64,000 nucleotides of DNA, from assembly GCA_002254845.1 (NCBI GenBank), contig NKPT01000014.1, positions 1-64,000 on the forward strand. Direction: 5' to 3'. How positions within the stretch are numbered: position 1 is the first letter of the stretch; each line of letters opens with the position of its first letter. The translations under genes were made by a program, and so were the position numbers. Of the stretch, positions 1-64,000 are shown one piece after another. The notes beneath the pieces are model-generated. The model did no database searches. It was given only the letters and a program-made list of their open reading frames with translations, and had not been told where the DNA came from. Source of the DNA: Chloracidobacterium sp. CP2_5A. Its GTDB lineage: Bacteria > Acidobacteriota > Blastocatellia > Chloracidobacteriales > Chloracidobacteriaceae.

Positions 1-1083
1 GCGCACCTCATTACGCGCCAGTCGCCGCCGAGCGCGCTCAAGTCGGTCGCTGACTATCTGGGCTGGACGATTGGCATCATGGACTTGTTTTTCATTTTGT
101 CGGGCTTTCTCATTGCGGGCGCGCTTTACGACGCGCGCGACAAGCCCAACTACTTCAAAACGTTTTACCTGCGGCGCATCCTGCGGATTTTTCCGCTCTA
201 CTACGCCGTCGTCGGGGCCTTTCTCGTCGTCCGGCTGGTCGCCTGGGCAGGCGGGCGGGAGGAGCTCCACTGGCTCATCCAGCGCCCTGTCGGGACGCTC
301 AACGCCGCCGACGGGCTGTGGTGGGGGAGCTACTTACTCTATCTCCAGAACTTCGCCATGGCGCGGACGGGCGAATACGGCGCGTACTGGCTGTCTCCGA
401 CGTGGTCGCTGGCGGTTGAGGAACAGTTTTACCTTGGACTGCCGCTGTTGATTCGCTACGTTCCGCCGCAGCGCCTGCGGGCGACGGCAATTGGCTTCAT
501 TGTCGCCGCGCCGCTGTTGCGCTTCGGTTTCGCCCTAACGCCCTACTCGAACGCGACGGCGCAGTACGTCCTAACGCCCTTTCGCTTTGACGCGCTGGGG
601 TTTGGCGCGTTGACGGCGCTGCTTTACCGCGATGCGACGGCGTGGGCGCGGCTTGTCCAGCGCCGACGCTGGTGGTGGGCGATCCTGGCGGCGACGAGCG
701 GCTTTTTGTTTCTGTTGTATTCAAGGCGATTGAGCTTCTACGCTCCGGCGCAGGTCGCCGCGTTTTACGCCGCGCAGGCAGCGGCCTACGCGATGTTTTT
801 TTGGCTGGTTCTAACCCATCGCGGCGGACGGCTGGCAGGCTTTTTCCGCTGGGCGGGCTTTGTGGAGGTCGGGACGTTTTCCTACGGGCTGTATCTGATG
901 CACGTGCCGGCATTGGGGCTGGCGCACGCGCTCGTTTTTGGAAACGCGCCGAATCTCGACACCCCCGCCCGCATCCTGACGACCATCGCCGCCGCCGCCG
1001 TCGCGTTGGCGGCGGCTAAGCTTTCCTGGACCCATTTTGAAAAACCCCTGATTCGGCGCGGGCAGCGGTTTCGCTATGATTAG
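1..1083 (+). CDS. Acyltransferase 3 family membrane protein (5' end outside window)
   Basis: The reading frame is open from the first base, so the true start lies outside the window. The visible product resembles the acyltransferase 3 (OafA/YrhL) family, integral membrane enzymes that move acetyl or other acyl groups onto surface sugars. Near the visible N-terminus is the family-like segment GIMDLFFILSGFLI, followed by an arginine-rich turn (YLRRILRIFPLYY) and about eight further hydrophobic segments. The C-terminus (HFEKPLIRRGQRF) is also typical of the family. The ATG at 79 is an internal methionine, because the 26 codons before it fit the family. The acceptor sugar cannot be told from sequence. 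Confidence 0.85.
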   Translation, partial: AHLITRQSPPSALKSVADYLGWTIGIMDLFFILSGFLIAGALYDARDKPNYFKTFYLRRILRIFPLYYAVVGAFLVVRLVAWAGGREELHWLIQRPVGTLNAADGLWWGSYLLYLQNFAMARTGEYGAYWLSPTWSLAVEEQFYLGLPLLIRYVPPQRLRATAIGFIVAAPLLRFGFALTPYSNATAQYVLTPFRFDALGFGALTALLYRDATAWARLVQRRRWWWAILAATSGFLFLLYSRRLSFYAPAQVAAFYAAQAAAYAMFFWLVLTHRGGRLAGFFRWAGFVEVGTFSYGLYLMHVPALGLAHALVFGNAPNLDTPARILTTIAAAAVALAAAKLSWTHFEKPLIRRGQRFRYD

Positions 1084-1201
1084 CGCGGCCGCTGCGCCAG
1101 GAGACAAGTCGCTCCTGCCAAGCTTATCCGGCGCGTGATAGCGTTGGATGGCTTGCCTGCTGAACGACCCAACATCTTTCAAGCCTGTGGGGAAAAACCT
1201 C

Positions 1202-1942
1202 ATGATGCGTAACTTGATGCCGGCCGTTCTTGGTCTCGCGCTCCTTGGGAGCGCCGGACTTGCCCAGGAAACCGCGCCGCCGCGCCGAAAACCCGCCGCG
1301 CCGCCCAGCGGCGGGACGCAGAGCGGAGGCGCGTCAAAACCGCCGGCGACCGCCAGGCCCGCCTCCGCAACTCAGACGCCGCCCGATCCCAATGCGCCCA
1401 AGCCGAAGCCGCTGCACGAGACGCTGCGCGGCTACCTGCGGCAAATCAAAGGCGCGCGACTGGAGCGCCCCGGCCAAGACCCCAACACGATTGTGAGTCG
1501 TTACACGACAACCGCTGGCGAAACCTTTGACATTGTGGTCATTCATTCGCCGCGCAAGAAAATGGTGGGGCTGTATTCCTACGCCTTCGGGAATGTCGAG
1601 CAGGCCGCGGACGCCGACGAACTGCGAGCGCTTTTGCTCAACGCCAACGAAGCCATGGCGTTCGGCAGCTTCTTTGTGGATAGGGAGCAGGACATCGGCC
1701 TGAAGTGGTCGCTGCGGACGGAGACGCCCATCACGTTTGAGGCCTTCCAGACGGTTTACCTTGGATTGGCGGCGGCGGCAAAGGAATACGCGCCCCAGAT
1801 TGCCCGCCGAATGAAAGCCAAATCCAACGATGGCGACGCGGAGCCAAACCCGTCCCGCGATAACGAGCTCGACAGTCGAGACGCCCGGCGCGCCGCCCCC
1901 GCTAAGTCCATGCGCGCCCGATGGGTGAGCAATCCGCAGTGA
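1202..1942 (+). CDS. Exported protein of unknown function, Pro/Ala-rich N-terminus
   Basis: I do not recognise a family. The start chosen is ATG 1202, preceded by GTGGGGAAAA; an upstream in-frame ATG at 1148 would put extra residues before the signal peptide. Residues 1-21 form a signal peptide ending near GSAGLAQ, so the product is probably periplasmic. A proline- and alanine-rich stretch of about 40 residues follows, then a folded region (about 65-215) with alternating charged and hydrophobic residues and the segment IVVIHSPRKKMVGLYSYAFG. The tail is charged and looks disordered. The last 22 bases overlap the start of hisG, which suggests coupled translation, but nothing links this protein to histidine synthesis. 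Confidence 0.7.
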   Translation: MMRNLMPAVLGLALLGSAGLAQETAPPRRKPAAPPSGGTQSGGASKPPATARPASATQTPPDPNAPKPKPLHETLRGYLRQIKGARLERPGQDPNTIVSRYTTTAGETFDIVVIHSPRKKMVGLYSYAFGNVEQAADADELRALLLNANEAMAFGSFFVDREQDIGLKWSLRTETPITFEAFQTVYLGLAAAAKEYAPQIARRMKAKSNDGDAEPNPSRDNELDSRDARRAAPAKSMRARWVSNPQ

Positions 1943-2589
1943 TTACCCTGGCGTTGGCAAAGGGGCGTCTGCAATGCGCTGCGCTCGCTCGGCTCGCCGA
2001 GGGCGGGGTCACGGTTAGCCCGGAGCAACTCGATAGTCGGCGGCTCGTACTGGAGGAAGCGACGGGCGAATATCGCTTTCTGCTCGTCAAGCCCGGCGAT
2101 GTGCCGATTTACGTCGAGCATGGCGTCGCGCAGGCGGGCGTTTGCGGGCGGGATATTTTGCTCGAATACGAGCCGGATGTTTATGAGCCGCTTGATCTGG
2201 ACTTCGGCTTCTGCCGGCTGGCGGTCGCCGGTCGGACGGATACGGCGTGGCAAGCGGCGAATCGGCTGTCAAAGCTGCGGGTAGCAACCAAGTATCCGCG
2301 CGTCACGCAAAAGCACTTTCAGCGCCGCGCAACGCCGGTGGACATCATTCCGCTCACGGGCTCGGTCGAGCTGGCCGCCGTCCTCGGCCTGGCCGACTGT
2401 ATTGTGGATATTGTTGAAACCGGACGGACGCTGGATGAAAACGGGCTGACGATTCTCGAAACGATTGCCCCGGTCAGCGCCCGGTGCATCGTCAACCGGG
2501 CGGCGTTTCACCTCGAGCGCCCCCGCATCGCGCGGCTGCTGGAGCGACTTGCGCCAACAAGCGCGCCAGCGAGCGCGCCAACGGCGTAA
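1921..2589 (+). CDS. hisG: ATP phosphoribosyltransferase, short form
   Basis: HisG catalyses the first step of histidine synthesis, joining ATP and PRPP to give phosphoribosyl-ATP in the cytoplasm. The product is 222 residues, the size of the short-form enzyme, which lacks the C-terminal regulatory domain. The start matches the family (ALAKGRLQ), the middle has GVCGRDILLEYEPDVYEPLDL, and the PRPP-binding loop region reads LGLADCIVDIVETGRTL. Short-form HisG normally needs the HisRS-like partner HisZ, which is not in this window. It overlaps the preceding gene by 22 bases and no other his gene is adjacent, so the pathway genes are dispersed. Confidence 0.93.
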   Translation: MGEQSAVITLALAKGRLQCAALARLAEGGVTVSPEQLDSRRLVLEEATGEYRFLLVKPGDVPIYVEHGVAQAGVCGRDILLEYEPDVYEPLDLDFGFCRLAVAGRTDTAWQAANRLSKLRVATKYPRVTQKHFQRRATPVDIIPLTGSVELAAVLGLADCIVDIVETGRTLDENGLTILETIAPVSARCIVNRAAFHLERPRIARLLERLAPTSAPASAPTA

Positions 2590-2767
2590 TGGGACGGCAA
2601 GGCAAGCGCCGGTCACGGGAGAACGACCGCCTTCCCCGCCAGCGCGCGCTTTACCTGCCCGCCGCTTTTGGTCATCTTTTCGCGGGTGAAGACTGATTTT
2701 CGCGAGTAAAACTGACGACAGGCGCAGGACGCCCGGCGCTCGCGCCATCCGCGCCAGACTGACCTCT

Positions 2768-5302
2768 ATGCACGAAAAATACCAACCGCGCGTTGTCGAG
2801 GAGAAATGGCAGCGCATTTGGCGCGACGAGCAAGCTTTCGCCGCGCGCGATGACGGGACGCGCCCGCGTTATTACATGCTGGAAATGCTGCCGTATCCGT
2901 CGGGGCGCATCCACTTGGGGCATGTTCGCAACTACAGCATCGGCGACGCCGTGGCATGGTACAAGCGGCTGCGCGGCTACGACGTGCTGCACCCGATGGG
3001 CTGGGACGCCTTCGGGCTGCCGGCCGAAAACGCCGCCATCAAGCAGGGCGCGCGTCCCGACGAATGGACGCTCCAAAACATCGCGACGATGCGGGCGCAA
3101 CTTGAGCGGCTGGGCTTCAGCTACGACTGGAGCCGCGAGATCGCGACCTGCCGCCCGGATTATTACCGCTGGAATCAGTGGATGTTCATTCAGCTTTTCA
3201 AGCGCGGGCTGGTCTATCGCAAGCGGTCGGTCGTCAACTGGTGTCCGAAGTGCCAGACCAGCTTGGCCAACGAGCAGGCCGAGGGCGGCTTTTGCTGGCG
3301 GCACGAGGAGACGCCGGTCGAGCAGCGCGAGCTTGAACAGTGGTTTATCCGGCAAACCGACTACGCCGAGGAGCTGCTGACCGGCATCGAGGGCGCGTTG
3401 CGGGATGGCTGGCCCGGTCACGTCCTCAAGCGCCAGCGGGATTGGATTGGCCGCAGCGAAGGCGCGGAGGCGGATTTTCCGCTCGCCGACGCGCCGAACG
3501 TGAAGATTCGGATTTTCACGACGCGGCTCGACACGATTTATGGCGCGAACGCGGTTATTGTCGCCCCCGAACACCCGCTGATGGCGACGCTGCTGGAGCG
3601 TAGCCCCTTCTCGGACAAAGTCGCGGCTTTTGTCGAGCGCGTCAGGGCGCAGCCGCTCCGCGAGCGAGCCGAGTCGCGCGAAAAAGAAGGCGCGGATACC
3701 GGGCTGCAGGTTATCAATCCGTTCAACGACGAGCGCCTGCCGGTTTGGACGGCCAACTTCGCGCTGGCGCAGTACGGCACGGGCGCGCTGATGAGCGTCC
3801 CGGCGCACGACGAGCGCGACTTCGAGTTTTCGCGCAAGTATGGGCTGCCCATTCGCCGCGTCGTCTGGGACGCGGTGCCTAGCGACCCCAAGGCGACGCT
3901 GAAGGTTTCCACTATTCCATTTCTTGGGGAGGGCAGTCTAGGCGCGGACTGTGGCCCGTTTGCTGGGATGGCGTCCGACGCGGCGCGCGCGGCGATGGCG
4001 ACCTACGCCGAGGAGCGAGGCTTTGGCAAGCGGACGGTTGTTTACCGCCTGCGCGACTGGGGGATTTCCCGCCAGCGCGCGTGGGGGACGCCGATTCCAA
4101 TGATTCACTGCGACGCCTGCGGGACGATTTCGCCCGAGCTGGAAGAAAACCTGCCGGTCGTTCTGCCGCCGGACTTGGATTTTTCCGCCGGCGCGCCGCT
4201 GGCGACGCATCCGACATTCACGAAGGTGACGTGTCCGAGCTGCGGCGCGCCGGCTCGGCGCGATACCGACACGATGGACACCTTTGTGGACTCCAACTGG
4301 TACTACTTTCGCTACTGTGACCCGCGCAACGACCGACGCCCGTTCGATACGGCGAAGGTCAAGCGGTGGATGCCGGTGGATTACTATATCGGCGGCGACG
4401 AGCACGCCGTCATGCACCTGATCTACACGCGGGCCTGGGCGATGATGATGCGCGACATCGGGCTGATTGACTTCGGCGAGCCGGTCAAGCGGCTACTCAC
4501 GCAGGGCATGGTCATTCTCAACGGCGCAAAAATGTCGAAATCGCTGGGTAACATCGTTGACCCGGACGAGATGATTCGGCGCTACGGCGCGGACGCCACG
4601 CGGCTGTCCATCCTATTTGCGGCCCCGCCGGAACGGGAAGTAGATTGGAAGCGGGTTACGGACGAGCACGGCGACGACGATTATCCGGCCGCCGAAGGCG
4701 CGATGCGGTTTCTAGCGCGGGTCTGGCGCCTGACCTATCGGTGGCGCGACCGGTGTCGCGCCGCGGCGGGCCTGCCGGAAACGGTTTCGCCGGCGGCGGA
4801 AGCGGCGCGGCGGGCGACGCATCAGGCGATTGCGCGGGCGACAGACGCTTTTGAAAACGGGCTGCGGCTCAACGTCGTCGTCGCGACGTGCATGGAGCTG
4901 ACCAACGCTCTGTACGACTTCGACGCGGCGGCCGGCGAGACGACTGAAGTCGCCGACGCCCAAACGATGCGCGAAGGGCTGGAGGCGCTGACCCTGATGC
5001 TGGCGCCGCTCGCGCCGCACATCGCGTCGGAGCTGTGGCAGGAGCTTGGCCGGGCGACCGCTCTAACGGAAGCGTCTTGGCCGACCTGCGACCCCGAACT
5101 CGCCCGCGAGGCGCAGCTGGAGATTCCAGTGCAGATCAACGGGAAGCTCAAGAGCAAGGTGCTGGTCGCCCCGGACATCGCCGACGCCGACCTGGAAGCG
5201 GCGGCGCTGGCGGACGGCAAAATCCAGGCGCTGACCGACGGCAAAGCCATCGTCAAGGTCATTGTCGTCCCCAAACGACTCGTCAACATCGTGATTCGGT
5301 AA
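2768..5302 (+). CDS. leuS: Leucyl-tRNA synthetase
   Basis: This class Ia aminoacyl-tRNA synthetase charges tRNA-Leu. At 844 residues it has normal bacterial length. The HLGH signature is at residues 49-52, cysteines resembling a zinc site occur in NWCPKCQTS, the CP1 editing domain fills roughly 220-420, and KMSKS is at 588-592. The C-terminus (VIVVPKRLVNIVIR) matches the family's tail. The stop codon is only nine bases before the bchC start and I see no terminator between them, so the two genes are probably co-transcribed up to the terminator at 6270-6303. Confidence 0.97.
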   Translation: MHEKYQPRVVEEKWQRIWRDEQAFAARDDGTRPRYYMLEMLPYPSGRIHLGHVRNYSIGDAVAWYKRLRGYDVLHPMGWDAFGLPAENAAIKQGARPDEWTLQNIATMRAQLERLGFSYDWSREIATCRPDYYRWNQWMFIQLFKRGLVYRKRSVVNWCPKCQTSLANEQAEGGFCWRHEETPVEQRELEQWFIRQTDYAEELLTGIEGALRDGWPGHVLKRQRDWIGRSEGAEADFPLADAPNVKIRIFTTRLDTIYGANAVIVAPEHPLMATLLERSPFSDKVAAFVERVRAQPLRERAESREKEGADTGLQVINPFNDERLPVWTANFALAQYGTGALMSVPAHDERDFEFSRKYGLPIRRVVWDAVPSDPKATLKVSTIPFLGEGSLGADCGPFAGMASDAARAAMATYAEERGFGKRTVVYRLRDWGISRQRAWGTPIPMIHCDACGTISPELEENLPVVLPPDLDFSAGAPLATHPTFTKVTCPSCGAPARRDTDTMDTFVDSNWYYFRYCDPRNDRRPFDTAKVKRWMPVDYYIGGDEHAVMHLIYTRAWAMMMRDIGLIDFGEPVKRLLTQGMVILNGAKMSKSLGNIVDPDEMIRRYGADATRLSILFAAPPEREVDWKRVTDEHGDDDYPAAEGAMRFLARVWRLTYRWRDRCRAAAGLPETVSPAAEAARRATHQAIARATDAFENGLRLNVVVATCMELTNALYDFDAAAGETTEVADAQTMREGLEALTLMLAPLAPHIASELWQELGRATALTEASWPTCDPELAREAQLEIPVQINGKLKSKVLVAPDIADADLEAAALADGKIQALTDGKAIVKVIVVPKRLVNIVIR

Positions 5303-5311
5303 ATCTCGCTT

Positions 5312-6259
5312 ATGGAAGCCATTGTCATTCACGCGCCGCAGGAAATCGGCTGGCAGGCCATTCCGCTGCCCCCGATGACGCCGACTTCGGCGCGCGTCGT
5401 CACAAAGCTCACCTCGATTAGCGCCGGCACCGAGCGGATGACACTCGAAGGCCGGCTGCCTGGTCTGCCGCAACTGCGTTATCCGCTCATTCCGGGCTAT
5501 GAAAACGTCGGCGAAGTCGTGGAAGTCGGGGCGGACGTTGATCCGGCGCAGCTGCAAGTCGGCGACCGCGTCTTTTTGCCCGGCACGGTACGCTATGAGG
5601 GCTTTTTCTCGGTCTTCGGCGGGCAGGTCTCGGAATCAGTGAGCGACGCGACGCGGCCTATCAAGCTTCCCGCCGGCGTCTCGGACGAGACGGCCCTCTT
5701 GCTGGCGCTGGGGGCGACGGCGCGGCATGGCGTCCGCGACTTGGTCGCGGCGGGGAGTCGGCCGTCCGTCCTGATCCTTGGCCAGGGGATTGTCGGGCAG
5801 ATGGCGGCCCGGATGCTGACCTCCATGGGCGCGGAAGTCGCCATTGCCGACACGATTCCCTTCCGCGTCGGCTTAGGCGAAGCGGATCGCTTCATCGTTG
5901 TCAACCAGGAAAGCGACATCCCCTCCGATACCTATGACATCGTCGTGGAGGCGACCGGCCAGGTCGCGTGCTTTGACACCGCCGCGCGCGCCCTCAAAAA
6001 GCGCGGGCATATTCGCTCGCTGGGCTTCTACGAAGCGATTCGCTTCGCGTTCGGGCCGGCCTTTATCAAGGAAATCAAGCTCGACATCGCGGGCGAGTGG
6101 GACGCCGAAGACATCGCCTTCACCCTTCAGTTTCTCGCCGACCACGACGCGACGCTCCGCCAGCTGGTCACCCATCAGTTGCCCGCGCGCGATCCGCAAC
6201 GCGCCTACGATGTCGCGCTCCGCGACCCGGAGTGTTTGAAAATCGCGCTCACATGGTAG
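5312..6259 (+). CDS. bchC: Bacteriochlorophyllide a dehydrogenase (BchC)
   Basis: BchC oxidises the C3 1-hydroxyethyl group of the chlorin to an acetyl group, a late step of bacteriochlorophyll a synthesis. The product is 315 residues, normal for the family, and belongs to the zinc-type alcohol dehydrogenase (MDR) superfamily. The medium-chain landmark GYENVGE is at residues 62-68 and a dinucleotide-binding loop LGQGIVGQ lies around 156-163. The long leading segment with SAGTERMTLEGRLPGLP is characteristic of BchC compared with general alcohol dehydrogenases. It follows leuS by nine bases and is followed by a clear terminator. BchZ is the next gene, which supports the assignment. Confidence 0.92.
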   Translation: MEAIVIHAPQEIGWQAIPLPPMTPTSARVVTKLTSISAGTERMTLEGRLPGLPQLRYPLIPGYENVGEVVEVGADVDPAQLQVGDRVFLPGTVRYEGFFSVFGGQVSESVSDATRPIKLPAGVSDETALLLALGATARHGVRDLVAAGSRPSVLILGQGIVGQMAARMLTSMGAEVAIADTIPFRVGLGEADRFIVVNQESDIPSDTYDIVVEATGQVACFDTAARALKKRGHIRSLGFYEAIRFAFGPAFIKEIKLDIAGEWDAEDIAFTLQFLADHDATLRQLVTHQLPARDPQRAYDVALRDPECLKIALTW

Positions 6260-6269
6260 GTTGGTAACG

Positions 6270-6303
6270 GGGTGGAGGCTAACGCGTCCACCCTGATTTT
6301 TTT
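6270..6303 (+). terminator. Rho-independent terminator after bchC
   Basis: A perfect 7-bp inverted repeat (GGGTGGA at 6270-6276, TCCACCC at 6287-6293) with a 10-base loop is followed after three bases by seven consecutive T at 6297-6303. It begins 11 bases after the bchC stop. It should end the leuS-bchC transcript and separate it from bchZ. Confidence 0.85.
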
Positions 6304-6408
6304 CCTGAGCTTTCCACGGGCGACGTTCCCAGCCCTGGCTGTCACATCGCGGCGCGCCGCGCCGCATCGGCTCGCTTACCTCTTCGCTTGATCCGGAGCG
6401 TCTCGCTT

Positions 6409-7974
6409 ATGCCACTGTCACAGGAAGTCGAAAATCTCGCCCAAAGCGCCCTGCGCGCCGGACTTACGCTCAACGTCAAGCGCGACGTGGATACGAGCAA
6501 TGCATTTTGGGGAGCGCTCTTCACGTTTGGATGCCTGCCGGATGTGCAGGTTGTCATTAACGGCCCGGTGGGATGCTATACGCTGCCAATCACCTCGATT
6601 CTCAACTACACCGACACCATTCCGAACTTGCCGAACGTCATCTCGACCGACTTCACGGAACGCGAAGTGACGCTGGATGGCACGAACCCCATCCTGCGCG
6701 CCACGCTCGACGGACGCTCCAAGCTCGACGGACGACGGCGCGCCACCATCGTGCTGACCACGCAGGAAAGCGAGCTGATTAGCACGGATGGCTTTGAATC
6801 GGGGCTGAGCGCGGATGACCATCTGATTCAGTTTGATAGCCGCGCGCTTGAAGCCGATGAATGGCAAGGACGCGACGCGGCGCTGGTATTCCTTTACCAA
6901 AACCGCGACTGGCTGCTGGCGGCATCCGGTCACGACGCGGCGGCGCTCAAGACGGCGACCGCGGCGCGCGCCAAGCCGCGCGTCACCATCATCGGCCCGA
7001 CGTATGGCTGTTTCAACAGCTATTCCGACTTGGCGGAAATCGAGCGCCTCGTTCGCGGAATCGGCGCGGAAGTCGGTTGCGTGATGCCCTTTCGGTCGAG
7101 CGTCCGAGACCTAGCGATCATGGATGATTGCGACGCCTGCATTGTCATGTATCAGGAGTTTGGAGCCAGCCTTGCCGCCCGCCTGGGCAAGCCGTGGCTC
7201 CAGGCGCCGTTCGGCATTCAGGACACAACGGCGTTTCTGCGGGAGCTAGGCCGGATGCTTGGGCGAGCGTCTGAAGCGGAAGCCTTTATCGCCCGCGAGA
7301 AGCAAACGACGCTCAGGGCGTTCTGGGATCTGTGGCGCAGCCCGCACCAGGATTTCCTTGGCACATCGAGCTTCGGCGTCGTCGCCGGCGAGACCTACAC
7401 CCACGGGCTGCGGCGCGTTTTGCAGGACGAGTTCGGCATGCGCCCAACCGTCGTGGCCTCGCGCCAAGCGAAGGCGGGGCCGCTGGCGTACAGCGCGATT
7501 GACATCCGCCAAACGCTGCTGGACGACCCGCCGATGCTCATGTTCGGCTCGATCAACGAAAAAATCTACATCAGCGAGCTGGAGCTGCTGACGGGCTACA
7601 TCCCGGCGTCGTTTCCCGGGCCGGTCGTGCGGCGGGCGACCGGAACGCCGTTTATGGGCTATGCCGGCGTCGTGTACTTGGCGCAGGAAATCAGCAATTT
7701 CCTCTTCGAGATTTTGTTCCGCCACCTCCCGGTTGAAGGGCTAGAGCGCAAGCAGGCTGAAGAAACCGCCCTGGCCATCCCGGAAGCCGAGATTTCGTGG
7801 CATCCTGACGCGGTTGAGCGCATGGACGTCGTGTTGAAGAAGGTACCGTTCTTTGTTCGCATTTCAGCCAGCAAGAAGCTGCGCATCGAGGCCGAGCGCG
7901 AGGCCGTCCAGCGCCGCATTCGGGAAGTCACGCCAGACATCATTGACGATGTCGCCCGGCGCTTTGCGCGATAG
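6409..7974 (+). CDS. bchZ: Chlorophyllide a reductase subunit Z (BchZ)
   Basis: BchZ and BchY form the catalytic component of chlorophyllide a reductase (BchXYZ), a nitrogenase-like enzyme that reduces ring B to the bacteriochlorin level. The segment VVINGPVGCYTLPITS near residues 48-63 carries a probable Fe-S ligand, Cys56. IIGPTYGCFNSYSDLAEI, QAPFGIQDTTAFLREL, SFPGPVVRRATGTPFMGYAG and the C-terminal FFVRISASKKLRIEAE all match BchZ rather than BchB or BchY. ATG 6409 is preferred over TTG 6388 because GGAG sits nine bases before it. The product is 521 residues. bchX and bchY, its obligate partners, are not in this window. Confidence 0.93.
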   Translation: MPLSQEVENLAQSALRAGLTLNVKRDVDTSNAFWGALFTFGCLPDVQVVINGPVGCYTLPITSILNYTDTIPNLPNVISTDFTEREVTLDGTNPILRATLDGRSKLDGRRRATIVLTTQESELISTDGFESGLSADDHLIQFDSRALEADEWQGRDAALVFLYQNRDWLLAASGHDAAALKTATAARAKPRVTIIGPTYGCFNSYSDLAEIERLVRGIGAEVGCVMPFRSSVRDLAIMDDCDACIVMYQEFGASLAARLGKPWLQAPFGIQDTTAFLRELGRMLGRASEAEAFIAREKQTTLRAFWDLWRSPHQDFLGTSSFGVVAGETYTHGLRRVLQDEFGMRPTVVASRQAKAGPLAYSAIDIRQTLLDDPPMLMFGSINEKIYISELELLTGYIPASFPGPVVRRATGTPFMGYAGVVYLAQEISNFLFEILFRHLPVEGLERKQAEETALAIPEAEISWHPDAVERMDVVLKKVPFFVRISASKKLRIEAEREAVQRRIREVTPDIIDDVARRFAR

Positions 7975-7978
7975 GGTA

Positions 7979-8017
7979 TCCTCCGTGACGCCTTCGCTTA
8001 TTTCGCGTCACGGAGGA
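7979..8017 (+). promoter_or_regulatory. Perfect 12-bp hairpin holding the ribosome binding site of the next gene
   Basis: TCCTCCGTGACG (7979-7990) and CGTCACGGAGGA (8006-8017) are perfect reverse complements around a 15-base loop. The right arm contains GGAGGA (8012-8017), the only good Shine-Dalgarno sequence for the ATG at 8025. The hairpin starts five bases after the bchZ stop. It could lower translation of the downstream gene or limit read-through. There is no T-tract, so it is not a classical terminator. Confidence 0.6.
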
Positions 8018-8024
8018 CGCTCGC

Positions 8025-9269
8025 ATGGATGACTACGCTGAATTCGCTCGGGCCGTTTATGCCACTGGCATCCTCTCCGACCCATGGCTTTGGGGCGAGC
8101 CGCGCTTCCGACTAAACGGCGTCGCGCTGTCGCCGGAACTGGCGGGGCGGCTAGCGGAAGCGGCCGAGGCGGTGACGTATCTGCACCAGGAACTCGTTGA
8201 AATCCTGCTCGAAGCGCCGGACATCGTCACGTCGTTTTACGGTCTGACGCCGTTTCAGCAACTGATGTGGCGGGCGGCGGGCGGGCTGTGGCACGGCATG
8301 GCGCGGGCGGATGTGTTTGTCTGCGCCGACGGGCGCATCCAGTGCTGCGAGCTCAACAGCGACACGCCGTCGGGACAGCCGGAGGCGGTCTGGCTTAATC
8401 AGCTTCGACTGCCGGCGCATCCCGGCGCGGTGGATCCCAACGCCGACTTTCCAGCGCGCTTTCTGGCTTTGATTCGCGAAAGCCACGCCAAGCGCACGGA
8501 CGCGCCGCTCGCCAGCGTCGGCATTGTGTATCCGACTGAGCTGACGGAAGACTTGTGCATGATCGCGGCCTTTTCGCGCTGGCTTGAGGCCGAGCATATT
8601 CGCGTTGTCACCGGCTCGCCCTACAACTTGCGCCGAGCGCCGACCGGAAAGGGCGTCACGCTGCTTGGGCAGCCGGTGGACTTGATTCTGCGGCACTACA
8701 AAACCGACTGGTGGGGCGAGCGCATCCCAGTCTGGGCGGACGCCGAGGGCTACCCGGATGACGAGCCGCTGACGGAGCCGCTGCTGGCGCTGCTCGACGC
8801 CGACCTGCAGGGCGAGGTGACGGTAGTCAACCCCTTCGGCGCGGTCGTGACGCAAAACAAGCTCTCGCTCGCGTTTTTCTGGGAGGAAATGGCGCGCTTT
8901 TCGCCCGAAGCGCAGGCGCTGATTCGGCGCTTTATCCCGGAAACCTGCCGCTTGGCAAAAGTTTCGCCCGACCGCCTGCTTGATGAGCGCGAGCAGTGGG
9001 TGATCAAAAGCGATTATGGTTGCGAAGGGGCGGAAACCATTTGCGGGCCCTTCGTCACGCCGGAGATCTGGGAAAAATCCATCGAGCTGGCCCTTCCCGA
9101 GCGATTTGTGGCGCAGCGCTTCTTTGAAGCGCAGACCGACGCTGAAGGCTGGACGCCCAACTACGGCGTCTTTGTGCTGGGCGGCGGCGCGGCGGGCTTC
9201 TTTACTCGCTTGTCAAAGACGAGCACGGAATACAGCTCCGTCACCGCGCCGACCTTTATCATCCCTTGA
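8025..9269 (+). CDS. Circularly permuted ATP-grasp / glutathionylspermidine synthase-like protein
   Basis: The 414-residue product resembles the glutathionylspermidine synthase pre-ATP-grasp family, whose members ligate amines or amino acids to carboxylates with ATP. Family-like features are the acidic segment CELNSDTPSGQPEA near residues 108-121, EREQWVIKSDYGCEGAE near 321-337 (nucleotide-binding lysine and glycine loop), and a C-terminal strand region with FVLGGGAAGFFTRLSKTSTE. The ATG at 8025 has GGAGGA seven bases upstream, inside the hairpin. It lies 50 bases after bchZ and before a terminator-like repeat, so it probably shares the bchZ transcript. The substrate is unknown, and a role in pigment metabolism would be inference from position only. 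Confidence 0.7.
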   Translation: MDDYAEFARAVYATGILSDPWLWGEPRFRLNGVALSPELAGRLAEAAEAVTYLHQELVEILLEAPDIVTSFYGLTPFQQLMWRAAGGLWHGMARADVFVCADGRIQCCELNSDTPSGQPEAVWLNQLRLPAHPGAVDPNADFPARFLALIRESHAKRTDAPLASVGIVYPTELTEDLCMIAAFSRWLEAEHIRVVTGSPYNLRRAPTGKGVTLLGQPVDLILRHYKTDWWGERIPVWADAEGYPDDEPLTEPLLALLDADLQGEVTVVNPFGAVVTQNKLSLAFFWEEMARFSPEAQALIRRFIPETCRLAKVSPDRLLDEREQWVIKSDYGCEGAETICGPFVTPEIWEKSIELALPERFVAQRFFEAQTDAEGWTPNYGVFVLGGGAAGFFTRLSKTSTEYSSVTAPTFIIP

Positions 9270-9412
9270 AACAGCGCGGCAGCCCGCCGGGCCTGGGGCT
9301 GCCTGCCCAGGCGCGAGACGGGGGCGCGCCGTCCGGGCCACCACGCTCGGCGCCCGCTGGCGTAACAATCAAGCCGCCGCTCCGTCTTTGCGGGAAGCAG
9401 GCTCGCCCGCCG

Positions 9413-9470
9413 CGCCAAAAGCTGAGGCCGCCAAAAGCTGAGGCCGCCAAAAGCTGAGGCCGCCAAAAGC
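9413..9470. repeat. Tandem repeat, 16-base unit, about 3.6 copies
   Basis: Three identical copies of CGCCAAAAGCTGAGGC (9413-9428, 9429-9444, 9445-9460) are followed by ten bases of a fourth copy. The array lies in the intergenic region between the ATP-grasp gene and ftsH, just outside the terminator hairpin. The unit is not a multiple of three and no gene covers it, so it is probably a slippage-prone non-coding repeat. Confidence 0.9.
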
Positions 9471-9472
9471 GA

Positions 9473-9511
9473 CGCCCCCGCGAATCGCGCATAAGCGAAG
9501 ACGCGGGGGCG
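9473..9511 (-). terminator. Strong hairpin between the convergent ATP-grasp and ftsH genes
   Basis: CGCCCCCGCG (9473-9482) and CGCGGGGGCG (9502-9511) form a perfect 10-bp GC stem with a 19-base loop. Read on the minus strand it is followed by TCGCTTTTGG, a short T-run, and it lies 25 bases after the ftsH stop. It probably terminates ftsH transcription and may also stop transcripts arriving from the ATP-grasp side. Confidence 0.65.
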
Positions 9512-9536
9512 CTGGAAAGAGAATGGGCGAGGGAAG

Positions 9537-11456
9537 CTACGCCGTCGCCGGATTGTCGCCGGCCGCGACCGGCGGAATCAGCGGCTTGACCACGGCTGGG
9601 CGCAGGGCGTCCGCCTTCGCGTCGTCCCGCTCGCTGCTGCTGCCTGTGGACTCATCGTCATCCAGCGGAAGGCCGGCGACCAGCCGGCGCACCTGAATCG
9701 CGTCGAGCGACTCGCGTTCCAGCAAGGCTTCCGCCAACCGAACGAGCGCGTCCTTGTTGTCGAGAATAATCTGTCGCGCGCGGTTGTACTGCTCCATGAC
9801 AATCCGCTTGACTTCCTGGTCAATCTTGATGGCTGTGTCTTCGCTGTAGTCCTGATGCTGCGCGATTTCGCGGCCCAGGAAAATCTGCTCTTCCTTCTTG
9901 CCAAAGGTCAGCGGGCCAAGCTGCGACATGCCGAACTCGCACACCATCCGGCGGGCTAATTCCGTCGCCCGCTCGATGTCGTTTGAAGCGCCGGTCGTGA
10001 TGTGGTTGAGGAAGATTTCCTCGGCGAGCCGCCCGCCCATGAGAATGGCGATTTGCCCTTCGATGTACTCGCGGGTGTGCGAGTAGCGATCAGCTTCCGG
10101 CAGTTGCTGCGTCAGCCCCAGCGCCATGCCGCGCGGAATGATCGTGATCTTGTGAACCGGGTCGGCGTTCGGCACCTTGATGCCAACCAGCGCGTGACCG
10201 GCTTCGTGATAAGCCGTGTTGCGCTTTTCCTCATTGGACATCATCATGGAGCGGCGCTCGCTGCCCATGATGACTTTGTCCTTAGCCCATTCAAAGTCGC
10301 GCATCGTCACGAACTTCTGATTATGGCGAGCCGCGTTGAGCGCGGCTTCGTTGACGAGGTTGGCCAGGTCGGCGCCGGTGAAACCGGGCGTCCCGCGCGC
10401 GATGACCGAGATGTCCATGTCGTCGCCGAGCGGAATCTTGCGCGTGTGCACGGCCAGAATGGCCTCGCGGCCCTTGACGTCAGGACGGTTGACAACCACT
10501 CGGCGGTCGAAGCGTCCCGGCCGCAGCAGCGCTGGGTCAAGCACATCGGGTCGGTTGGTCGAGGCGATGAGGATGACGCCGTCGTTGGATTCAAAGCCGT
10601 CCATCTCGACGAGCAACTGATTGAGCGTCTGCTCGCGCTCGTCGTGTCCGCCGCCAAGGCCGGCGCCGCGGTGACGTCCGACGGCGTCAATTTCGTCAAT
10701 GAAGATAATGCACGGCGCGTTTTTCTTGCCTTGCTCAAACAGGTCGCGCACGCGAGAGGCCCCAACGCCGACAAACATCTCGACGAAATCCGAGCCGGAA
10801 ATCGAGAAAAACGGCACATTCGCTTCGCCGGCCACGGCGCGCGCCAGCAGCGTCTTGCCCGTGCCGGGCGGTCCCATCATCAGAATGCCTTTTGGGATGC
10901 GCCCGCCAAGCTTCTGAAACTTCTGCGGCTCCTTGAGAAACTCGATAATCTCCTGAAGCTCTTCCTTTGACTCCTCGACGCCGGCGACATCCTTAAACGT
11001 GATGCGCTTGGCTTGGTTGGAGAGCAAACGCGCTCGGCTGCGCCCAAACGAAAGGGCCTTATTGCCGCTGCCCTGCATCTGGCGCATCATCAGAAAGACA
11101 AACCCAATCAGCAGGAACACCGGCAAGTAATAAAGCAGAATCGTCAGCCAGATGCCGCTGGCGGCAGGCTTGCCCTGCACCTTGATGTCCTTTTCCCGCA
11201 TGCGATTCATCAGATCGCCGGCGACGCCGCTGATGATGTCCGTGCGGAAGGATTTGCCGTTGACATACTTACCCGTGACTTCCGTGTCCGAGATGACGGC
11301 TTCCTGGATTTCCTTAGCGTCAATCTTCTTGACCAGCGTCGCATAGTCAGGGTTTTCTTCCTTGAGCGGCCCGTTGCGATGGAGCAAGCTCCAGAACAAC
11401 ACGCCGCCGGCGATAATGACGATCCAGAGAACTACTTGTCGGACTGCCGTATTCAA
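9537..11456 (-). CDS. ftsH: ATP-dependent zinc metalloprotease FtsH
   Basis: FtsH is a membrane-anchored AAA+ protease that degrades misassembled membrane proteins and unstable regulators. The start chosen is TTG 11456 (preceded by GGAAAGGCAGGCGAG), which puts the first membrane segment at residues 7-25. The frame stays open upstream to 11651, but that extension has no family-like sequence. A second membrane segment is near 103-124, Walker A GPPGTGKT is at 195-202, Walker B reads CIIFIDEID, and the zinc motif is in [11 protein letters not shown]. At about 639 residues it has normal length. tilS lies upstream on the same strand, a common pairing, with a 10-bp hairpin in the gap. Confidence 0.96.
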
Positions 11457-11582
11457 CGTCTCGCCTGCCTTTCCGTGTCGGTCACTGGCGGTTTTCGCGA
11501 AGACGACCGAGAAAGCGGTTGAGTAAGCTGCGGAGACCGCGCCGAGCGGGCAGCCTCCAAATAGGACGCCAAGTTTACACGA

Positions 11583-11606
11583 ACGGCTTTTCTGAAGAAA
11601 AGCCGT
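11583..11606 (-). promoter_or_regulatory. Hairpin in the tilS-ftsH gap
   Basis: ACGGCTTTTC (11583-11592) and GAAAAGCCGT (11597-11606) form a perfect 10-bp stem with a TGAA loop (TTCA on the minus strand). It lies between the tilS stop and the ftsH start. No T-tract follows on either strand, so it may be an RNA processing or stability element in the ftsH leader. Function is not determined. Confidence 0.5.
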
Positions 11607-11658
11607 CCTGTCGTTTCCCCGCGACGGCTCGCTTGAGCCGCCCGCGCGCAAGGTAAGG

Positions 11659-12669
11659 TCAGGCGAACACCAGCGCGTCAGCGACGCGACGCACCTGCCG
11701 CCCGCCTGTCAAATCAAGATATTTCCCAACAGCGTCATCGGCGAGGAGGGTTTGCTCAATGGCTTCGATATGTCGAAACGCCACGGCCGGATATTCCTTC
11801 TGTTGCGCGGCCTGATGCAAGACCCTTCGGCGGATGGCCGGCGGAAGCGCCGCCAGCTCGGCGACCGGCAGAGCCCGCCGCTCGCCGGCCCGGCGGGCGT
11901 GCGCGCGCAGCCAATCAGCCGCGACAGTCGCCAAATAATCGCGATCCTCGCTCGCTAGCCGCGCCAGCCGGGCCAAGGCGTCCCCCAGACGCGGATTGAG
12001 CCGCTCAAGCTCCGGTATGACCACTTGGCGCAGCCGGTTGCGCGCGCGCGTCAAATCGCGATTTGTTTCGTCTTCCCGAAATGGCACCTTGTGCCGACGC
12101 GCATAATCCGCGATCCGGGCGCGCGGCGTCGCTAAAAACGGGCGAATCAACTGCGCGGTCGAGCCCTCCGCCAACGGCCGCAGGCGCGCAATCGCCGTTA
12201 GCCCGTCGGAACTGGTTCCGCGCGTCAGGCGGAGCAAAATGGTTTCCGCCTGATCGCTTTGGGTGTGGGCGGTGGCGACAAACGCCGCGCCGAGCTGCTC
12301 GGCGACGCGCTGCAAAAAGGCGTATCGAACGCGCCGCGCCACTGCTTCAAGATTGCCCCGCTCAGCGGCCGCCAGTTGACCAATATCCGCCTTTTCAAGC
12401 GTCCAGCTCAAGCCCATCCGCGCCGCCGTTTCGGCCACGAGCTGCGCGTCAGCCTCCGAAGCCGCGCCGCGCAAGCCGTGGTCGAGATGCGCGACATGCA
12501 GCCAGCCCGCGCCGTCCGGGCCGCGCCAGGCATGCAGGGCGTGCAGAAGCGTCATCGAGTCCATCCCGCCTGACACGGCAACCACGACCCCGCCCGCCGG
12601 AAAGCCCTCCGCTTGCCGCAGCCAACGCGCGTTGAGGATGGATTCAGCGTCCGGCTTCATCCCAGCCAC
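11659..12669 (-). CDS. tilS: tRNA(Ile)-lysidine synthase
   Basis: TilS attaches lysine to C34 of the minor tRNA-Ile with CAU anticodon, converting it to read AUA. The PP-loop ATP-binding motif [12 protein letters not shown] is at residues 31-42, HLDHGLRG follows, and [17 protein letters not shown] matches the family's second conserved block. At 336 residues it is a compact version with the N-terminal catalytic domain plus a short C-terminal helical region. Its start lies 20 bases after the stop of the 453-residue gene and its stop is about 200 bases before ftsH, so the three genes probably form one minus-strand operon. Confidence 0.94.
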
Positions 12670-12689
12670 CCCCCTCTGGCCGAGGGCGA

Positions 12690-14051
12690 TTACTCGTCAT
12701 CCAGCGCCGGGTAATCAAACGGGTGATTGGCCAACACGGCGCGCATGTTAATTTGCCCGAGCAGCGTTTCGAGAAAGGTCGAAAGCAAGTGAATCACCTT
12801 GAGCAATTCCTCGATGTTGCGCGCCGCCTGCACTTCGTCCAGAAAACGGTCGTATTCGTCCCAATCCTTATACATCAGGAAGCGCAGCGACGTATCCCGA
12901 AAGAGCGTAATGCGCTCAATGAGCGGCGCGACCGCCGTCTTGTCCGGGCGCGATTCAAATCGGTGAAGATGACACAGCAAGCGCCAGATTTCCGCGCGCA
13001 AGTGAAGCGATTGCTCCAGCTTGGTCTGAAACATGTCGAAAGCCGTCGCGCCGTCGAAGGTCGGGTCAAAGACGCTCGCCAGAGCGACCAGCGACTGCTG
13101 AAAGCAATCGCGCAGCAAGCCGTGGGCATTTTCAACGCGGGCGTAAATTGGCGGCGCTTGATGAAGCTCGACAAAGCCGACTAGCTCCCGCCCGTAGACT
13201 TTCTGAAGCTCCATCTCAAGCGCGTATACCATGGCGTCAAAAGCGTCGGTCACGTCGGGCAACAGGTTGGGCAGGCGCATCGGGCGGGTTTCTATAAACT
13301 CGATCAAGGCTTCCGTTTCAGCCCGCACCAGAATGAAGATCGGCAAAGCTCCCTTCAGCGGGCGGTCCTGTCGCAGGTCGTCCTGCACAAAGTCCAGATA
13401 CCGTAGCAGGCGGTAAAAGCAGGCGAAAATATGGCGGAGGTCCTGGCGGAGCGCCGAATCCGGCAAAGCGGCGATAACCTTGCGCAGGGCCTCGGACCTA
13501 ATTTCCGGCGTTGCCATGAACTTTTCGCGATCCACGGCCAAGCGAAACTGACTCCGCTCGATAGCCTGGTTGAGCAGTCGCCCAAGAGCGGCGAAGGTCT
13601 GGTACCCAATCGGCTTGGCGCGTATCAGATCATCCATGACGGCGCGGGCGTCAAAAAGCGCCTCGATTAGCCGATACAAGGGGTCAACCAGCGGAGAGTC
13701 AAGCGCGGCGGGCTTGGTCGGCTTTCCCGTATCGTCCCTAGACGCGGACAGGTGCAGAGCAGTGACCACCTCGGTGGCGAGATAGTTCATGCGAAGCGCG
13801 GTCTGACGGATGATTCGCAACTCTTCCGTGAAATCGCGCTGGCTCAAAACCGCCCGATGAGCTTCTGGAAGGGGGTGCAGCTCGATTCGAAAGAAGCGCG
13901 CCATGCACTGCGCCAGCATATCCAACTCGAAAAGCCAACGCTGCCCAGCCCCCGCCAGCGCAGGCTCGCGGGCAGGGAGCGCGGACGGCAAGACCGCGCC
14001 CGAACCGGCGTCATCCGCGATGGTCGTCGTCACTGGCTGAACGTCATTCAT
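12690..14051 (-). CDS. Conserved-looking protein of unknown function, 453 residues
   Basis: I do not recognise the family. The protein is soluble and mostly helical by composition, with no signal peptide or convincing membrane segment. It is rich in leucine, arginine and paired acidic residues. Segments such as FACFYRLLRYLDFVQDDL (middle) and FLMYKDWDEYDRFLDEV (C-terminal third) suggest a helical-bundle scaffold. It is the first gene of a probable operon with tilS (20-base gap) and ftsH. The upstream DNA at 14118-14160 is unusually AT-rich for this window and may hold its promoter. Codon use looks like that of its neighbours, so it is likely native and expressed. Confidence 0.8.
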   Translation of the reverse strand: MNDVQPVTTTIADDAGSGAVLPSALPAREPALAGAGQRWLFELDMLAQCMARFFRIELHPLPEAHRAVLSQRDFTEELRIIRQTALRMNYLATEVVTALHLSASRDDTGKPTKPAALDSPLVDPLYRLIEALFDARAVMDDLIRAKPIGYQTFAALGRLLNQAIERSQFRLAVDREKFMATPEIRSEALRKVIAALPDSALRQDLRHIFACFYRLLRYLDFVQDDLRQDRPLKGALPIFILVRAETEALIEFIETRPMRLPNLLPDVTDAFDAMVYALEMELQKVYGRELVGFVELHQAPPIYARVENAHGLLRDCFQQSLVALASVFDPTFDGATAFDMFQTKLEQSLHLRAEIWRLLCHLHRFESRPDKTAVAPLIERITLFRDTSLRFLMYKDWDEYDRFLDEVQAARNIEELLKVIHLLSTFLETLLGQINMRAVLANHPFDYPALDDE

Positions 14052-14512
14052 GGGGCAAGGCTACGGCGCGGTTCATCGGGAAAGCAATGCTGCGGATGGC
14101 AGGCTCGAAAAATAGTGCGAATCACCCAAATTGTATAGCGCCTTATTAGAGTATATAGGGCGTCATTCGCGCGGCGCGCCAGGCAAGACCAAGACGAGCG
14201 CATTCGACGCCAGGCCAAATCATCCTGACGCCAGCGCGCTTGCGGCGCCCGCGCTTCGACAAAGCGCCCTGCCACAGCGGACTCGCTGGCAGTCGCCCCA
14301 AAATGGCTAGGCTCTCTGGCCCGCGATCGCGGCAAAGCGCGACTTATCCTCCTGAACCGCCCGGCATGGACAGCAAGAGCCGCCGCCGTCCGGCGCGAAA
14401 CGCCGCGCCTTCGAGCGAGCCGCTTCGCAGCCCTCGCTTTACCGCTGCAAAAGTCACGGCGTCCGCAGTAACGCCGCGGGAAAGCCGCGGAAAAATGGCG
14501 CATTGGCATTCG

Positions 14513-14551
14513 CCTGCCCGGAAACCTGCCCGGAAATTCGCCTGCCCGGAA
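14513..14551. repeat. Three direct copies of an 11-base word
   Basis: CCTGCCCGGAA occurs at 14513-14523, 14525-14535 and 14541-14551, separated by one and five bases. It lies in the gene-poor region between the 453-residue gene and prmC. No function is evident. Confidence 0.85.
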
Positions 14552-15069
14552 GCCCTTCGCCGCCTGCGTTTCACGGGCGTCGAGCCGGACGACAATCCCG
14601 GCAACCCGTCCCTCAACGGCGTCAAGTCGAGCGACAATCAGCCGCTTGTCCGCGCGCGAGCGTCAAAAGCGGGCGCGGCGCGGCAAATAGAGCAGAGGGC
14701 TGCGCCGCTATCCCTTCCCGCTTGAAGCCAACGATGCGGCTTCCGTCACTTCTTCGTCTGGTCAAGACTCGTTGCTCCGCGAGCGCCGTCAGCTTGCGAT
14801 TCATCATTTTCAGCTCAAAGCTTCAGCTCGAAGCGAACGCCTGAAAGCTAGCCGCGACTTATTCCGCGCGGCGGCCGATGCGCGCCGCAAGGCTGTCAAC
14901 CCGAACAGCCCCGAACAGCTAAGCTGATTGATCTGCGCTTCAAGCCCGCTGATCTGCCGCGCAAGGTCGTCAACTCGTCCAACACATTCGCCTCCCTGGC
15001 ATGCGGGCGTTCCGTTCAGGCGTTCAAGAATCGTTTCAGGGGTTGGTTTCGTTTCTATACAGAGCCTCT

Positions 15070-15102
15070 TCTCGCGGAGCGGGGCTGGCTTTAGCCCGCG
15101 AG
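15070..15102 (-). terminator. GC-rich hairpin downstream of prmC
   Basis: CTCGCGG and GGCT pair with AGCC and CGCGAG to form a long interrupted stem about 15-45 bases beyond the prmC stop on the minus strand. There is no T-tract, so it may be a rho-independent-like pause or a stability hairpin rather than a canonical terminator. Confidence 0.4.
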
Positions 15103-15116
15103 GAGCGCGTTGGGCG

Positions 15117-16004
15117 TCAGCAATGATTGACCGCGACATCGGAGCGATGTGTAAAAGCCAGCGTGCGCGCAATGCCTTGCAGGTCATTGATCACGCGCTG
15201 AACCTGCCACCCGCGACTTTCGCCTAAAGCGCAGACGCGGCTCGCTTGATCAAAGCCGACCTCGCACGCAAAGACGCCGCCGCTCGCGAGATAGCGCGGC
15301 AAGTCGGCGAAAAGTCGCGCATAAGCTTCCACGCCGTCCGGTCCGGCGATCAGCGCCAGGCGGGGCTCGTAATCGCGCACCTCGCGCTGTAAGCCGTTCA
15401 GCTCCGCCTCGGCAATGTAGGGCGGGTTGGCCACCGCCACGTCAAACAGCGGAGCGTCCGCCGGCAGCGCCGACAGCCAGTCGCTTTCAAGAAACGCGAT
15501 CCGCTCGGCGACGCCGTGACGGCGCGCATTATCGGCGGCAACCGCCAACGCGAGCGGCGAAACGTCCACGGCGACGACCTGCGCCGCCGGCATCTCCGCC
15601 GCCAGCGTCACCGCCAAGCACCCGGAGCCAGTGCCCAAGTCAAGGATGCGAACAGCGCGTTTCGCCTGGGCGCGGCAGTGGTCAAGGGCCACATCGACCA
15701 ACAGTTCCGTTTCCGGGCGCGGGATAAGGACGGCAGGCGTCACATGAAAGTCGCGCCCGTAGAAATCTTGCGTTCCCGTGATGTATTGGAGCGGCTCGCC
15801 ATTAGCGCGCCGCTCCAACGCCTGGCGGGCCAACTGCGCCTCCTCCGCTGTCGCCAACCGCTCTGGATGGGCGATCAGTGTCGCGGCGTCAACCTGCAGC
15901 AGCGCCCGCACGAGATGGAGCGTCGTCCGGTATGGCTCCGCGACCGAGCTTGCCGCCAGCCGGCGAGCGCCTTCCTTGACGAGTTCGCCAAATGTCGTTG
16001 ACAT
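15117..16004 (-). CDS. prmC: Release factor glutamine methyltransferase
   Basis: PrmC methylates the glutamine of the GGQ motif in release factors RF1 and RF2 with S-adenosylmethionine, raising termination efficiency. The 295-residue product has the N-terminal helical domain, the linker PLQYITGTQDFYG, the AdoMet-binding loop DLGTGSGCLAV at 122-132, and the catalytic NPPY at 193-196. ATG 16004 is the only sensible start. It is divergent from kynU, with about 90 bases between them that hold a palindrome and a direct repeat. prfA, its common partner, is not adjacent. Confidence 0.95.
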   Translation of the reverse strand: MSTTFGELVKEGARRLAASSVAEPYRTTLHLVRALLQVDAATLIAHPERLATAEEAQLARQALERRANGEPLQYITGTQDFYGRDFHVTPAVLIPRPETELLVDVALDHCRAQAKRAVRILDLGTGSGCLAVTLAAEMPAAQVVAVDVSPLALAVAADNARRHGVAERIAFLESDWLSALPADAPLFDVAVANPPYIAEAELNGLQREVRDYEPRLALIAGPDGVEAYARLFADLPRYLASGGVFACEVGFDQASRVCALGESRGWQVQRVINDLQGIARTLAFTHRSDVAVNHC

Positions 16005-16017
16005 AGCGGCTTACATG

Positions 16018-16045
16018 ACCGACCGGCATAACCGACCGGCGGTTA
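16018..16045. promoter_or_regulatory. Palindrome and direct repeat between divergent prmC and kynU
   Basis: TAACCG (16029-16034) and CGGTTA (16040-16045) form a perfect 17-bp palindrome with a 5-base centre. It overlaps two direct copies of ACCGACCGGC (16018-16027 and 16031-16040). A symmetric word in a divergent gap is the usual form of a repressor or activator site. No regulator is encoded next to it. Confidence 0.4.
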
Positions 16046-16096
16046 CAGTCCTTTTTCAGCGTCGCTTTCAGTACTGTCGCCAAGCGCGACCAACGG

Positions 16097-17383
16097 ATGT
16101 TGCCTATGAGCCCTGACTTTCGCCCCGACGAGGACTTTGCCCGCGGACTCGACCAAGCCGATGAGCTTGCCGCCTTCCGCGAGCAGTTTTACCTGCCGAC
16201 AAACCCTGCCACGGGGGCGCCGCAACTCTACTTCTGCGGGCATTCGCTTGGACTCCAGCCGAAAGCCGCTCGGCAGGCTGTCCTTGAGGAGCTTGACCGC
16301 TGGGCGGCGCTTGGCGTGGCTGGGCATTTTACGCCGCCGCGCCCGTGGGCGGATTACGAAGCCGACCTGCGCCCGCTGGTTGCCGAACTCGTCGGCGCGC
16401 AGCCTGATGAAGTCGCCGTCGCCAATGGGCTGACCGTCAACCTGCACTTGCTTATGGCGTCGTTTTATCGCCCGACGCGGGAACGCTTCAAAATTCTGAT
16501 GGAAGCGCGCGCCTTCCCTTCCGATCGCTACGCGGCGGCCAGCCAGGCGGCGTTCCATGGCTTCGATCCCCGGGAAGCCGTCGTTGAAATACGTCCGCGG
16601 CCGGGCGAGGACCTGCTGCGCGCGGAAGATATACTGGAACAGCTTGAGCGCGAAGGCGACGCGACGGCGCTAGTCCTGCTCGGCGCGGTCAACTATGCCA
16701 CCGGACAGCTCTTCGACCTTGCGCCAATCGTTGAGCTGGCGCGCGCCAAGGGTTGCGCGGTCTGTGTAGACGCGGCGCATGCCATTGGCAATGCGCCGCT
16801 GGCGTTGCATGACTGGAACGCGGACTGCGCCGTGTGGTGCCACTACAAATACGTCAACGCCGGACCCGGCGCCGTCGGCGGCTTGTTCGTCCACGCCCGT
16901 CATGCCCGGCGATTTGACTTGCCGCGCTTTGTTGGCTGGTGGGGACACCGGGCCGATACGCGCTTCCTGATGCCTGACGCCTATGAGCTCGCGCCCGGCG
17001 CCGCCGGCTGGCAGCTCAGCAACCTGCCCATCCTCTCAATGGCCGCGCTACGGGCCTCGCTGGAGATGTTTCATCAAGCGCGGCTGGCGCGCTTGCGGGC
17101 GAAATCCATTCGTCAGACCAGCTACCTGCTGAGCCTGCTTGGCGACGAGGGGCCAACGCTCATTTCCCCGCGCGATCCGGCGGCGCGCGGCGGACAGCTT
17201 TCGTGGCGCGTCGCCGAGCCGCGCCGGCTCGCCGCCCGGCTTCAAGCCGAAGCCATCGTTGTGGACGCCCGCGAGCCGGACATCATCCGCCTCGCCGTGT
17301 CGCCGCTCTATAACAGCTTCCATGACATCTGGCGCTTAGCCGCGACTTGGCGCGCCCTGACCCGCGCCAACGGAGCTTGCTGA
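16097..17383 (+). CDS. kynU: Kynureninase
   Basis: Kynureninase is a PLP enzyme that cleaves kynurenine or 3-hydroxykynurenine to (hydroxy)anthranilate and alanine, in tryptophan breakdown or in the kynurenine route to NAD. The 428-residue product shows FCGHSLGLQPKAAR near the N-terminus, the PLP aspartate region CVDAAHAIGNAPL, and the PLP lysine Lys251 in CHYKYVNAGPGAVGGLF. These fit KynU better than cysteine desulfurases. The start may be ATG 16097 or ATG 16106. No other kynurenine-pathway gene is in the window. The next gene starts four bases after its stop, so the two are likely co-transcribed. Confidence 0.92.
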   Translation: MLPMSPDFRPDEDFARGLDQADELAAFREQFYLPTNPATGAPQLYFCGHSLGLQPKAARQAVLEELDRWAALGVAGHFTPPRPWADYEADLRPLVAELVGAQPDEVAVANGLTVNLHLLMASFYRPTRERFKILMEARAFPSDRYAAASQAAFHGFDPREAVVEIRPRPGEDLLRAEDILEQLEREGDATALVLLGAVNYATGQLFDLAPIVELARAKGCAVCVDAAHAIGNAPLALHDWNADCAVWCHYKYVNAGPGAVGGLFVHARHARRFDLPRFVGWWGHRADTRFLMPDAYELAPGAAGWQLSNLPILSMAALRASLEMFHQARLARLRAKSIRQTSYLLSLLGDEGPTLISPRDPAARGGQLSWRVAEPRRLAARLQAEAIVVDAREPDIIRLAVSPLYNSFHDIWRLAATWRALTRANGAC

Positions 17384-17386
17384 GTC

Positions 17387-18055
17387 GTGAAGCAGCCGCG
17401 CGTCATTCGCGTCTATGTCATTCGGTGCCGGATGCGCGGATGGGTGTTTTACGCCCCGCCTGAAATGCTGACGGCCTACGATGACGAGCCGGCGACGGGC
17501 TTTTGGAACAAGCTGCTCCGCCGCGCGCATCGCTTGCACGACGAGGCGCTCACGCTCATTCATGAGCCGCCCAACCGTTTCTGGCGCGGCATTCAGCGGC
17601 TTTGGCGCTGGCTGGAACGGTGGACGCATCCCGGCGAAGGCTTGCTGCGCGCCATTCGTCATGCCGACGCCATAGAGCTCATTCACGATGGCGAGTTGCC
17701 CGATGACGCCATTCAAAGCCAGTGGATAACCTGGCTCAAAACGCGCATCCCCATCCATGAGCGCGGCCTATGGCTCAACATCGCCCTTTTGCCCGTCACG
17801 CTCCTGCTCGGTCTCTTGCCGGGGCCAAACATCTTCATTGCCTGGAACGCCCTGCGTCTATACGCCCACTGGCACGGGCGGCAGGGCGGGCGCCGCGGCT
17901 TGGCGACGGTGAGGACCGTGGTCAGAGGCGACGCCCGCCTGCACCCGCCGCCGGACGGCTCCGAGCCTGAGCGTCAGGCGCGAGTAGCGCAGCTTGGTCA
18001 TACGCTGCGCTTGCCGGAGCTGACGACTTTTTACAAGCGGTGGCCAGTCAGGTAA
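17387..18055 (+). CDS. Membrane protein, possible Mit_KHE1-like family
   Basis: The 222-residue product starts at GTG 17387, three bases after the kynU stop. It has a cytosolic N-terminal half rich in tryptophan and arginine (FWRGIQRLWRWLERW), then a hydrophobic segment near residues 125-150 (LNIALLPVTLLLGLLPGPNI) followed by WNALRLYAHWHG. The LPGPN...WN.LR.Y.H pattern recalls the mitochondrial K+/H+ exchange-related family (PF10173), but I cannot confirm that without a profile search. The C-terminal tail is polar. A strong terminator follows 12 bases after the stop, so kynU and this gene form a two-gene unit. Function is unknown. Confidence 0.65.
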   Translation: MKQPRVIRVYVIRCRMRGWVFYAPPEMLTAYDDEPATGFWNKLLRRAHRLHDEALTLIHEPPNRFWRGIQRLWRWLERWTHPGEGLLRAIRHADAIELIHDGELPDDAIQSQWITWLKTRIPIHERGLWLNIALLPVTLLLGLLPGPNIFIAWNALRLYAHWHGRQGGRRGLATVRTVVRGDARLHPPPDGSEPERQARVAQLGHTLRLPELTTFYKRWPVR

Positions 18056-18066
18056 CGCTTCAGGCA

Positions 18067-18095
18067 GCGCCCCCGGACTTGTCCGCGGGCGCTTT
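18067..18095 (+). terminator. Rho-independent terminator after the kynU unit
   Basis: GCGCCCCCGGAC (18067-18078) and GTCCGCGGGCGC (18081-18092) pair with a single C-C mismatch and are followed by TTT at 18093-18095. It lies 12 bases beyond the stop of the membrane protein gene and separates that unit from the signalling genes at 18294 onward. Confidence 0.7.
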
Positions 18096-18293
18096 CCAAG
18101 ACCGAACTTTTCCGGACTGCGCCGCGAAAAGCCCGCCCGCCTCTTCCCAATTTGGCAGTCCAGGGCAACTTCGTTTATTGTTAGGGCAAGCTCGACAACA
18201 AGCGTTTGGCGCAGGTCTCCAAGCTTACGCTCCACGCCGGCGTCGGTTGCCGTTACAGTCATCCCAAAACCAAAGCTTGAGAGAGTGGCATCC

Positions 18294-18674
18294 ATGGAAA
18301 ACCTGGTTATCGAGAAAGCCAAAGCGACGCCGCGCATTGCGTTTGACGCCACCACCGGCGTTCTCGAAATGGAGGGAGATTCCTACCCCGAAAACGCGAT
18401 GCACTTTTACCAGCCTGTCCTGGAGTGGCTGTCCCGCTTTCTGAGCTCGTCTTCTACGCCGGTTACGTTCAATTTTCGTCTCGACTACTTCAACACCAGC
18501 TCCTCGAAGTGCATTATCACGATTTTGGAAATGGTCGAGAACGCGGTGAAGTCCGGCCGGACGGTCACGATGAACTGGCACTACTATGAGGACGACGATG
18601 ATATGAAGGAGCATGGGGAAGAATTCGCTGAAGACTTCTCGATTCCATTCAAATTCGTAGCGATCCCATCCTGA
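18294..18674 (+). CDS. SiaC-family regulatory phosphoprotein (DUF1987)
   Basis: This 126-residue protein matches the SiaC/DUF1987 family. In Pseudomonas aeruginosa SiaC is phosphorylated by SiaB and dephosphorylated by SiaA, and in its unphosphorylated form binds and activates the diguanylate cyclase SiaD. The conserved core RLDYFNTSSSKCI is present. Counting from ATG 18294, the threonine of FNTSS is residue 68, the same number as the phosphosite reported for SiaC. GAGAG lies about ten bases upstream; an in-frame GTG at 18285 is less likely. The kinase gene starts seven bases after the stop. siaA and siaB homologues are not in the window. Confidence 0.85.
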   Translation: MENLVIEKAKATPRIAFDATTGVLEMEGDSYPENAMHFYQPVLEWLSRFLSSSSTPVTFNFRLDYFNTSSSKCIITILEMVENAVKSGRTVTMNWHYYEDDDDMKEHGEEFAEDFSIPFKFVAIPS

Positions 18675-18681
18675 CGGCCGC

Positions 18682-19872
18682 ATGGCTAAGCCCAAACCCA
18701 AAACTGCTGCCGAAGAAGTCTTTGCCGCGGAGTTCGCTGTGCTGAGCGCAGCTGAGCGGATGGCGGCCGCCGGGTCAATGTCGAAGGACGCTTGGCAGCG
18801 CGAGTTTGCGGAGTTGGCGAAAAAGTATCGCGCGCTTTTGAAGCAGGCGGTCAAGATGACTGGCATCGGCGACACGACCCAGAGCCGACTGCTCCGCATT
18901 CAACATGAGCTTGAGGCTAAGAACCGCGAGCTGCTGGAAAAAAACCAGGCCCTCATTCGCGCCCAAGAAGCGCTATTGCAGTCGCAAGCCCGCGCGCAGA
19001 CCATCTTTTCAGCCTACACGGAAGCCCTGCCGGGCACCATTTTGGATGGACGCTACCGACTTGAGCGGAAAATAGGCGCGGGCGGCTACGGCGCCGTCTA
19101 TGAAGCGACGCATCTGGCGCTGAGCACGTCGGTGGCGGTCAAAATTTTGCAGCCGCGGGGGGGCAGCGTGACGCCTGAGGAGCTTGACCGATTCAAGCGC
19201 GAAGGCATTTCGGCCTGCCGCGTCCAGCACCCCAACGCGGTCAATGTGCTTGACTTTGGCATCTCCTCCAACGGCTTCGCTTACCTCGTGATGGAAATCC
19301 TGCACGGGGCGACGCTTGGACAAGAGCTCAAGCGCGTCAGACGGATGACCGCTCGCCGGTGCCTGGAGATTATCCTCCCGGTGGCTTCAGTACTCGCCGA
19401 AGCGCATGCCATGCACATCGTTCACCGCGACATCAAGCCGGACAACATTTTCCTGCACTGTTCGACAACGGGCGAGGTCGTCAAGCTGCTTGATTTCGGG
19501 CTGGCCAAGCTGATGGGCGAGGATGGCTCCCATCCGGAAGCGACCCGCGGATTGATCGTTGGAACGCCGAAGTACATGCCGCCGGAACGGCTTAGCTTCT
19601 TGCCCTATGACGGCCGGTCCGACATTTACAGTCTGGGGGTCGTCATGTATGAAATCCTCGCTGGGCAGCCGCCTTTCACCGCCCAGAACGGCAGTGTTGC
19701 AGCGCTCATGACGGCTCATCTCCAAAGCGCGCCGCCGCCGCTGGCCGCCTTCGCGCCGGACGTGCCGCCGGTCATTGCAGCCGTTACCATGCGCATGCTC
19801 CACAAAGTGCCGGCGGCGCGCCCGACCGCCCAAGAAGTGGTACGCATCTTGAGACCGCTGAGCGACAACTGA
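18682..19872 (+). CDS. Ser/Thr protein kinase with N-terminal SiaD-like coiled stalk
   Basis: The 396-residue product is a Hanks-type kinase (about 125-390) with the glycine loop GAGGYG at 132-137, Lys154 in VAVKIL, HRD at 248-250, DFG at 271-273 and GTPKYMPPE near 294-302. All catalytic residues are present and there is no membrane segment, so it is cytosolic. The first 115 residues are helical: about 40-105 form a heptad-rich coil with YRALLKQAVKMTGIGDTTQS. That segment resembles the YxxLLrq..rL..isDr.q pattern of the stalk that SiaC binds in SiaD. It lies seven bases after the SiaC-like gene, which strongly suggests the two products work together. Confidence 0.9.
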   Translation: MAKPKPKTAAEEVFAAEFAVLSAAERMAAAGSMSKDAWQREFAELAKKYRALLKQAVKMTGIGDTTQSRLLRIQHELEAKNRELLEKNQALIRAQEALLQSQARAQTIFSAYTEALPGTILDGRYRLERKIGAGGYGAVYEATHLALSTSVAVKILQPRGGSVTPEELDRFKREGISACRVQHPNAVNVLDFGISSNGFAYLVMEILHGATLGQELKRVRRMTARRCLEIILPVASVLAEAHAMHIVHRDIKPDNIFLHCSTTGEVVKLLDFGLAKLMGEDGSHPEATRGLIVGTPKYMPPERLSFLPYDGRSDIYSLGVVMYEILAGQPPFTAQNGSVAALMTAHLQSAPPPLAAFAPDVPPVIAAVTMRMLHKVPAARPTAQEVVRILRPLSDN

Positions 19873-19898
19873 TCCCGGCTCAGCAAGGTAATACTGAC

Positions 19899-22121
19899 AT
19901 GGCGTTATTCTCTCGCTCTTTCGACCGTGAAAAAACACTCAAGCAGGCCGAAAAGCACGCTCAGCAGGGGAAGCTCGAGGCAGCCATCAAAGACTACGAG
20001 ACGGTAGCCCGCGTTGATCCGCGGGATGTCACGATTGCCAACATTCTGGGCGATTTGTACCAGCGGTCGAATCGGGTGGAGGAAGCCGCGGAACGCTTCG
20101 CCATGGTTGCCGAGCACTACGTCCGCCACCAACAACTGCCGCAGGCGGCCGCGCTCTACAAGAAAATTATTCGGCTCAAGCCCGACCAGCCGGAATACCC
20201 GCTGGCGCTGGGACATCTCCACCGCAAGCAGGGCGCGCTTGCCGACGCCAAACAGGACTACGAGCTGGCGGCGCAAACGGCTCGCCAGGCCGGGCAGGAA
20301 GGATCGCTCATCGCCGCGCTGCGCGAGCTGATCAAGCTCAATCCGGCGGATGGGCGACTCAAGCGCGACTTGGCGGAAGCCTACTTGCGCGCCGGCCAGC
20401 GAACTGACGCTTTCGAGCAATTTCTGGCGGCGGCGGCGGCGCTCCGGCACAGCGAAGACATTGAGGGCTCGCTGGCAGCCTATGAGCGGGCGTTGGCGAT
20501 GCATCCGGATAGCGTCAGCGCGCTTGGCGGCTACGCGGAAACGTGTATCGCGGGCGGACAGGCGCTCATTGGCTACGAGCGCATTCGCCAGCAAATCAGC
20601 CGCTCGCCCAACAACCTCGAATTGGCGGTGGCTCTAGGTCGCGCTTACCTGAAAGGCGGCGAGCTGGACGCGGCTGAAGCGACCTTCGACCGTCTGTTCG
20701 CCGTTGATCAGAGCCGCTTTGAACATCGCCTCGAAGTGGCGGAATCCTACATCGAGCATGAGCGCCTTGACCGCGCCGTCGACATTGTTCGCAGCCTACT
20801 TGGCATTATCATCGACCGGGGGCAGAAAAAGCGCGCGACGGCAATCCTGCGCAGCGTCATTGAGCGCTCGCCGAGTCACATCGCCGCGATTGAGTGCTTG
20901 GCGGCGGCTTACGAGCGGTCGGGCGAAAAGCGCAAACTGGCCAGCACGCTCGATTTGCTGGCCCAGGCCTATCTGGATGCCGGCCGCGAGGCGGACGCCA
21001 TCCGGGCGCTTGAGCAATCCATTCATCATCAGCCAAGCCGCAAGGCGCGGCGGCGGCTCGAGGCGCTGAAAGGCGAGCCAGCCGCCCCATCGCCAGCGAC
21101 CAGCTTTCCAGAAGGCTTTGAGTCGCCAGCGGCAGCCGGCTACTACGACCGCCTGGCGCAGGCTAATGCAAGCGCCGCGCCGGCTGCCGGGCGAAACGAC
21201 GCCACGTCCGGCGAATATAGCGTGGCGCTGCTCGACAGCCTCCTTGCCCAAAACCCGGAGCTGATGCAGGCGCGCCTCACGCTGGTTGAGCGCATGGTCG
21301 CCAGCCAGCCGGACGCGGTCGAGATGCGTCTCCAGCTCAAGGACATGTATCTGGAATCCGGCCGGAAAACCGACGCGGCCCGCGAGTGCATGGCGCTGGC
21401 GCGGCTTTACCAAGCGCGCGGCGAAAGCGACAAGGCGGCTGACCTGCGCGCCGAGGCCCTGGCGCTTGACCCGAACGCCGAGCTGCTGCCGGTCGCGCCG
21501 GCGGCGGCAACGCCCGCCCCGCCCCTATCCTTTGAAGTGCCCGGCGGGCTAGGCAACCTCCTCCTCCCCAGCTCGCCGGGGCCGGCTTTCGGATCGCCTG
21601 GCGAAATGCCGTTTGGCGCTGGACGCTTGGGCGAGCTTCTGACGCTCGGGCAGTTTCAAAAGCTCCACGAGCGCGAATGGACCCGCGCGGCGCGTCACAG
21701 CTATCCACTGTCCCTGGGCCTGGCACAGCTTGATTTCTTTGAAGCTTATCCAGCCGCCTTTCGGCAGCCCTGCCTTGAAATCGTGGCGGGCTTGTTTGAC
21801 GCGGAGCTGGCGCAGTCCGGCGGACTGGCCGCCTACGATCCGAGCGCCGGCTTTTTGCTGCTCATCCCGGACGCCGATGCCGATCAGGCGCGGGAGACAG
21901 CGGAGGCGCTGCGAAAGTCTGTTCAAAGCAAAGGCATTCCTCACGCGGCGTCGCCCCACCGAACAATGACGCTGAGCGTTGCCATCACCAGCGACCTGCC
22001 GCTGTTCGAGGGCATGCCATTTGACAGGTTCTTCTTGGCGCTGCGCGAAAGCCTGTCCAGCGTGACGACGCGGGGCGGCAACGCGGTCATCGTCGCTCCG
22101 GCCGCCTACCGCCGCTCCTAG
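19899..22121 (+). CDS. TPR-repeat protein with degenerate C-terminal GGDEF-like domain
   Basis: The 740-residue product begins with about ten TPR-type helix pairs (residues 10-385, for example EKHAQQGKLEAAIKDYETVA), an alanine/proline linker, two more TPR-like units (about 435-530) and a second linker. The last 165 residues align with the GGDEF fold: LGELLTLGQFQKLHEREW, PLSLGLAQLDFFEAY, AGFLLLIPDADADQARETAE and TMTLSVAI correspond to successive conserved strands. The catalytic GGDEF loop is replaced by GGLAAYDPS, so cyclase activity is unlikely. It starts 26 bases after the kinase stop and is probably the third gene of the SiaC-kinase operon, perhaps as scaffold or substrate. Confidence 0.85.
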   Translation: MALFSRSFDREKTLKQAEKHAQQGKLEAAIKDYETVARVDPRDVTIANILGDLYQRSNRVEEAAERFAMVAEHYVRHQQLPQAAALYKKIIRLKPDQPEYPLALGHLHRKQGALADAKQDYELAAQTARQAGQEGSLIAALRELIKLNPADGRLKRDLAEAYLRAGQRTDAFEQFLAAAAALRHSEDIEGSLAAYERALAMHPDSVSALGGYAETCIAGGQALIGYERIRQQISRSPNNLELAVALGRAYLKGGELDAAEATFDRLFAVDQSRFEHRLEVAESYIEHERLDRAVDIVRSLLGIIIDRGQKKRATAILRSVIERSPSHIAAIECLAAAYERSGEKRKLASTLDLLAQAYLDAGREADAIRALEQSIHHQPSRKARRRLEALKGEPAAPSPATSFPEGFESPAAAGYYDRLAQANASAAPAAGRNDATSGEYSVALLDSLLAQNPELMQARLTLVERMVASQPDAVEMRLQLKDMYLESGRKTDAARECMALARLYQARGESDKAADLRAEALALDPNAELLPVAPAAATPAPPLSFEVPGGLGNLLLPSSPGPAFGSPGEMPFGAGRLGELLTLGQFQKLHEREWTRAARHSYPLSLGLAQLDFFEAYPAAFRQPCLEIVAGLFDAELAQSGGLAAYDPSAGFLLLIPDADADQARETAEALRKSVQSKGIPHAASPHRTMTLSVAITSDLPLFEGMPFDRFFLALRESLSSVTTRGGNAVIVAPAAYRRS

Positions 22122-22267
22122 CGCCCGGTTCAAGCGGTCTCGACGGGAGTTGCCGAGTAGAGCTGATCAGCAAGATTGAAATGCAGTCCCGGCTCAAACT
22201 AAAATGCGGATTGACTGCCAGCCCTGAGAACAGTGCCTATTCCATTTGTCCCGGTAGGGCCTAGCGC

Positions 22268-22744
22268 ATGCGGACGACCGGTAAAACCAAAGCGTCTCTC
22301 ATCCGAGAACACACGCTGGAGTCGCCTGACATTCTCCGAACGGCTCGCGCGGAGCTAATGCGGGATGGCGTCTATCGCTTCCGCGTCAATGGCGGCGCGA
22401 TGCGCCCCGCTATTTCCGACGGGGATTGGCTCACCATCGAGCAGGTTTCCACGGCCCAGCTTGGCGCTGGCGACATTGTCCTGCTATGCACAAGCAGTCA
22501 AACTGCCGTGGTTCACCGCATCCTGCGCTTTGAACAGCGTCAATCCACGATGTATGTGGTCACGCGCGGCGACGCCGCCGAAGGGCTTGATGTTTCCGTG
22601 CCAGTCTCGAATGTCATTGGGCGCGTTCTGCGCATCGAAAGCAACGGCGTCCGCCAGGACCTAACCACTTTTTGGCGTCGCCTGCGGACGCGCCTTGCCG
22701 GCTGGCTCAATCGCTGGCGCTTCCGCAAGGTCAAGTCCTTCTAG
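22268..22744 (+). CDS. S24/S26 peptidase-fold protein lacking the catalytic serine
   Basis: The 158-residue product has the signal peptidase I/S24 fold pattern. VNGGAMRPAISDGDWLTIE at residues 40-58 corresponds to the box that normally reads GxSMxPxxxxGD; the nucleophile position is Ala44. The downstream block LGAGDIVLL and the AVVHRIL segment with His83 match the Ser-His type of this family, and VTRGDAAEG fits the following strand. With Ala in place of Ser it should not cleave by the usual mechanism. There is no N-terminal membrane anchor; the C-terminus is basic and tryptophan-rich. ATG 22268 follows GTAGGG weakly. It stands alone, 146 bases after the TPR gene. Confidence 0.75.
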   Translation: MRTTGKTKASLIREHTLESPDILRTARAELMRDGVYRFRVNGGAMRPAISDGDWLTIEQVSTAQLGAGDIVLLCTSSQTAVVHRILRFEQRQSTMYVVTRGDAAEGLDVSVPVSNVIGRVLRIESNGVRQDLTTFWRRLRTRLAGWLNRWRFRKVKSF

Positions 22745-22816
22745 CGCCACTTCCCTCCTTTCGTCATACCGGGCTTTTCCGCTCCCGGACGCGGGAGGAC
22801 TTGCTGGAGATGTTCC

Positions 22817-23755
22817 GTGGAAGAAACTCGCTCATCCCCGCCCCGCAAAGTGACAATTGTCGGCGTTCCCATGGACTTAGGCGCGGATCGGCGCGGCGTT
22901 GATATGGGGCCGTCAGTCGTGCGAATCGCTGGCCTCAGCGCCAAGCTGACCGAATTGGGCTATGCCGTGGAAGACATTGGCAATGTCCCGGTCGCGCTGG
23001 CCGAGATGCGCCGCGCCACCGATGCCGACGCCAGGCACAAGTACCTTGCCGAAGTCGCTCGCTCCAATGAGATTTTGGCCAAAAGCGTCGAAGATATCCT
23101 CGCTGAGGGCGCGTTGCCGATTGTGCTGGGGGGCGACCACTCGATCGCCATCGGCAGCGTCGCTGGCGTCGCCGCCCACTACCGAAAGCAGCGGAAGCGC
23201 ATCGGGGTTATCTGGATTGACGCGCACGCCGACATCAACACGCCTGAATCCTCGCCGTCGGGCAACATTCACGGCATGCCGCTGGCGACGCTGTTGGGAC
23301 ACGGCCCGGAAGTCCTGACGCATATCGGCGGCTTTGCGCCCAAGCTCCTCCCCGAGGACTGCGCCGTCATCGGGGCGCGTCAACTTGACGACGGCGAGCG
23401 CCGTCTGGCGCGTCAATTGGGCCTGCGCATCTACACCATGCGCGACCTGGACGAGCGCGGCATGAGCGCGGTCATGGATGAAGCCATCGCTTGGGTCACG
23501 CGCCATACCATCGGCTTTCATGCGACGTTCGACATGGACTTCGTTGACCCGTATTATGCGCCTGGCGTCGGCACGCCGGTTCCCGGCGGCGGCACCTATC
23601 GTGAAAGCCATCTGGCGATGGAAAAGATTCACGATTCCGGCAAGCTGCTTTCGGTCGAAATGGTCGAAATCAACGCCGTTCTCGATACGCATAATCGAAC
23701 CGGCGAACTCGGCGCGGAGCTGCTGCTCTCCGCGCTTGGCAAAAAAATCTTATAA
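22817..23755 (+). CDS. rocF: Arginase
   Basis: Arginase hydrolyses L-arginine to L-ornithine and urea with a binuclear manganese centre. The 312-residue product carries the ligand motifs GGDHS at 105-109, DAHADIN at 135-141 and DMDFVDP in the C-terminal third. [10 protein letters not shown] and the C-terminal ALGKKIL also fit arginase better than agmatinase. The start is GTG 22817 with CTGGAG 11-16 bases before. The gene is followed after 85 bases by the aminotransferase on the same strand. Ornithine could feed polyamine or proline metabolism. Confidence 0.92.
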
Positions 23756-23840
23756 GTCTTTTCAGGGCGCTTGGCGAGCTAGTCCCGGACGCAGCTGACG
23801 CGCGGACGGCTCGGTCTCGCTTCCCACGGAGGAAACGACC

Positions 23841-24761
23841 ATGGCACTCGAAACGTCCGAAAAAATTTGGCACAACGGCAAGCTGCTCCCGTGGGAGGAC
23901 GCGCGCATTCATGTCATGTCGCACGTCATCCATTACGGCTCTTCAGTCTTTGAAGGGATTCGCTGTTATCAAACTCCGCGCGGTCCGCGGCTCGTCCGCC
24001 TGCGGGAGCATATTCGCCGGCTGTTCGACTCCTGCCACATTTATCGGATGACCGTTCCTTTCACCATGGAGCAAATCTTTACAGCCTGTATCGAAACCGT
24101 GAGGATCAACAAGCTCCAACATTGCTACGTCCGCCCGATTGTCTTTCGCGGCTACGGGGCGTTTGGCGTCAACCCCTTCCCGGCCCCGGTCGAAACCTAC
24201 ATCATTTGCTTTCCGTGGGGACGGTATCTCGGCAGCGACGCGATCGAGGCCGGCGTGGATTTGTGCACCTCATCCTGGGCGCGCATGTCGCCCAACACGC
24301 TGCCCACCACGGCCAAGGCCGGCGCAAACTACATGAACTCCCAGCTCATCAAGATGGAAGCCATCGTCAACGGCTACGCCGAAGGCATTGCGCTGGATGC
24401 GGCTGGCTACGTCAGCGAGGGGAGCGGCGAAAACATCTTCATGGTGCGCGACGGAACGGTTGTCACGCCGCCGATTGGGCGAGCGGTGCTTCCGGGCATC
24501 ACCCGCGACGCCGTCATGCGCCTGTGCGAAGACCTGGGCATCCCTGTCGTTGAGCGGAGCATTTTGCGCGAGGAGCTCTATATCGCGGACGAGATGTTCC
24601 TCACCGGCACGGCCTGCGAAATCACGCCGGCCCGAACGCTTGACAAAATCAAAATTGGCGAGGGCAAGCGCGGGCCGATTACCAAGCAGCTTCAGGATGC
24701 CTACTTTGGCATCATCAATGGCGAGCGCGAAGACCGTCACGAATGGCTCACCGCGGTGTGA
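23841..24761 (+). CDS. ilvE: Branched-chain amino acid aminotransferase
   Basis: IlvE is a class IV PLP aminotransferase that interconverts Val, Leu and Ile with their 2-oxo acids. The 306-residue product starts at ATG 23841 behind GGAGGAAACGACC. It shows HVIHYGSSVFEGIRCY, the PLP lysine Lys159 in TTAKAGANYMNS, SEGSGENIFMV, and the C-terminal motif FLTGTACEITP, all typical of the BCAT group rather than D-amino acid transaminase. No ilv or leu synthesis genes are nearby. If the organism is branched-chain-auxotrophic, as reported for Chloracidobacterium, the enzyme would work in uptake-fed catabolism. Confidence 0.93.
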   Translation: MALETSEKIWHNGKLLPWEDARIHVMSHVIHYGSSVFEGIRCYQTPRGPRLVRLREHIRRLFDSCHIYRMTVPFTMEQIFTACIETVRINKLQHCYVRPIVFRGYGAFGVNPFPAPVETYIICFPWGRYLGSDAIEAGVDLCTSSWARMSPNTLPTTAKAGANYMNSQLIKMEAIVNGYAEGIALDAAGYVSEGSGENIFMVRDGTVVTPPIGRAVLPGITRDAVMRLCEDLGIPVVERSILREELYIADEMFLTGTACEITPARTLDKIKIGEGKRGPITKQLQDAYFGIINGEREDRHEWLTAV

Positions 24762-24772
24762 CCGCATCCGAG

Positions 24773-25492
24773 ATGACCATCTCCAGTCAACTGGGGCAGC
24801 TTCGGCAGGAAATTATCGCGTGCCGAAGCTGCCCGCGCTTAACGGCGTGGCGGGAACAGGTTGCGCGTCAAAAAGCGCCAAGATTTCAGTCCGAGACCTA
24901 CTGGGGGCGGGCCGTGCCCGGCTTTGGCGACCCTCAGGCGCAGTTGCTCGTCGTTGGTCTCGCCCCGGCTGCGCATGGCGGAAATCGTACCGGTCGCCTC
25001 TTCACCGGCGACCGGAGCGGCGACTGGCTGTTCCGGGCGCTTTATCGCGCCGGCTTCGCGAATCAGCCGACTTCAACCCGCGCAAACGACGGTCTCGCCC
25101 TAAGCAACTGTTATATCAGCGCTGTCGTCCGGTGCGCCCCGCCCGACAATCGGCCGTCGCCGGAGGAAGCCGCGACCTGCCGCCTTTTTCTCGAGCGCGA
25201 AATGCGCCTGCTCCAGAGCCTGCGCGTCATGGTCGCGCTTGGCCACTTCGCCTTCGATCACGCGCTCAAGTCGATCCATCAAAACGGCGCGTCAATCCCG
25301 CGCCCAAGGCCCAAGTTTTTTCATGGCGCGCGTTATGACATAGCCGATGGATTGACGCTTTTTGGCTCCTATCACCCAAGCCAACAGAATACGTTGACCG
25401 GAAGACTCACCGAAGCGATGCTGGATGCCGTGTTCGCCGCTGTTAGACGGGAGCTTGCGGACAGCGCCCGCCCTATTCCTCCGGCGGCTTGA
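24773..25492 (+). CDS. Uracil-DNA glycosylase, family 5 (UdgB-like)
   Basis: This enzyme removes uracil and other deaminated bases from DNA. The 239-residue product has the motif A region GLAPAAHGGNRTG at 62-74, typical of family 5 (which lacks the usual Asp/Asn of other families), and motif B near the C-terminus in FGSYHPSQQNT. Cysteines that bind a 4Fe-4S cluster in families 4 and 5 are present: Cys17 and Cys20 in CRSCPRL, and two more flanking APPDNRPSPEEAAT. ATG 24773 gives the standard N-terminus; ATG 24743 inside ilvE is an alternative. The 3' end overlaps the 3' end of dnaX by 20 bases, tail to tail. Confidence 0.88.
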   Translation: MTISSQLGQLRQEIIACRSCPRLTAWREQVARQKAPRFQSETYWGRAVPGFGDPQAQLLVVGLAPAAHGGNRTGRLFTGDRSGDWLFRALYRAGFANQPTSTRANDGLALSNCYISAVVRCAPPDNRPSPEEAATCRLFLEREMRLLQSLRVMVALGHFAFDHALKSIHQNGASIPRPRPKFFHGARYDIADGLTLFGSYHPSQQNTLTGRLTEAMLDAVFAAVRRELADSARPIPPAA

Positions 25493-27167
25493 TTTCAAGC
25501 AGCTCGGCGCCAAATTGCCTCTGTATGGCTTGAACGGCAGGGTGCCGCTCGGCTTCGGCGCGCAACGCGGCCTCGCGCGCTTGCTTTTCGGACAGCGCGC
25601 CCTTTGCTGGCTGTTGCTCAAGGCGCGTCACGATATTGACCGCCTTTCGAGTGAGCTTTTGAAGCGACTCGCGCAGATAAAGCTTTTCGCGCGGCTCCGC
25701 GACGTACCGCTCCGCCGCCTGCGCCGTAGGCCCGAAAACCAACTCAAAATCATTCCCCTGCCAGCGCGCCGATACGACCTTGTCAAGGTGAATGGACAGG
25801 AGCGACTTCCGGTCCTTTTCCGCCAGCGCCCGTAACCGATTGAGCAGGGCGTTAGCGTCGGCGTCATCCAGCGTCTCCGCCTCGCTCGCGTCAGCTTCCG
25901 GCGGCGCATCCTCAATGGGCGGCGCCGGCGGCGGCTCCGCGCGCAAAGGCGGGCGCTTCGCCGGCGACTTGGAGGGCGACGAAGAGCTGGCGGGCGGCGC
26001 GGCCATTGGGACGCGGACATCCGCCATCAGCGCCTCCAGCCGCGCCAAAATGTCTTCCAGCGGCTTGAGCCGCCCAAGCTGCGTGAGCTTGATGATGCCG
26101 ACTTCCACCAGCAGGCGCGCGTCTTCCGCCGCGCGAGCTTGCATTTCGAGATCAGCCAGCAGCGAGAAAAACCGCGTCAGCTCAGCTACCGTAAATCGCC
26201 GACACTGTCGCTCAATCAGCGCCAGCTCGCTGTCGGCGACCGGCAACAATTCGCGGTCGGGGCCAACCACCTGCGCCACAAGCAAATGCCTGATATACGC
26301 CATCAGCTCGCGCAGGAACTGCCGCAGGTCATGGCCTGCGCGAACAAGCCGGTCGACCTGGCGCGCCACCGCGCCCGGATCGGCCGCGTCCAGCGCGTCC
26401 ACGACCTCCGCCAGCGGCGTCATGCCAATGAGCCCGAGCGATTCCCGTACATGCCTCTCATCAATAGCGGCATCCGTTCCTGTAAAAGCCAGCACTTGGT
26501 CAAGCGCCGATTGCGCGTCGCGCATGCTCCCGCGCCCGGCGTGGGCGATTTGAATGAGCGCCGCCCGCGAAATCTTGACCTGCTCGGCTTCGGCGATCCG
26601 CTGAAGCTGGTCGGCGATAGCCTCGACTCCAATGACGCGAAACTCATACTGCTGACAGCGCGAGAGAATCGTTTCCGGCAGCTTGTGAAGCTCCGTCGTC
26701 GCCATGATGAACGTCACGTGCGCCGGCGGCTCCTCGAGCGTTTTGAGCAAGGCGTTGAAGGCGCTGGTCGAAAGCATGTGAACTTCATCAATGATGAAGA
26801 CCTTGTAGCGATCCCGCGCCGGACGATTTCCCGCCGTGGCGACGATGACTTCCCGAATGTTGTCCACGCCGGTATGCGAGGCGGCGTCAATTTCAAGCAC
26901 GTCGAGCGACTCGCCTGACATCGTTTCCCGACAGGACGGACAAGCGCCGCAGGGGGTCGGGGTCGGGCCCTCGACGCAGTTGAGCGCCTGGGCGAATAGG
27001 CGCGCGCAGGTGGTCTTGCCGACGCCGCGCGGCCCGGCGAACAGATAGGCGTGGTGCAGCCGTCCCGTCCGCAAGGCGTTGCCCAGCGCGCGAGTAACCG
27101 CGCGCTGCCCAATCACGTCTTCAAACCGCTGGGGTCGCCACTTGCGAGCGATGACCTGGTAGCTCAT
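25473..27167 (-). CDS. dnaX: DNA polymerase III subunit gamma/tau
   Basis: DnaX is the ATPase core of the clamp loader of the replicative polymerase. From ATG 27167 the product is 564 residues. Walker A GPRGVGKT is at 45-52, four zinc cysteines lie at 64, 73, 76 and 79, and the Walker B region reads KVFIIDEVHMLS. The AAA lid and collar domains extend to about 365, followed by a Ser/Pro/Ala-rich linker and a C-terminal domain ending in LEIKPPEE. TTG 27176 is an alternative start. I see no A-rich slippery heptamer that would make a short gamma form. It overlaps the convergent glycosylase gene by 20 bases. Confidence 0.95.
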   Translation of the reverse strand: MSYQVIARKWRPQRFEDVIGQRAVTRALGNALRTGRLHHAYLFAGPRGVGKTTCARLFAQALNCVEGPTPTPCGACPSCRETMSGESLDVLEIDAASHTGVDNIREVIVATAGNRPARDRYKVFIIDEVHMLSTSAFNALLKTLEEPPAHVTFIMATTELHKLPETILSRCQQYEFRVIGVEAIADQLQRIAEAEQVKISRAALIQIAHAGRGSMRDAQSALDQVLAFTGTDAAIDERHVRESLGLIGMTPLAEVVDALDAADPGAVARQVDRLVRAGHDLRQFLRELMAYIRHLLVAQVVGPDRELLPVADSELALIERQCRRFTVAELTRFFSLLADLEMQARAAEDARLLVEVGIIKLTQLGRLKPLEDILARLEALMADVRVPMAAPPASSSSPSKSPAKRPPLRAEPPPAPPIEDAPPEADASEAETLDDADANALLNRLRALAEKDRKSLLSIHLDKVVSARWQGNDFELVFGPTAQAAERYVAEPREKLYLRESLQKLTRKAVNIVTRLEQQPAKGALSEKQAREAALRAEAERHPAVQAIQRQFGAELLEIKPPEE

Positions 27168-27274
27168 AGCAGACAAGCCTACGAATGCGTCCTCGCGCCA
27201 GCAAGCCCGGCCCGAAACTGACCCTGAGACGCTGGTTTGCGCTCACGCGCGGCGTTTGAATAACCTGGCCAAAT

Positions 27275-28072
27275 ATGACCGATACGCTGACCGTCGCAAC
27301 TTGGAACGTCAACTCGATTCGCGCTCGGCTGCCGCATGTCCTCGACTGGCTGGAGCGGCATGAACCGGACGCCTTATGCCTTCAGGAAACCAAAGTCCCG
27401 GACGAGGATTTTCCGTTTGAAGCCTTCGAGCGACTTGGCTACGTCGCCACGGTCTATGGGCAGAAAGCCTACAACGGCGTGGCCTTGCTTTCGTTTGAGA
27501 CGCCGGAAAACGTTCGGCGCGGGCTGCCAGGCGATGCCCCCGACGCGCAGCGCCGCTTTCTGATGGCGACGCTGCGCGGCGTAGTCGTCATCTCGGCGTA
27601 TGTCCCCAACGGCGAAGCGGTCAGCTCGCCCAAGTTCGACTACAAGCTTGAATTTCTAGAGCGCCTGACCAACTTCCTCGTTGACTCTCTGACACCGGAG
27701 CGCCCGCTGCTGGTGTGCGGCGATTACAACATCGCCCCGGCCGACATTGACCTCTACGACCCAGAGCGCAATCGCGAAACCGTGATGTTCCACTCCCAAG
27801 AGCATGCCTTTCTCGAGCGCTGGCGACAGTGGGGCTTACGGGATGTCGTTCGCGAGCGCCGTCCGACGGAAACCGGCTTATATAGCTGGTGGGACTACCG
27901 CGCCGGAGGATTTTCGCGCAATCGCGGCTGGCGCATTGACCACATCTGGGCAACGCCGCCGCTTGCCAACGCCTGCGTCGCGGCGCGGATTGACCGGGAG
28001 GAGCGCGGCAGGGAGCGCCCATCCGACCATGCGCCAGTCGTAGCGACTTTCCAACTGCCGCCTTCCATTTGA
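27275..28072 (+). CDS. xthA: Exodeoxyribonuclease III
   Basis: XthA is an apurinic/apyrimidinic endonuclease and 3'-5' exonuclease in base-excision repair. The 265-residue product starts at ATG 27275 and shows ATWNVNSIRAR, the metal-binding Glu38 in LQETK, VCGDYNIAPADIDLYDP, WRIDHIWATPPL and the C-terminal SDHAPVVATF, the standard order of the endonuclease/exonuclease/phosphatase fold. It is divergent from dnaX with about 105 bases between starts. Together with the uracil-DNA glycosylase at 24773 it gives two base-excision repair genes flanking dnaX. Confidence 0.95.
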   Translation: MTDTLTVATWNVNSIRARLPHVLDWLERHEPDALCLQETKVPDEDFPFEAFERLGYVATVYGQKAYNGVALLSFETPENVRRGLPGDAPDAQRRFLMATLRGVVVISAYVPNGEAVSSPKFDYKLEFLERLTNFLVDSLTPERPLLVCGDYNIAPADIDLYDPERNRETVMFHSQEHAFLERWRQWGLRDVVRERRPTETGLYSWWDYRAGGFSRNRGWRIDHIWATPPLANACVAARIDREERGRERPSDHAPVVATFQLPPSI

Positions 28073-28088
28073 CGAGGCGATGCGCGCT

Positions 28089-28129
28089 AAAAACGCGCCG
28101 CCCGCCGCTATTTGGCGGCGGACGGCGCG
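28089..28129 (-). terminator. Rho-independent terminator for the PspA-family gene
   Basis: A 14-bp stem (28094-28107 with 28116-28129, one mismatch) and an 8-base loop are followed on the minus strand by five T (AAAAA at 28089-28093). It lies 42 bases after the pspA-family stop and 17 bases after the convergent xthA stop, so it serves the minus-strand gene and may also block xthA read-through. Confidence 0.9.
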
Positions 28130-28170
28130 AGAAGGCTCGGGCTATTCCGAGGAAACGGTCCCATTGCGCG

Positions 28171-28914
28171 TCATTCGAGCGCCTTCTTCTGCGCCGGGGC
28201 CAGCGTCCGCCCGCCGCCGGTTGATTCCGTTAGCGCGGCGGGCTCATCGGGAATCATCCCCATCTGGCGCTTGTAGGCTATAAGCGCGTCCTGGGCCTGG
28301 ATGTTGTAAGCCTCGCGCTCTAGCTGCGCCATTTGAGCGTCAACCCCAGAGTTGGTCAACTCCATCTTGGCTTCCGCGGCGGCTGCGCGACGATTGATTT
28401 TCTCGCGCATTTCGTCAAACGACCCGGCGGTATCGCCCACCTGAAACGACGCCATTGTGGCCGCCAATTGCTCCTGCATGCGGGCGCGCTTGCTTTCGCT
28501 GATCAGCTGCGTGGCTTCGTCCTGCTTGCGCTTCATCTTGAGCAGGTAGTCGTCCCGGAAGCGAATCGCCTGCTGCGAGGCTTTCTTCGCCACAACGAGC
28601 TGCTCCTTGGCGCGAGACAGAGAATTTTGCTTTTCCTGCATTGAGGCAATGTAGGTCGTCGCAATGTCGTCGCGTCCCATCTTGATGGCCGCCTTGATCT
28701 TGCCATCAAGTTCCGTGATCTCGCGCTCGAGGGTAGCCACTTCCCGCTCGAGGAGCTTTTCGTTTGACATCACCTGCGCGACATTTTCGTTCAGCTTTGG
28801 AATCTGGTCGCGCATATCGCGGATGATTTGCTGCAAGATGAGCTCCGGATCCTCAGCTGCGTCGATCATACCGCCAAAAATGGAACGGAACAGGCGTTTC
28901 AACCTTTCCCACAT
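28171..28914 (-). CDS. PspA/IM30 (VIPP1) family membrane-stress protein
   Basis: This ESCRT-III-like family coats and repairs the cytoplasmic or photosynthetic membrane. The 247-residue product begins at ATG 28914 behind a strong GGAGGC; the frame continues upstream to 28965, but that extension lacks the family's amphipathic start. Residues 1-20 (MWERLKRLFRSIFGGMIDAA) form the amphipathic helix 0, then EDPELILQQIIRDMRDQIPK and long coiled-coil helices to about 215. The C-terminal segment may contact membrane or partners. In phototrophs such proteins maintain photosynthetic membranes; whether it is PspA-like or VIPP1-like cannot be settled here. Confidence 0.88.
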   Translation of the reverse strand: MWERLKRLFRSIFGGMIDAAEDPELILQQIIRDMRDQIPKLNENVAQVMSNEKLLEREVATLEREITELDGKIKAAIKMGRDDIATTYIASMQEKQNSLSRAKEQLVVAKKASQQAIRFRDDYLLKMKRKQDEATQLISESKRARMQEQLAATMASFQVGDTAGSFDEMREKINRRAAAAEAKMELTNSGVDAQMAQLEREAYNIQAQDALIAYKRQMGMIPDEPAALTESTGGGRTLAPAQKKALE

Positions 28915-29192
28915 GCGCTTGGTGCCTCCGCGATAAGATACTCTGGCTTGGCGCGCCGGAAACAAAAGCTTCAGGCGAAGCTACTTCGCTAAACTAGCCT
29001 AACAGCTCTATAAGACGAATTACGTAGCCGAAACCACCCTAGCAGCCTCGCTGCAAAATTCCAAGCGGACTAGGCTGGCTACGCTTCAAGTCCTGCGAAA
29101 GTTGCCAAAAAAAGCCAAGCTTTCCGCGGCAAGCCGTCATCTAAGCGGTGAAAATCGCCCCCTAGGGCGCGACGGCAAGGGAGGGATGGGTA

Positions 29193-30998
29193 ATGCAGAT
29201 TCAGCGCGTTTGGATTGGGTTTTGGGTTGGGTGGGCCGCAATGCTCAGCCTGTGGCTTTCTCCATGGGCAAGAACGACCGGCTCGGCAAACAGCGGCTAT
29301 GACTTCAGCGCGACGCGAAGTCAGCTTCAGGCCGCTGTCGCGGCCAACCAGCCGCCGGGCTTGTCGCTGATGGTGCGCCACCGCAACCGAACGGTCTTGC
29401 GCGAAGCTTATGGGCGACTCTCGCCCGGCATCCCTTTCTCCACCGAGTCGCGCGTTTTTCTGGCGTCCTCGACGAAGCTGATTTCCATGGCGGCCGTGAT
29501 GGTTTGCGTTGACCGGGGACTCATCCGACTTGACGATCCAGTTGGTCAGTACTTGCCGGCTTTCCGGGATATGCCGGTTGCGAGATCGACGCAGCGCGGC
29601 AACCCGACCATTCGCCAATGCATGTCGCATACGGCTGGAATGTATGGCCAATCCCGAGCGCTCAACGACGAGACTATCAGTCTTGAGGAAGCTACGGCCA
29701 TCATTGCCGCCGAAAACACGCCGCTGCGCGCCCTGCCGGGAACGGATTTCGCCTACGGCGGCGTCTCGATGCATGTCATCGGGCGAGTGGTCGAGGTAGT
29801 TACGGGAACGCCATTCGATACCTTTACGCGCCAAACTATTCTCGCGCCCTGCCGCATGACGCGCACAGCCTTCACCGAATCAGGGGAATTCACAGCCAAC
29901 CCGCGCGTCGCCGGCGGCATGTGGTCAACCCTGGACGACTACATGAACTTTCTCCGCATGCTCTACGCCGGGGGCGTTTTTGAGGGGCGGCGCGTTTTGT
30001 CAGCGCAGTCCTGCCTGGAAATGCGCCGCGACCAGACGCGCGGCGTTCCCATTGTCTCCTCCCCTTATCAAGGCTATGGCCAGCCTGACACTCGCTACGG
30101 CTTTGGCTGGTGGCTCAACGCGGTCGACGCCAATGGCGTCGGCGTCAATGTCAGCGACGGCGGCGCCTTGGGGACGCTTCCCTGGATTGACTATCGGACG
30201 GGCGCGCTCGGCGTCTTTTTCGCCCAGACCTCGCTTGGCAGCGTCTTTTCGCTGACCGAGCAAATCCGGGCGTCGGTCAATCAAGCGATCCAGTCGTCGA
30301 CGCCGCCGCGCCCGCGCCCCAAGACGGCCGGCGTGTACCGCCCGACGGATGGCAACGCTTACCTCAAGCTCGAAAACGCTTCCGGCTTCGCCGATATAAA
30401 CTTTCTTTATGGGCAGGCGGGCGACTTGCCAGTCGCTGGCGATTGGGATGGCGATGGCGTCCAGTCGGTCGGCATTTTTCGCGACGGGCAATTCTTTCTC
30501 AAAAACGCCAATGCCCCTGGCTTTGCCGACTTGGCGTTTAGCTTCGGCGCGCCGGGCGACATCCCCGTTGCCGGCGACTGGAACGGGGATGGCCAGGACA
30601 CGATCGGCGTCTATCGGCGGGGCGTCTTTCTCCTGCGCGACACCAACGACGCCGGGCCGCCAGACTACGTCATCAACTACGGCGACCCTGGCGATCTCCC
30701 GGTCGTTGGCGACTGGAACGGGGATTTGGTCGCGACAGTCGGCTGCTTTCGCCCGTCCGATGGCTTTGTCTACTTGCGCGACGCGAACGCGAGCGGCTTT
30801 GCCGACCGCGCCTTCTTTTATGGCATTGCCGGCGATCTGCCCATAGCCGGCGACTGGACTGGGCAGGGCTTTGACACGATCGGCATTTACCGGCAAGGCG
30901 TCTTTTTTCTGCGCAACTCGAATACGCCAGGCTTCGCCGACCTCGCCTTTCAACTCGGACTGCCCGGCGACCGACCGCTTGCCGGGCGCTGGCGGTAG
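29193..30998 (+). CDS. Exported S12 beta-lactamase-fold hydrolase with C-terminal GDW repeats
   Basis: The 601-residue product starts at ATG 29193 with GGGAGGGAT upstream and has an N-terminal hydrophobic signal or anchor (8-26). Residues about 40-360 form a serine beta-lactamase/esterase domain with the SxxK motif at Ser92-Lys95 and a YxG-type motif in FAYGGVSMHVIG where YxN is usual. After a proline linker (TPPRPRPKTAGVYRP), five repeats of about 49 residues run to the end, each with GDLPVAGDWDGDG or a variant. These acidic loops resemble calcium-binding FG-GAP/VCBS blades. The natural substrate is unknown. The 3' end overlaps that of the PIG-L gene by 49 bases. Confidence 0.82.
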   Translation: MQIQRVWIGFWVGWAAMLSLWLSPWARTTGSANSGYDFSATRSQLQAAVAANQPPGLSLMVRHRNRTVLREAYGRLSPGIPFSTESRVFLASSTKLISMAAVMVCVDRGLIRLDDPVGQYLPAFRDMPVARSTQRGNPTIRQCMSHTAGMYGQSRALNDETISLEEATAIIAAENTPLRALPGTDFAYGGVSMHVIGRVVEVVTGTPFDTFTRQTILAPCRMTRTAFTESGEFTANPRVAGGMWSTLDDYMNFLRMLYAGGVFEGRRVLSAQSCLEMRRDQTRGVPIVSSPYQGYGQPDTRYGFGWWLNAVDANGVGVNVSDGGALGTLPWIDYRTGALGVFFAQTSLGSVFSLTEQIRASVNQAIQSSTPPRPRPKTAGVYRPTDGNAYLKLENASGFADINFLYGQAGDLPVAGDWDGDGVQSVGIFRDGQFFLKNANAPGFADLAFSFGAPGDIPVAGDWNGDGQDTIGVYRRGVFLLRDTNDAGPPDYVINYGDPGDLPVVGDWNGDLVATVGCFRPSDGFVYLRDANASGFADRAFFYGIAGDLPIAGDWTGQGFDTIGIYRQGVFFLRNSNTPGFADLAFQLGLPGDRPLAGRWR

Positions 30999-33643
30999 CC
31001 TTGGCTAGGCTTGCCGGCTGGCGCCTTGGGCAAGCTCAGCAGGTTGGCAAAAATCCGATAGGCGCCAGGGACGCCGGCCGGCAACTGCCGAAACCACGCA
31101 TAGCTCGCGTAAACATATCTGCCCTGGCCAAGCTCGGCGACCAAGAGCCCGCCCGTCCTAGGCGGCTCGCCCGGGTCGCGCGACGCCAGCAATGGCGTAT
31201 AACGCGCGTCATAGGTTTCAAAGTCATACAGCGACCGCTCCTGCACCCAGCCATCCCAATCCGCCGCCGTAATCCGATTTGGAAAATTGAACGCCGGATG
31301 CTCGGGTCGCAACATCGTCACGGGCGCGGTCTCGTCGGTCGTCCGCGTCATGCCGGAAGCCGGAAACGGCGGCAGCCCGCGCTGAAGGTAATCAGGACGC
31401 TGGTACTGCACGATGAGCGTCCCGCCTTCGCGGACGTAATCAAGCAGCCGCGCATGCTCGGCGGCGAAGTCGGGGCGCGTTTGCGAGGCGCGAATGCCGA
31501 CCACGATGACATCGAATTTTCGCAGATCGCCTGCCGCCAAGGCTCCTTCGTCCAGCAGCGTTACCGGAAGCCCAAGGCGCTCGATGGCTTGCGGCACAAA
31601 GTCGCCGCTCCCCATCACGTAGCCGACGGTCACCGGCGCCGCCTTGACATCCAGGATGACGACTTCGGCCTCCGCTTTCGGGAACAGCCGGCGCGTTTGA
31701 ATATGCGGGTAGCCAACGGCCTGCACGTCGCGGTCGTAGGCTTTGCCGTCGCTGACAACCGTCGCCGTCAGCTTGTACCGGCCGTCCGCGGCGTCGCCCG
31801 GAATCGTCACGTCGAACAGCGCCCGCTGTTTGGCTTTCGGCGGGAGGGTCATCGTCGTCGTCGGCGGCTCGACGCGCCAGCCGGCAGGCGCCGCGAGCGT
31901 CAGCGTTCCCGACCGAGCTTGGCGCGAATGATTGGTCACTGTCGCCATAACGCGCTTGACGCGACTTTCCGGCGCCCGCGACGCAATCCAAAGCGACTCC
32001 GACAAACGCGCCGAAATAGCCGGCACGACTTCAACTTCGCCGCTCACTTCGCCGCGCGCGGGGTCGGCATAGCGGTATTCAACTGGAATCGCGAAGATAT
32101 ACGCTCGGTCGCGCTGCATCCGGGCATTGATGGTGAGCGTCCCCAAGGCGCTCATCCAGGGTCGCGTCCTTGAAAGATCAACCGGCTTGGTCGGCATGAC
32201 GACCCGGACGCTTTCCCAATGCCCGTCCTCTACGCGAAGCGGCTCAATCCGCGCCCCTGCATAGGGCAGAAAGCCTGACAGAGCGCCTCTCAGGCGCGGC
32301 GGGCCGCCCGCCTCCCGCAGCAATGACTGCCTGCCGGAAGCTGAGCCAATTCGCAATGATTGGCTAATCGTTACGGCATCGCCTTCCGTAACGGTTTCGG
32401 CATCGGCCAGCGCCGTCGCCCGGAAACCGGCCGCCAGGAGGATCGCCTGAGCGATTTGGGCTTTCTTCAACCGCAACGCGGACGATGGCGGCAGGTCGCG
32501 CTCTGGATCGAATGGGCATTCGCCGCTTGCATCCGCGACCATGCCTTCCGGGCCGTCGAGCGGCTTGCCGTCCAGCGCCAGGCCGCACTGCGCCAGCCGC
32601 TCGTAAGCCTTTGTCAAGGTCGCTAGGGTTTCATCCGGCGAACAAGGTTCCGCCAGCAAGCGACCAACGAGGCTCTGAACGTCGTCCATAGCGCGCCGCG
32701 CGTCATCCGGCGCCGGATCGGGCAGGAGACTGCGCAAGCTCGTGTCCAGCCCGTCAAAGAGGGACGTTTCAGTTTTGGGATTGGTCGGCGCCAGGCTTTC
32801 CACGAGCTTGACGCCGGAAAATCGCTCGTCGTCGGGCTCGAGCGCGCCCATTTCCTGCGACTTGTGCTGGCTGCGCCCCTGCATGGCGACTTGAAAGTAG
32901 GTTCTCCCGAGCAGCGGGTCGTACACGCCGGTCGGTATCCTAAGCGTCGGGTTTGAGTTTTCCGGCGGCGCGACATCCGCGCTGACATAAAGCTTTTTCG
33001 CCTGCCAGGCCGGGCCGAGCTCGGGATGCCAGTTGGGATCGGCGGCTTTCGCGAAGGCAATCTGCGTCAGATAGCCGCAGTATTGGTGATGCCCGTGGCC
33101 GTCGCGCGGCGTGCCGCCCCACCGGGCGACGATAACCAGCGGCTTGAATTCCCGAATGACGCGGGCAATGTCGCGCAAGACGGCGTCTTGACCGTGAAGC
33201 GCGCTCCACTTCGCCTCGGTTTCCTGGAGCGTCTTGCTAAAGCCAAAGTCGAAGGCGCGGGTGAAAAACTGTTCGCCGCCGTCAATGGCGCGCGCCTCGG
33301 CAAGCTCCTCGGCGCGGATCAGTCCCAAAGCCGCGCCCTGCTCCGGGCCGAGCCTGTTTTGCCCGCCTTCCCCGCGCGTGAGCGAAAGGTAACCCACGCG
33401 AGCGCCATCGCCGCGCGCCAGTCGGGCAATAAGCGCGGAATCTTCGTCGTCAGGGTGCGCTCCGATGTGCAAGACGCTCGCCGTCGTCGGGAGCCGGCGG
33501 AGTTGCAGCCGCAAGCCAGTTAAGCCGCGGTCATATTGGCTGCGCGCCCGCGCGCGCAGCGCGGGCAGTCGGTCCTGGGCTTTAGGCAGGCTTGGCGTGA
33601 GGAACAGCGCCAGGGCCACAGCGACAATCACACGCTTGAGCAC
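30950..33643 (-). CDS. Exported PIG-L family deacetylase with C-terminal glutamine amidotransferase-like domain
   Basis: GTG 33643 is chosen because AGAGGTGG precedes it and a signal peptide follows at once (ending near PSLPKAQ). The open frame extends to 34027, but that part lies over recO in another frame. The PIG-L zinc motif HPDDE is at residues 63-67, with the remaining ligand region in RDGHGHHQYCGY. A middle region with PAGWRVEPPTTTMTLPPKA resembles a NEW3/Ig-like fold. The last 200 residues (VVGIRASQTRPDF, EGGTLIVQYQRP) resemble a class I glutamine amidotransferase-like fold. Such proteins deacetylate N-acetyl sugars outside the cytoplasm; the substrate is unknown. Confidence 0.82.
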   Translation of the reverse strand: MLKRVIVAVALALFLTPSLPKAQDRLPALRARARSQYDRGLTGLRLQLRRLPTTASVLHIGAHPDDEDSALIARLARGDGARVGYLSLTRGEGGQNRLGPEQGAALGLIRAEELAEARAIDGGEQFFTRAFDFGFSKTLQETEAKWSALHGQDAVLRDIARVIREFKPLVIVARWGGTPRDGHGHHQYCGYLTQIAFAKAADPNWHPELGPAWQAKKLYVSADVAPPENSNPTLRIPTGVYDPLLGRTYFQVAMQGRSQHKSQEMGALEPDDERFSGVKLVESLAPTNPKTETSLFDGLDTSLRSLLPDPAPDDARRAMDDVQSLVGRLLAEPCSPDETLATLTKAYERLAQCGLALDGKPLDGPEGMVADASGECPFDPERDLPPSSALRLKKAQIAQAILLAAGFRATALADAETVTEGDAVTISQSLRIGSASGRQSLLREAGGPPRLRGALSGFLPYAGARIEPLRVEDGHWESVRVVMPTKPVDLSRTRPWMSALGTLTINARMQRDRAYIFAIPVEYRYADPARGEVSGEVEVVPAISARLSESLWIASRAPESRVKRVMATVTNHSRQARSGTLTLAAPAGWRVEPPTTTMTLPPKAKQRALFDVTIPGDAADGRYKLTATVVSDGKAYDRDVQAVGYPHIQTRRLFPKAEAEVVILDVKAAPVTVGYVMGSGDFVPQAIERLGLPVTLLDEGALAAGDLRKFDVIVVGIRASQTRPDFAAEHARLLDYVREGGTLIVQYQRPDYLQRGLPPFPASGMTRTTDETAPVTMLRPEHPAFNFPNRITAADWDGWVQERSLYDFETYDARYTPLLASRDPGEPPRTGGLLVAELGQGRYVYASYAWFRQLPAGVPGAYRIFANLLSLPKAPAGKPSQGYRQRPASGRSPGSPS

Positions 33644-33683
33644 GTTTCCACCTCTAACGGATCCGCCTCTCGCTAAGACTCGC

Positions 33684-34475
33684 TCATTGGGGCGACTCCG
33701 CGCGCAGCCGCCGCCAGACGGCATAGCTCTTGAGCGGTCGCTCAAGCGCCGCCTGCAAGAGGCGCTGATTGACTTCGGCGAGGTCGTCCAGAACGGGCGC
33801 CGGCGGCGACTGGGACAGAAAATCATCCGGCGCCAGTCGCTGGATAGCGGCGTAGGCGCGCCGCGCCGCCGGGCTGATCGCCCGACCGGCTGGCTGGCAA
33901 TCCGGGCAGGACGGCGTTCCGTCGAACGCCAAGCGAGCCGCGCCTTCCGGGTCGAAAACGGACCCGCACAGCGCGCACCGCTTCCAGCTCGGCAGAAAGC
34001 CAGCCAAGCGCAGCAGCCAGGTTTCAACGTAGGCCGTCAGCGGCGACTGAACGCGCCAAGCTTCCTCCGAGCCAGCCGCCACTTGGCGCTCGACGACTTC
34101 GCAACTCGCGGAAAGCAGCCGATAAGCCGGGTCGCTCGCTTGGCGCGGCGGGAAAAGCTCGCATACCAGCTCCGCCCAGTAGCCCAACATCGCCATCGCC
34201 GAGGGGTCGGCGGCAATGGCAAAGCGCGCGCGCTTCACGTCGCAAGCCGTAAGCTGCGCCAGCTCGCGCCCCTCGCGCTCGCGGTAGGCGACAGTCACTT
34301 CCGAGAGCAGCTCAAACGCCGCGCCATACTTGTTTTTGGCGCTCCGCGCGCCGTGCGCGACCGCTCGAATCAGACCGTCCGCCCGCGTAAACAGGACGAC
34401 AATCTTGTGCGCTTCTCCATAGTCGTAAGCGCGTAACGCGAAAGCGTCGCTCGCATGAAGTGTCCCGGTGGTCAT
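33684..34475 (-). CDS. recO: DNA repair protein RecO
   Basis: RecO anneals single strands and loads RecA with RecF and RecR. The product from ATG 34475 is 263 residues; an upstream in-frame start at 34541 would add 22 residues unlike the family. The OB-fold N-terminus reads SDAFALRAYDYGEAHKIVVL, with GLIRAVAHGARSAKNKYG following, and a zinc-finger-like pair (CALCG and CPDC) lies in the C-terminal half. The PIG-L deacetylase gene follows on the same strand 40 bases after its stop, behind its own ribosome binding site. Confidence 0.9.
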   Translation of the reverse strand: MTTGTLHASDAFALRAYDYGEAHKIVVLFTRADGLIRAVAHGARSAKNKYGAAFELLSEVTVAYREREGRELAQLTACDVKRARFAIAADPSAMAMLGYWAELVCELFPPRQASDPAYRLLSASCEVVERQVAAGSEEAWRVQSPLTAYVETWLLRLAGFLPSWKRCALCGSVFDPEGAARLAFDGTPSCPDCQPAGRAISPAARRAYAAIQRLAPDDFLSQSPPAPVLDDLAEVNQRLLQAALERPLKSYAVWRRLRAESPQ

Positions 34476-34561
34476 AGCGGGCTTGCAGTTCTGACAAAAT
34501 CTAGCATTCTTGCAGCGGCGCGGCGACGCGCGACACTTCACCGAAAGGACATTTTCGGCGC

Positions 34562-35578
<1,017 letters not shown>

Positions 35579-35605
35579 CGCGCGCGTGGACTTTATAACG
35601 CAACC

Positions 35606-36787
35606 ATGACGCGCCCGATTTTCATTGTCGCCGGCGAGGCGTCGGGCGACGCCCATGCCGCCGAGCTAGTCCGCGAGCTTCAGCGGCTGGCGGCCCAGGA
35701 AGGCGAAAAGCCGTTCCGCTTTTGGGGCATGGGCGGGACGACCATGGCGGCGGCCGGCGTCGCGCCGCTGACCCGAATGGAAGCCGTGAGCGTCATCGGC
35801 GTCGCCGAAGTGATCCGTCACCTGCCGACGATTTGGCGCGTCTTTCGCGGACTCGTCGCCGACGTCGAGCGCGAGCGCCCAGCGCTGGCGATTTTGGTCG
35901 ATTTCCCCGACTTCAATCTTCGCCTGGCGAAGCGGCTGGCGCGGCTGGGCGTCCCGGTCACGTGGTACATCAGCCCCCAGGTGTGGGCCTGGCGCAGCAA
36001 CCGCGTTGAGACGCTCAAGCGGTTTGTGACGCAAATGCTCGTGTTGCTTCCCTTTGAAGCGGACTTTTACGCGCGGCGCGGCATGGCGGTCACATTTGTC
36101 GGGCATCCGCTGCTCGACCGAGCGCCGCGCTTTTCGGACGCCGAGAAGCCGCGCTTGCGAGCGATCTTGGGGTTGCCCTCCGACGGTCGCATCGTCGCGC
36201 TGCTGCCGGGCAGTCGGCGGTCGGAGCTGCAGCACTACCTGCCGCCGATGCTGGCGGCGGCGGAGCGGTTGGCCGGCATTGATACAACGCTTCGCTTTGC
36301 GATTCCCTGCGCGCCATCGTTGGATGAAGCCGACTTCGCGCCCTTTCTGCAAAAGACCCCCTTGCCCGTCACCCTAACGCGCGAGGCCTTTTACGAAACG
36401 CTGGCGGTCGCCGCCGCGGCCGTGGTCGCTTCCGGAACGGCAACGCTTGAAGCGGCGCTCATCGGGACGCCAATGACCATTGTCGGCAAGGTGGCGCCGC
36501 TGACGGCGGCTTACCTGCGACGGTTCGCGCCGTTGCCGTATGTTGGCCTTGTCAACTACGTCATGGGCGAAGTCGCCGTGCCGGAGCTGCTTCAGGAGCA
36601 AGTGACCGGCGACAATATCGCGCAGCGGCTCCATCAGCTGCTGACCGACGAAGCCGAGCGCGACCGTCTGCAAACGGCTTACGCCGCCATTCGGGCGCGA
36701 CTCGGCGAGCGAGGAGCCTCTGAGCGGGCGGCGCGGGCCGTGTGGGAGCGGTTTTTCGCCGCGCCCGCTCCCATCCCGAAATCTTGA
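35606..36787 (+). CDS. lpxB: Lipid-A-disaccharide synthase
   Basis: LpxB (family GT19) joins lipid X and UDP-2,3-diacylglucosamine to make the lipid A disaccharide. The 393-residue product shows the N-terminal VAGEASGDAHAAELVREL, FWGMGGTTMAAAGV, DFPDFNLRLAKRLARLGVPV, YISPQVWAWRSNRV, VGHPLLDR and LLPGSRRSEL, all in the normal order. The C-terminal half carries ASGTATLEAALIGTPM, the acceptor/donor site region. It implies that the organism makes lipid A and has an outer membrane. It lies 27 bases after the oxidoreductase gene with no strong ribosome binding site. Confidence 0.95.
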   Translation: MTRPIFIVAGEASGDAHAAELVRELQRLAAQEGEKPFRFWGMGGTTMAAAGVAPLTRMEAVSVIGVAEVIRHLPTIWRVFRGLVADVERERPALAILVDFPDFNLRLAKRLARLGVPVTWYISPQVWAWRSNRVETLKRFVTQMLVLLPFEADFYARRGMAVTFVGHPLLDRAPRFSDAEKPRLRAILGLPSDGRIVALLPGSRRSELQHYLPPMLAAAERLAGIDTTLRFAIPCAPSLDEADFAPFLQKTPLPVTLTREAFYETLAVAAAAVVASGTATLEAALIGTPMTIVGKVAPLTAAYLRRFAPLPYVGLVNYVMGEVAVPELLQEQVTGDNIAQRLHQLLTDEAERDRLQTAYAAIRARLGERGASERAARAVWERFFAAPAPIPKS

Positions 36788-36936
36788 GGGGCGCCCGACG
36801 CGCGGCTGCGGAAATACAATCAAGACTCGGACTCCGAGCCTGGCGACTGGCTCTTGGAAGCGCGGACTAGCCCGCGCCGGCTTCTCGGCTTCGCGCCCGC
36901 GCCCCAAGCCAGCGCGATCGCCCCGGACGCGCCGCG

Positions 36937-38019
<1,083 letters not shown>

Positions 38020-38081
38020 GCTCGCAGGGTCGCGCCTGTCGCGGACGCTTCCCGGTCAATGTCTCAAGGAGTGACTGATTT

Positions 38082-40193
38082 GTGGATCGCTTATTTTTCA
38101 AACTCGCCACAGTAATCCTCACCGCCTCCCTTTCCGCTATGGCCCAAACAACGTTACCGAGCCCGCCCATCGCTAAAAAAGAGCCGCGCGTTTTCGAGCT
38201 GCACGGCGACAAGCGCGTGGACGACTACTTCTGGCTGCGCGACGACAAGCGCCAAAACCCGGAAGTCATCGCCTACCTCGAAGCCGAAAACGCCTATGCG
38301 GAGCGCGTTATGGCGCCACACAAGGCGCTTGAAGACGCGCTCTACAAGGAAATGCTGGGTCGCATCAAGGAAACCGATCTGAGCGTTCCTTACAAATACG
38401 GCGGCTTTTTTTATTACTCGCGCACGGAGCAGGGCAAGCAATACCCAATCTACTGCCGCAAAAAGGGCGACTTGGACGCGCCAGAGGAAACTCTCATCGA
38501 TCTCAACCAACTGGCGGAAGGCAAGCCGTTTATGGCGCTCGGCGCGTTCGCCGTCAGCGACGACGGGCGCTTGCTGGCCTACACGACCGACGAAACCGGC
38601 TATCGGCAGTACAAGCTGCACGTCAAAAACCTGACGAACGGGCAGCTCTTGCCGGACACCGCCGAGCGCGTCACGAGCGTCGAATGGGCCGCCGACAACC
38701 AAACGCTGTTCTTGGCGGTCGAGGACCCGGTGACGAAACGCTCGAACAAGCTCTTCCGCCAGGTCTTGGGCGGCGCGACAACGGAAATCCTTGAAGAAAA
38801 GGACGTGCTTTACGACCTTGGCCTCGGACGGACCAACGACCGGAAATATCTCATCGCCATTTCCATCAGCTCGACGACGAGCGAAATCCGCTACCTGCCG
38901 AGCGACCGTCCCGACGGCGAGTTTCGCGTCCTTTTTCCCCGCGCGGAGGGCATTCGCTACTTCGCCGAACACCGCAATGGCGAGTGGTTCGTCCTGACGC
39001 AGGACGGCGGCAAGAACTTCCGCGTCATTCGCGCGCCGGTCGCCAATCCGTCCAAGGAAAACTGGCGCGAGCTCGTCGCCCACAATCCAAAGGTGAAGAT
39101 TGAGAGGCTGAACCTTTTCGCCAAACACGCGGTTTTGGAGACGCGCGAAGGCGGACTTGAAAAGCTCACGGTTTTTGATTTGGAAAGCGGCCAGTCGCAT
39201 GTCGTCGCGTTTCCCGAGCCAGCCTACACGGTCGGCGGCGCGACGAACGCCGAGTTTGACACGACGAAGTTCCGTTACGCCTACGAGTCGCCCATTACCC
39301 CGCGCTCAGTCTATGAGTATGACCTTGACACGCGCCAGCAAACGCTCCTCAAGCAAAACGAGGTTGTCGGCGGCTACGACAAGACGCAGTACGTCGTCAA
39401 GCGACTGTTCGCCACAGCGTCGGACGGCGTGAAGATTCCCGTCACGGTCACTTACAAGAAGGGCCTCAAGCGGACGGGCAAAAACCCGACGCTGCTTTAT
39501 GGCTACGGGAGCTATGGCGCCTCGATTCCCGACAACTTTTCATCCAATCGGCTGTCACTGCTCAACCGAGGGATGATTTTCGCCGTGGCGCACATTCGCG
39601 GCGGCGGCGAAATGGGCGAGGAATGGCACGAGCAGGGCAAGATGATGCGGAAAAAGACCACCTTCACCGACTTCATTGCCTGCGCCGAGTTCCTCATCAA
39701 AGAGAAGTACACGTCGCCGGCGCGCCTCGCTATTCAGGGCGGCAGCGCCGGGGGGCTGCTGATGGGCGCAGTGACGAATATGCGCCCCGATTTGTTTCGC
39801 GTCGTCATCTCGCAGGTGCCGTTCGTGGATGTCATGAACACCATGCTGGACGCCACGCTGCCGCTGACCACCAGCGAATACATTGAGTGGGGCAATCCGA
39901 ATGAAAAGCCAGCGTACGACTACATGCGGTCGTATTCGCCCTACGACAACCTCAAGCCGGGCGCGTATCCGGCGATGCTCGTCATAACGGCGCTCAACGA
40001 CAGCCAAGTGGCCTACTGGGAGCCGGCGAAGTACGTCGCGCGTCTGCGCGCGCTGAAGACCGACCGGAATCTTTTGCTGCTCAAGACGAACCTAGCGGCG
40101 GGCCATGGCGGGGCGTCGGGACGGTATGACGCGCTGCGCGAGGTGGCGTTTTACTACGCGTTTTTGCTGACGCAGCTCGGCATTGAAAAATAG
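38082..40193 (+). CDS. Exported prolyl oligopeptidase (family S9A)
   Basis: The 703-residue product starts at GTG 38082 with AAGGAG eleven bases upstream and has a signal peptide ending near SLSAMAQ, so it is probably periplasmic. The N-terminal propeller (about 30-430) contains [16 protein letters not shown] and blade-like strands; the alpha/beta hydrolase domain follows. The catalytic triad is visible: Ser555 in GGSAGG, Asp640 in ALNDSQV and His675 in [17 protein letters not shown] and [10 protein letters not shown] are S9A signatures. It cleaves short peptides after proline and may serve peptide uptake in a heterotroph. The next gene begins seven bases after its stop. Confidence 0.94.
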
Positions 40194-40200
40194 GGGCGCC

Positions 40201-41178
40201 ATGCTCATCAAACGGCCGGCCGACATCAAAAGCTCCGAAATCACGCCCGAATCAGTGTATCGCAACCGGCGGGCGTTTATGCAGGGCTTGACGGCGGTCG
40301 GCTCGCTCGCAGCGACGACGGGGTTGTATTACCTGTTCGCCGGCGCGAACCGTCGCCCGCCGGCCGGCCCCGGACCGCAGCCGCTGACGACGGTCGCGCC
40401 ATCCGACCGCCCGTTGACGACGGACGAGCCGCTGACGGACTACGACGACGTCACCCATTACAACAACTTTTATGAGTTCTCGACTGCCAAGCACGACGTC
40501 GCTGACGAGGCGCGGGCGCTGGCGACGCGCCCGTGGACGGTCGTTGTGGATGGCTTGGTCGGCCGGGCGCGGACGTTTGACGTGGACGACCTCATCCGGC
40601 GGTTCCCGCTAGAAGAGCGCGTCTATCGGCTGCGGTGCGTCGAGGGCTGGTCCATGGTCATTCCTTGGGTTGGCTTTGCCTTGGCTAGCTTGCTCAAGCT
40701 AGTCGAGCCCTTGGGCGCGGCGAGGTTTGTCGCCTTCGAGACGCTACATGATCCAAGGCAGTTTCCTCTGCAACGGGGACGACTGTTGGACTGGCCCTAT
40801 CGGGAAGGCTTGCGACTAGACGAAGCTCTTCATCCGCTGACGCTGCTGGCGGTCGGGCTATATGGCAAAACGCTTCCGAACCAGAACGGCGCGCCATTGC
40901 GGTTGGTCGTGCCATGGAAATACGGCTTCAAGAGCATTAAATCCATTGTACGGCTGACCCTTACCGACCACATGCCACGGACGACGTGGCGGGAAGCCGT
41001 GCCGCGCGAATATGGCTTTTACGCTAATGTCAACCCGCAGGTCAGCCATCCCCGGTGGAGCCAAGCGACCGAGCGGCGCATTGGCGAGTTCGCCCGGCGG
41101 CCGACGCTGATGTTCAACGGCTATGCTGACCAAGTGGCGTCGCTTTACGCCGGCATGGACTTGCGAAAGTTTTACTAA
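40201..41178 (+). CDS. msrP: Periplasmic molybdoenzyme of the MsrP/YedY family
   Basis: MsrP reduces methionine sulfoxide in periplasmic proteins with a molybdopterin cofactor. From ATG 40201 the product is 325 residues. A Tat-type signal is present ([20 protein letters not shown], twin arginine at 23-24). The sulfite-oxidase fold shows [20 protein letters not shown], the Mo-ligand Cys146 in [15 protein letters not shown], and [20 protein letters not shown] followed by [10 protein letters not shown]. Its membrane haem partner MsrQ is usually encoded next door but is not here. The gene follows the prolyl oligopeptidase by seven bases, so the two exported proteins probably share a transcript. 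Confidence 0.9.
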
Positions 41179-41316
41179 TGAGGGCGAAGATGGAGGCGGC
41201 GAAGCGGCGCTCGGTAATCGACTCGCAAGCGCCCAAGCGGCCCGAGACCTTTATTTCCAAGCTTTATCGCCCTTGAAAAGTCATGGGAAAAGCTTACGCT
41301 CCGCCTACGGTCGCGG

Positions 41317-41991
41317 TTGCTTCCGGTTGTCATCCTCGCAAGGCTCAGCCATCGAGACGTGGATAAAAATTACCTTCTCGGAAAATTTGATCCAGCGCTA
41401 GACAGTCGCTTTGTCAAGCCCGATGATCGTTACGCAAGCGGGGCCGCCCAAAGGCAATTCTTGCGCAAGGAGGCCTACGAGGCATTTGTCAAAATGGCCG
41501 AGGACGCTATAAAGGACAATATCGAGCTGGCGATTGTCTCAGCCACGCGCAACTTCGACGCGCAAAAGGCGATATGGGAAAGGAAATGGATGAAGTTGTC
41601 CACTATCGTCAGCCGAATTGAAAGGGCTAGGGAGATTCTGAAGTATTCCGCAATGCCCGGCACATCGCGCCATCACTGGGGAACTGACATTGATTTGAAC
41701 AATCTGGAGGATGAGTATTTTTTATCAGGCAAGGGCTGGGAAGTTTATCAGTGGCTAACCGCCAATGCCGCCAAGTATGGATTCTGCCAACCCTACACTC
41801 CCAAGGCGAGCGGGCGCGCCGGTTATGAAGAAGAAAAATGGCACTGGTCGTACACGCCTTTGTCAACCCCTTTGCTGCGACAGTATCTCAATACGGTAAC
41901 GCTTGCCGACATCACGGACTTTCAAGGAAGCGAAATCGCCGCCGAGCTGGATGTTATCAAGAACTATGTCGCGGGCGTAGACTGCCAGTAA
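41317..41991 (+). CDS. D-alanyl-D-alanine carboxypeptidase, M15B (VanY-like), atypical N-terminus
   Basis: The catalytic core is clear: SATRNFDAQKAIWERKW, then SRHHWGTDIDLNNLED with zinc ligands His and Asp, and EEKWHWSYTPL with the catalytic Glu and third ligand His. This trims the terminal D-Ala from peptidoglycan peptides. Family members are normally exported lipoproteins, yet this one has no recognisable signal. The only start before the conserved YLLGKFDP is TTG 41317 (or GTG 41359), and the in-frame stop upstream is at 41215. The gene is AT-richer than its neighbours (for example 41470-41750), so it may be acquired and its 5' end may be damaged. Confidence 0.75.
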   Translation: MLPVVILARLSHRDVDKNYLLGKFDPALDSRFVKPDDRYASGAAQRQFLRKEAYEAFVKMAEDAIKDNIELAIVSATRNFDAQKAIWERKWMKLSTIVSRIERAREILKYSAMPGTSRHHWGTDIDLNNLEDEYFLSGKGWEVYQWLTANAAKYGFCQPYTPKASGRAGYEEEKWHWSYTPLSTPLLRQYLNTVTLADITDFQGSEIAAELDVIKNYVAGVDCQ

Positions 41992-42039
41992 CTTTTCTAA
42001 ACCGGAAATAAAGAGCGTCAAAGTCAGCTTGAAGTCAGT

Positions 42040-43194
42040 TCAAACCCGGTTCGCCTTCAGTTCCGCCAGCGGGTAATGCGTGCCGCGCCACGTAATCCCC
42101 CGCCCGATGAGCGTCCGCAAGGTGGCGTTCCAAGTGATCAGTATCAATAGCGCCACTGTTACTGGGAACAACGGGACATGGCGCCACTTGACGCCGTGTC
42201 GCAGCGAGTTGTCGGCGTATAGCGCCAGCCCCAGCGTCGCGTTGAGCAGATTGAGTTGCCAGAGCCAGCCGGTCGTGAACGTCAAGGCGACGTATGGCCA
42301 TAGAAACAAGAAAAACAGCGTGAGCGGGCCGGCCAGCGCCAGCGCCAAGCTGTAATCGAGGCCGGCAAAGGCGTTTTTTTCAAGTCCGCGAACGAGCTCG
42401 CCAAGCGAGCGATACCAGACGACCGACAGCAGATCCTTCCCCGCCACGAGCTCTTGGCGCCCGCCCGCCCGCTTGATGATTTTGCCGAGCTTCATGTCGT
42501 CATCCGGGCGCATGCGAATGACGACATGCGTGCCGGCGCGCTCGTAAACGGATCGTCGCACAAGATTGAAAGCGCCGATGCCGATAAAGGCCGCGCTGCG
42601 CGGGTCGGGCGCGCGCCAGGGCCGCGCAAACATCGAAAAGCACATCGTGAATGTGCCAAGAAAAGCCGTCAGCAGCGCGCCCGGCATGCGAACCTCCGGA
42701 CCCATCGCCAGATGATCGAGCCGTTCCGCCGCGGCGAACGCGACCGCCTGCCGAATGGCGCTCGGATGCATCACGATGTCGGCGTCGGTGAAGAGTAAGA
42801 AGTCGCCCTGCGCGGCTTTCGCGCCTGCCCAGTGCGCATGGTTTTTGCCGAGCCAGCCGGGCGGCAACGCCGTGACCGTGATCACCTTGAGCGATGGGCA
42901 TTCGCGCTGAAGCCGCGCCAGAACATCGCCGGTCGCATCCTCGGAGCGATCGTTGACCACGATGATTTCAAGCGTCGGATGATCTTGCGCAAGCAGCGAG
43001 CGCAGCGCTAGCTCAATTGTATTGGCCTCATTGCGGGCGGCGACAATGACGCTCACGAAGGCGTCCGCGCGCGTTTCCGGGCCAACCGCATCCGCCAGCA
43101 AGCGAATCGCCCGATTGCCCCGCCCCAGCGCCATCAGCGAAGCCGCCAGCGCGCCGCCGGTCACAATCGCCAGAAGCTGAATAAGGGCTTCCAT
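42040..43194 (-). CDS. Membrane glycosyltransferase, family 2 (CruC/CrtQ-like)
   Basis: The 384-residue product has an N-terminal membrane segment (about 5-25), then a GT-A catalytic domain: FVSVIVAARNEANTIELALR, IIVVNDRSEDATGDVL, the nucleotide-sugar DXD in LLFTDADIVMHP, and RMRPDDDMKLGKIIKRAG. Three or more membrane segments end the protein. This arrangement matches hopanoid- and carotenoid-linked glycosyltransferases, including CruC, which glucosylates carotenoids in green bacteria. The assignment to carotenoids is tentative; no carotenoid gene is adjacent. ATG 43194 is a good family start. Confidence 0.82.
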   Translation of the reverse strand: MEALIQLLAIVTGGALAASLMALGRGNRAIRLLADAVGPETRADAFVSVIVAARNEANTIELALRSLLAQDHPTLEIIVVNDRSEDATGDVLARLQRECPSLKVITVTALPPGWLGKNHAHWAGAKAAQGDFLLFTDADIVMHPSAIRQAVAFAAAERLDHLAMGPEVRMPGALLTAFLGTFTMCFSMFARPWRAPDPRSAAFIGIGAFNLVRRSVYERAGTHVVIRMRPDDDMKLGKIIKRAGGRQELVAGKDLLSVVWYRSLGELVRGLEKNAFAGLDYSLALALAGPLTLFFLFLWPYVALTFTTGWLWQLNLLNATLGLALYADNSLRHGVKWRHVPLFPVTVALLILITWNATLRTLIGRGITWRGTHYPLAELKANRV

Positions 43195-43576
43195 CGCGAG
43201 CTACCACCTTGCCCGAGAAGACTAACAGCGCGGCGGCCGACACAGCCAAGCTGGCGAGATGTAGCCGACTTGCCTTGCCGGAGAGCGGCGGCGACCTTCG
43301 GCAGGCGCAACCGGCAAGGGCCAGGCCAAGGGCCTAGGCTACCGCCGGCCCGCTGCCGACGGCGGACGTCCCTGCGGGCGCCACTCAAGCGCCTTGTCCG
43401 CCCAGGGGGCATCGCTTGGTGGCGCTCAGCTCATCCTGGAGTCCGCCGGCGCGATTCGGACAGGGGGCGGAGTCACGGACTTGCCCACTGTGCGCTGTCG
43501 GACTTGCAGCCAACGCTGTGTCAAATAAGCTCAGGTTAGCCTTTTATTCGCCAGACAGAAAGCGAGCTACCGAGTC
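43195..43576. other. 382-base gap between divergent genes
   Basis: This stretch separates the glycosyltransferase from the MoxR gene, which point away from each other. It is GC-rich with many short inverted repeats around 43270-43400. No frame looks like a gene. The promoters of both flanking genes should lie here; the AT-richer part at 43520-43560 is the likeliest site for the moxR promoter, but no clear -35/-10 pair is seen. Confidence 0.5.
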
Positions 43577-44554
<978 letters not shown>

Positions 44555-44585
44555 CGCGGGCTGGCGGCGATAAGCGATCGCGAGA

Positions 44586-45515
44586 CTAGCGGTTGGTCAG
44601 CAGGATGACGCCATCCCGAACGACGACCCGCAGCGGCTCAGGCGTCGGCTCGGCCGGGGGCGCGGACAGCGGCTTTGGCGACGGATTAGGCGCGGCTCGA
44701 TGGAATGACTTTCCGTAACGCGCCAGGATGGCCTTCACGTAGTGCCGCGTTTCGGCAATGTTTGGCACTTGATAGCCGTTGCGAATCACTCGGTGTTCGC
44801 CAGCGTTGTACCCCGCCAGCGCGAGCGAGACATCGCCGTTGAACATATCGAGCAGCATGCGAAGATACTTGACGCCGCCCTCGATATTTTGGCGAACGTC
44901 AAAGACGTTGCGCGTCCCCATGCGCGCCGCCGTGCCGTCGATAAGCTGCATCAGCCCCTTGGCGCCCGCCGGCGAGATAGCGTAGGGGTTGAAGCCCGAC
45001 TCTTGACGAATAACCTCTACAATGAGCCTTGGGTCAACGCCATGCTTGGTCGCCATTTCCATGATGACGGCGTCAAGCTCCGGCTTGCCGCTCGCAATGG
45101 GCGCGAGCGGCGCGGCCGGCATAGGCGACTTTTTCGGAGGCGGCAAGGCCCGACTGACCAGCACCCAGTTGCCGTTGGCGTCCTGCCGGGCAATCAGCTC
45201 GCTAAGCGGCGCTCCATCCGGCGCGTCGGCTGACGGCGCCGCCGGCTCAGGCGCCCCTGCCGGCGAAGGCGACGCATCCGACTGACTCAGCGCCGGCGTA
45301 TCGGACAAGGGCGCTTGGGACAGCGGCGCCGCGCGCGGCGCGCGAAAGTCGTCATTCGTGCGCGTCCGCTGATAGGGAGCGGCATCCTGCGCCAAGCCAG
45401 GAGCGCTCAGCAAACAGAAGCCGGCTGCAACTAAGGCTGGAGCGCGCCAGAGCGCGAGCCGAACAAGCGAAGCCTTCGCGGATGTCTTCGCCCGCGGCAA
45501 AGGTTGGTTCGTCAT
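44586..45515 (-). CDS. Lytic murein transglycosylase (SLT domain)
   Basis: This exported enzyme cleaves the glycan strands of peptidoglycan. The 309-residue product has an N-terminal signal (hydrophobic core about 25-42, ending GLAQDA), a Pro/Ala/Ser-rich spacer to about 140, and a C-terminal SLT (GH23) domain. The catalytic Glu172 is in VIRQESGFNP, followed by SPAGAKGLMQLIDGTA, NIEGGVKYLRMLLD and ALAGYNAGEH, the standard order. It follows greA on the same strand with a 71-base gap and may be co-transcribed with it. Confidence 0.93.
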   Translation of the reverse strand: MTNQPLPRAKTSAKASLVRLALWRAPALVAAGFCLLSAPGLAQDAAPYQRTRTNDDFRAPRAAPLSQAPLSDTPALSQSDASPSPAGAPEPAAPSADAPDGAPLSELIARQDANGNWVLVSRALPPPKKSPMPAAPLAPIASGKPELDAVIMEMATKHGVDPRLIVEVIRQESGFNPYAISPAGAKGLMQLIDGTAARMGTRNVFDVRQNIEGGVKYLRMLLDMFNGDVSLALAGYNAGEHRVIRNGYQVPNIAETRHYVKAILARYGKSFHRAAPNPSPKPLSAPPAEPTPEPLRVVVRDGVILLTNR

Positions 45516-45586
45516 AAGCTCGAGTCAATAATGCAGCCGAGTCTAGGCGCGGGCGGAAAATCTGTCAATGGCGAGCGCGCTCCCGG

Positions 45587-46072
45587 TCAAGCCCCTGATC
45601 GCGATAGGGCCTCGTCATCGTGAATGGTGCGGAGGCTGAGTATCTCGAAATGGCGGACGCCCTGCGGCGTCTGCACTTCGATCTCATCTCCGGCCCGCTT
45701 CCCCATAAAGCCGCGCCCCAGAGGCGAGGAAGTCGAAATCATCCCCTTGGAAACATCGGCCTCTTCCGGCATGACGAGCCGATAGGTCGCCTCAACGTCC
45801 TTGTCGAGGTCCAGCACCTGCAATGTCGAGCCATAGGCGGCCCGGTCGCGCGGCAGGGACTCCAGATTGATAGCCGCCAGCGCCGCCAATCGCTGGTGTA
45901 GCTCAGCCACCCGCGCGCCAACGAGCTGAACGCGCTCGCGCGCCGCTTGATATTCGCCATTCTCCCGCAAATCGCCGTGGGCCGCGGCTCGTTGCAGCTC
46001 GCGCGGCAGGTCCACCTTTAGCTCCTGCTCAAGCTGCCGCAGCTCAGCTTCCAATCTTTCTCGCACGTTCAT
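45587..46072 (-). CDS. greA: Transcription elongation factor GreA/GreB family
   Basis: GreA-type factors rescue backtracked RNA polymerase by stimulating cleavage of the nascent RNA. The 161-residue product has an N-terminal coiled coil (RERLEAELRQLEQEL, with the acidic-tip region in DLRENGEYQAARERVQ, residues about 34-49) and a C-terminal FKBP-like domain (STSSPLGRGFMGKRAGDEIE). The tip carries the Asp and Glu needed for activity, so it should be functional. ATG 46072 is clear. The upstream 348-base gap holds a forward promoter for the divergent gene. Confidence 0.9.
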   Translation of the reverse strand: MNVRERLEAELRQLEQELKVDLPRELQRAAAHGDLRENGEYQAARERVQLVGARVAELHQRLAALAAINLESLPRDRAAYGSTLQVLDLDKDVEATYRLVMPEEADVSKGMISTSSPLGRGFMGKRAGDEIEVQTPQGVRHFEILSLRTIHDDEALSRSGA

Positions 46073-46169
46073 GACTGTCGCTCCAAAGATATCCCTAGGA
46101 TCAAAGCCTGATTTTCAAGCGCGCCAGCCCCGCTGCTGGAAAGCTGCCGGGGCAATCCCATAACAACGC

Positions 46170-46198
46170 TTGTAGGGCTCATACCGCTCATCTATACT
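46170..46198 (+). promoter_or_regulatory. Sigma70-type promoter upstream of the PAS protein gene
   Basis: TTGTAG (46170-46175) and TATACT (46193-46198) are separated by exactly 17 bases, matching the consensus at four of six and five of six positions. It would start transcription near 46205 toward the gene at 46421 and, beyond it, the murE cluster. Confidence 0.55.
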
Positions 46199-46306
46199 CG
46201 CGTTGCATGTCAACTTCGGCAATGCTTTACAGCTGCTGCCTCTTGTTCCGTCGCCAGGCGGGGCCGGCGCATCGCCAGAGAGCAGATAAGATAGCGGGCC
46301 TGGAAT

Positions 46307-46328
46307 GTAACACAGTTTGTATTGTTAC
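46307..46328. promoter_or_regulatory. Inverted repeat GTAACA-N10-TGTTAC in the leader
   Basis: GTAACA (46307-46312) and TGTTAC (46323-46328) form a perfect 6-bp inverted repeat with a 10-base, AT-rich centre. The 22-base span has the form of a dimeric regulator site. It is downstream of the predicted promoter, where a bound protein could act as a roadblock. Confidence 0.35.
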
Positions 46329-46420
46329 CGAGTTACCCTTCACGCGACGAGACGCATTGCAAGGTGGCGACACCGCCCAGACTTCCCGATTCTGCCAGCG
46401 TGCCGGCGACTGAGACCCCA

Positions 46421-47905
46421 ATGGACTTCAGTAAGCTTCTCAACGCGATTCGTGGCAACAAGGCTGCCGAAGCATCGGCAGCGCCGAAGGACCGCCCGGA
46501 GACGGAGCCAGCCATTCCGGTGGAAGTCGCCCCGACCGTGGCTGCCGCTGATCACCCGCCGCCGACTCGCCCGACCGGCGGGGTTGTGCAGTCGCTGTTA
46601 GGGCAGTTCGCCGGACACCGCGAGGCGATCCCGCCGCCGCCTAGACCTGTGGCTTCAGCGCCAGCCAATGGCCCGGCCAATGGCTATGATGATGTTCTAG
46701 CGTCAGCGATTCCGCCCGCCTCGCCCCCATCCGTCGCTCGCCCGTCTCCGCCCGGCCTGAGCGCGTCGTCGCCGCTCGATGGCGACTGGTTTGATGTCGC
46801 GCTCGGCAATGAGCCGCCGCTCGCGACCACTGGAAGCGAGGCCTCGATTTTAGAGCTTCCGCCGGATACGCCGCCCGCCGACCTGCCGTCCAGCGCGCTC
46901 GGCGACCTGCTGGCGGGACCGCCCTCCGTAGCCCCGCCCGCTGACCCGTTTGAAGTTTCCGGGAAAGTCGATCTCAGTTGGACGCCAATTGAGGTCGCGC
47001 CGCCGGACGCGGGCTTGCCCAGCCTGGAAGCGCTATCGCCGGGAGGCGCGCCGACGGCGCTTGAGCCGGAACCCGGCGGCGCGACGCTCCCGCCCCCCGT
47101 GATGCCGCCGCCCATCGCTGACTCGCCCGCCGGCTTCGATCCGGCAGACTTTGGAGCCGCGCCGCCCGCAGTCCCTGGGTCGTTGCCGTCCGCCTTCGAC
47201 AGCTCTTTCGACAGCCCCAGCCCCTACGCCGAGCCGCCCCATCCGCCGGCGACGGCTGCCACGCCGCCAAGCGCCGACGAGCCAGGCGAATTCGTCGCCG
47301 CGGAAGCGGCCGCCCCGGCGAGCCACGCGGCGTGGCTGGCGGAAAACCTCGACGAGGCGCTCATCCTCCTGGACGCGCCGGGCGCGATCCGCTACCTGAA
47401 CCCAATGGCGGAATATCTGCTCGGCTGTCCGCGGGGCGACGCGCTGGGATGCGCGCTCCTTGACCTAGCGCAGCGACTCGGCGGCGACAACGCGGCGCTG
47501 TGGGAGCATTTGGCGGTGACATCCGAGGCGCAGCAGTTCTCCGCCAATGTCCTGCTGCCCGACGGACAATCGTTCATGGCTTCGTTCGCGGTCATAGATA
47601 TACCGCCCAGCGGCGACTGGCTGGGGGGGCGGGCGATCGCCATTCGGGATGAAACCCGTCTCCGGGCGGAGATGTCGCAGATTATCGAAGACTTGACGCC
47701 CCCGCCGGCACCGTCCTCGGCGCTCAATGTCACTCCCGAACAGCTCAAAGCCATGCACACCTCGCTGCAGATGGTCCTGGGCTTTGCCGAGCTACTGCAT
47801 CGCGGCGAGTATGGCCCGATGAACCCCCAGCAGTTTGAGATGTTCCGCAACATCGAGCACCATGCCAAGCAGCTTGCCGGGTGGATTGGGCTGCCCCAGG
47901 ACTAA
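46421..47905 (+). CDS. PAS-domain protein with vestigial histidine-kinase dimerisation segment
   Basis: From ATG 46421 the product is 494 residues; the frame is open further upstream, but that part has no family features. Residues about 20-295 are proline-, alanine- and serine-rich and likely disordered. A PAS domain follows (about 303-415) with LAENLDEALILLDAPGAIRY and LNPMAEYLLGCPRGDALG. The last 60 residues (TSLQMVLGFAELLHRGEYGP, FRNIEHHAKQLAGWIG) look like a histidine-kinase DHp helix pair, but the phospho-accepting H-box is missing and there is no ATPase domain. It may be a scaffold or sensor without kinase activity. murE follows after 72 bases on the same strand. Confidence 0.8.
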   Translation: MDFSKLLNAIRGNKAAEASAAPKDRPETEPAIPVEVAPTVAAADHPPPTRPTGGVVQSLLGQFAGHREAIPPPPRPVASAPANGPANGYDDVLASAIPPASPPSVARPSPPGLSASSPLDGDWFDVALGNEPPLATTGSEASILELPPDTPPADLPSSALGDLLAGPPSVAPPADPFEVSGKVDLSWTPIEVAPPDAGLPSLEALSPGGAPTALEPEPGGATLPPPVMPPPIADSPAGFDPADFGAAPPAVPGSLPSAFDSSFDSPSPYAEPPHPPATAATPPSADEPGEFVAAEAAAPASHAAWLAENLDEALILLDAPGAIRYLNPMAEYLLGCPRGDALGCALLDLAQRLGGDNAALWEHLAVTSEAQQFSANVLLPDGQSFMASFAVIDIPPSGDWLGGRAIAIRDETRLRAEMSQIIEDLTPPPAPSSALNVTPEQLKAMHTSLQMVLGFAELLHRGEYGPMNPQQFEMFRNIEHHAKQLAGWIGLPQD

Positions 47906-47977
47906 CTCGGCCGCCGGTCGCGCAGCAACCGTCGCCGCCCAAAGGAATTTTTTTCCCATCAATGGAGCCTGGAGTTC

Positions 47978-49480
47978 ATGCCCGCCTTGCACGCCGTTGC
48001 ATCTGCGGTTGGTGGTCATCTAACTGGCGATACCTTTGAGGCGCGCCACATCACTCACGTCGCTAGCGACTGCGGCCCCGGAAGCATCTTCGCGGCGCTT
48101 CCCGGCGCGCGGGTTGACGGACACGACTTTATCCCCGAAGCGCTGGCGCGCGCCGCGCGCGCCGTTCTCTCCGAGCGTCCGGCGCCGGCGGACTTTCCCG
48201 CCGCCTGGATCCAAGTCGCCGACGCCCGGCGGGCGCTGGGTCAGATCGCGGCGCTTTTGCACGATCACCCAAGCCGCCGCCTGCAACTCGTCGGCGTCAC
48301 AGGCACGAACGGCAAGACCACGACGACCTATCTGCTCTACGAGATTTTCCGGGCTGCCTACGGTCACGCGGCGCTGCTGGGCACCATCGAGCAGCGCATT
48401 GACGACGACGCCCGCCCATCGCGCCTCACCACGCCGGAAGCGCCCGAAACGCAGGCGTTTTTGCTCCGCGCTTATGAATCCGGCTGCCGCCACGCGGCAA
48501 TGGAGGTTTCCTCGATTGGGCTGGATCGGTGGCGCGTGGCGGATGTTCGGTTCGCGGCTGCCATCTTCACCAACCTGACGCAGGATCACCTGGACTATCA
48601 CGAGACGATGGAGCGGTATTTCGACGCCAAGCTTCGCCTCTTTGACGGGCGCAACGGCGAAGCGCCCGCTATCGCCGCGCTTAATGCCGACGATGAGCGA
48701 ACGCCGGACATCATAGCCGCCATCGGCGGTCGGGCGCGCTTGGTCAGCTATGCCGCGCGCGACCCCAAAGCCGCCGTTCGCCTCGAGCGGCTCGAAATCC
48801 AGACGCGGGGCATGGCGCTGCGCGTTCAGACGCCGCAGGGCGCGCTGGACTTCACGACCAAGCTGGTCGGGACGCCTCACGCCTACAACATTCTAGCCGC
48901 GACGGCGACGGCGCTGGCGCTGGACGTTCCGGCGGAAGCCATTGTCGCGGGCGTAGCCGCAGCCGCCGTGCCCGGCCGCTTTGAAGTCGTCGAGGGAAGC
49001 GACGACGAGCTGCTGGTCGCCGTGGACTACGCCCATACGCCGGATGCCCTCGCCAACGTGACGGCCACGGCGCGCGAGCTGGCGCGGATTCGCAAAGGGC
49101 GGGTCGTGACGCTGTTCGGCTGCGGCGGCGATCGCGACCGAGCCAAGCGCCCGCTGATGGCCGAAGCGGCGGCGCGGGGCAGCGACGTGATTATCCTCAC
49201 TTCCGACAATCCGCGGCGCGAGTCGCCCGAACGCATCCTGGACGACGCGGAAGCCGGGCTGCGCAGCGTCGGAAAGCCGTTTCACCGAATTCTCGACCGG
49301 CGCGAAGCGATCGCCTTCGCGATTCGGACGGCGCAGCCGGGCGATGTCGTCGTGTTGGCGGGCAAGGGCCACGAGACCTACCAGATTCTGAGCGACCTTA
49401 CCATTCACTTCGACGACCGCGAGGAAGCGCGGCAAGCCCTGCGCGCGATTCGCGGCGACAATGGGCTCGGATTCGCCTAG
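47978..49480 (+). CDS. murE: UDP-MurNAc-tripeptide synthetase MurE
   Basis: MurE adds the third (diamino) residue to the UDP-MurNAc dipeptide. The 500-residue product has the ATP motif GTNGKTTT at 109-116, AMEVSSIGLDRWRV, and TNLTQDHLDYHETMERYFDAK. The specificity loop is DNPRRE at 410-415; DNPR is the form associated with meso-diaminopimelate enzymes rather than the lysine type. It opens the division and cell-wall cluster. In many bacteria ftsI precedes murE, but here a PAS protein gene does. murF follows after 51 bases. Confidence 0.95.
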   Translation: MPALHAVASAVGGHLTGDTFEARHITHVASDCGPGSIFAALPGARVDGHDFIPEALARAARAVLSERPAPADFPAAWIQVADARRALGQIAALLHDHPSRRLQLVGVTGTNGKTTTTYLLYEIFRAAYGHAALLGTIEQRIDDDARPSRLTTPEAPETQAFLLRAYESGCRHAAMEVSSIGLDRWRVADVRFAAAIFTNLTQDHLDYHETMERYFDAKLRLFDGRNGEAPAIAALNADDERTPDIIAAIGGRARLVSYAARDPKAAVRLERLEIQTRGMALRVQTPQGALDFTTKLVGTPHAYNILAATATALALDVPAEAIVAGVAAAAVPGRFEVVEGSDDELLVAVDYAHTPDALANVTATARELARIRKGRVVTLFGCGGDRDRAKRPLMAEAAARGSDVIILTSDNPRRESPERILDDAEAGLRSVGKPFHRILDRREAIAFAIRTAQPGDVVVLAGKGHETYQILSDLTIHFDDREEARQALRAIRGDNGLGFA

Positions 49481-49531
49481 AGTGGGGCGCTGAAACAACC
49501 GAGCCGAAACCCGTTCTGGAGTGGACGCCCT

Positions 49532-50962
49532 GTGACCATTGCCGAAATTGCCGCTCTGCTGGGCCTCCCCTGCCCGACGGCGCTACAAGCCATCGCGCCT
49601 ATTGGGTTTTCAATAGACTCGCGGACCATTCGGGCTGGCGAGATCTTCTTCGCCATTCATGGAAAGCGGCTTGACGCCCACGCTTTTGTTCCGGAAGCCC
49701 TGGCGCGCGGGGCCTGCGCCGCCGTCATCCACCGCGACCCGCCGGGGCTCAGCGCCGCCGACGCGGCGCGCTGTCTGCGCGCGCCAGACACGCTGCGCGC
49801 CATGCAGGACCTTGCCAGCGCGCTCCTCGCGCGCTGGGGACGCCCCATCGTGGGCATCACCGGCAGCATGGGCAAAACCACCGCCAAGGACCTGACGGAA
49901 CTCGCCCTTGCCCCGTATGGTCGGGTTTACGCCTCGGTTGGCAACCTCAACAACGAGTACGGGCTGCCGCTGGCGGTTTTCAAGATGCTTTCCGACGGGC
50001 GGCGCATGGATGACTACGATGTGGCTGTTCTTGAGATGGGCATGAACGAAAAGGGCGAAATCGCCCGCCTGTGCGAAATCGCGCCGCCGGATGTGAGCGT
50101 CGTCCTCAACGTCGCGCCGGTTCACATTGAAAACTTTCCCGACGGGCTGGAAGGCATTGCCGAAGCCAAGGCGGAAATCGTCCGCGGGCTCAAGCCGGAC
50201 GGCGTCGCCATTCTCAACGCCGACGACCCGCGGGTGGCGCGGATGGCGGCGATAGCGACCGCGCGACGTCAGGATCACAGCGGGGCGCAGGCGATGTACT
50301 TCGGGCGCCACGCCGCCGCCCACGTCACGGCGCTCGATGTCGAGCCGCGCGGGCTGCTCGGCTCGGCATTCACGCTTTCCACGCTGGGCGGGACGGCGCC
50401 GGTCGAGCTGCCGCTCATTGGCGAGCACCACATCAGCAACGCGCTGGCCGCCGCCGCCGTGGCGACGCGCTTCGGCGTCGCTCCCGAAGCCATCGCCGCC
50501 CAGCTCAAGCTGGCGCGGCCCGGCGCGCACCGGGGCGTCGCCCGCCGCTATGCCGGCGGGTTCACGGTTGTGGACGACGCCTACAACTCCAACCCGGCCG
50601 CGCTGCTCGAAGCCACGCGCCTCCTCGGACAAGTGCCGAACGCTCAGCGCCGGATCCTCATCGCCGGCGAGATGCGCGAGCTTGGCGAGCAGTCCGCCGC
50701 CCTGCATGCGGACTGCGGAACAGCCATCGCTCGGTCCGCGGTTGACATCCTGCTGGGCGTCGGCGGCCATGCCCGCGCGCTAGTTGAAGCCGCGCAGGCG
50801 GAAAGCGACCGGCGCGGCGGACGACTCGCGACGGCGTTCGTCGAGACGGCAGCCGAGGCCGGCGCGTGGCTGGCCGCGCAGGCGCGGGAAGGCGATGTCA
50901 TTCTTATCAAAGGCTCGCGGGGCGTGCGCTTGGAGACCTGCCTGGAGGCGCTGCCGGCGTAG
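49532..50962 (+). CDS. murF: UDP-MurNAc-pentapeptide synthetase MurF
   Basis: MurF ligates D-Ala-D-Ala to the UDP-MurNAc tripeptide. The 476-residue product starts at GTG 49532 with CTGGAGTGG upstream. The ATP motif is [14 protein letters not shown], followed by [38 protein letters not shown] and [16 protein letters not shown], all normal for MurF. It is followed after 20 bases by mraY. No ddl gene for making D-Ala-D-Ala is in the cluster. Confidence 0.95.
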
Positions 50963-50982
50963 TCCCGGCGCTGGCGACGGCC

Positions 50983-52095
50983 ATGCTCTATTACCTGCTG
51001 TATGAAGTCCTGTATCTCAAGTATCAAGCTCTCGGCCCGCTCCGCGTCTTTGGCTATCCGTCGTTTCGCGCCTTGCTCGCCGCCATGACGGCGACGCTGA
51101 TTTGCCTGCTGCTGGGCAAGCCGATGATCGCCTGGCTGCGCCGCCTCAAGTATGGGCAGGAAATCCGCGAAGAGGGCGTCAAGGCCCACCAGGCGAAAAA
51201 AGGCACGCCGACTATGGGCGGCGTGCTCATTATCACCGGCATCCTCGTCAGCACGCTGTTATGGGCCGACCTGAGCAATTTGTTCGTTTGGGTTGTGGCG
51301 CTCGCCCTGCTGGCGCATGGCGCGATTGGCTTTCTGGACGACTACCTGAAAATCGCCAAGCGCCAGAATCTTGGCTTGCAAGGTCGCTGGAAGCTGGCGG
51401 GCCAAGTGGCGACGGCCCTTGTCATCGGCGGGGTTCTCATCGGCGTCGGCGACTACCCCACGCGCCTGAGCATTCCGTTTTTCAAGGATTTTCAGCCGGA
51501 TCTGACGCCGTGGCTCTACATTCCGTTTATGCTGCTGGTGATGACCGGCAGCTCGAACGCGGTCAACCTGACGGACGGCCTCGATGGGCTGGCCATCAGC
51601 ACGACCTTTGTCGTGGCGTTCGCCCTGACGCTGCTGTGCTACGTCACCGGGTTGACCGAGCTGGCGCAGTATCTCAACCTCCCGCCGCAGCCCAAGTCGC
51701 TGGAGGTGACGGTGCTTTGCGCGGCGCTAGCCGGCGCGAGCCTTGGCTTTTTGTGGTTCAACGCGCCGCCGGCGGAAGTTTTCATGGGCGATGTCGGCAG
51801 CCTCGCCATCGGCGGCTGCATCGGATGCGTGGCGATTGTCATCAAGCAGGAATTCTTACTGGCTATTCTGGGCGGCGTCTTCGTCATTGAAACCCTCTCG
51901 GTCATTCTGCAGGTGAGCTACTACAAGCTGACCAAGAACCCGCGGACAGGCATCGGGAAGCGCATTTTCAAGATGTCGCCGCTGCATCACCATTTTGAAC
52001 TGACCGGCTGGAAGGAGTCGAAAATCGTCTTTCGCTTTCTCATCGCGCAGATTTTCTTCGCGTTGCTCGCGCTGGCGACCCTCAAGCTGCGGTGA
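50983..52095 (+). CDS. mraY: Phospho-MurNAc-pentapeptide transferase MraY
   Basis: MraY transfers phospho-MurNAc-pentapeptide to undecaprenyl phosphate, making lipid I in the inner membrane. ATG 50983 gives a 370-residue product with about ten membrane segments; the frame extends upstream into murF, but that part is a shadow of murF. Motifs include [64 protein letters not shown] and [13 protein letters not shown]. It begins 20 bases after murF and ends six bases before murD. Confidence 0.96.
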
Positions 52096-52101
52096 ACTGT
52101 C

Positions 52102-53493
52102 ATGCTCGAATACGCAGGCCGAAATATCGTCGTGGTCGGGGCCGGACTGAGCGGCGTCGAGGCGGCGCGGTTTCTGCTGTCGCGCGGCGCGCGCGTGACG
52201 CTTTCCGATAGCCGCCCGCTCGATAAGCTCCCGGCCGCCGTCGCCGCGCTGCGCGAGCGCGGCGCGACGATTGAGGCCGGCGGCCATGGCATCGAGACCT
52301 TCCTTGGCGCGGACGAAATCGTTGTTAGCCCGGGCGTCCCGATCACGATCGAGCCGCTTTGGCAGGCGCGGCAGGCCGGCGTGTCCCTGATTGGCGAAAT
52401 CGAGCTGGCGTTTCGCCACCTGCGCGGGCGGATCGTCGCCGTGACGGGCAGCAACGGGAAGAGCACAACCACGACGCTCATTGGCCGCCTCCTCGCCGAA
52501 GGCGGACTGCCAACGCAGGTCGGCGGCAATATCGGCGTCGCGGCCGTCGCGCTCGTCGAGACCTCGCGCGACGATGGCTGGACGGTTCTGGAATGCAGCA
52601 GCTTTCAGCTTGAAAGCGTCGTCGCGTTTCGCCCGCGCATCGGCGTGTTACTCAACATTACGCCCGACCACCTCGACCGCCACGGGACGCTTGAAAACTA
52701 CATCGTGGCCAAGCTGAACCTCTTTCGCCGCTTTGACGGGGAAACCCTGGCCGTCCTCAACGCTGACGACCCGACGACGCCGCGCGCGCTGGACCTGCTG
52801 GCGGCGCGGGGCGCGCCGGTCGCGTTGTTTTCATCTCTGCGCGAGGTGGACGAAGGGCTGTTCGCGCGCGGAGACGACATCATTTGCCGAGCGCGCGACG
52901 CCGAGCGCCTCCTGTGCCGCCGCGCCGATCTGGCGCTTCCGGGCCGGCACAACCTCGAAAACGCGCTGGCGAGCCTGGCGGTCGCCCTGGCGGCGGGCGT
53001 CGGTCCGGAGGACGCGCGGGCGACCCTGCGTCGCTTCAGCGGTCTCGAGCACCGGCTGGAGTTCGTCGCCGAGGTCGGCGGCGTTCGATATTTCAACGAT
53101 TCCAAGGCCACGAACGTCGCGGCGGCGCAAGTCGCCATCGAAGCCTTCCCCGCGGGCCTGCACGTCATTCTCGGCGGGCTGGACAAGGGCAGCGACTTCG
53201 CGCCGCTCGCGGCGGCGCTCGCGCCGCGCGCGGCCTCGGTGGCGCTGATTGGCAAGTCCGCCGAGAAAATCGCCGCGGCTTTGGCGGGACGACTCGCGCA
53301 GCCGGTCACGCGCCACGACAGCCTCGAAGCGGCAACGCGCGCGCTGGCGGCGCGCGCCGCGCCGGGCGACACGATTTTACTTGCGCCGGCCTGCGCGAGT
53401 TTCGATATGTTTGACAACTTCGAGCACCGGGGACGGGTTTTCAAGGCGGTTGTCAAGGGGTTAACTTCCCGCGCGCGGAGCGAAGCGCCATGA
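52102..53493 (+). CDS. murD: UDP-MurNAc-L-alanine:D-glutamate ligase MurD
   Basis: MurD adds D-glutamate to UDP-MurNAc-L-Ala. The 463-residue product has the N-terminal NIVVVGAGLSGVEAARFL, the ATP motif VTGSNGKSTTTTLIG, ECSSFQLESV, LNITPDHLDRHGTLENY, and the C-terminal FNDSKATNVAAAQVAIEAF with LILGGLDKG-like VILGGLDKGSDF. The last four bases (ATGA) overlap the ftsW start, so translation is probably coupled. The order murF-mraY-murD-ftsW is the standard cluster order. Confidence 0.96.
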   Translation: MLEYAGRNIVVVGAGLSGVEAARFLLSRGARVTLSDSRPLDKLPAAVAALRERGATIEAGGHGIETFLGADEIVVSPGVPITIEPLWQARQAGVSLIGEIELAFRHLRGRIVAVTGSNGKSTTTTLIGRLLAEGGLPTQVGGNIGVAAVALVETSRDDGWTVLECSSFQLESVVAFRPRIGVLLNITPDHLDRHGTLENYIVAKLNLFRRFDGETLAVLNADDPTTPRALDLLAARGAPVALFSSLREVDEGLFARGDDIICRARDAERLLCRRADLALPGRHNLENALASLAVALAAGVGPEDARATLRRFSGLEHRLEFVAEVGGVRYFNDSKATNVAAAQVAIEAFPAGLHVILGGLDKGSDFAPLAAALAPRAASVALIGKSAEKIAAALAGRLAQPVTRHDSLEAATRALAARAAPGDTILLAPACASFDMFDNFEHRGRVFKAVVKGLTSRARSEAP

Positions 53494-54626
53494 AGCCGAC
53501 ACTCGCGATTCCCAAAGCCGTTCCCGTCTCGCGCAACTTTGCGACCTTCGTCGACCCGTGGCTGCTCGTGACGACCATGGCGCTCACGCTGTTCGGGCTG
53601 GTCATGGTGTATAGCGCCTCGGCCACCCTGGCGAGCGAGACCTACCAGACGCAGTTTCACTTTTTGCTGCGCCAGTCGCTGGCCGCCGTCATCGGAAGCG
53701 GCTTGCTGGTAGGCAGCCTGTGGCTTGGCTACCAGCGCCTCGAGCGCTCCGGGGTGGTCTATGGGCTGCTCGGCGCGACCATTAGCTTGCTCCTGCTGGC
53801 GTTGCTGCTGCCGCCGGTGCGCGGCACGCATCGCTTCATTCGCCTGCCGGGGCTGATGTTTCAGCCGTCGGAGCTAGCCAAGCTGTCGCTGGTGTTGTTC
53901 CTCGCGTATTTTCTCAGCCGGAAGGATTCCCTGTCCCGCCGCGACCTGTCCAGAGCCTTGCTGCCGGCCGGGGCGGTTGTCGGGCTGCTCGCCGCGCTGG
54001 TGCTTTTAGGGCGCGATTTGGGCACGGTGTTGATGATGGGCGGCACGGCCCTGGCCATGCTCGTGGTCGCGGGCGTTCCGCTGCGCTATCCGGCGCTGGC
54101 TGGGCTGCTCTGCTCTCCGTTTCTGCTTTACGCCCTGCTCAAGGAGCCGTATCGCCGCGCGCGCCTGCTGGCCTTTCTCGACCCGTGGAAAGCGCCGCGC
54201 GAGGAAGGCTTTCAGATTGTACAGTCGCTGATGGCCGTGGGCAGCGGGGGCGTTTCCGGGGTAGGCTTCGCGCAAAGCCGGCAAAAGCTGTTTTACCTGC
54301 CGGAAGCCCATACGGACTTTATTTTTTCCGTCATTGCCGAAGAGATTGGCCTCATCGGCAGCCTGATGGTGGTCGGGCTGTTCGCCATCCTGGCGGCGCG
54401 CGGCTTGCGGGCGGCTTACCTAGCGGCGGATGACTTCGGCAAGCTCCTGGCGACCGGCGTCACGGCGCTACTGGTCGGGCAGGCGCTGTTCAACCTCAGC
54501 GTCGTGCTGAGTCTCGTGCCGGCCAAGGGCATTCCCCTGCCTTTTATCAGCTACGGCGGCAGCTCGCTGATGATGAGCCTGCTGGCTGCCGGATGGCTGC
54601 TTAGCGTGTCACAACAGCGAGCCTGA
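53490..54626 (+). CDS. ftsW: Cell-division SEDS protein FtsW
   Basis: FtsW is the septal peptidoglycan glycosyltransferase of the SEDS family, working with the class B PBP FtsI. The 378-residue product has about ten membrane segments. SEDS signatures are GTHRFIRLPGLMFQPSELAK, GRDLGTVLMM, FLDPWKAPREEGFQIVQSL, AHTDFIFSVIAEEIGLIGS and KGIPLPFISYGGSSLMM. Its start overlaps murD by four bases, and murG follows after 72 bases. Its partner FtsI is not encoded in this window. Confidence 0.95.
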   Translation: MKPTLAIPKAVPVSRNFATFVDPWLLVTTMALTLFGLVMVYSASATLASETYQTQFHFLLRQSLAAVIGSGLLVGSLWLGYQRLERSGVVYGLLGATISLLLLALLLPPVRGTHRFIRLPGLMFQPSELAKLSLVLFLAYFLSRKDSLSRRDLSRALLPAGAVVGLLAALVLLGRDLGTVLMMGGTALAMLVVAGVPLRYPALAGLLCSPFLLYALLKEPYRRARLLAFLDPWKAPREEGFQIVQSLMAVGSGGVSGVGFAQSRQKLFYLPEAHTDFIFSVIAEEIGLIGSLMVVGLFAILAARGLRAAYLAADDFGKLLATGVTALLVGQALFNLSVVLSLVPAKGIPLPFISYGGSSLMMSLLAAGWLLSVSQQRA

Positions 54627-54698
54627 CGGCGGGACGGGATAACGCCCCGGCCGCCGCCGATTGGCAGCGGCCGGACATCCTCGAAAAGCGAGCGTACT

Positions 54699-55775
54699 GT
54701 GCGCGTTCTCATGGCGGCCGGCGGCACCGGCGGGCACATTTTTCCAGGCATTGCCATCGCGCGCGCTTTCCGACAGCGCGATCCCTCGGTCGAGGTGCGT
54801 TTCGTGGGCACGGAGCGCGGGCTGGAAAAAAAGCTGGTGCCGGAAGCTGGCTTTGAGCTGACCTGCATCCCGTCGGGCGCGCTCAACAATGTCTCGTGGC
54901 GGCGGCGGCTGCAAACGCTGGCCGCGCTGCCGGCCGGCTTCTGGAAGGCCTGGCGACTGGCGGGAAGCTTCCAGCCGGACATTGCTATCGGCGTTGGAGG
55001 CTATGCGTCGGGACTGGCGATGCTGGCGGCGATGGCGCGGGGCGTGCCGACGCTGGCGGTCGAGGTCAACGTCCTTCCCGGACTCACCAACCGCCTGCTG
55101 GCCCGCTTAGTGACCGGCGCGGCCGTGTCCTACCGCGAGACAGCGGCCTACTTTGGGTCAAAGGCGACGTTGACCGGCACGCCGGTGCGCGCCGAGTTTG
55201 AGCAAATTCCGCCGAAGCCGCCGGACGCGCCGCGCCGGCACGCGCTCGTTTTTGGCGGAAGCCAGGGCGCGCAGGCGATTAACCGAGCGATGGCCGAAGC
55301 CGCGCCGCGACTGGCGGCCCGGTCTGGGCTGCGACTCGTCCACCAGACCGGCGAGCGCGATGCCGAGGCGATCCGCGCGGCTTACGCGGCGGCGGGACTG
55401 GAGGCTGAAGTGCATCCGTTCATTGACCGAATGGCCGACGCTCTTGCCGCCGCCGATGTCATCGTCTGCCGCGCCGGCGCGGCGACCATTGCCGAGATTG
55501 CCGCCGCCGGGCGGGCGGCGATTTTCATTCCCTTCCCGCAAGCGGCCGACGACCACCAGCGTAAGAACGCCGAGGCTTTCGCGCGCGCCGGCGCGGGCGA
55601 GGTCATCTTGCAAGCCGAGCTAACCGGGGAAAGGCTGGCCCAGTCCATCCTCGCGCTTCTCGATGACCCGGCGCGACTGGCCCGGATGGAAGCCGCTAGC
55701 CGCGCCTTAGCCCAACCCCGCGCCGCGGAACGCGCCGTGGATGTTGCGCTTCAGATTCTGCATCGCCCAGTATAG
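54699..55775 (+). CDS. murG: MurG, lipid II synthase glycosyltransferase
   Basis: MurG transfers GlcNAc from UDP-GlcNAc to lipid I, giving lipid II, at the inner face of the membrane. The 358-residue product starts at GTG 54699; the first residues MRVLMAAGGTGGHIFPGIAI contain the membrane-facing glycine loop. VGTERGLEKKLVPEAGFEL, GVGGYASGLAMLAAM, FGGSQGAQAINRAM, CRAGAATIAEIAAAGR and FPQAADDHQRKNAEAF are the family's donor and acceptor motifs. murC starts seven bases after the stop. Confidence 0.96.
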   Translation: MRVLMAAGGTGGHIFPGIAIARAFRQRDPSVEVRFVGTERGLEKKLVPEAGFELTCIPSGALNNVSWRRRLQTLAALPAGFWKAWRLAGSFQPDIAIGVGGYASGLAMLAAMARGVPTLAVEVNVLPGLTNRLLARLVTGAAVSYRETAAYFGSKATLTGTPVRAEFEQIPPKPPDAPRRHALVFGGSQGAQAINRAMAEAAPRLAARSGLRLVHQTGERDAEAIRAAYAAAGLEAEVHPFIDRMADALAAADVIVCRAGAATIAEIAAAGRAAIFIPFPQAADDHQRKNAEAFARAGAGEVILQAELTGERLAQSILALLDDPARLARMEAASRALAQPRAAERAVDVALQILHRPV

Positions 55776-55782
55776 CGTGGCT

Positions 55783-57150
55783 ATGAGGGAACGCCTGCAC
55801 TTCATCGGCATCGGGGGAAGCGGCATGAGCGGCATTGCCGAGCTTGCGCTGCGGCGCGGATGCCGGGTCTCCGGCTCGGACTTGGCGGCGTCGGCGGCGA
55901 CAGCCCGCTTGCAGGCGCTTGGCGCGCAGGTGTTCATTGGTCACGACCCGGCGCAGGTCGCCGGCGCGCAGCGCGTCGTCGTCTCGACAGCCGTCAAGCC
56001 CGATAACCCGGAACGCCTGGCCGCGCAGGGCCAGGGCATTCCCATTTTGCATCGAGCGGAAATGCTGGCTGAGCTGATGCGGGGCAAAACGGCCATCGCG
56101 GTCGCCGGCGCGCATGGCAAGACGACGACCAGCGCGATGATCGCCACAGTGTTGCGCGCCGCCGGCCGCGACCCGACGGCGGTCGTCGGCGGGACGCTGG
56201 ACGGGGTTGGAAGCGGGGCGGTCGCGGGCGCGGGACCGCACTTTGTCGCGGAAGCCGATGAAAGCGACGGCTCGTTTCTCGCGCTGCCGCGCGACATCGC
56301 CGTCATCACCAACATTGACCGCGACCATCTTGACTTCTACCGCGACCTGGACGACATCACGGAGCATTTCGCCCGCTTCGCCGAAGGCGTTTCCGAAGGG
56401 GGCGCAGTGGTCATTTGCGCCGACGATCCAGGCGCGCGGGCGCTCCTGCCCCGGCTGACCGGACGGCGCGCAACCTACGGGCTGGAAGCCTCGGACGCGA
56501 GCGTTCAAGCGACCGAGCTGATCCCGCGGAAGCCGTTTGGATGGACGTTCAACGTTTGGCGGGATGGGCGCTGGCTGGGCGCAGCGCAATTGCAAGCGCC
56601 AGGGCGGCATGCGGTCTATAATGCGCTGGCCGCCGTCGCCACTGGACTTGAGCTGGGCCTCGACTTCAAAGACATCCAAGTCGGGCTGGAAATGTTCAAA
56701 AATGTTTCCAGACGGTTCCAAATTCGCGGAGAAAGGGCTAATGTTCTCGTTGTTGACGACTACGGACACCACCCGGCTGAAATCGCCGCCGCGCTCGACG
56801 CTGCGCGAAGCGCCGAGCGGCGTATCGTCCTAGCGTTCCAGCCGCACCGCTATTCCCGAACGCAGCGCCTTTTCGCGGATTTCGTGACGGCCTTGGGAAA
56901 GGCGGATGTGGTTTGCATCCTGGAGGTTTACGCGGCGGGAGAAGCGCCGATAACTGGTGTAACGTCCGAAACGCTGGTCGCCGCCCTGCAAGCGGCCGGG
57001 CATGGGGCGACGCATTACGCTGGAGGCTTGGAAGAAGCCCTGCCGCGCCTGCTTCCGCTCGTTCGTCCGGGCGACTTGCTGTTGACCGTTGGGGCCGGCA
57101 ACGTCTGGCGGCTTGGTGAAAGGTTTTTGGAGCATGTCGAAGTCAATTGA
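55783..57150 (+). CDS. murC: UDP-MurNAc:L-alanine ligase MurC
   Basis: MurC adds L-alanine, the first residue of the stem peptide. ATG 55783 gives a 455-residue product; the frame extends 14 codons upstream into murG, but the family start is the IGIGGSGMSGIAEL region just after this ATG. The ATP motif is GAHGKTTTSAMI, followed by AEADESDGSFL, TNIDRDHLDFY, DDYGHHPAEIAA and FQPHRYSRTQRLF. It overlaps the murB start by 17 bases. Confidence 0.95.
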   Translation: MRERLHFIGIGGSGMSGIAELALRRGCRVSGSDLAASAATARLQALGAQVFIGHDPAQVAGAQRVVVSTAVKPDNPERLAAQGQGIPILHRAEMLAELMRGKTAIAVAGAHGKTTTSAMIATVLRAAGRDPTAVVGGTLDGVGSGAVAGAGPHFVAEADESDGSFLALPRDIAVITNIDRDHLDFYRDLDDITEHFARFAEGVSEGGAVVICADDPGARALLPRLTGRRATYGLEASDASVQATELIPRKPFGWTFNVWRDGRWLGAAQLQAPGRHAVYNALAAVATGLELGLDFKDIQVGLEMFKNVSRRFQIRGERANVLVVDDYGHHPAEIAAALDAARSAERRIVLAFQPHRYSRTQRLFADFVTALGKADVVCILEVYAAGEAPITGVTSETLVAALQAAGHGATHYAGGLEEALPRLLPLVRPGDLLLTVGAGNVWRLGERFLEHVEVN

Positions 57151-58030
57151 GCAGATTTGCGCCGAGCTTGACGTTGCCGCCCGCTTCCGCCAGCCCATGC
57201 GCCGCCTGACATCGCTGCGAGCCGGAGGCGAGATTGCCTGCCTGGCTTTTCCCGACACGCCTGAAAAAGCCGCCCGGCTCGTTCAGCGGCTCAATGAAAA
57301 CGGCATCCGCTGGAGTCCGCTGGGCTATGGCACGAACTTGCTGGTCGCGGACGGGCCGCTTGACCGCGTGGCCGTGAGCCTGCGCTCGATGAAAGCGCCG
57401 GTGACGTTTGACGGGCTGCGGGTCGCGGTTCCGGCCGGTTACAGCTTGCCGCGCCTGGTCAACCAATGCGCGGATCGCGGTCTATCGGGCATTGAGGGCT
57501 TGTCTCCGATTCCGGGCAGCGTCGGCGGCGCGATCAAGATGAATGCCGGCTCGCACGGCTATGAAATCGCGGATGTGATCGAGTCGGTAGAGGTCGCGCG
57601 CGATGGGCAAGTCGTCACCCTGCCCCGCGCCGCCATTGGCTTTGCCTACCGTCACTCGCCGTTCACGGAGCGGGACCTTATTCTGGGGACGACCCTTCGC
57701 CTGCGTCCGGGCGACCCGGCGACGAGTCGGGCTGAAATTGCCGAATACCGCCGACATCGCGCCGCCACGCAGCCGATCCATGCCAACAGCGCCGGGTGCA
57801 TCTTCAAAAATCCCGCACCGGGCCTCGCCACCGGGCGCATCATTGACGAGCTTGGCCTGAAGGGCGAAACCATCGGCGGAGCAACCATCTCGACGCTTCA
57901 TGCCAACTTCATTGTGACGAACGGCGCGGCGCGGGCGGCCGATATTTTGGCCCTCATCGAGCGCATCCGGTCGCGCGCGCGCGAAGCGCGGGGCATTGAG
58001 CTCGAAATGGAAGTTGACGTTTGGGATTGA
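57134..58030 (+). CDS. murB: UDP-N-acetylenolpyruvoylglucosamine reductase MurB
   Basis: MurB reduces enolpyruvyl-UDP-GlcNAc to UDP-MurNAc with FAD and NADPH. From ATG 57134 the product is 298 residues, overlapping murC by 17 bases with TTTTTGGAGC upstream. The FAD site shows PLGYGTNLLVADGP, GLEGLSPIPGSVGGA-like GIEGLSPIPGSVGGAIKMN, the PHAGSHG-like NAGSHGYEIADVI, and the C-terminal block NSAGCIFKNPAPGLATGRII with LKGETIGGATIS. The serine that protonates the product is present in NSAGCIFKNP. Confidence 0.94.
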   Translation: MSKSIEQICAELDVAARFRQPMRRLTSLRAGGEIACLAFPDTPEKAARLVQRLNENGIRWSPLGYGTNLLVADGPLDRVAVSLRSMKAPVTFDGLRVAVPAGYSLPRLVNQCADRGLSGIEGLSPIPGSVGGAIKMNAGSHGYEIADVIESVEVARDGQVVTLPRAAIGFAYRHSPFTERDLILGTTLRLRPGDPATSRAEIAEYRRHRAATQPIHANSAGCIFKNPAPGLATGRIIDELGLKGETIGGATISTLHANFIVTNGAARAADILALIERIRSRAREARGIELEMEVDVWD

Positions 58031-58049
58031 GCGCGTGGAGAGCGTAAGC

Positions 58050-59072
58050 GTGTCTGTCGCCCAGGAACGAACAACCCGGCAAGCCTTGCCTTCGCGCCGC
58101 GAGCAAACGCGCGAGGCAGTCGCTATTCGCGGCGCGGGGACGCTGACCGGCCGGCTTTGGGATCAGCTATGGGCGTGGCGGCCGGCGTGGGCCTGGGCGA
58201 TTTTTCTAGTCGCGCTCAGCGGCTTGGGCCTGGCCCTGACGCGGTCGAGCTTGTTTACGCTACGGCAAGTTGAAGTGATTGGCTGCGAGCCGCGCTTGGC
58301 CGAGGATGTCGAGCGGGCCGCGCGCCAGAACGCGACCGGCTCGCTGCTTACCCTGTCGCTGACGGCGCTGCGCCAAAGCCTGGAAAGCCTGTCGCGGGTT
58401 CGGCAGGTCAGCGTGATTCGCATCTTGCCGGACACGCTGCGGATTGTCGTGGCCGAGCGCAAGCCGGCGGCGCTGGCACAGATGGCCGAGCGCGGCGGGC
58501 TGGTCTGGCTGGATGAGGAAGGGGTGGTGATCGCGGCTTATGACCCGGAAGCGGATGGCGAGCCGCCGAACATCGCCGTTGGCTTTGCATCGGATCGAAC
58601 CCCTGCCGGGCGGCGCGAAAACCGCGAGCGGCTTCAGCTTTACCGCAACTTGATGTGGGCGCTTGACGCCGCTGAGCCGCGCCTTTCCGAACGGATTGAG
58701 TCGGTTGACTTGTCGCATCTGCAGGATGTGCGCGCGCAGCTTCGCGGCAGTCGCGTCGTCATCGGGCTCGGCAAGGAAGACTTTCGGGCGCGCCTGCTTC
58801 ACGCCTGCGAAATCGTGGATGCGCTCCAGCGGCGCGACGCCGCCATTCTGGAGCGCCTGCGGTTTTCCGACCCGCGCATTTTTGAGAAAGCGGCGTATCT
58901 GAAATCCGTCAATATCATCAATCCCAAGCAGGTGAATCTCGAATTTGACGATCGCCCAACCGGCGGCGCGGCGCGTTCGCCTAGCGGCGGGAGTCGCCCG
59001 GAGGCCCAAGCGGTCACGGGACAGAAACCGAAAGCTGGGCCGCGCGCCGCCGGCTCAGCGCCGAGGAGGTAA
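58050..59072 (+). CDS. ftsQ: Cell-division protein FtsQ
   Basis: FtsQ is a bitopic membrane protein that scaffolds the divisome. GTG 58050 has GGAGAG seven bases before it; the frame is open further upstream into murB. The 340-residue product has a cytosolic basic N-terminus, one membrane segment (WRPAWAWAIFLVALSGLGLAL, about 45-65 shortened in quote), a POTRA domain beginning SLFTLRQVEVIGCEPRL, and a beta domain with RILPDTLRIVVAERKPAALA. The C-terminal tail (GGARSPSGG...) looks disordered. ftsA follows four bases after the stop. Confidence 0.9.
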   Translation: MSVAQERTTRQALPSRREQTREAVAIRGAGTLTGRLWDQLWAWRPAWAWAIFLVALSGLGLALTRSSLFTLRQVEVIGCEPRLAEDVERAARQNATGSLLTLSLTALRQSLESLSRVRQVSVIRILPDTLRIVVAERKPAALAQMAERGGLVWLDEEGVVIAAYDPEADGEPPNIAVGFASDRTPAGRRENRERLQLYRNLMWALDAAEPRLSERIESVDLSHLQDVRAQLRGSRVVIGLGKEDFRARLLHACEIVDALQRRDAAILERLRFSDPRIFEKAAYLKSVNIINPKQVNLEFDDRPTGGAARSPSGGSRPEAQAVTGQKPKAGPRAAGSAPRR

Positions 59073-59076
59073 CGTC

Positions 59077-60327
59077 ATGGCCCGCGCCGCGCCTTACGTT
59101 GCGAGCCTCGATCTCGGCTCAACGCGCACGCGCATCGTCATTGCCACGCCAGTCCCCGACCGCGACCGCTGGACCGTCGCCGGCTATGCCGATGTTCCCT
59201 CAAAGGGCATGCGCAAGGGCGTGGTGGTCAACATCGAGCTGGTCGAGGAGACCATCCGTCAAGCCCTTGCGGAAGCCGAAAAGATGGCCGGGTTCGAGAT
59301 TTCTTCCGTTCACGCGAGCTTGTCCGGCACGCACATCCGCGGCCTCAACGGGCATGGCGTAGTCGCCGTGGCGCACCGCAACCGGCAAATTACGGCAAGC
59401 GATGTCCAGCGCGTCATTGACCAGGCCAGCGCCGTCAGCTTGCCGTCCGACCGCGGCATTGTCGAGGTGCTGCCGCAGGAATTTGTCGTTGACGAGCAGG
59501 ACGGAATTGGCGACCCCCTCGGTATGTTGGGGATGCGGCTCGAAGTCACCATACATATAGTGACTTCTCCGGTGACAGCCTCACAAAACATCGTGACAAG
59601 CGCCAACCGGCTGGGTATCATTGTCGAAGACCTCACTCTCGGTTCCCTTGCCGCTGCAGCGGCGACGCTCACGGACGAAGAACGTGAATACGGCACGGCA
59701 CTTGTCGATATTGGCGGTGAAATTACCAGCCTTGCAATTTTTCAGCGGGGCGCCGTGCGTCACACGGCAACGCTTGGCATCGGGGGCATATACTTCACAA
59801 ACGATATTGCCGTTGGGCTTCGGTCATCCGTCCCCGAAGCCGAGCGCATCAAGCAAGTGTTCGGATGCGCTTTCGCGCCGCTGTTGCGTCCTAATGAGCG
59901 CCTGGAACAACTCGAGTTCGCCGCTTCGAGCGGAAGGACTCGAACGCTTTCCCGCCAAGTCTTGTGCGAAATGCTTCAGCCGCGAGCCGAGGAGATTTTC
60001 AAGCAGCTACAGGAGAGTATTCGAGAAGCTGGATTCGAGCGGAAGTTGTCGAGCGGCTTGGTTCTGACGGGCGGCGGCAGCCTGCTGTCGGGAATTCCCG
60101 AGCTGGCGGAGCGCGCGCTTGACATCCCGGCGCGGATTGGCACGCCAAGCGGGCTCGATGGGCTAAATGAAGAGCTTCGCCGCGCCGAATGGGCAACCGC
60201 GATTGGACTTATCCTGTCGAGCATTCGTCCTCGCTCCAATCATCATTTGCGGCAGCGGGAGGCGAGTTGGCGCGATTGGCTGACCGGCATAAAAAACTTT
60301 TTTTCTTCGCCAAGTTCGGCGCGCTGA
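59077..60327 (+). CDS. ftsA: Cell-division protein FtsA
   Basis: FtsA is an actin-like ATPase that tethers FtsZ to the membrane. ATG 59077 follows a strong GAGGAGGT; the frame is open further upstream over ftsQ. The 416-residue product has ASLDLGSTRTRIVIA (phosphate 1 loop), NIELVEETIRQALAEAE, TALVDIGGEITSLAIF (phosphate 2), and VLTGGGSLLSGIPELAE (adenosine loop). The C-terminal amphipathic membrane-targeting helix is represented by SWRDWLTGIKNFFSS. It precedes ftsZ by 66 bases, the normal order. Confidence 0.95.
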   Translation: MARAAPYVASLDLGSTRTRIVIATPVPDRDRWTVAGYADVPSKGMRKGVVVNIELVEETIRQALAEAEKMAGFEISSVHASLSGTHIRGLNGHGVVAVAHRNRQITASDVQRVIDQASAVSLPSDRGIVEVLPQEFVVDEQDGIGDPLGMLGMRLEVTIHIVTSPVTASQNIVTSANRLGIIVEDLTLGSLAAAAATLTDEEREYGTALVDIGGEITSLAIFQRGAVRHTATLGIGGIYFTNDIAVGLRSSVPEAERIKQVFGCAFAPLLRPNERLEQLEFAASSGRTRTLSRQVLCEMLQPRAEEIFKQLQESIREAGFERKLSSGLVLTGGGSLLSGIPELAERALDIPARIGTPSGLDGLNEELRRAEWATAIGLILSSIRPRSNHHLRQREASWRDWLTGIKNFFSSPSSAR

Positions 60328-60393
60328 GCATATTATTTTTTCATAGAGCGAACGGGTCCCGATTAAGGTTACGGGCAGGAGGCACTTGATTCC

Positions 60394-61545
60394 ATGGGAG
60401 CAGACAACAAGCGGTTATCAAATCCGCCGCCAGTGAGGTTTGAATTTGTGGAAAACACGATTTCGAAGGGCGCAAATATCAAGGTCATTGGCGTCGGCGG
60501 CGGCGGCGGCAACGCGGTCAACCGCATGATTGAGTCCGGCATTGAAGGTATTTCCTTCCTGGTCGTGAACACTGATATGCAGGCGCTCAGCATGTCGAAG
60601 GCGGCCGTCAAAATTCAGATTGGCAGCAAGCGGACGCGCGGTCTGGGCGCAGGGGCCGACCCGCAAACGGGACGCGAAGCCGCCCTTGAGGATACCGAGA
60701 AGATCATTGACGCCCTCGAAGGCGCCGACATGGTTTTCATCACCGCCGGCATGGGCGGCGGCACGGGGACCGGGGCCGCGCCGATTGTGGCCGGGCTGGC
60801 CAGCGAGCTGGAAATCCTGACCGTGGCGGTGGTCACCAAGCCGTTCGGCTTTGAAGGTCGCCGACGAATGATCAATGCCGAAAAAGGCATCAGCGAATTG
60901 CACGAATGCGTGGATACCATCATCACCATTCCCAACGACCGCCTGCTGACGACCGTGGATCGCAATACCTCGCTGGCCGATTCCTTTCGCATGGCGGATG
61001 ACGTTTTGCGTCAAGCCGTGCAGGGGATTTCAGACCTCATTACGGTGCCCGGCATGATCAACCTCGATTTCGCCGACGTGCGCACTATCATGCGCGGCTC
61101 TGGCATCGCCTTGATGGGCACCGGACAAGCCTCCGGAGAAAACCGCTCCATCGAGGCCACCAACGCCGCGATTGCGAGCCCGCTGCTCGAAGAAGCTTCC
61201 ATCGAAGGCGCGAAAGGCGTTCTGGTCAACGTCACTGGCGGCAGCGACCTGACGCTCCATGAAGTCAATGAGGCGACGTCCATTATCCAGAAGGCGGCGC
61301 ACCCGGAAGCCAACATCATCTTCGGCGCGGTCATTGACGAGCGAATGCAGGAAGGTATGAAAATCACCGTCATTGCGACCGGCTTTGATCAAGCCGCCCA
61401 AGCGGCCAATCAGCCTCCGACCGCATCCACGACGGCGGTGGCCGGCAATGTGGTGTCAGCGCCATCATTCGGGCGAATCGCCCCGCCGGCCGCGGAAGCC
61501 GACGCCCTGGAAACGCCAGCCTTTTTGCGGCGGAAGGCCGAGTAG
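60394..61545 (+). CDS. ftsZ: Cell-division GTPase FtsZ
   Basis: FtsZ forms the cytokinetic ring. The 383-residue product starts at ATG 60394 with GCAGGAGGC upstream. [18 protein letters not shown], the tubulin signature [12 protein letters not shown] (residues about 120-131), [12 protein letters not shown] and IPNDRLLT are present. The C-terminal tail ends [12 protein letters not shown], matching the conserved peptide that binds FtsA and other partners. The 66-base ftsA-ftsZ gap is AT-rich for this window and could hold a local promoter, though no clear pair is seen. Confidence 0.97.
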
Positions 61546-61582
61546 CTTCCCCGCTTTCGCCGGCGCGGACGGCAGTCCTCAT

Positions 61583-63193
61583 TTACGGGTTTCGGCGCAG
61601 GACAGTAAATGTTCCCTGCTCTGAAACCCACGCTGTTGAAAAAGCCTCATAGCCAGTCGGGCGCTGTCGCAGCTTCATCTCCAGCGCATCGCCCCGCCCG
61701 ATGACCAGCCAAGTCACGGTCGGCGGAATCGCCGAATCGAGCGCGCCCCAAGACGGGCTGCCCTCGTGCACAATTTGAGCGTAGTTCAGCCCGCTCCGCG
61801 CAATCACGGATGACAGGTCGCCCGCAAACAGGGCGACCTGCGCCTGCCCAACCTCCGCCCGCAGAAACTGCGCCAGCGCGCGGCGCTCGCGCCCGATTAG
61901 CGCGAACTGCGCGCGATAGGCTTCCTGAAAAACGGCGAGCTGGTACACGCCATCGCGCAGCAGCCACAGCGACTGTCCAAGGCACGCCAGCCCTAAGCCT
62001 GCCGCCAGCCAGGGATGCCGCGCCGGGAAGCGCCGCTGGAGGAAAGCCGCGCTCAAGCCCGCGCCAACAGCCAGCGCCGGAAGCGCGACCAACCCGTAGC
62101 GGTTGTTCAAAAACAGCGGGTAGATTTGAATATTGCCCGAATATAGGCTGTAGCCTGTAAACAGCGGCGGCGGCAGCGTGAGCGCCAAAGTCAAAGCGTC
62201 CGGCGACCCGCAGCGCCGCCGCCAGAGCGCGGCAGCGACGCCCTGCGCCAAGCCCGCGCCGCCGAACAGGATGGTGACTGGCGTCGCGCAGATGACGACC
62301 GTGGCGGCCCAGACCATTCCGGCGTAAAGCGGTCGCCCGACCACAAAGCTCAAGTGGCTTAGCTCATCCTGATGACGCGCAAAGTAGCCGCGCGCGGAGT
62401 AGGGCCCGTCGAGAAACTCGAGCGGGCGCCCATAAATAAACCAGTTGTGCCAAAGCCAATAGGCGACGCCTGCCCCGGCGATGCCGCTCCAGAGCGCGAT
62501 GTCGGACATTCGCGCCCAGCCGCGACGCGGCGAGCGCAGCGCCACGACGCCCAGTCCGGCGGGAAGCAGCGCCCAGCCCTCGTAGCGCGTAAGAACGGCG
62601 AGCAATGTCCAGAGCGCGAACGCTATCAATGCCGAGCGCTCGCCGCGCCGCATCCAGTCGCGCCCATGCCACACGCTCCCCAGCAGCGTCGCCAACAATA
62701 GCGGCTCTGTCAGAGGCGTGGTTTGGACGTACAGCAGCGAAGGGTTGAGCGCGAAAGTCAGCCAGGCAATCGTCGCGGCCAGCTTGGATTCCGTCAGATC
62801 GGCGACGAGATCAAAGAGAAACGCGGCGGCGATGGCAAAAGCCGCGAGTGAAACGAAGCTTCCGGCCAGACCAGTCCGCCAGAGCGTGTCGAAAGCGGCC
62901 AGCGGCGCGGCCAGCGCATGCGGCAGCGGAAGCCACGGGCTGCCAAGCTGAATGTAGCGATCCCGCCAAGACGCGCCCGGCGGCGCGTCCGCGAGCTTGC
63001 GAGCAATCGCCAGATGGGCTTGCCCGTCGCCGTAGAGGTTGTTCCAGTCGCAGGCGTAAACCCAGGCGAGCGTTAGCCCGCCAACCACAAGCGACGCCAG
63101 CGCGACCAGCCGCGCCGACTCCCAGCGCGAGCGACTAAATGGCACACTGACGACGCGCTCGCTCCCAGTCAAAGACCTGTCGGGCGCGGACAT
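61583..63193 (-). CDS. Polytopic membrane protein, GT-C/family 39-like glycosyltransferase
   Basis: The 536-residue product has about eleven membrane segments and a short C-terminal soluble domain. The first extracytoplasmic loop, NNLYGDGQAHLAIARKLADA, has the acidic residue and tyrosine spacing of GT-C enzymes such as mannosyltransferases and ArnT, which move sugars from polyprenyl carriers. TPLTEPLLLATLLGS and YEGWALLPAGLG resemble the same group. Substrate is unknown. The upstream small gene overlaps its start by 59 bases; GTG 63145 is an alternative start that would avoid most of that overlap and has GGGAGCGAG upstream. Confidence 0.75.
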   Translation of the reverse strand: MSAPDRSLTGSERVVSVPFSRSRWESARLVALASLVVGGLTLAWVYACDWNNLYGDGQAHLAIARKLADAPPGASWRDRYIQLGSPWLPLPHALAAPLAAFDTLWRTGLAGSFVSLAAFAIAAAFLFDLVADLTESKLAATIAWLTFALNPSLLYVQTTPLTEPLLLATLLGSVWHGRDWMRRGERSALIAFALWTLLAVLTRYEGWALLPAGLGVVALRSPRRGWARMSDIALWSGIAGAGVAYWLWHNWFIYGRPLEFLDGPYSARGYFARHQDELSHLSFVVGRPLYAGMVWAATVVICATPVTILFGGAGLAQGVAAALWRRRCGSPDALTLALTLPPPLFTGYSLYSGNIQIYPLFLNNRYGLVALPALAVGAGLSAAFLQRRFPARHPWLAAGLGLACLGQSLWLLRDGVYQLAVFQEAYRAQFALIGRERRALAQFLRAEVGQAQVALFAGDLSSVIARSGLNYAQIVHEGSPSWGALDSAIPPTVTWLVIGRGDALEMKLRQRPTGYEAFSTAWVSEQGTFTVLRRNP

Positions 63194-63368
63194 TTTCGGT
63201 CGCTACGGCCAGCGCCGAGATGAGGTCATCCTCAAACATATTTGGCTGAAAAGCGGGCGGCAGATGGCGGTCGCGAATGACCATCCGGCGCGCAGGCTTT
63301 GCGGAAAGGGCGGGATGGGGCTTCGCGGCGTTAGCAACGAACTGATCGGTTACGAGCTTAGTCGTCAT
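63135..63368 (-). CDS. Small protein of unknown function, 77 residues
   Basis: I do not recognise this protein. ATG 63368 has an excellent AAGGAGGAAA ribosome binding site 9 bases upstream, which is the main reason for calling it; the frame continues upstream to 63521, but without such a site. The sequence is basic at the start (TKPHPALSAKPARR-like region) and has HLPPAFQPNMFEDDLISALA in the middle, then a helix with AVATENVRARQVFDWERARR. No signal peptide is present. It overlaps the start of the membrane glycosyltransferase-like gene and is probably translated from the same message. Confidence 0.6.
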   Translation of the reverse strand: MTTKLVTDQFVANAAKPHPALSAKPARRMVIRDRHLPPAFQPNMFEDDLISALAVATENVRARQVFDWERARRQCAI

Positions 63369-63729
63369 GACGGGTTTCCTCCTTACGAGCGTCAGGCGCG
63401 AGCGCCGCGGCAGCCGCGAGGAAACCGCCGAGGCGTTAGCCGGTGTGAAAAGGCGATAGGGCAGGTCGCATGCGGATGGCGGTGATCCTCCCTGAGCCGC
63501 AAGAGGCGGCGACTGGCTCAATCAGCCATTGGCAATGGTAGGCTCCCAAAGCGCGACTGGCAAGGGCTGGCGACCCAATTCAAACAGTTCATGGATGCGC
63601 TTGTCAGGAAGTCGCTTTTTGATTTGTATAACTTTAGCGGCGCTGTGCTAGTCTCCGCCCGCGCCGCGCTCGGCCCGCGCCGATCGCTCTTCTCAGCGCT
63701 TGACATTCCAACCTGCCTTGTGAATCCCC
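63369..63729. other. 361-base divergent gap
   Basis: This gap lies between the minus-strand small gene and the plus-strand thioredoxin-fold gene. It contains a GAGCCGC/GCGGC hairpin near 63494-63510, an AT-rich patch at 63612-63635 and a possible forward promoter at 63624-63651. The GC-rich leader of the small gene (63369-63500) may fold, but it does not match a riboswitch that I recognise. No gene is seen. Confidence 0.5.
63624..63651 (+). promoter_or_regulatory. Possible promoter of the thioredoxin-fold gene
   Basis: TTGTAT (63624-63629) and TGCTAG (63646-63651) are separated by 16 bases, about 80 bases before ATG 63730, inside the only AT-rich patch of this gap. TATAAC at 63627-63632 is a competing -10. 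Confidence 0.35.
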
Positions 63730-64000
63730 ATGCAACGTAACCATCGATTGTCGCTCTGGGCGGCGGCTCTGCTGGCGGCCTGCTGGCTGTCCGCCCTCGC
63801 TCGCGGAACTGAAACGAGCCACGAGTACGCCCCGCTCCAAGCCGCCAAGCTCAACTACAAAGACTGGACCTATCCGGCGCTCGATGGCGGCGACATCAAT
63901 CTGCGAGCGTGGGCTGCGGACAAGAAGCTCGTTCTGGTCGCGTATTTCGCGCCGTGGTGCGGCAACTGGCGCGACGAGGCGGAGGTTCTGGCGCGCCTGC
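63730..64000 (+). CDS. Exported thioredoxin-fold protein (3' end outside window)
   Basis: The frame runs from ATG 63730 off the right edge, so only 90 residues are seen. Residues 1-25 form a signal peptide (LSLWAAALLAACWLSALARG). The mature part begins NYKDWTYPALDGGDINLRAW and continues VLVAYFAPWCGNWRDEAEVL, the thioredoxin-like entry strand and active-site region of TlpA/ResA-type proteins. The active site reads WCGNW instead of WCxxC, so only the first cysteine is present. It may be a peroxiredoxin-like or non-redox relative; the rest of the protein is needed to decide. Confidence 0.7.
   Translation, partial: MQRNHRLSLWAAALLAACWLSALARGTETSHEYAPLQAAKLNYKDWTYPALDGGDINLRAWAADKKLVLVAYFAPWCGNWRDEAEVLARL

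Follow-up and report, generated by a model that had tools for sequence, protein, structure and literature searches.

The closest described relative of the locus reported here is the SiaABCD system of Pseudomonas aeruginosa (7E6G; PMC8457831, PMC7647112), in which SiaC carries the triplet N67-T68-S69 and its neighbour, the diguanylate cyclase SiaD, is a stalk-bearing enzyme. In Pseudomonas, mutating this triplet abolishes SiaC-SiaD binding (PMC8457831). The SiaD residues that touch SiaC in the 7E6G structure are R74, K77, V78, R80, I81, S82, D83, R84, Y85, Q86, M88, R90 and D91 (PMC8457831). The eLife study of SiaC and SiaD raises the question of why the cyclase needs a separate activator, and suggests that DUF1987 proteins generally act as modulators of adjacent proteins.

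A second comparison is provided by RsbT and RsbU of the general stress response (PMC12143880): there, the switch partner makes a coiled-coil linker stable and leads the output to dimerise, much as we propose for SiaC and its stalk. The folds and the partner are nonetheless other than those of SiaC, namely RsbT, a kinase homolog, and the N-terminal domain of RsbU. The paper presents the RsbT/RsbU linker as an exchangeable toolkit that serves phosphatases, cyclases and histidine kinases, which the SiaC stalk resembles; no Ser/Thr kinase is listed among its outputs in the passages on this toolkit.

The window, meaning the whole stretch of 64,000 nucleotides analysed here, encodes a SiaC-family protein followed by a Ser/Thr kinase with a SiaD-like N-terminus. 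We consider it probable that the two constitute a partner switch of the SiaABCD type, with a Hanks-type Ser/Thr kinase as its output instead of the diguanylate cyclase SiaD. The features concerned are the following.

18294-18674, forward strand: siaC gene, 126 aa (ATG at 18294, 126 codons, stop TGA at 18672-18674)
18675-18681, forward strand: spacer CGGCCGC, 7 bases, from the TGA of siaC to the ATG of the kinase gene
18682-19872, forward strand: Ser/Thr protein kinase with an N-terminal predicted SiaC-receiver stalk, 396 aa (PF00069, 9.3e-48)
18709-18762, forward strand: N-terminal helix box EEVFAAEFAVLSAAERM (direct reading of translations)
18781-18903, forward strand: stalk core, kinase residues 34-74 (alignments, profile tests)
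18853-18882, forward strand: KMTGIGDTTQ, residues 58-67, aligning with the SiaC-contact motif K77-Q86 of SiaD
18904-19026, forward strand: connector coil leading into the kinase domain, residues 75-115 (likeness to the connector of a REC-linked paralog in genome G007)
19054-19842, forward strand: catalytic kinase domain, residues 125-387 (PF00069, catalytic motifs)
19899-22121, forward strand: TPR protein whose end is GGDEF-like but degenerate (Pfam/NCBIfam models)

The preliminary description of this DNA had placed within 18294-19872 a SiaC-like gene, with Thr68 in FNTSS, and a complete Hanks kinase seven bases after it; the coordinates are right, both reading frames are intact, and Thr68 and all catalytic motifs of the kinase are in place, as detailed below. 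The 7-base spacer is consistent with a single transcript for both genes, and similar spacing recurs in four related genomes (G001, G002, G004 and G005).

The window SiaC matches the Pfam family PF09345 with an E-value of 1.4e-45 (154.3 bits, for a cut-off of 24.5). Its match to the NCBIfam SiaC model NF038265 has an E-value of 2.2e-37 but, at 127.7 bits, lies below the curated cut-off of 150, and so does that of the other SiaC of the same genome (123.9 bits), which is found beside a GGDEF SiaD. Thr68 is identified by residue count, FNTSS beginning at residue 66, and by a phmmer alignment in which this motif is placed gap-free on P. aeruginosa SiaC (6kko, E = 2.2e-27); its codon is ACC at 18495-18497, within YFNTSSSK. 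Residues N67, T68 and S69, together with E110 and D114, are invariant in an alignment of the window SiaC with 14 relatives. Sitting in the N67-T68-S69 triplet by the Pseudomonas numbering, Thr68 is predicted to be phosphorylatable.

The downstream protein has the motifs of a Hanks-type Ser/Thr kinase: a Gly loop (132-139), the catalytic K154 (AVKIL), HRD (248-250, in HRDIKPDN), DFG (271-273) and the APE-like PPE (300-302). PF00069 covers its residues 125-387 with 163 bits (9.3e-48). The GGDEF catalytic domain of SiaD is absent from the protein, the kinase domain standing in its place. Residues 1-118 are matched by no Pfam or NCBIfam model. Genome G007 also encodes a REC-coiled-coil-Ser/Thr kinase paralog (L125:1105-2574), a putative response-regulator-controlled Hanks kinase; it is 54% identical to the window kinase over 329 aa, with a similar connector coil.

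Several comparisons link this N-terminus to SiaD. BLASTP of kinase residues 1-118 against the SiaD of the same genome (G000) gives 33% identity over 87 aa (E = 4e-11), and when eight kinase stalks are aligned to seven stalks of SiaD, hhalign returns 99.5% (E = 2.6e-22). In leave-type-out tests, designed to exclude a generic coiled coil and run on 5031 ORFs, a profile made of SiaD stalks only recovers the window kinase at E = 1.2e-13. Conversely, a profile made of kinase cores only, with the coil tail trimmed, recovers the G000 SiaD at 1.6e-10, and no motif-lacking ORF among the 5031 comes near significance. Searched over the whole of G000, the stalk profile has exactly three matches, namely SiaD, a histidine kinase and the window kinase. 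Against 177,635 distinct PDB sequences, a profile of all stalks, whose sources include two Pseudomonas-like SiaD proteins of Acidobacteriota, finds SiaD of 7e6g at 5.9e-5 with both SiaC sites aligned; the next chain scores 0.25, so 7e6g is the sole significant one. It is not reached in the PDB with the window kinase stalk alone, with kinase stalks alone, with the coil-free kinase core or with non-GGDEF stalks alone. Since profiles devoid of SiaD rows miss it, the link of the kinase stalk to the solved structure runs via intermediates. Homology of the kinase N-terminus to the SiaD stalk, beyond a generic coiled coil, is supported by these profile comparisons, as the preliminary description had anticipated.

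Kinase residues 49-64 read YRALLKQAVKMTGIGD; in the alignment, K58, I62, D64 and Q67 correspond to K77, I81, D83 and Q86 of SiaD. Ser82 of SiaD, which is hydrogen-bonded to Thr68 of SiaC, is replaced by Gly in the window kinase, and Gly occupies this position in several other SiaC-adjacent stalks too, GGDEF proteins included. Across 23 diverse stalks, the Asp of the contact motif is invariant and the Gln nearly so. A larger set of 57 motif-matching stalks, collected with a pattern that itself demands the Asp, has Lys at the first position in 48 cases and Gln at the last in 51. The window stalk would thus offer SiaC a set of SiaD-type predicted binding residues, with Gly for Ser82 and at one site per kinase stalk, versus two in Pseudomonas SiaD. 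The helix box upstream has a pattern, F-x-x-E-x-x-x-L, resembled in other stalk proteins. A fold prediction of an in-frame SiaC-stalk pair of Leptospiraceae, made without interface scores, gives a SiaC pLDDT of ~97 and a pTM of 0.52, values that do not bear on docking.

The gene pair is kept in the Chloracidobacterium family: siaC precedes the stalk kinase gene in nine of the ten genomes examined, across four genera, and the intact kinases are 56-89% identical to that of the window. The pair is broken in one of the nine, G003 (L008/L150), where the kinase is frameshifted within the stalk and the TPR gene is missing; the module there looks to be decaying, or else misassembled. In a sister genome, G006, SiaC, SiaB and any stalk are jointly absent, which we read as a common loss. 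The TPR gene, which lies directly downstream of the kinase gene in the window and whose product has a GGDEF-like C-terminus devoid of the GGDEF motif, is retained in G001 and G005; its product is a possible substrate or scaffold of the kinase.

G007 and G009, which represent two genera, share an operon with the gene order SiaB, SiaC, stalk kinase and FHA/GAF/SpoIIE phosphatase; in this order, the kinase occupies the position of SiaD. The phosphatase genes adjoining the SiaC-linked kinase (L145:8644-10767 and L144:15617-17518; the TPR gene of G007 is placed after the phosphatase gene) may encode a phosphothreonine-sensing counterpart of SiaA. No stalked GGDEF protein was found in either genome, so the single SiaC could serve, among recognisable partners, only the kinase and stalked histidine kinases. 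Compared with P. aeruginosa SiaABCD, the system is alike in having SiaB, elsewhere in the genome for the window and within the operon in G007 and G009. It differs in its output, a Ser/Thr kinase rather than a GGDEF enzyme, in the single SiaC site and the Gly for Ser82, and in the SiaA-type phosphatase, which is not adjacent in the window and which, in G007 and G009, has FHA-GAF input. The earlier proposal that the stalk receiving SiaC is here fused to a kinase fares well on these data: the pair, for which a survey of genomes had been suggested as a check, recurs across the four genera, and the proposal gains as well from the stalk homology, the contact motif and the SiaD position in G007 and G009, docking itself staying a prediction.

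The genome of the window (G000, 3.41 Mb) has a second operon on contig C288, with the order siaC, siaD (GGDEF), siaB and histidine kinase (L001/L018); a named Chloracidobacterium record (L025) has a matching SiaC-SiaD-SiaB-HK locus. Like the window pair, the C288 operon combines a homologous stalk with a SiaC, 58% identical to that of the window and with YFNTSSSKC identical in both. Unlike the pair, it has a GGDEF output and a fourth gene (L018:6034-7038) for a histidine kinase with a SiaC stalk, two of the three stalks of G000 thus being in this operon. It probably feeds both c-di-GMP and a two-component output. SiaB is present in G000 in one copy, on C288, and scores above the NCBIfam SiaB-family cut-off; throughout the window's genus siaB lies outside the siaC-kinase operon. 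Beside the window pair there is no SiaA-type PP2C phosphatase. SpoIIE domains occur at 19 places elsewhere in G000, but no gene of this genome was found to correspond clearly, one to one, to the FHA-GAF-SpoIIE phosphatase.

Three stalks, two SiaC proteins so alike around Thr68 and one SiaB in G000 could mean that the kinase stalk mainly competes for SiaC, or shares it, with SiaD and the histidine kinase. A single pool of SiaC would then set c-di-GMP, two-component and Ser/Thr outputs at once. The case of G009, with one SiaC for three stalk genes, fits such sharing. However, kinase-linked and SiaD-linked SiaC proteins of the window's genus and G008 fall into separate, well supported clades, which argues for dedicated pairs there, and we find sharing as the main role of the stalk rather doubtful. 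It is in any case an extension of the best explanation, not its opposite.

We regard as unlikely another possibility, raised already in the preliminary description, that the kinase phosphorylates Thr68 of SiaC, its stalk being the docking site, so that a kinase-substrate couple would feed the c-di-GMP branch. The adjacency of the genes speaks for it, as do the location of siaB outside this operon in the window's genus and the fact that SiaB and the kinase are both Ser/Thr-directed. Yet SiaB, the established kinase of SiaC, is found in all 14 SiaC genomes checked, being absent from the one that lacks SiaC, and is encoded directly upstream of SiaC and the kinase in G007 and G009. This constant presence makes the kinase less likely as the main Thr68 kinase. 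The SiaC-adjacent stalk is moreover carried by cyclases, histidine kinases and phosphatases, none of which would be expected to act as a Thr68 kinase, and in G007 and G009 such a pathway would find no stalked SiaD to feed.

Among 297 Acidobacteriota, the stalk is detected at E<1e-7 in nine genomes, all nine with SiaC, which itself occurs in 11. Fisher's test for this co-occurrence gives 1.3e-15, or 1.5e-5 at one genome per family (72 families assumed), figures that are partly circular because SiaC loci within this same family and order supplied the profile rows, G235 and G310 being independent. The remaining two SiaC genomes have Pseudomonas-like SiaD genes beside SiaC. Two weak stalk matches outside SiaC genomes cover the coil or a partial motif only. 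It is very improbable that an ordinary coiled coil makes up the N-terminal region and that SiaC is its neighbour by coincidence: the weak PDB matches are dominated by the generic coil of residues 75-115, but the SiaD-stalk match persists with the coil removed, just three places match in the whole genome, the pair spans four genera, and motif-spanning matches at E<1e-7 among the 297 Acidobacteriota are confined to SiaC genomes.

In an independent test on another phylum, built around a Leptospiraceae genome, the stalk turns up in 16 of 393 genomes, and in 14 of these 16 SiaC lies at most 1.5 kb from a stalk gene. Stalks adjoining SiaC are borne by GGDEF proteins, class III cyclases (with or without GAF), histidine kinases, hybrid histidine kinases, PP2C phosphatases and also a small membrane protein; over the two phyla and the sample of others surveyed, the stalk is seen on a Ser/Thr kinase only in the window's family. 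Two of the SiaC-adjacent loci are stalk-PP2C phosphatase fusions (L196:772-1809 and L203:1402-2361); the output of such a switch may in turn have phosphoproteins as its targets. A Leptospiraceae locus (L026) contains SiaB, SiaC and a stalk-GAF-class III cyclase, and upstream of SiaB a 1776-aa protein that matches Ser/Thr kinase and SpoIIE phosphatase queries. A stalk-HD-GYP-like protein, read by eye, occurs at L209 without SiaC nearby. Most of the Bacteroidota SiaB-SiaC operons sampled (within L027-L101, loci mostly of Bacteroidota), often accompanied by large SpoIIE proteins, have no recognisable stalk, which implies that SiaC has further partners.

The preliminary proposal that SiaC acts on a kinase is supported in part, with the kinase as the probable output, and has to be widened, the kinase being one of several stalk-bearing outputs. 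With somewhat less assurance than for the pair itself, we favour the view that the stalk is an exchangeable input domain that plugs the SiaB-SiaC switch into GGDEF cyclases, class III cyclases, histidine kinases, PP2C phosphatases and, in this family, a Ser/Thr kinase, possibly with feedback through the FHA-SpoIIE phosphatase.

For the window pair we now propose the following course: SiaC probably attaches to the stalk and acts as a switch of the kinase, presumably turning it on as it does SiaD. SiaC with an unphosphorylated Thr68 would bind at the K-x-x-x-(I/V)-(S/G)-D-x-x-Q site and hold two stalks as a parallel coiled coil; the connector coil would in turn pair up the two kinase domains in a dimer that is active or changed in some other way. 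Phosphorylation of Thr68 by SiaB would release SiaC, and a SpoIIE/PP2C phosphatase would restore it. If SiaB is their kinase, a single SiaB would serve both SiaC proteins in the window's genus, G000 included. In G007 and G009, the FHA-SpoIIE phosphatase may read the phosphothreonine product of the kinase, closing a feedback loop on SiaC. We infer the physical binding, the dimer step, the substrates and the activating direction, the last from what SiaC does to SiaD.

In the literature searched, which includes few subscription journals, we found no description of a SiaC output other than SiaD. The gene pairs observed here make concrete the suggestion that DUF1987 proteins modulate their neighbours: a single switch protein and a single docking stalk recur with many enzymes. 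Should the proposal be right, a helical stalk places a Hanks kinase under the control of a Ser/Thr phosphorylation switch, and a short sequence motif would allow one to predict what SiaC acts on in many bacteria that are still uncharacterised. Altogether, these findings suggest that the SiaC switch, so far tied to a c-di-GMP enzyme, is a plug-in control part for many enzymes.
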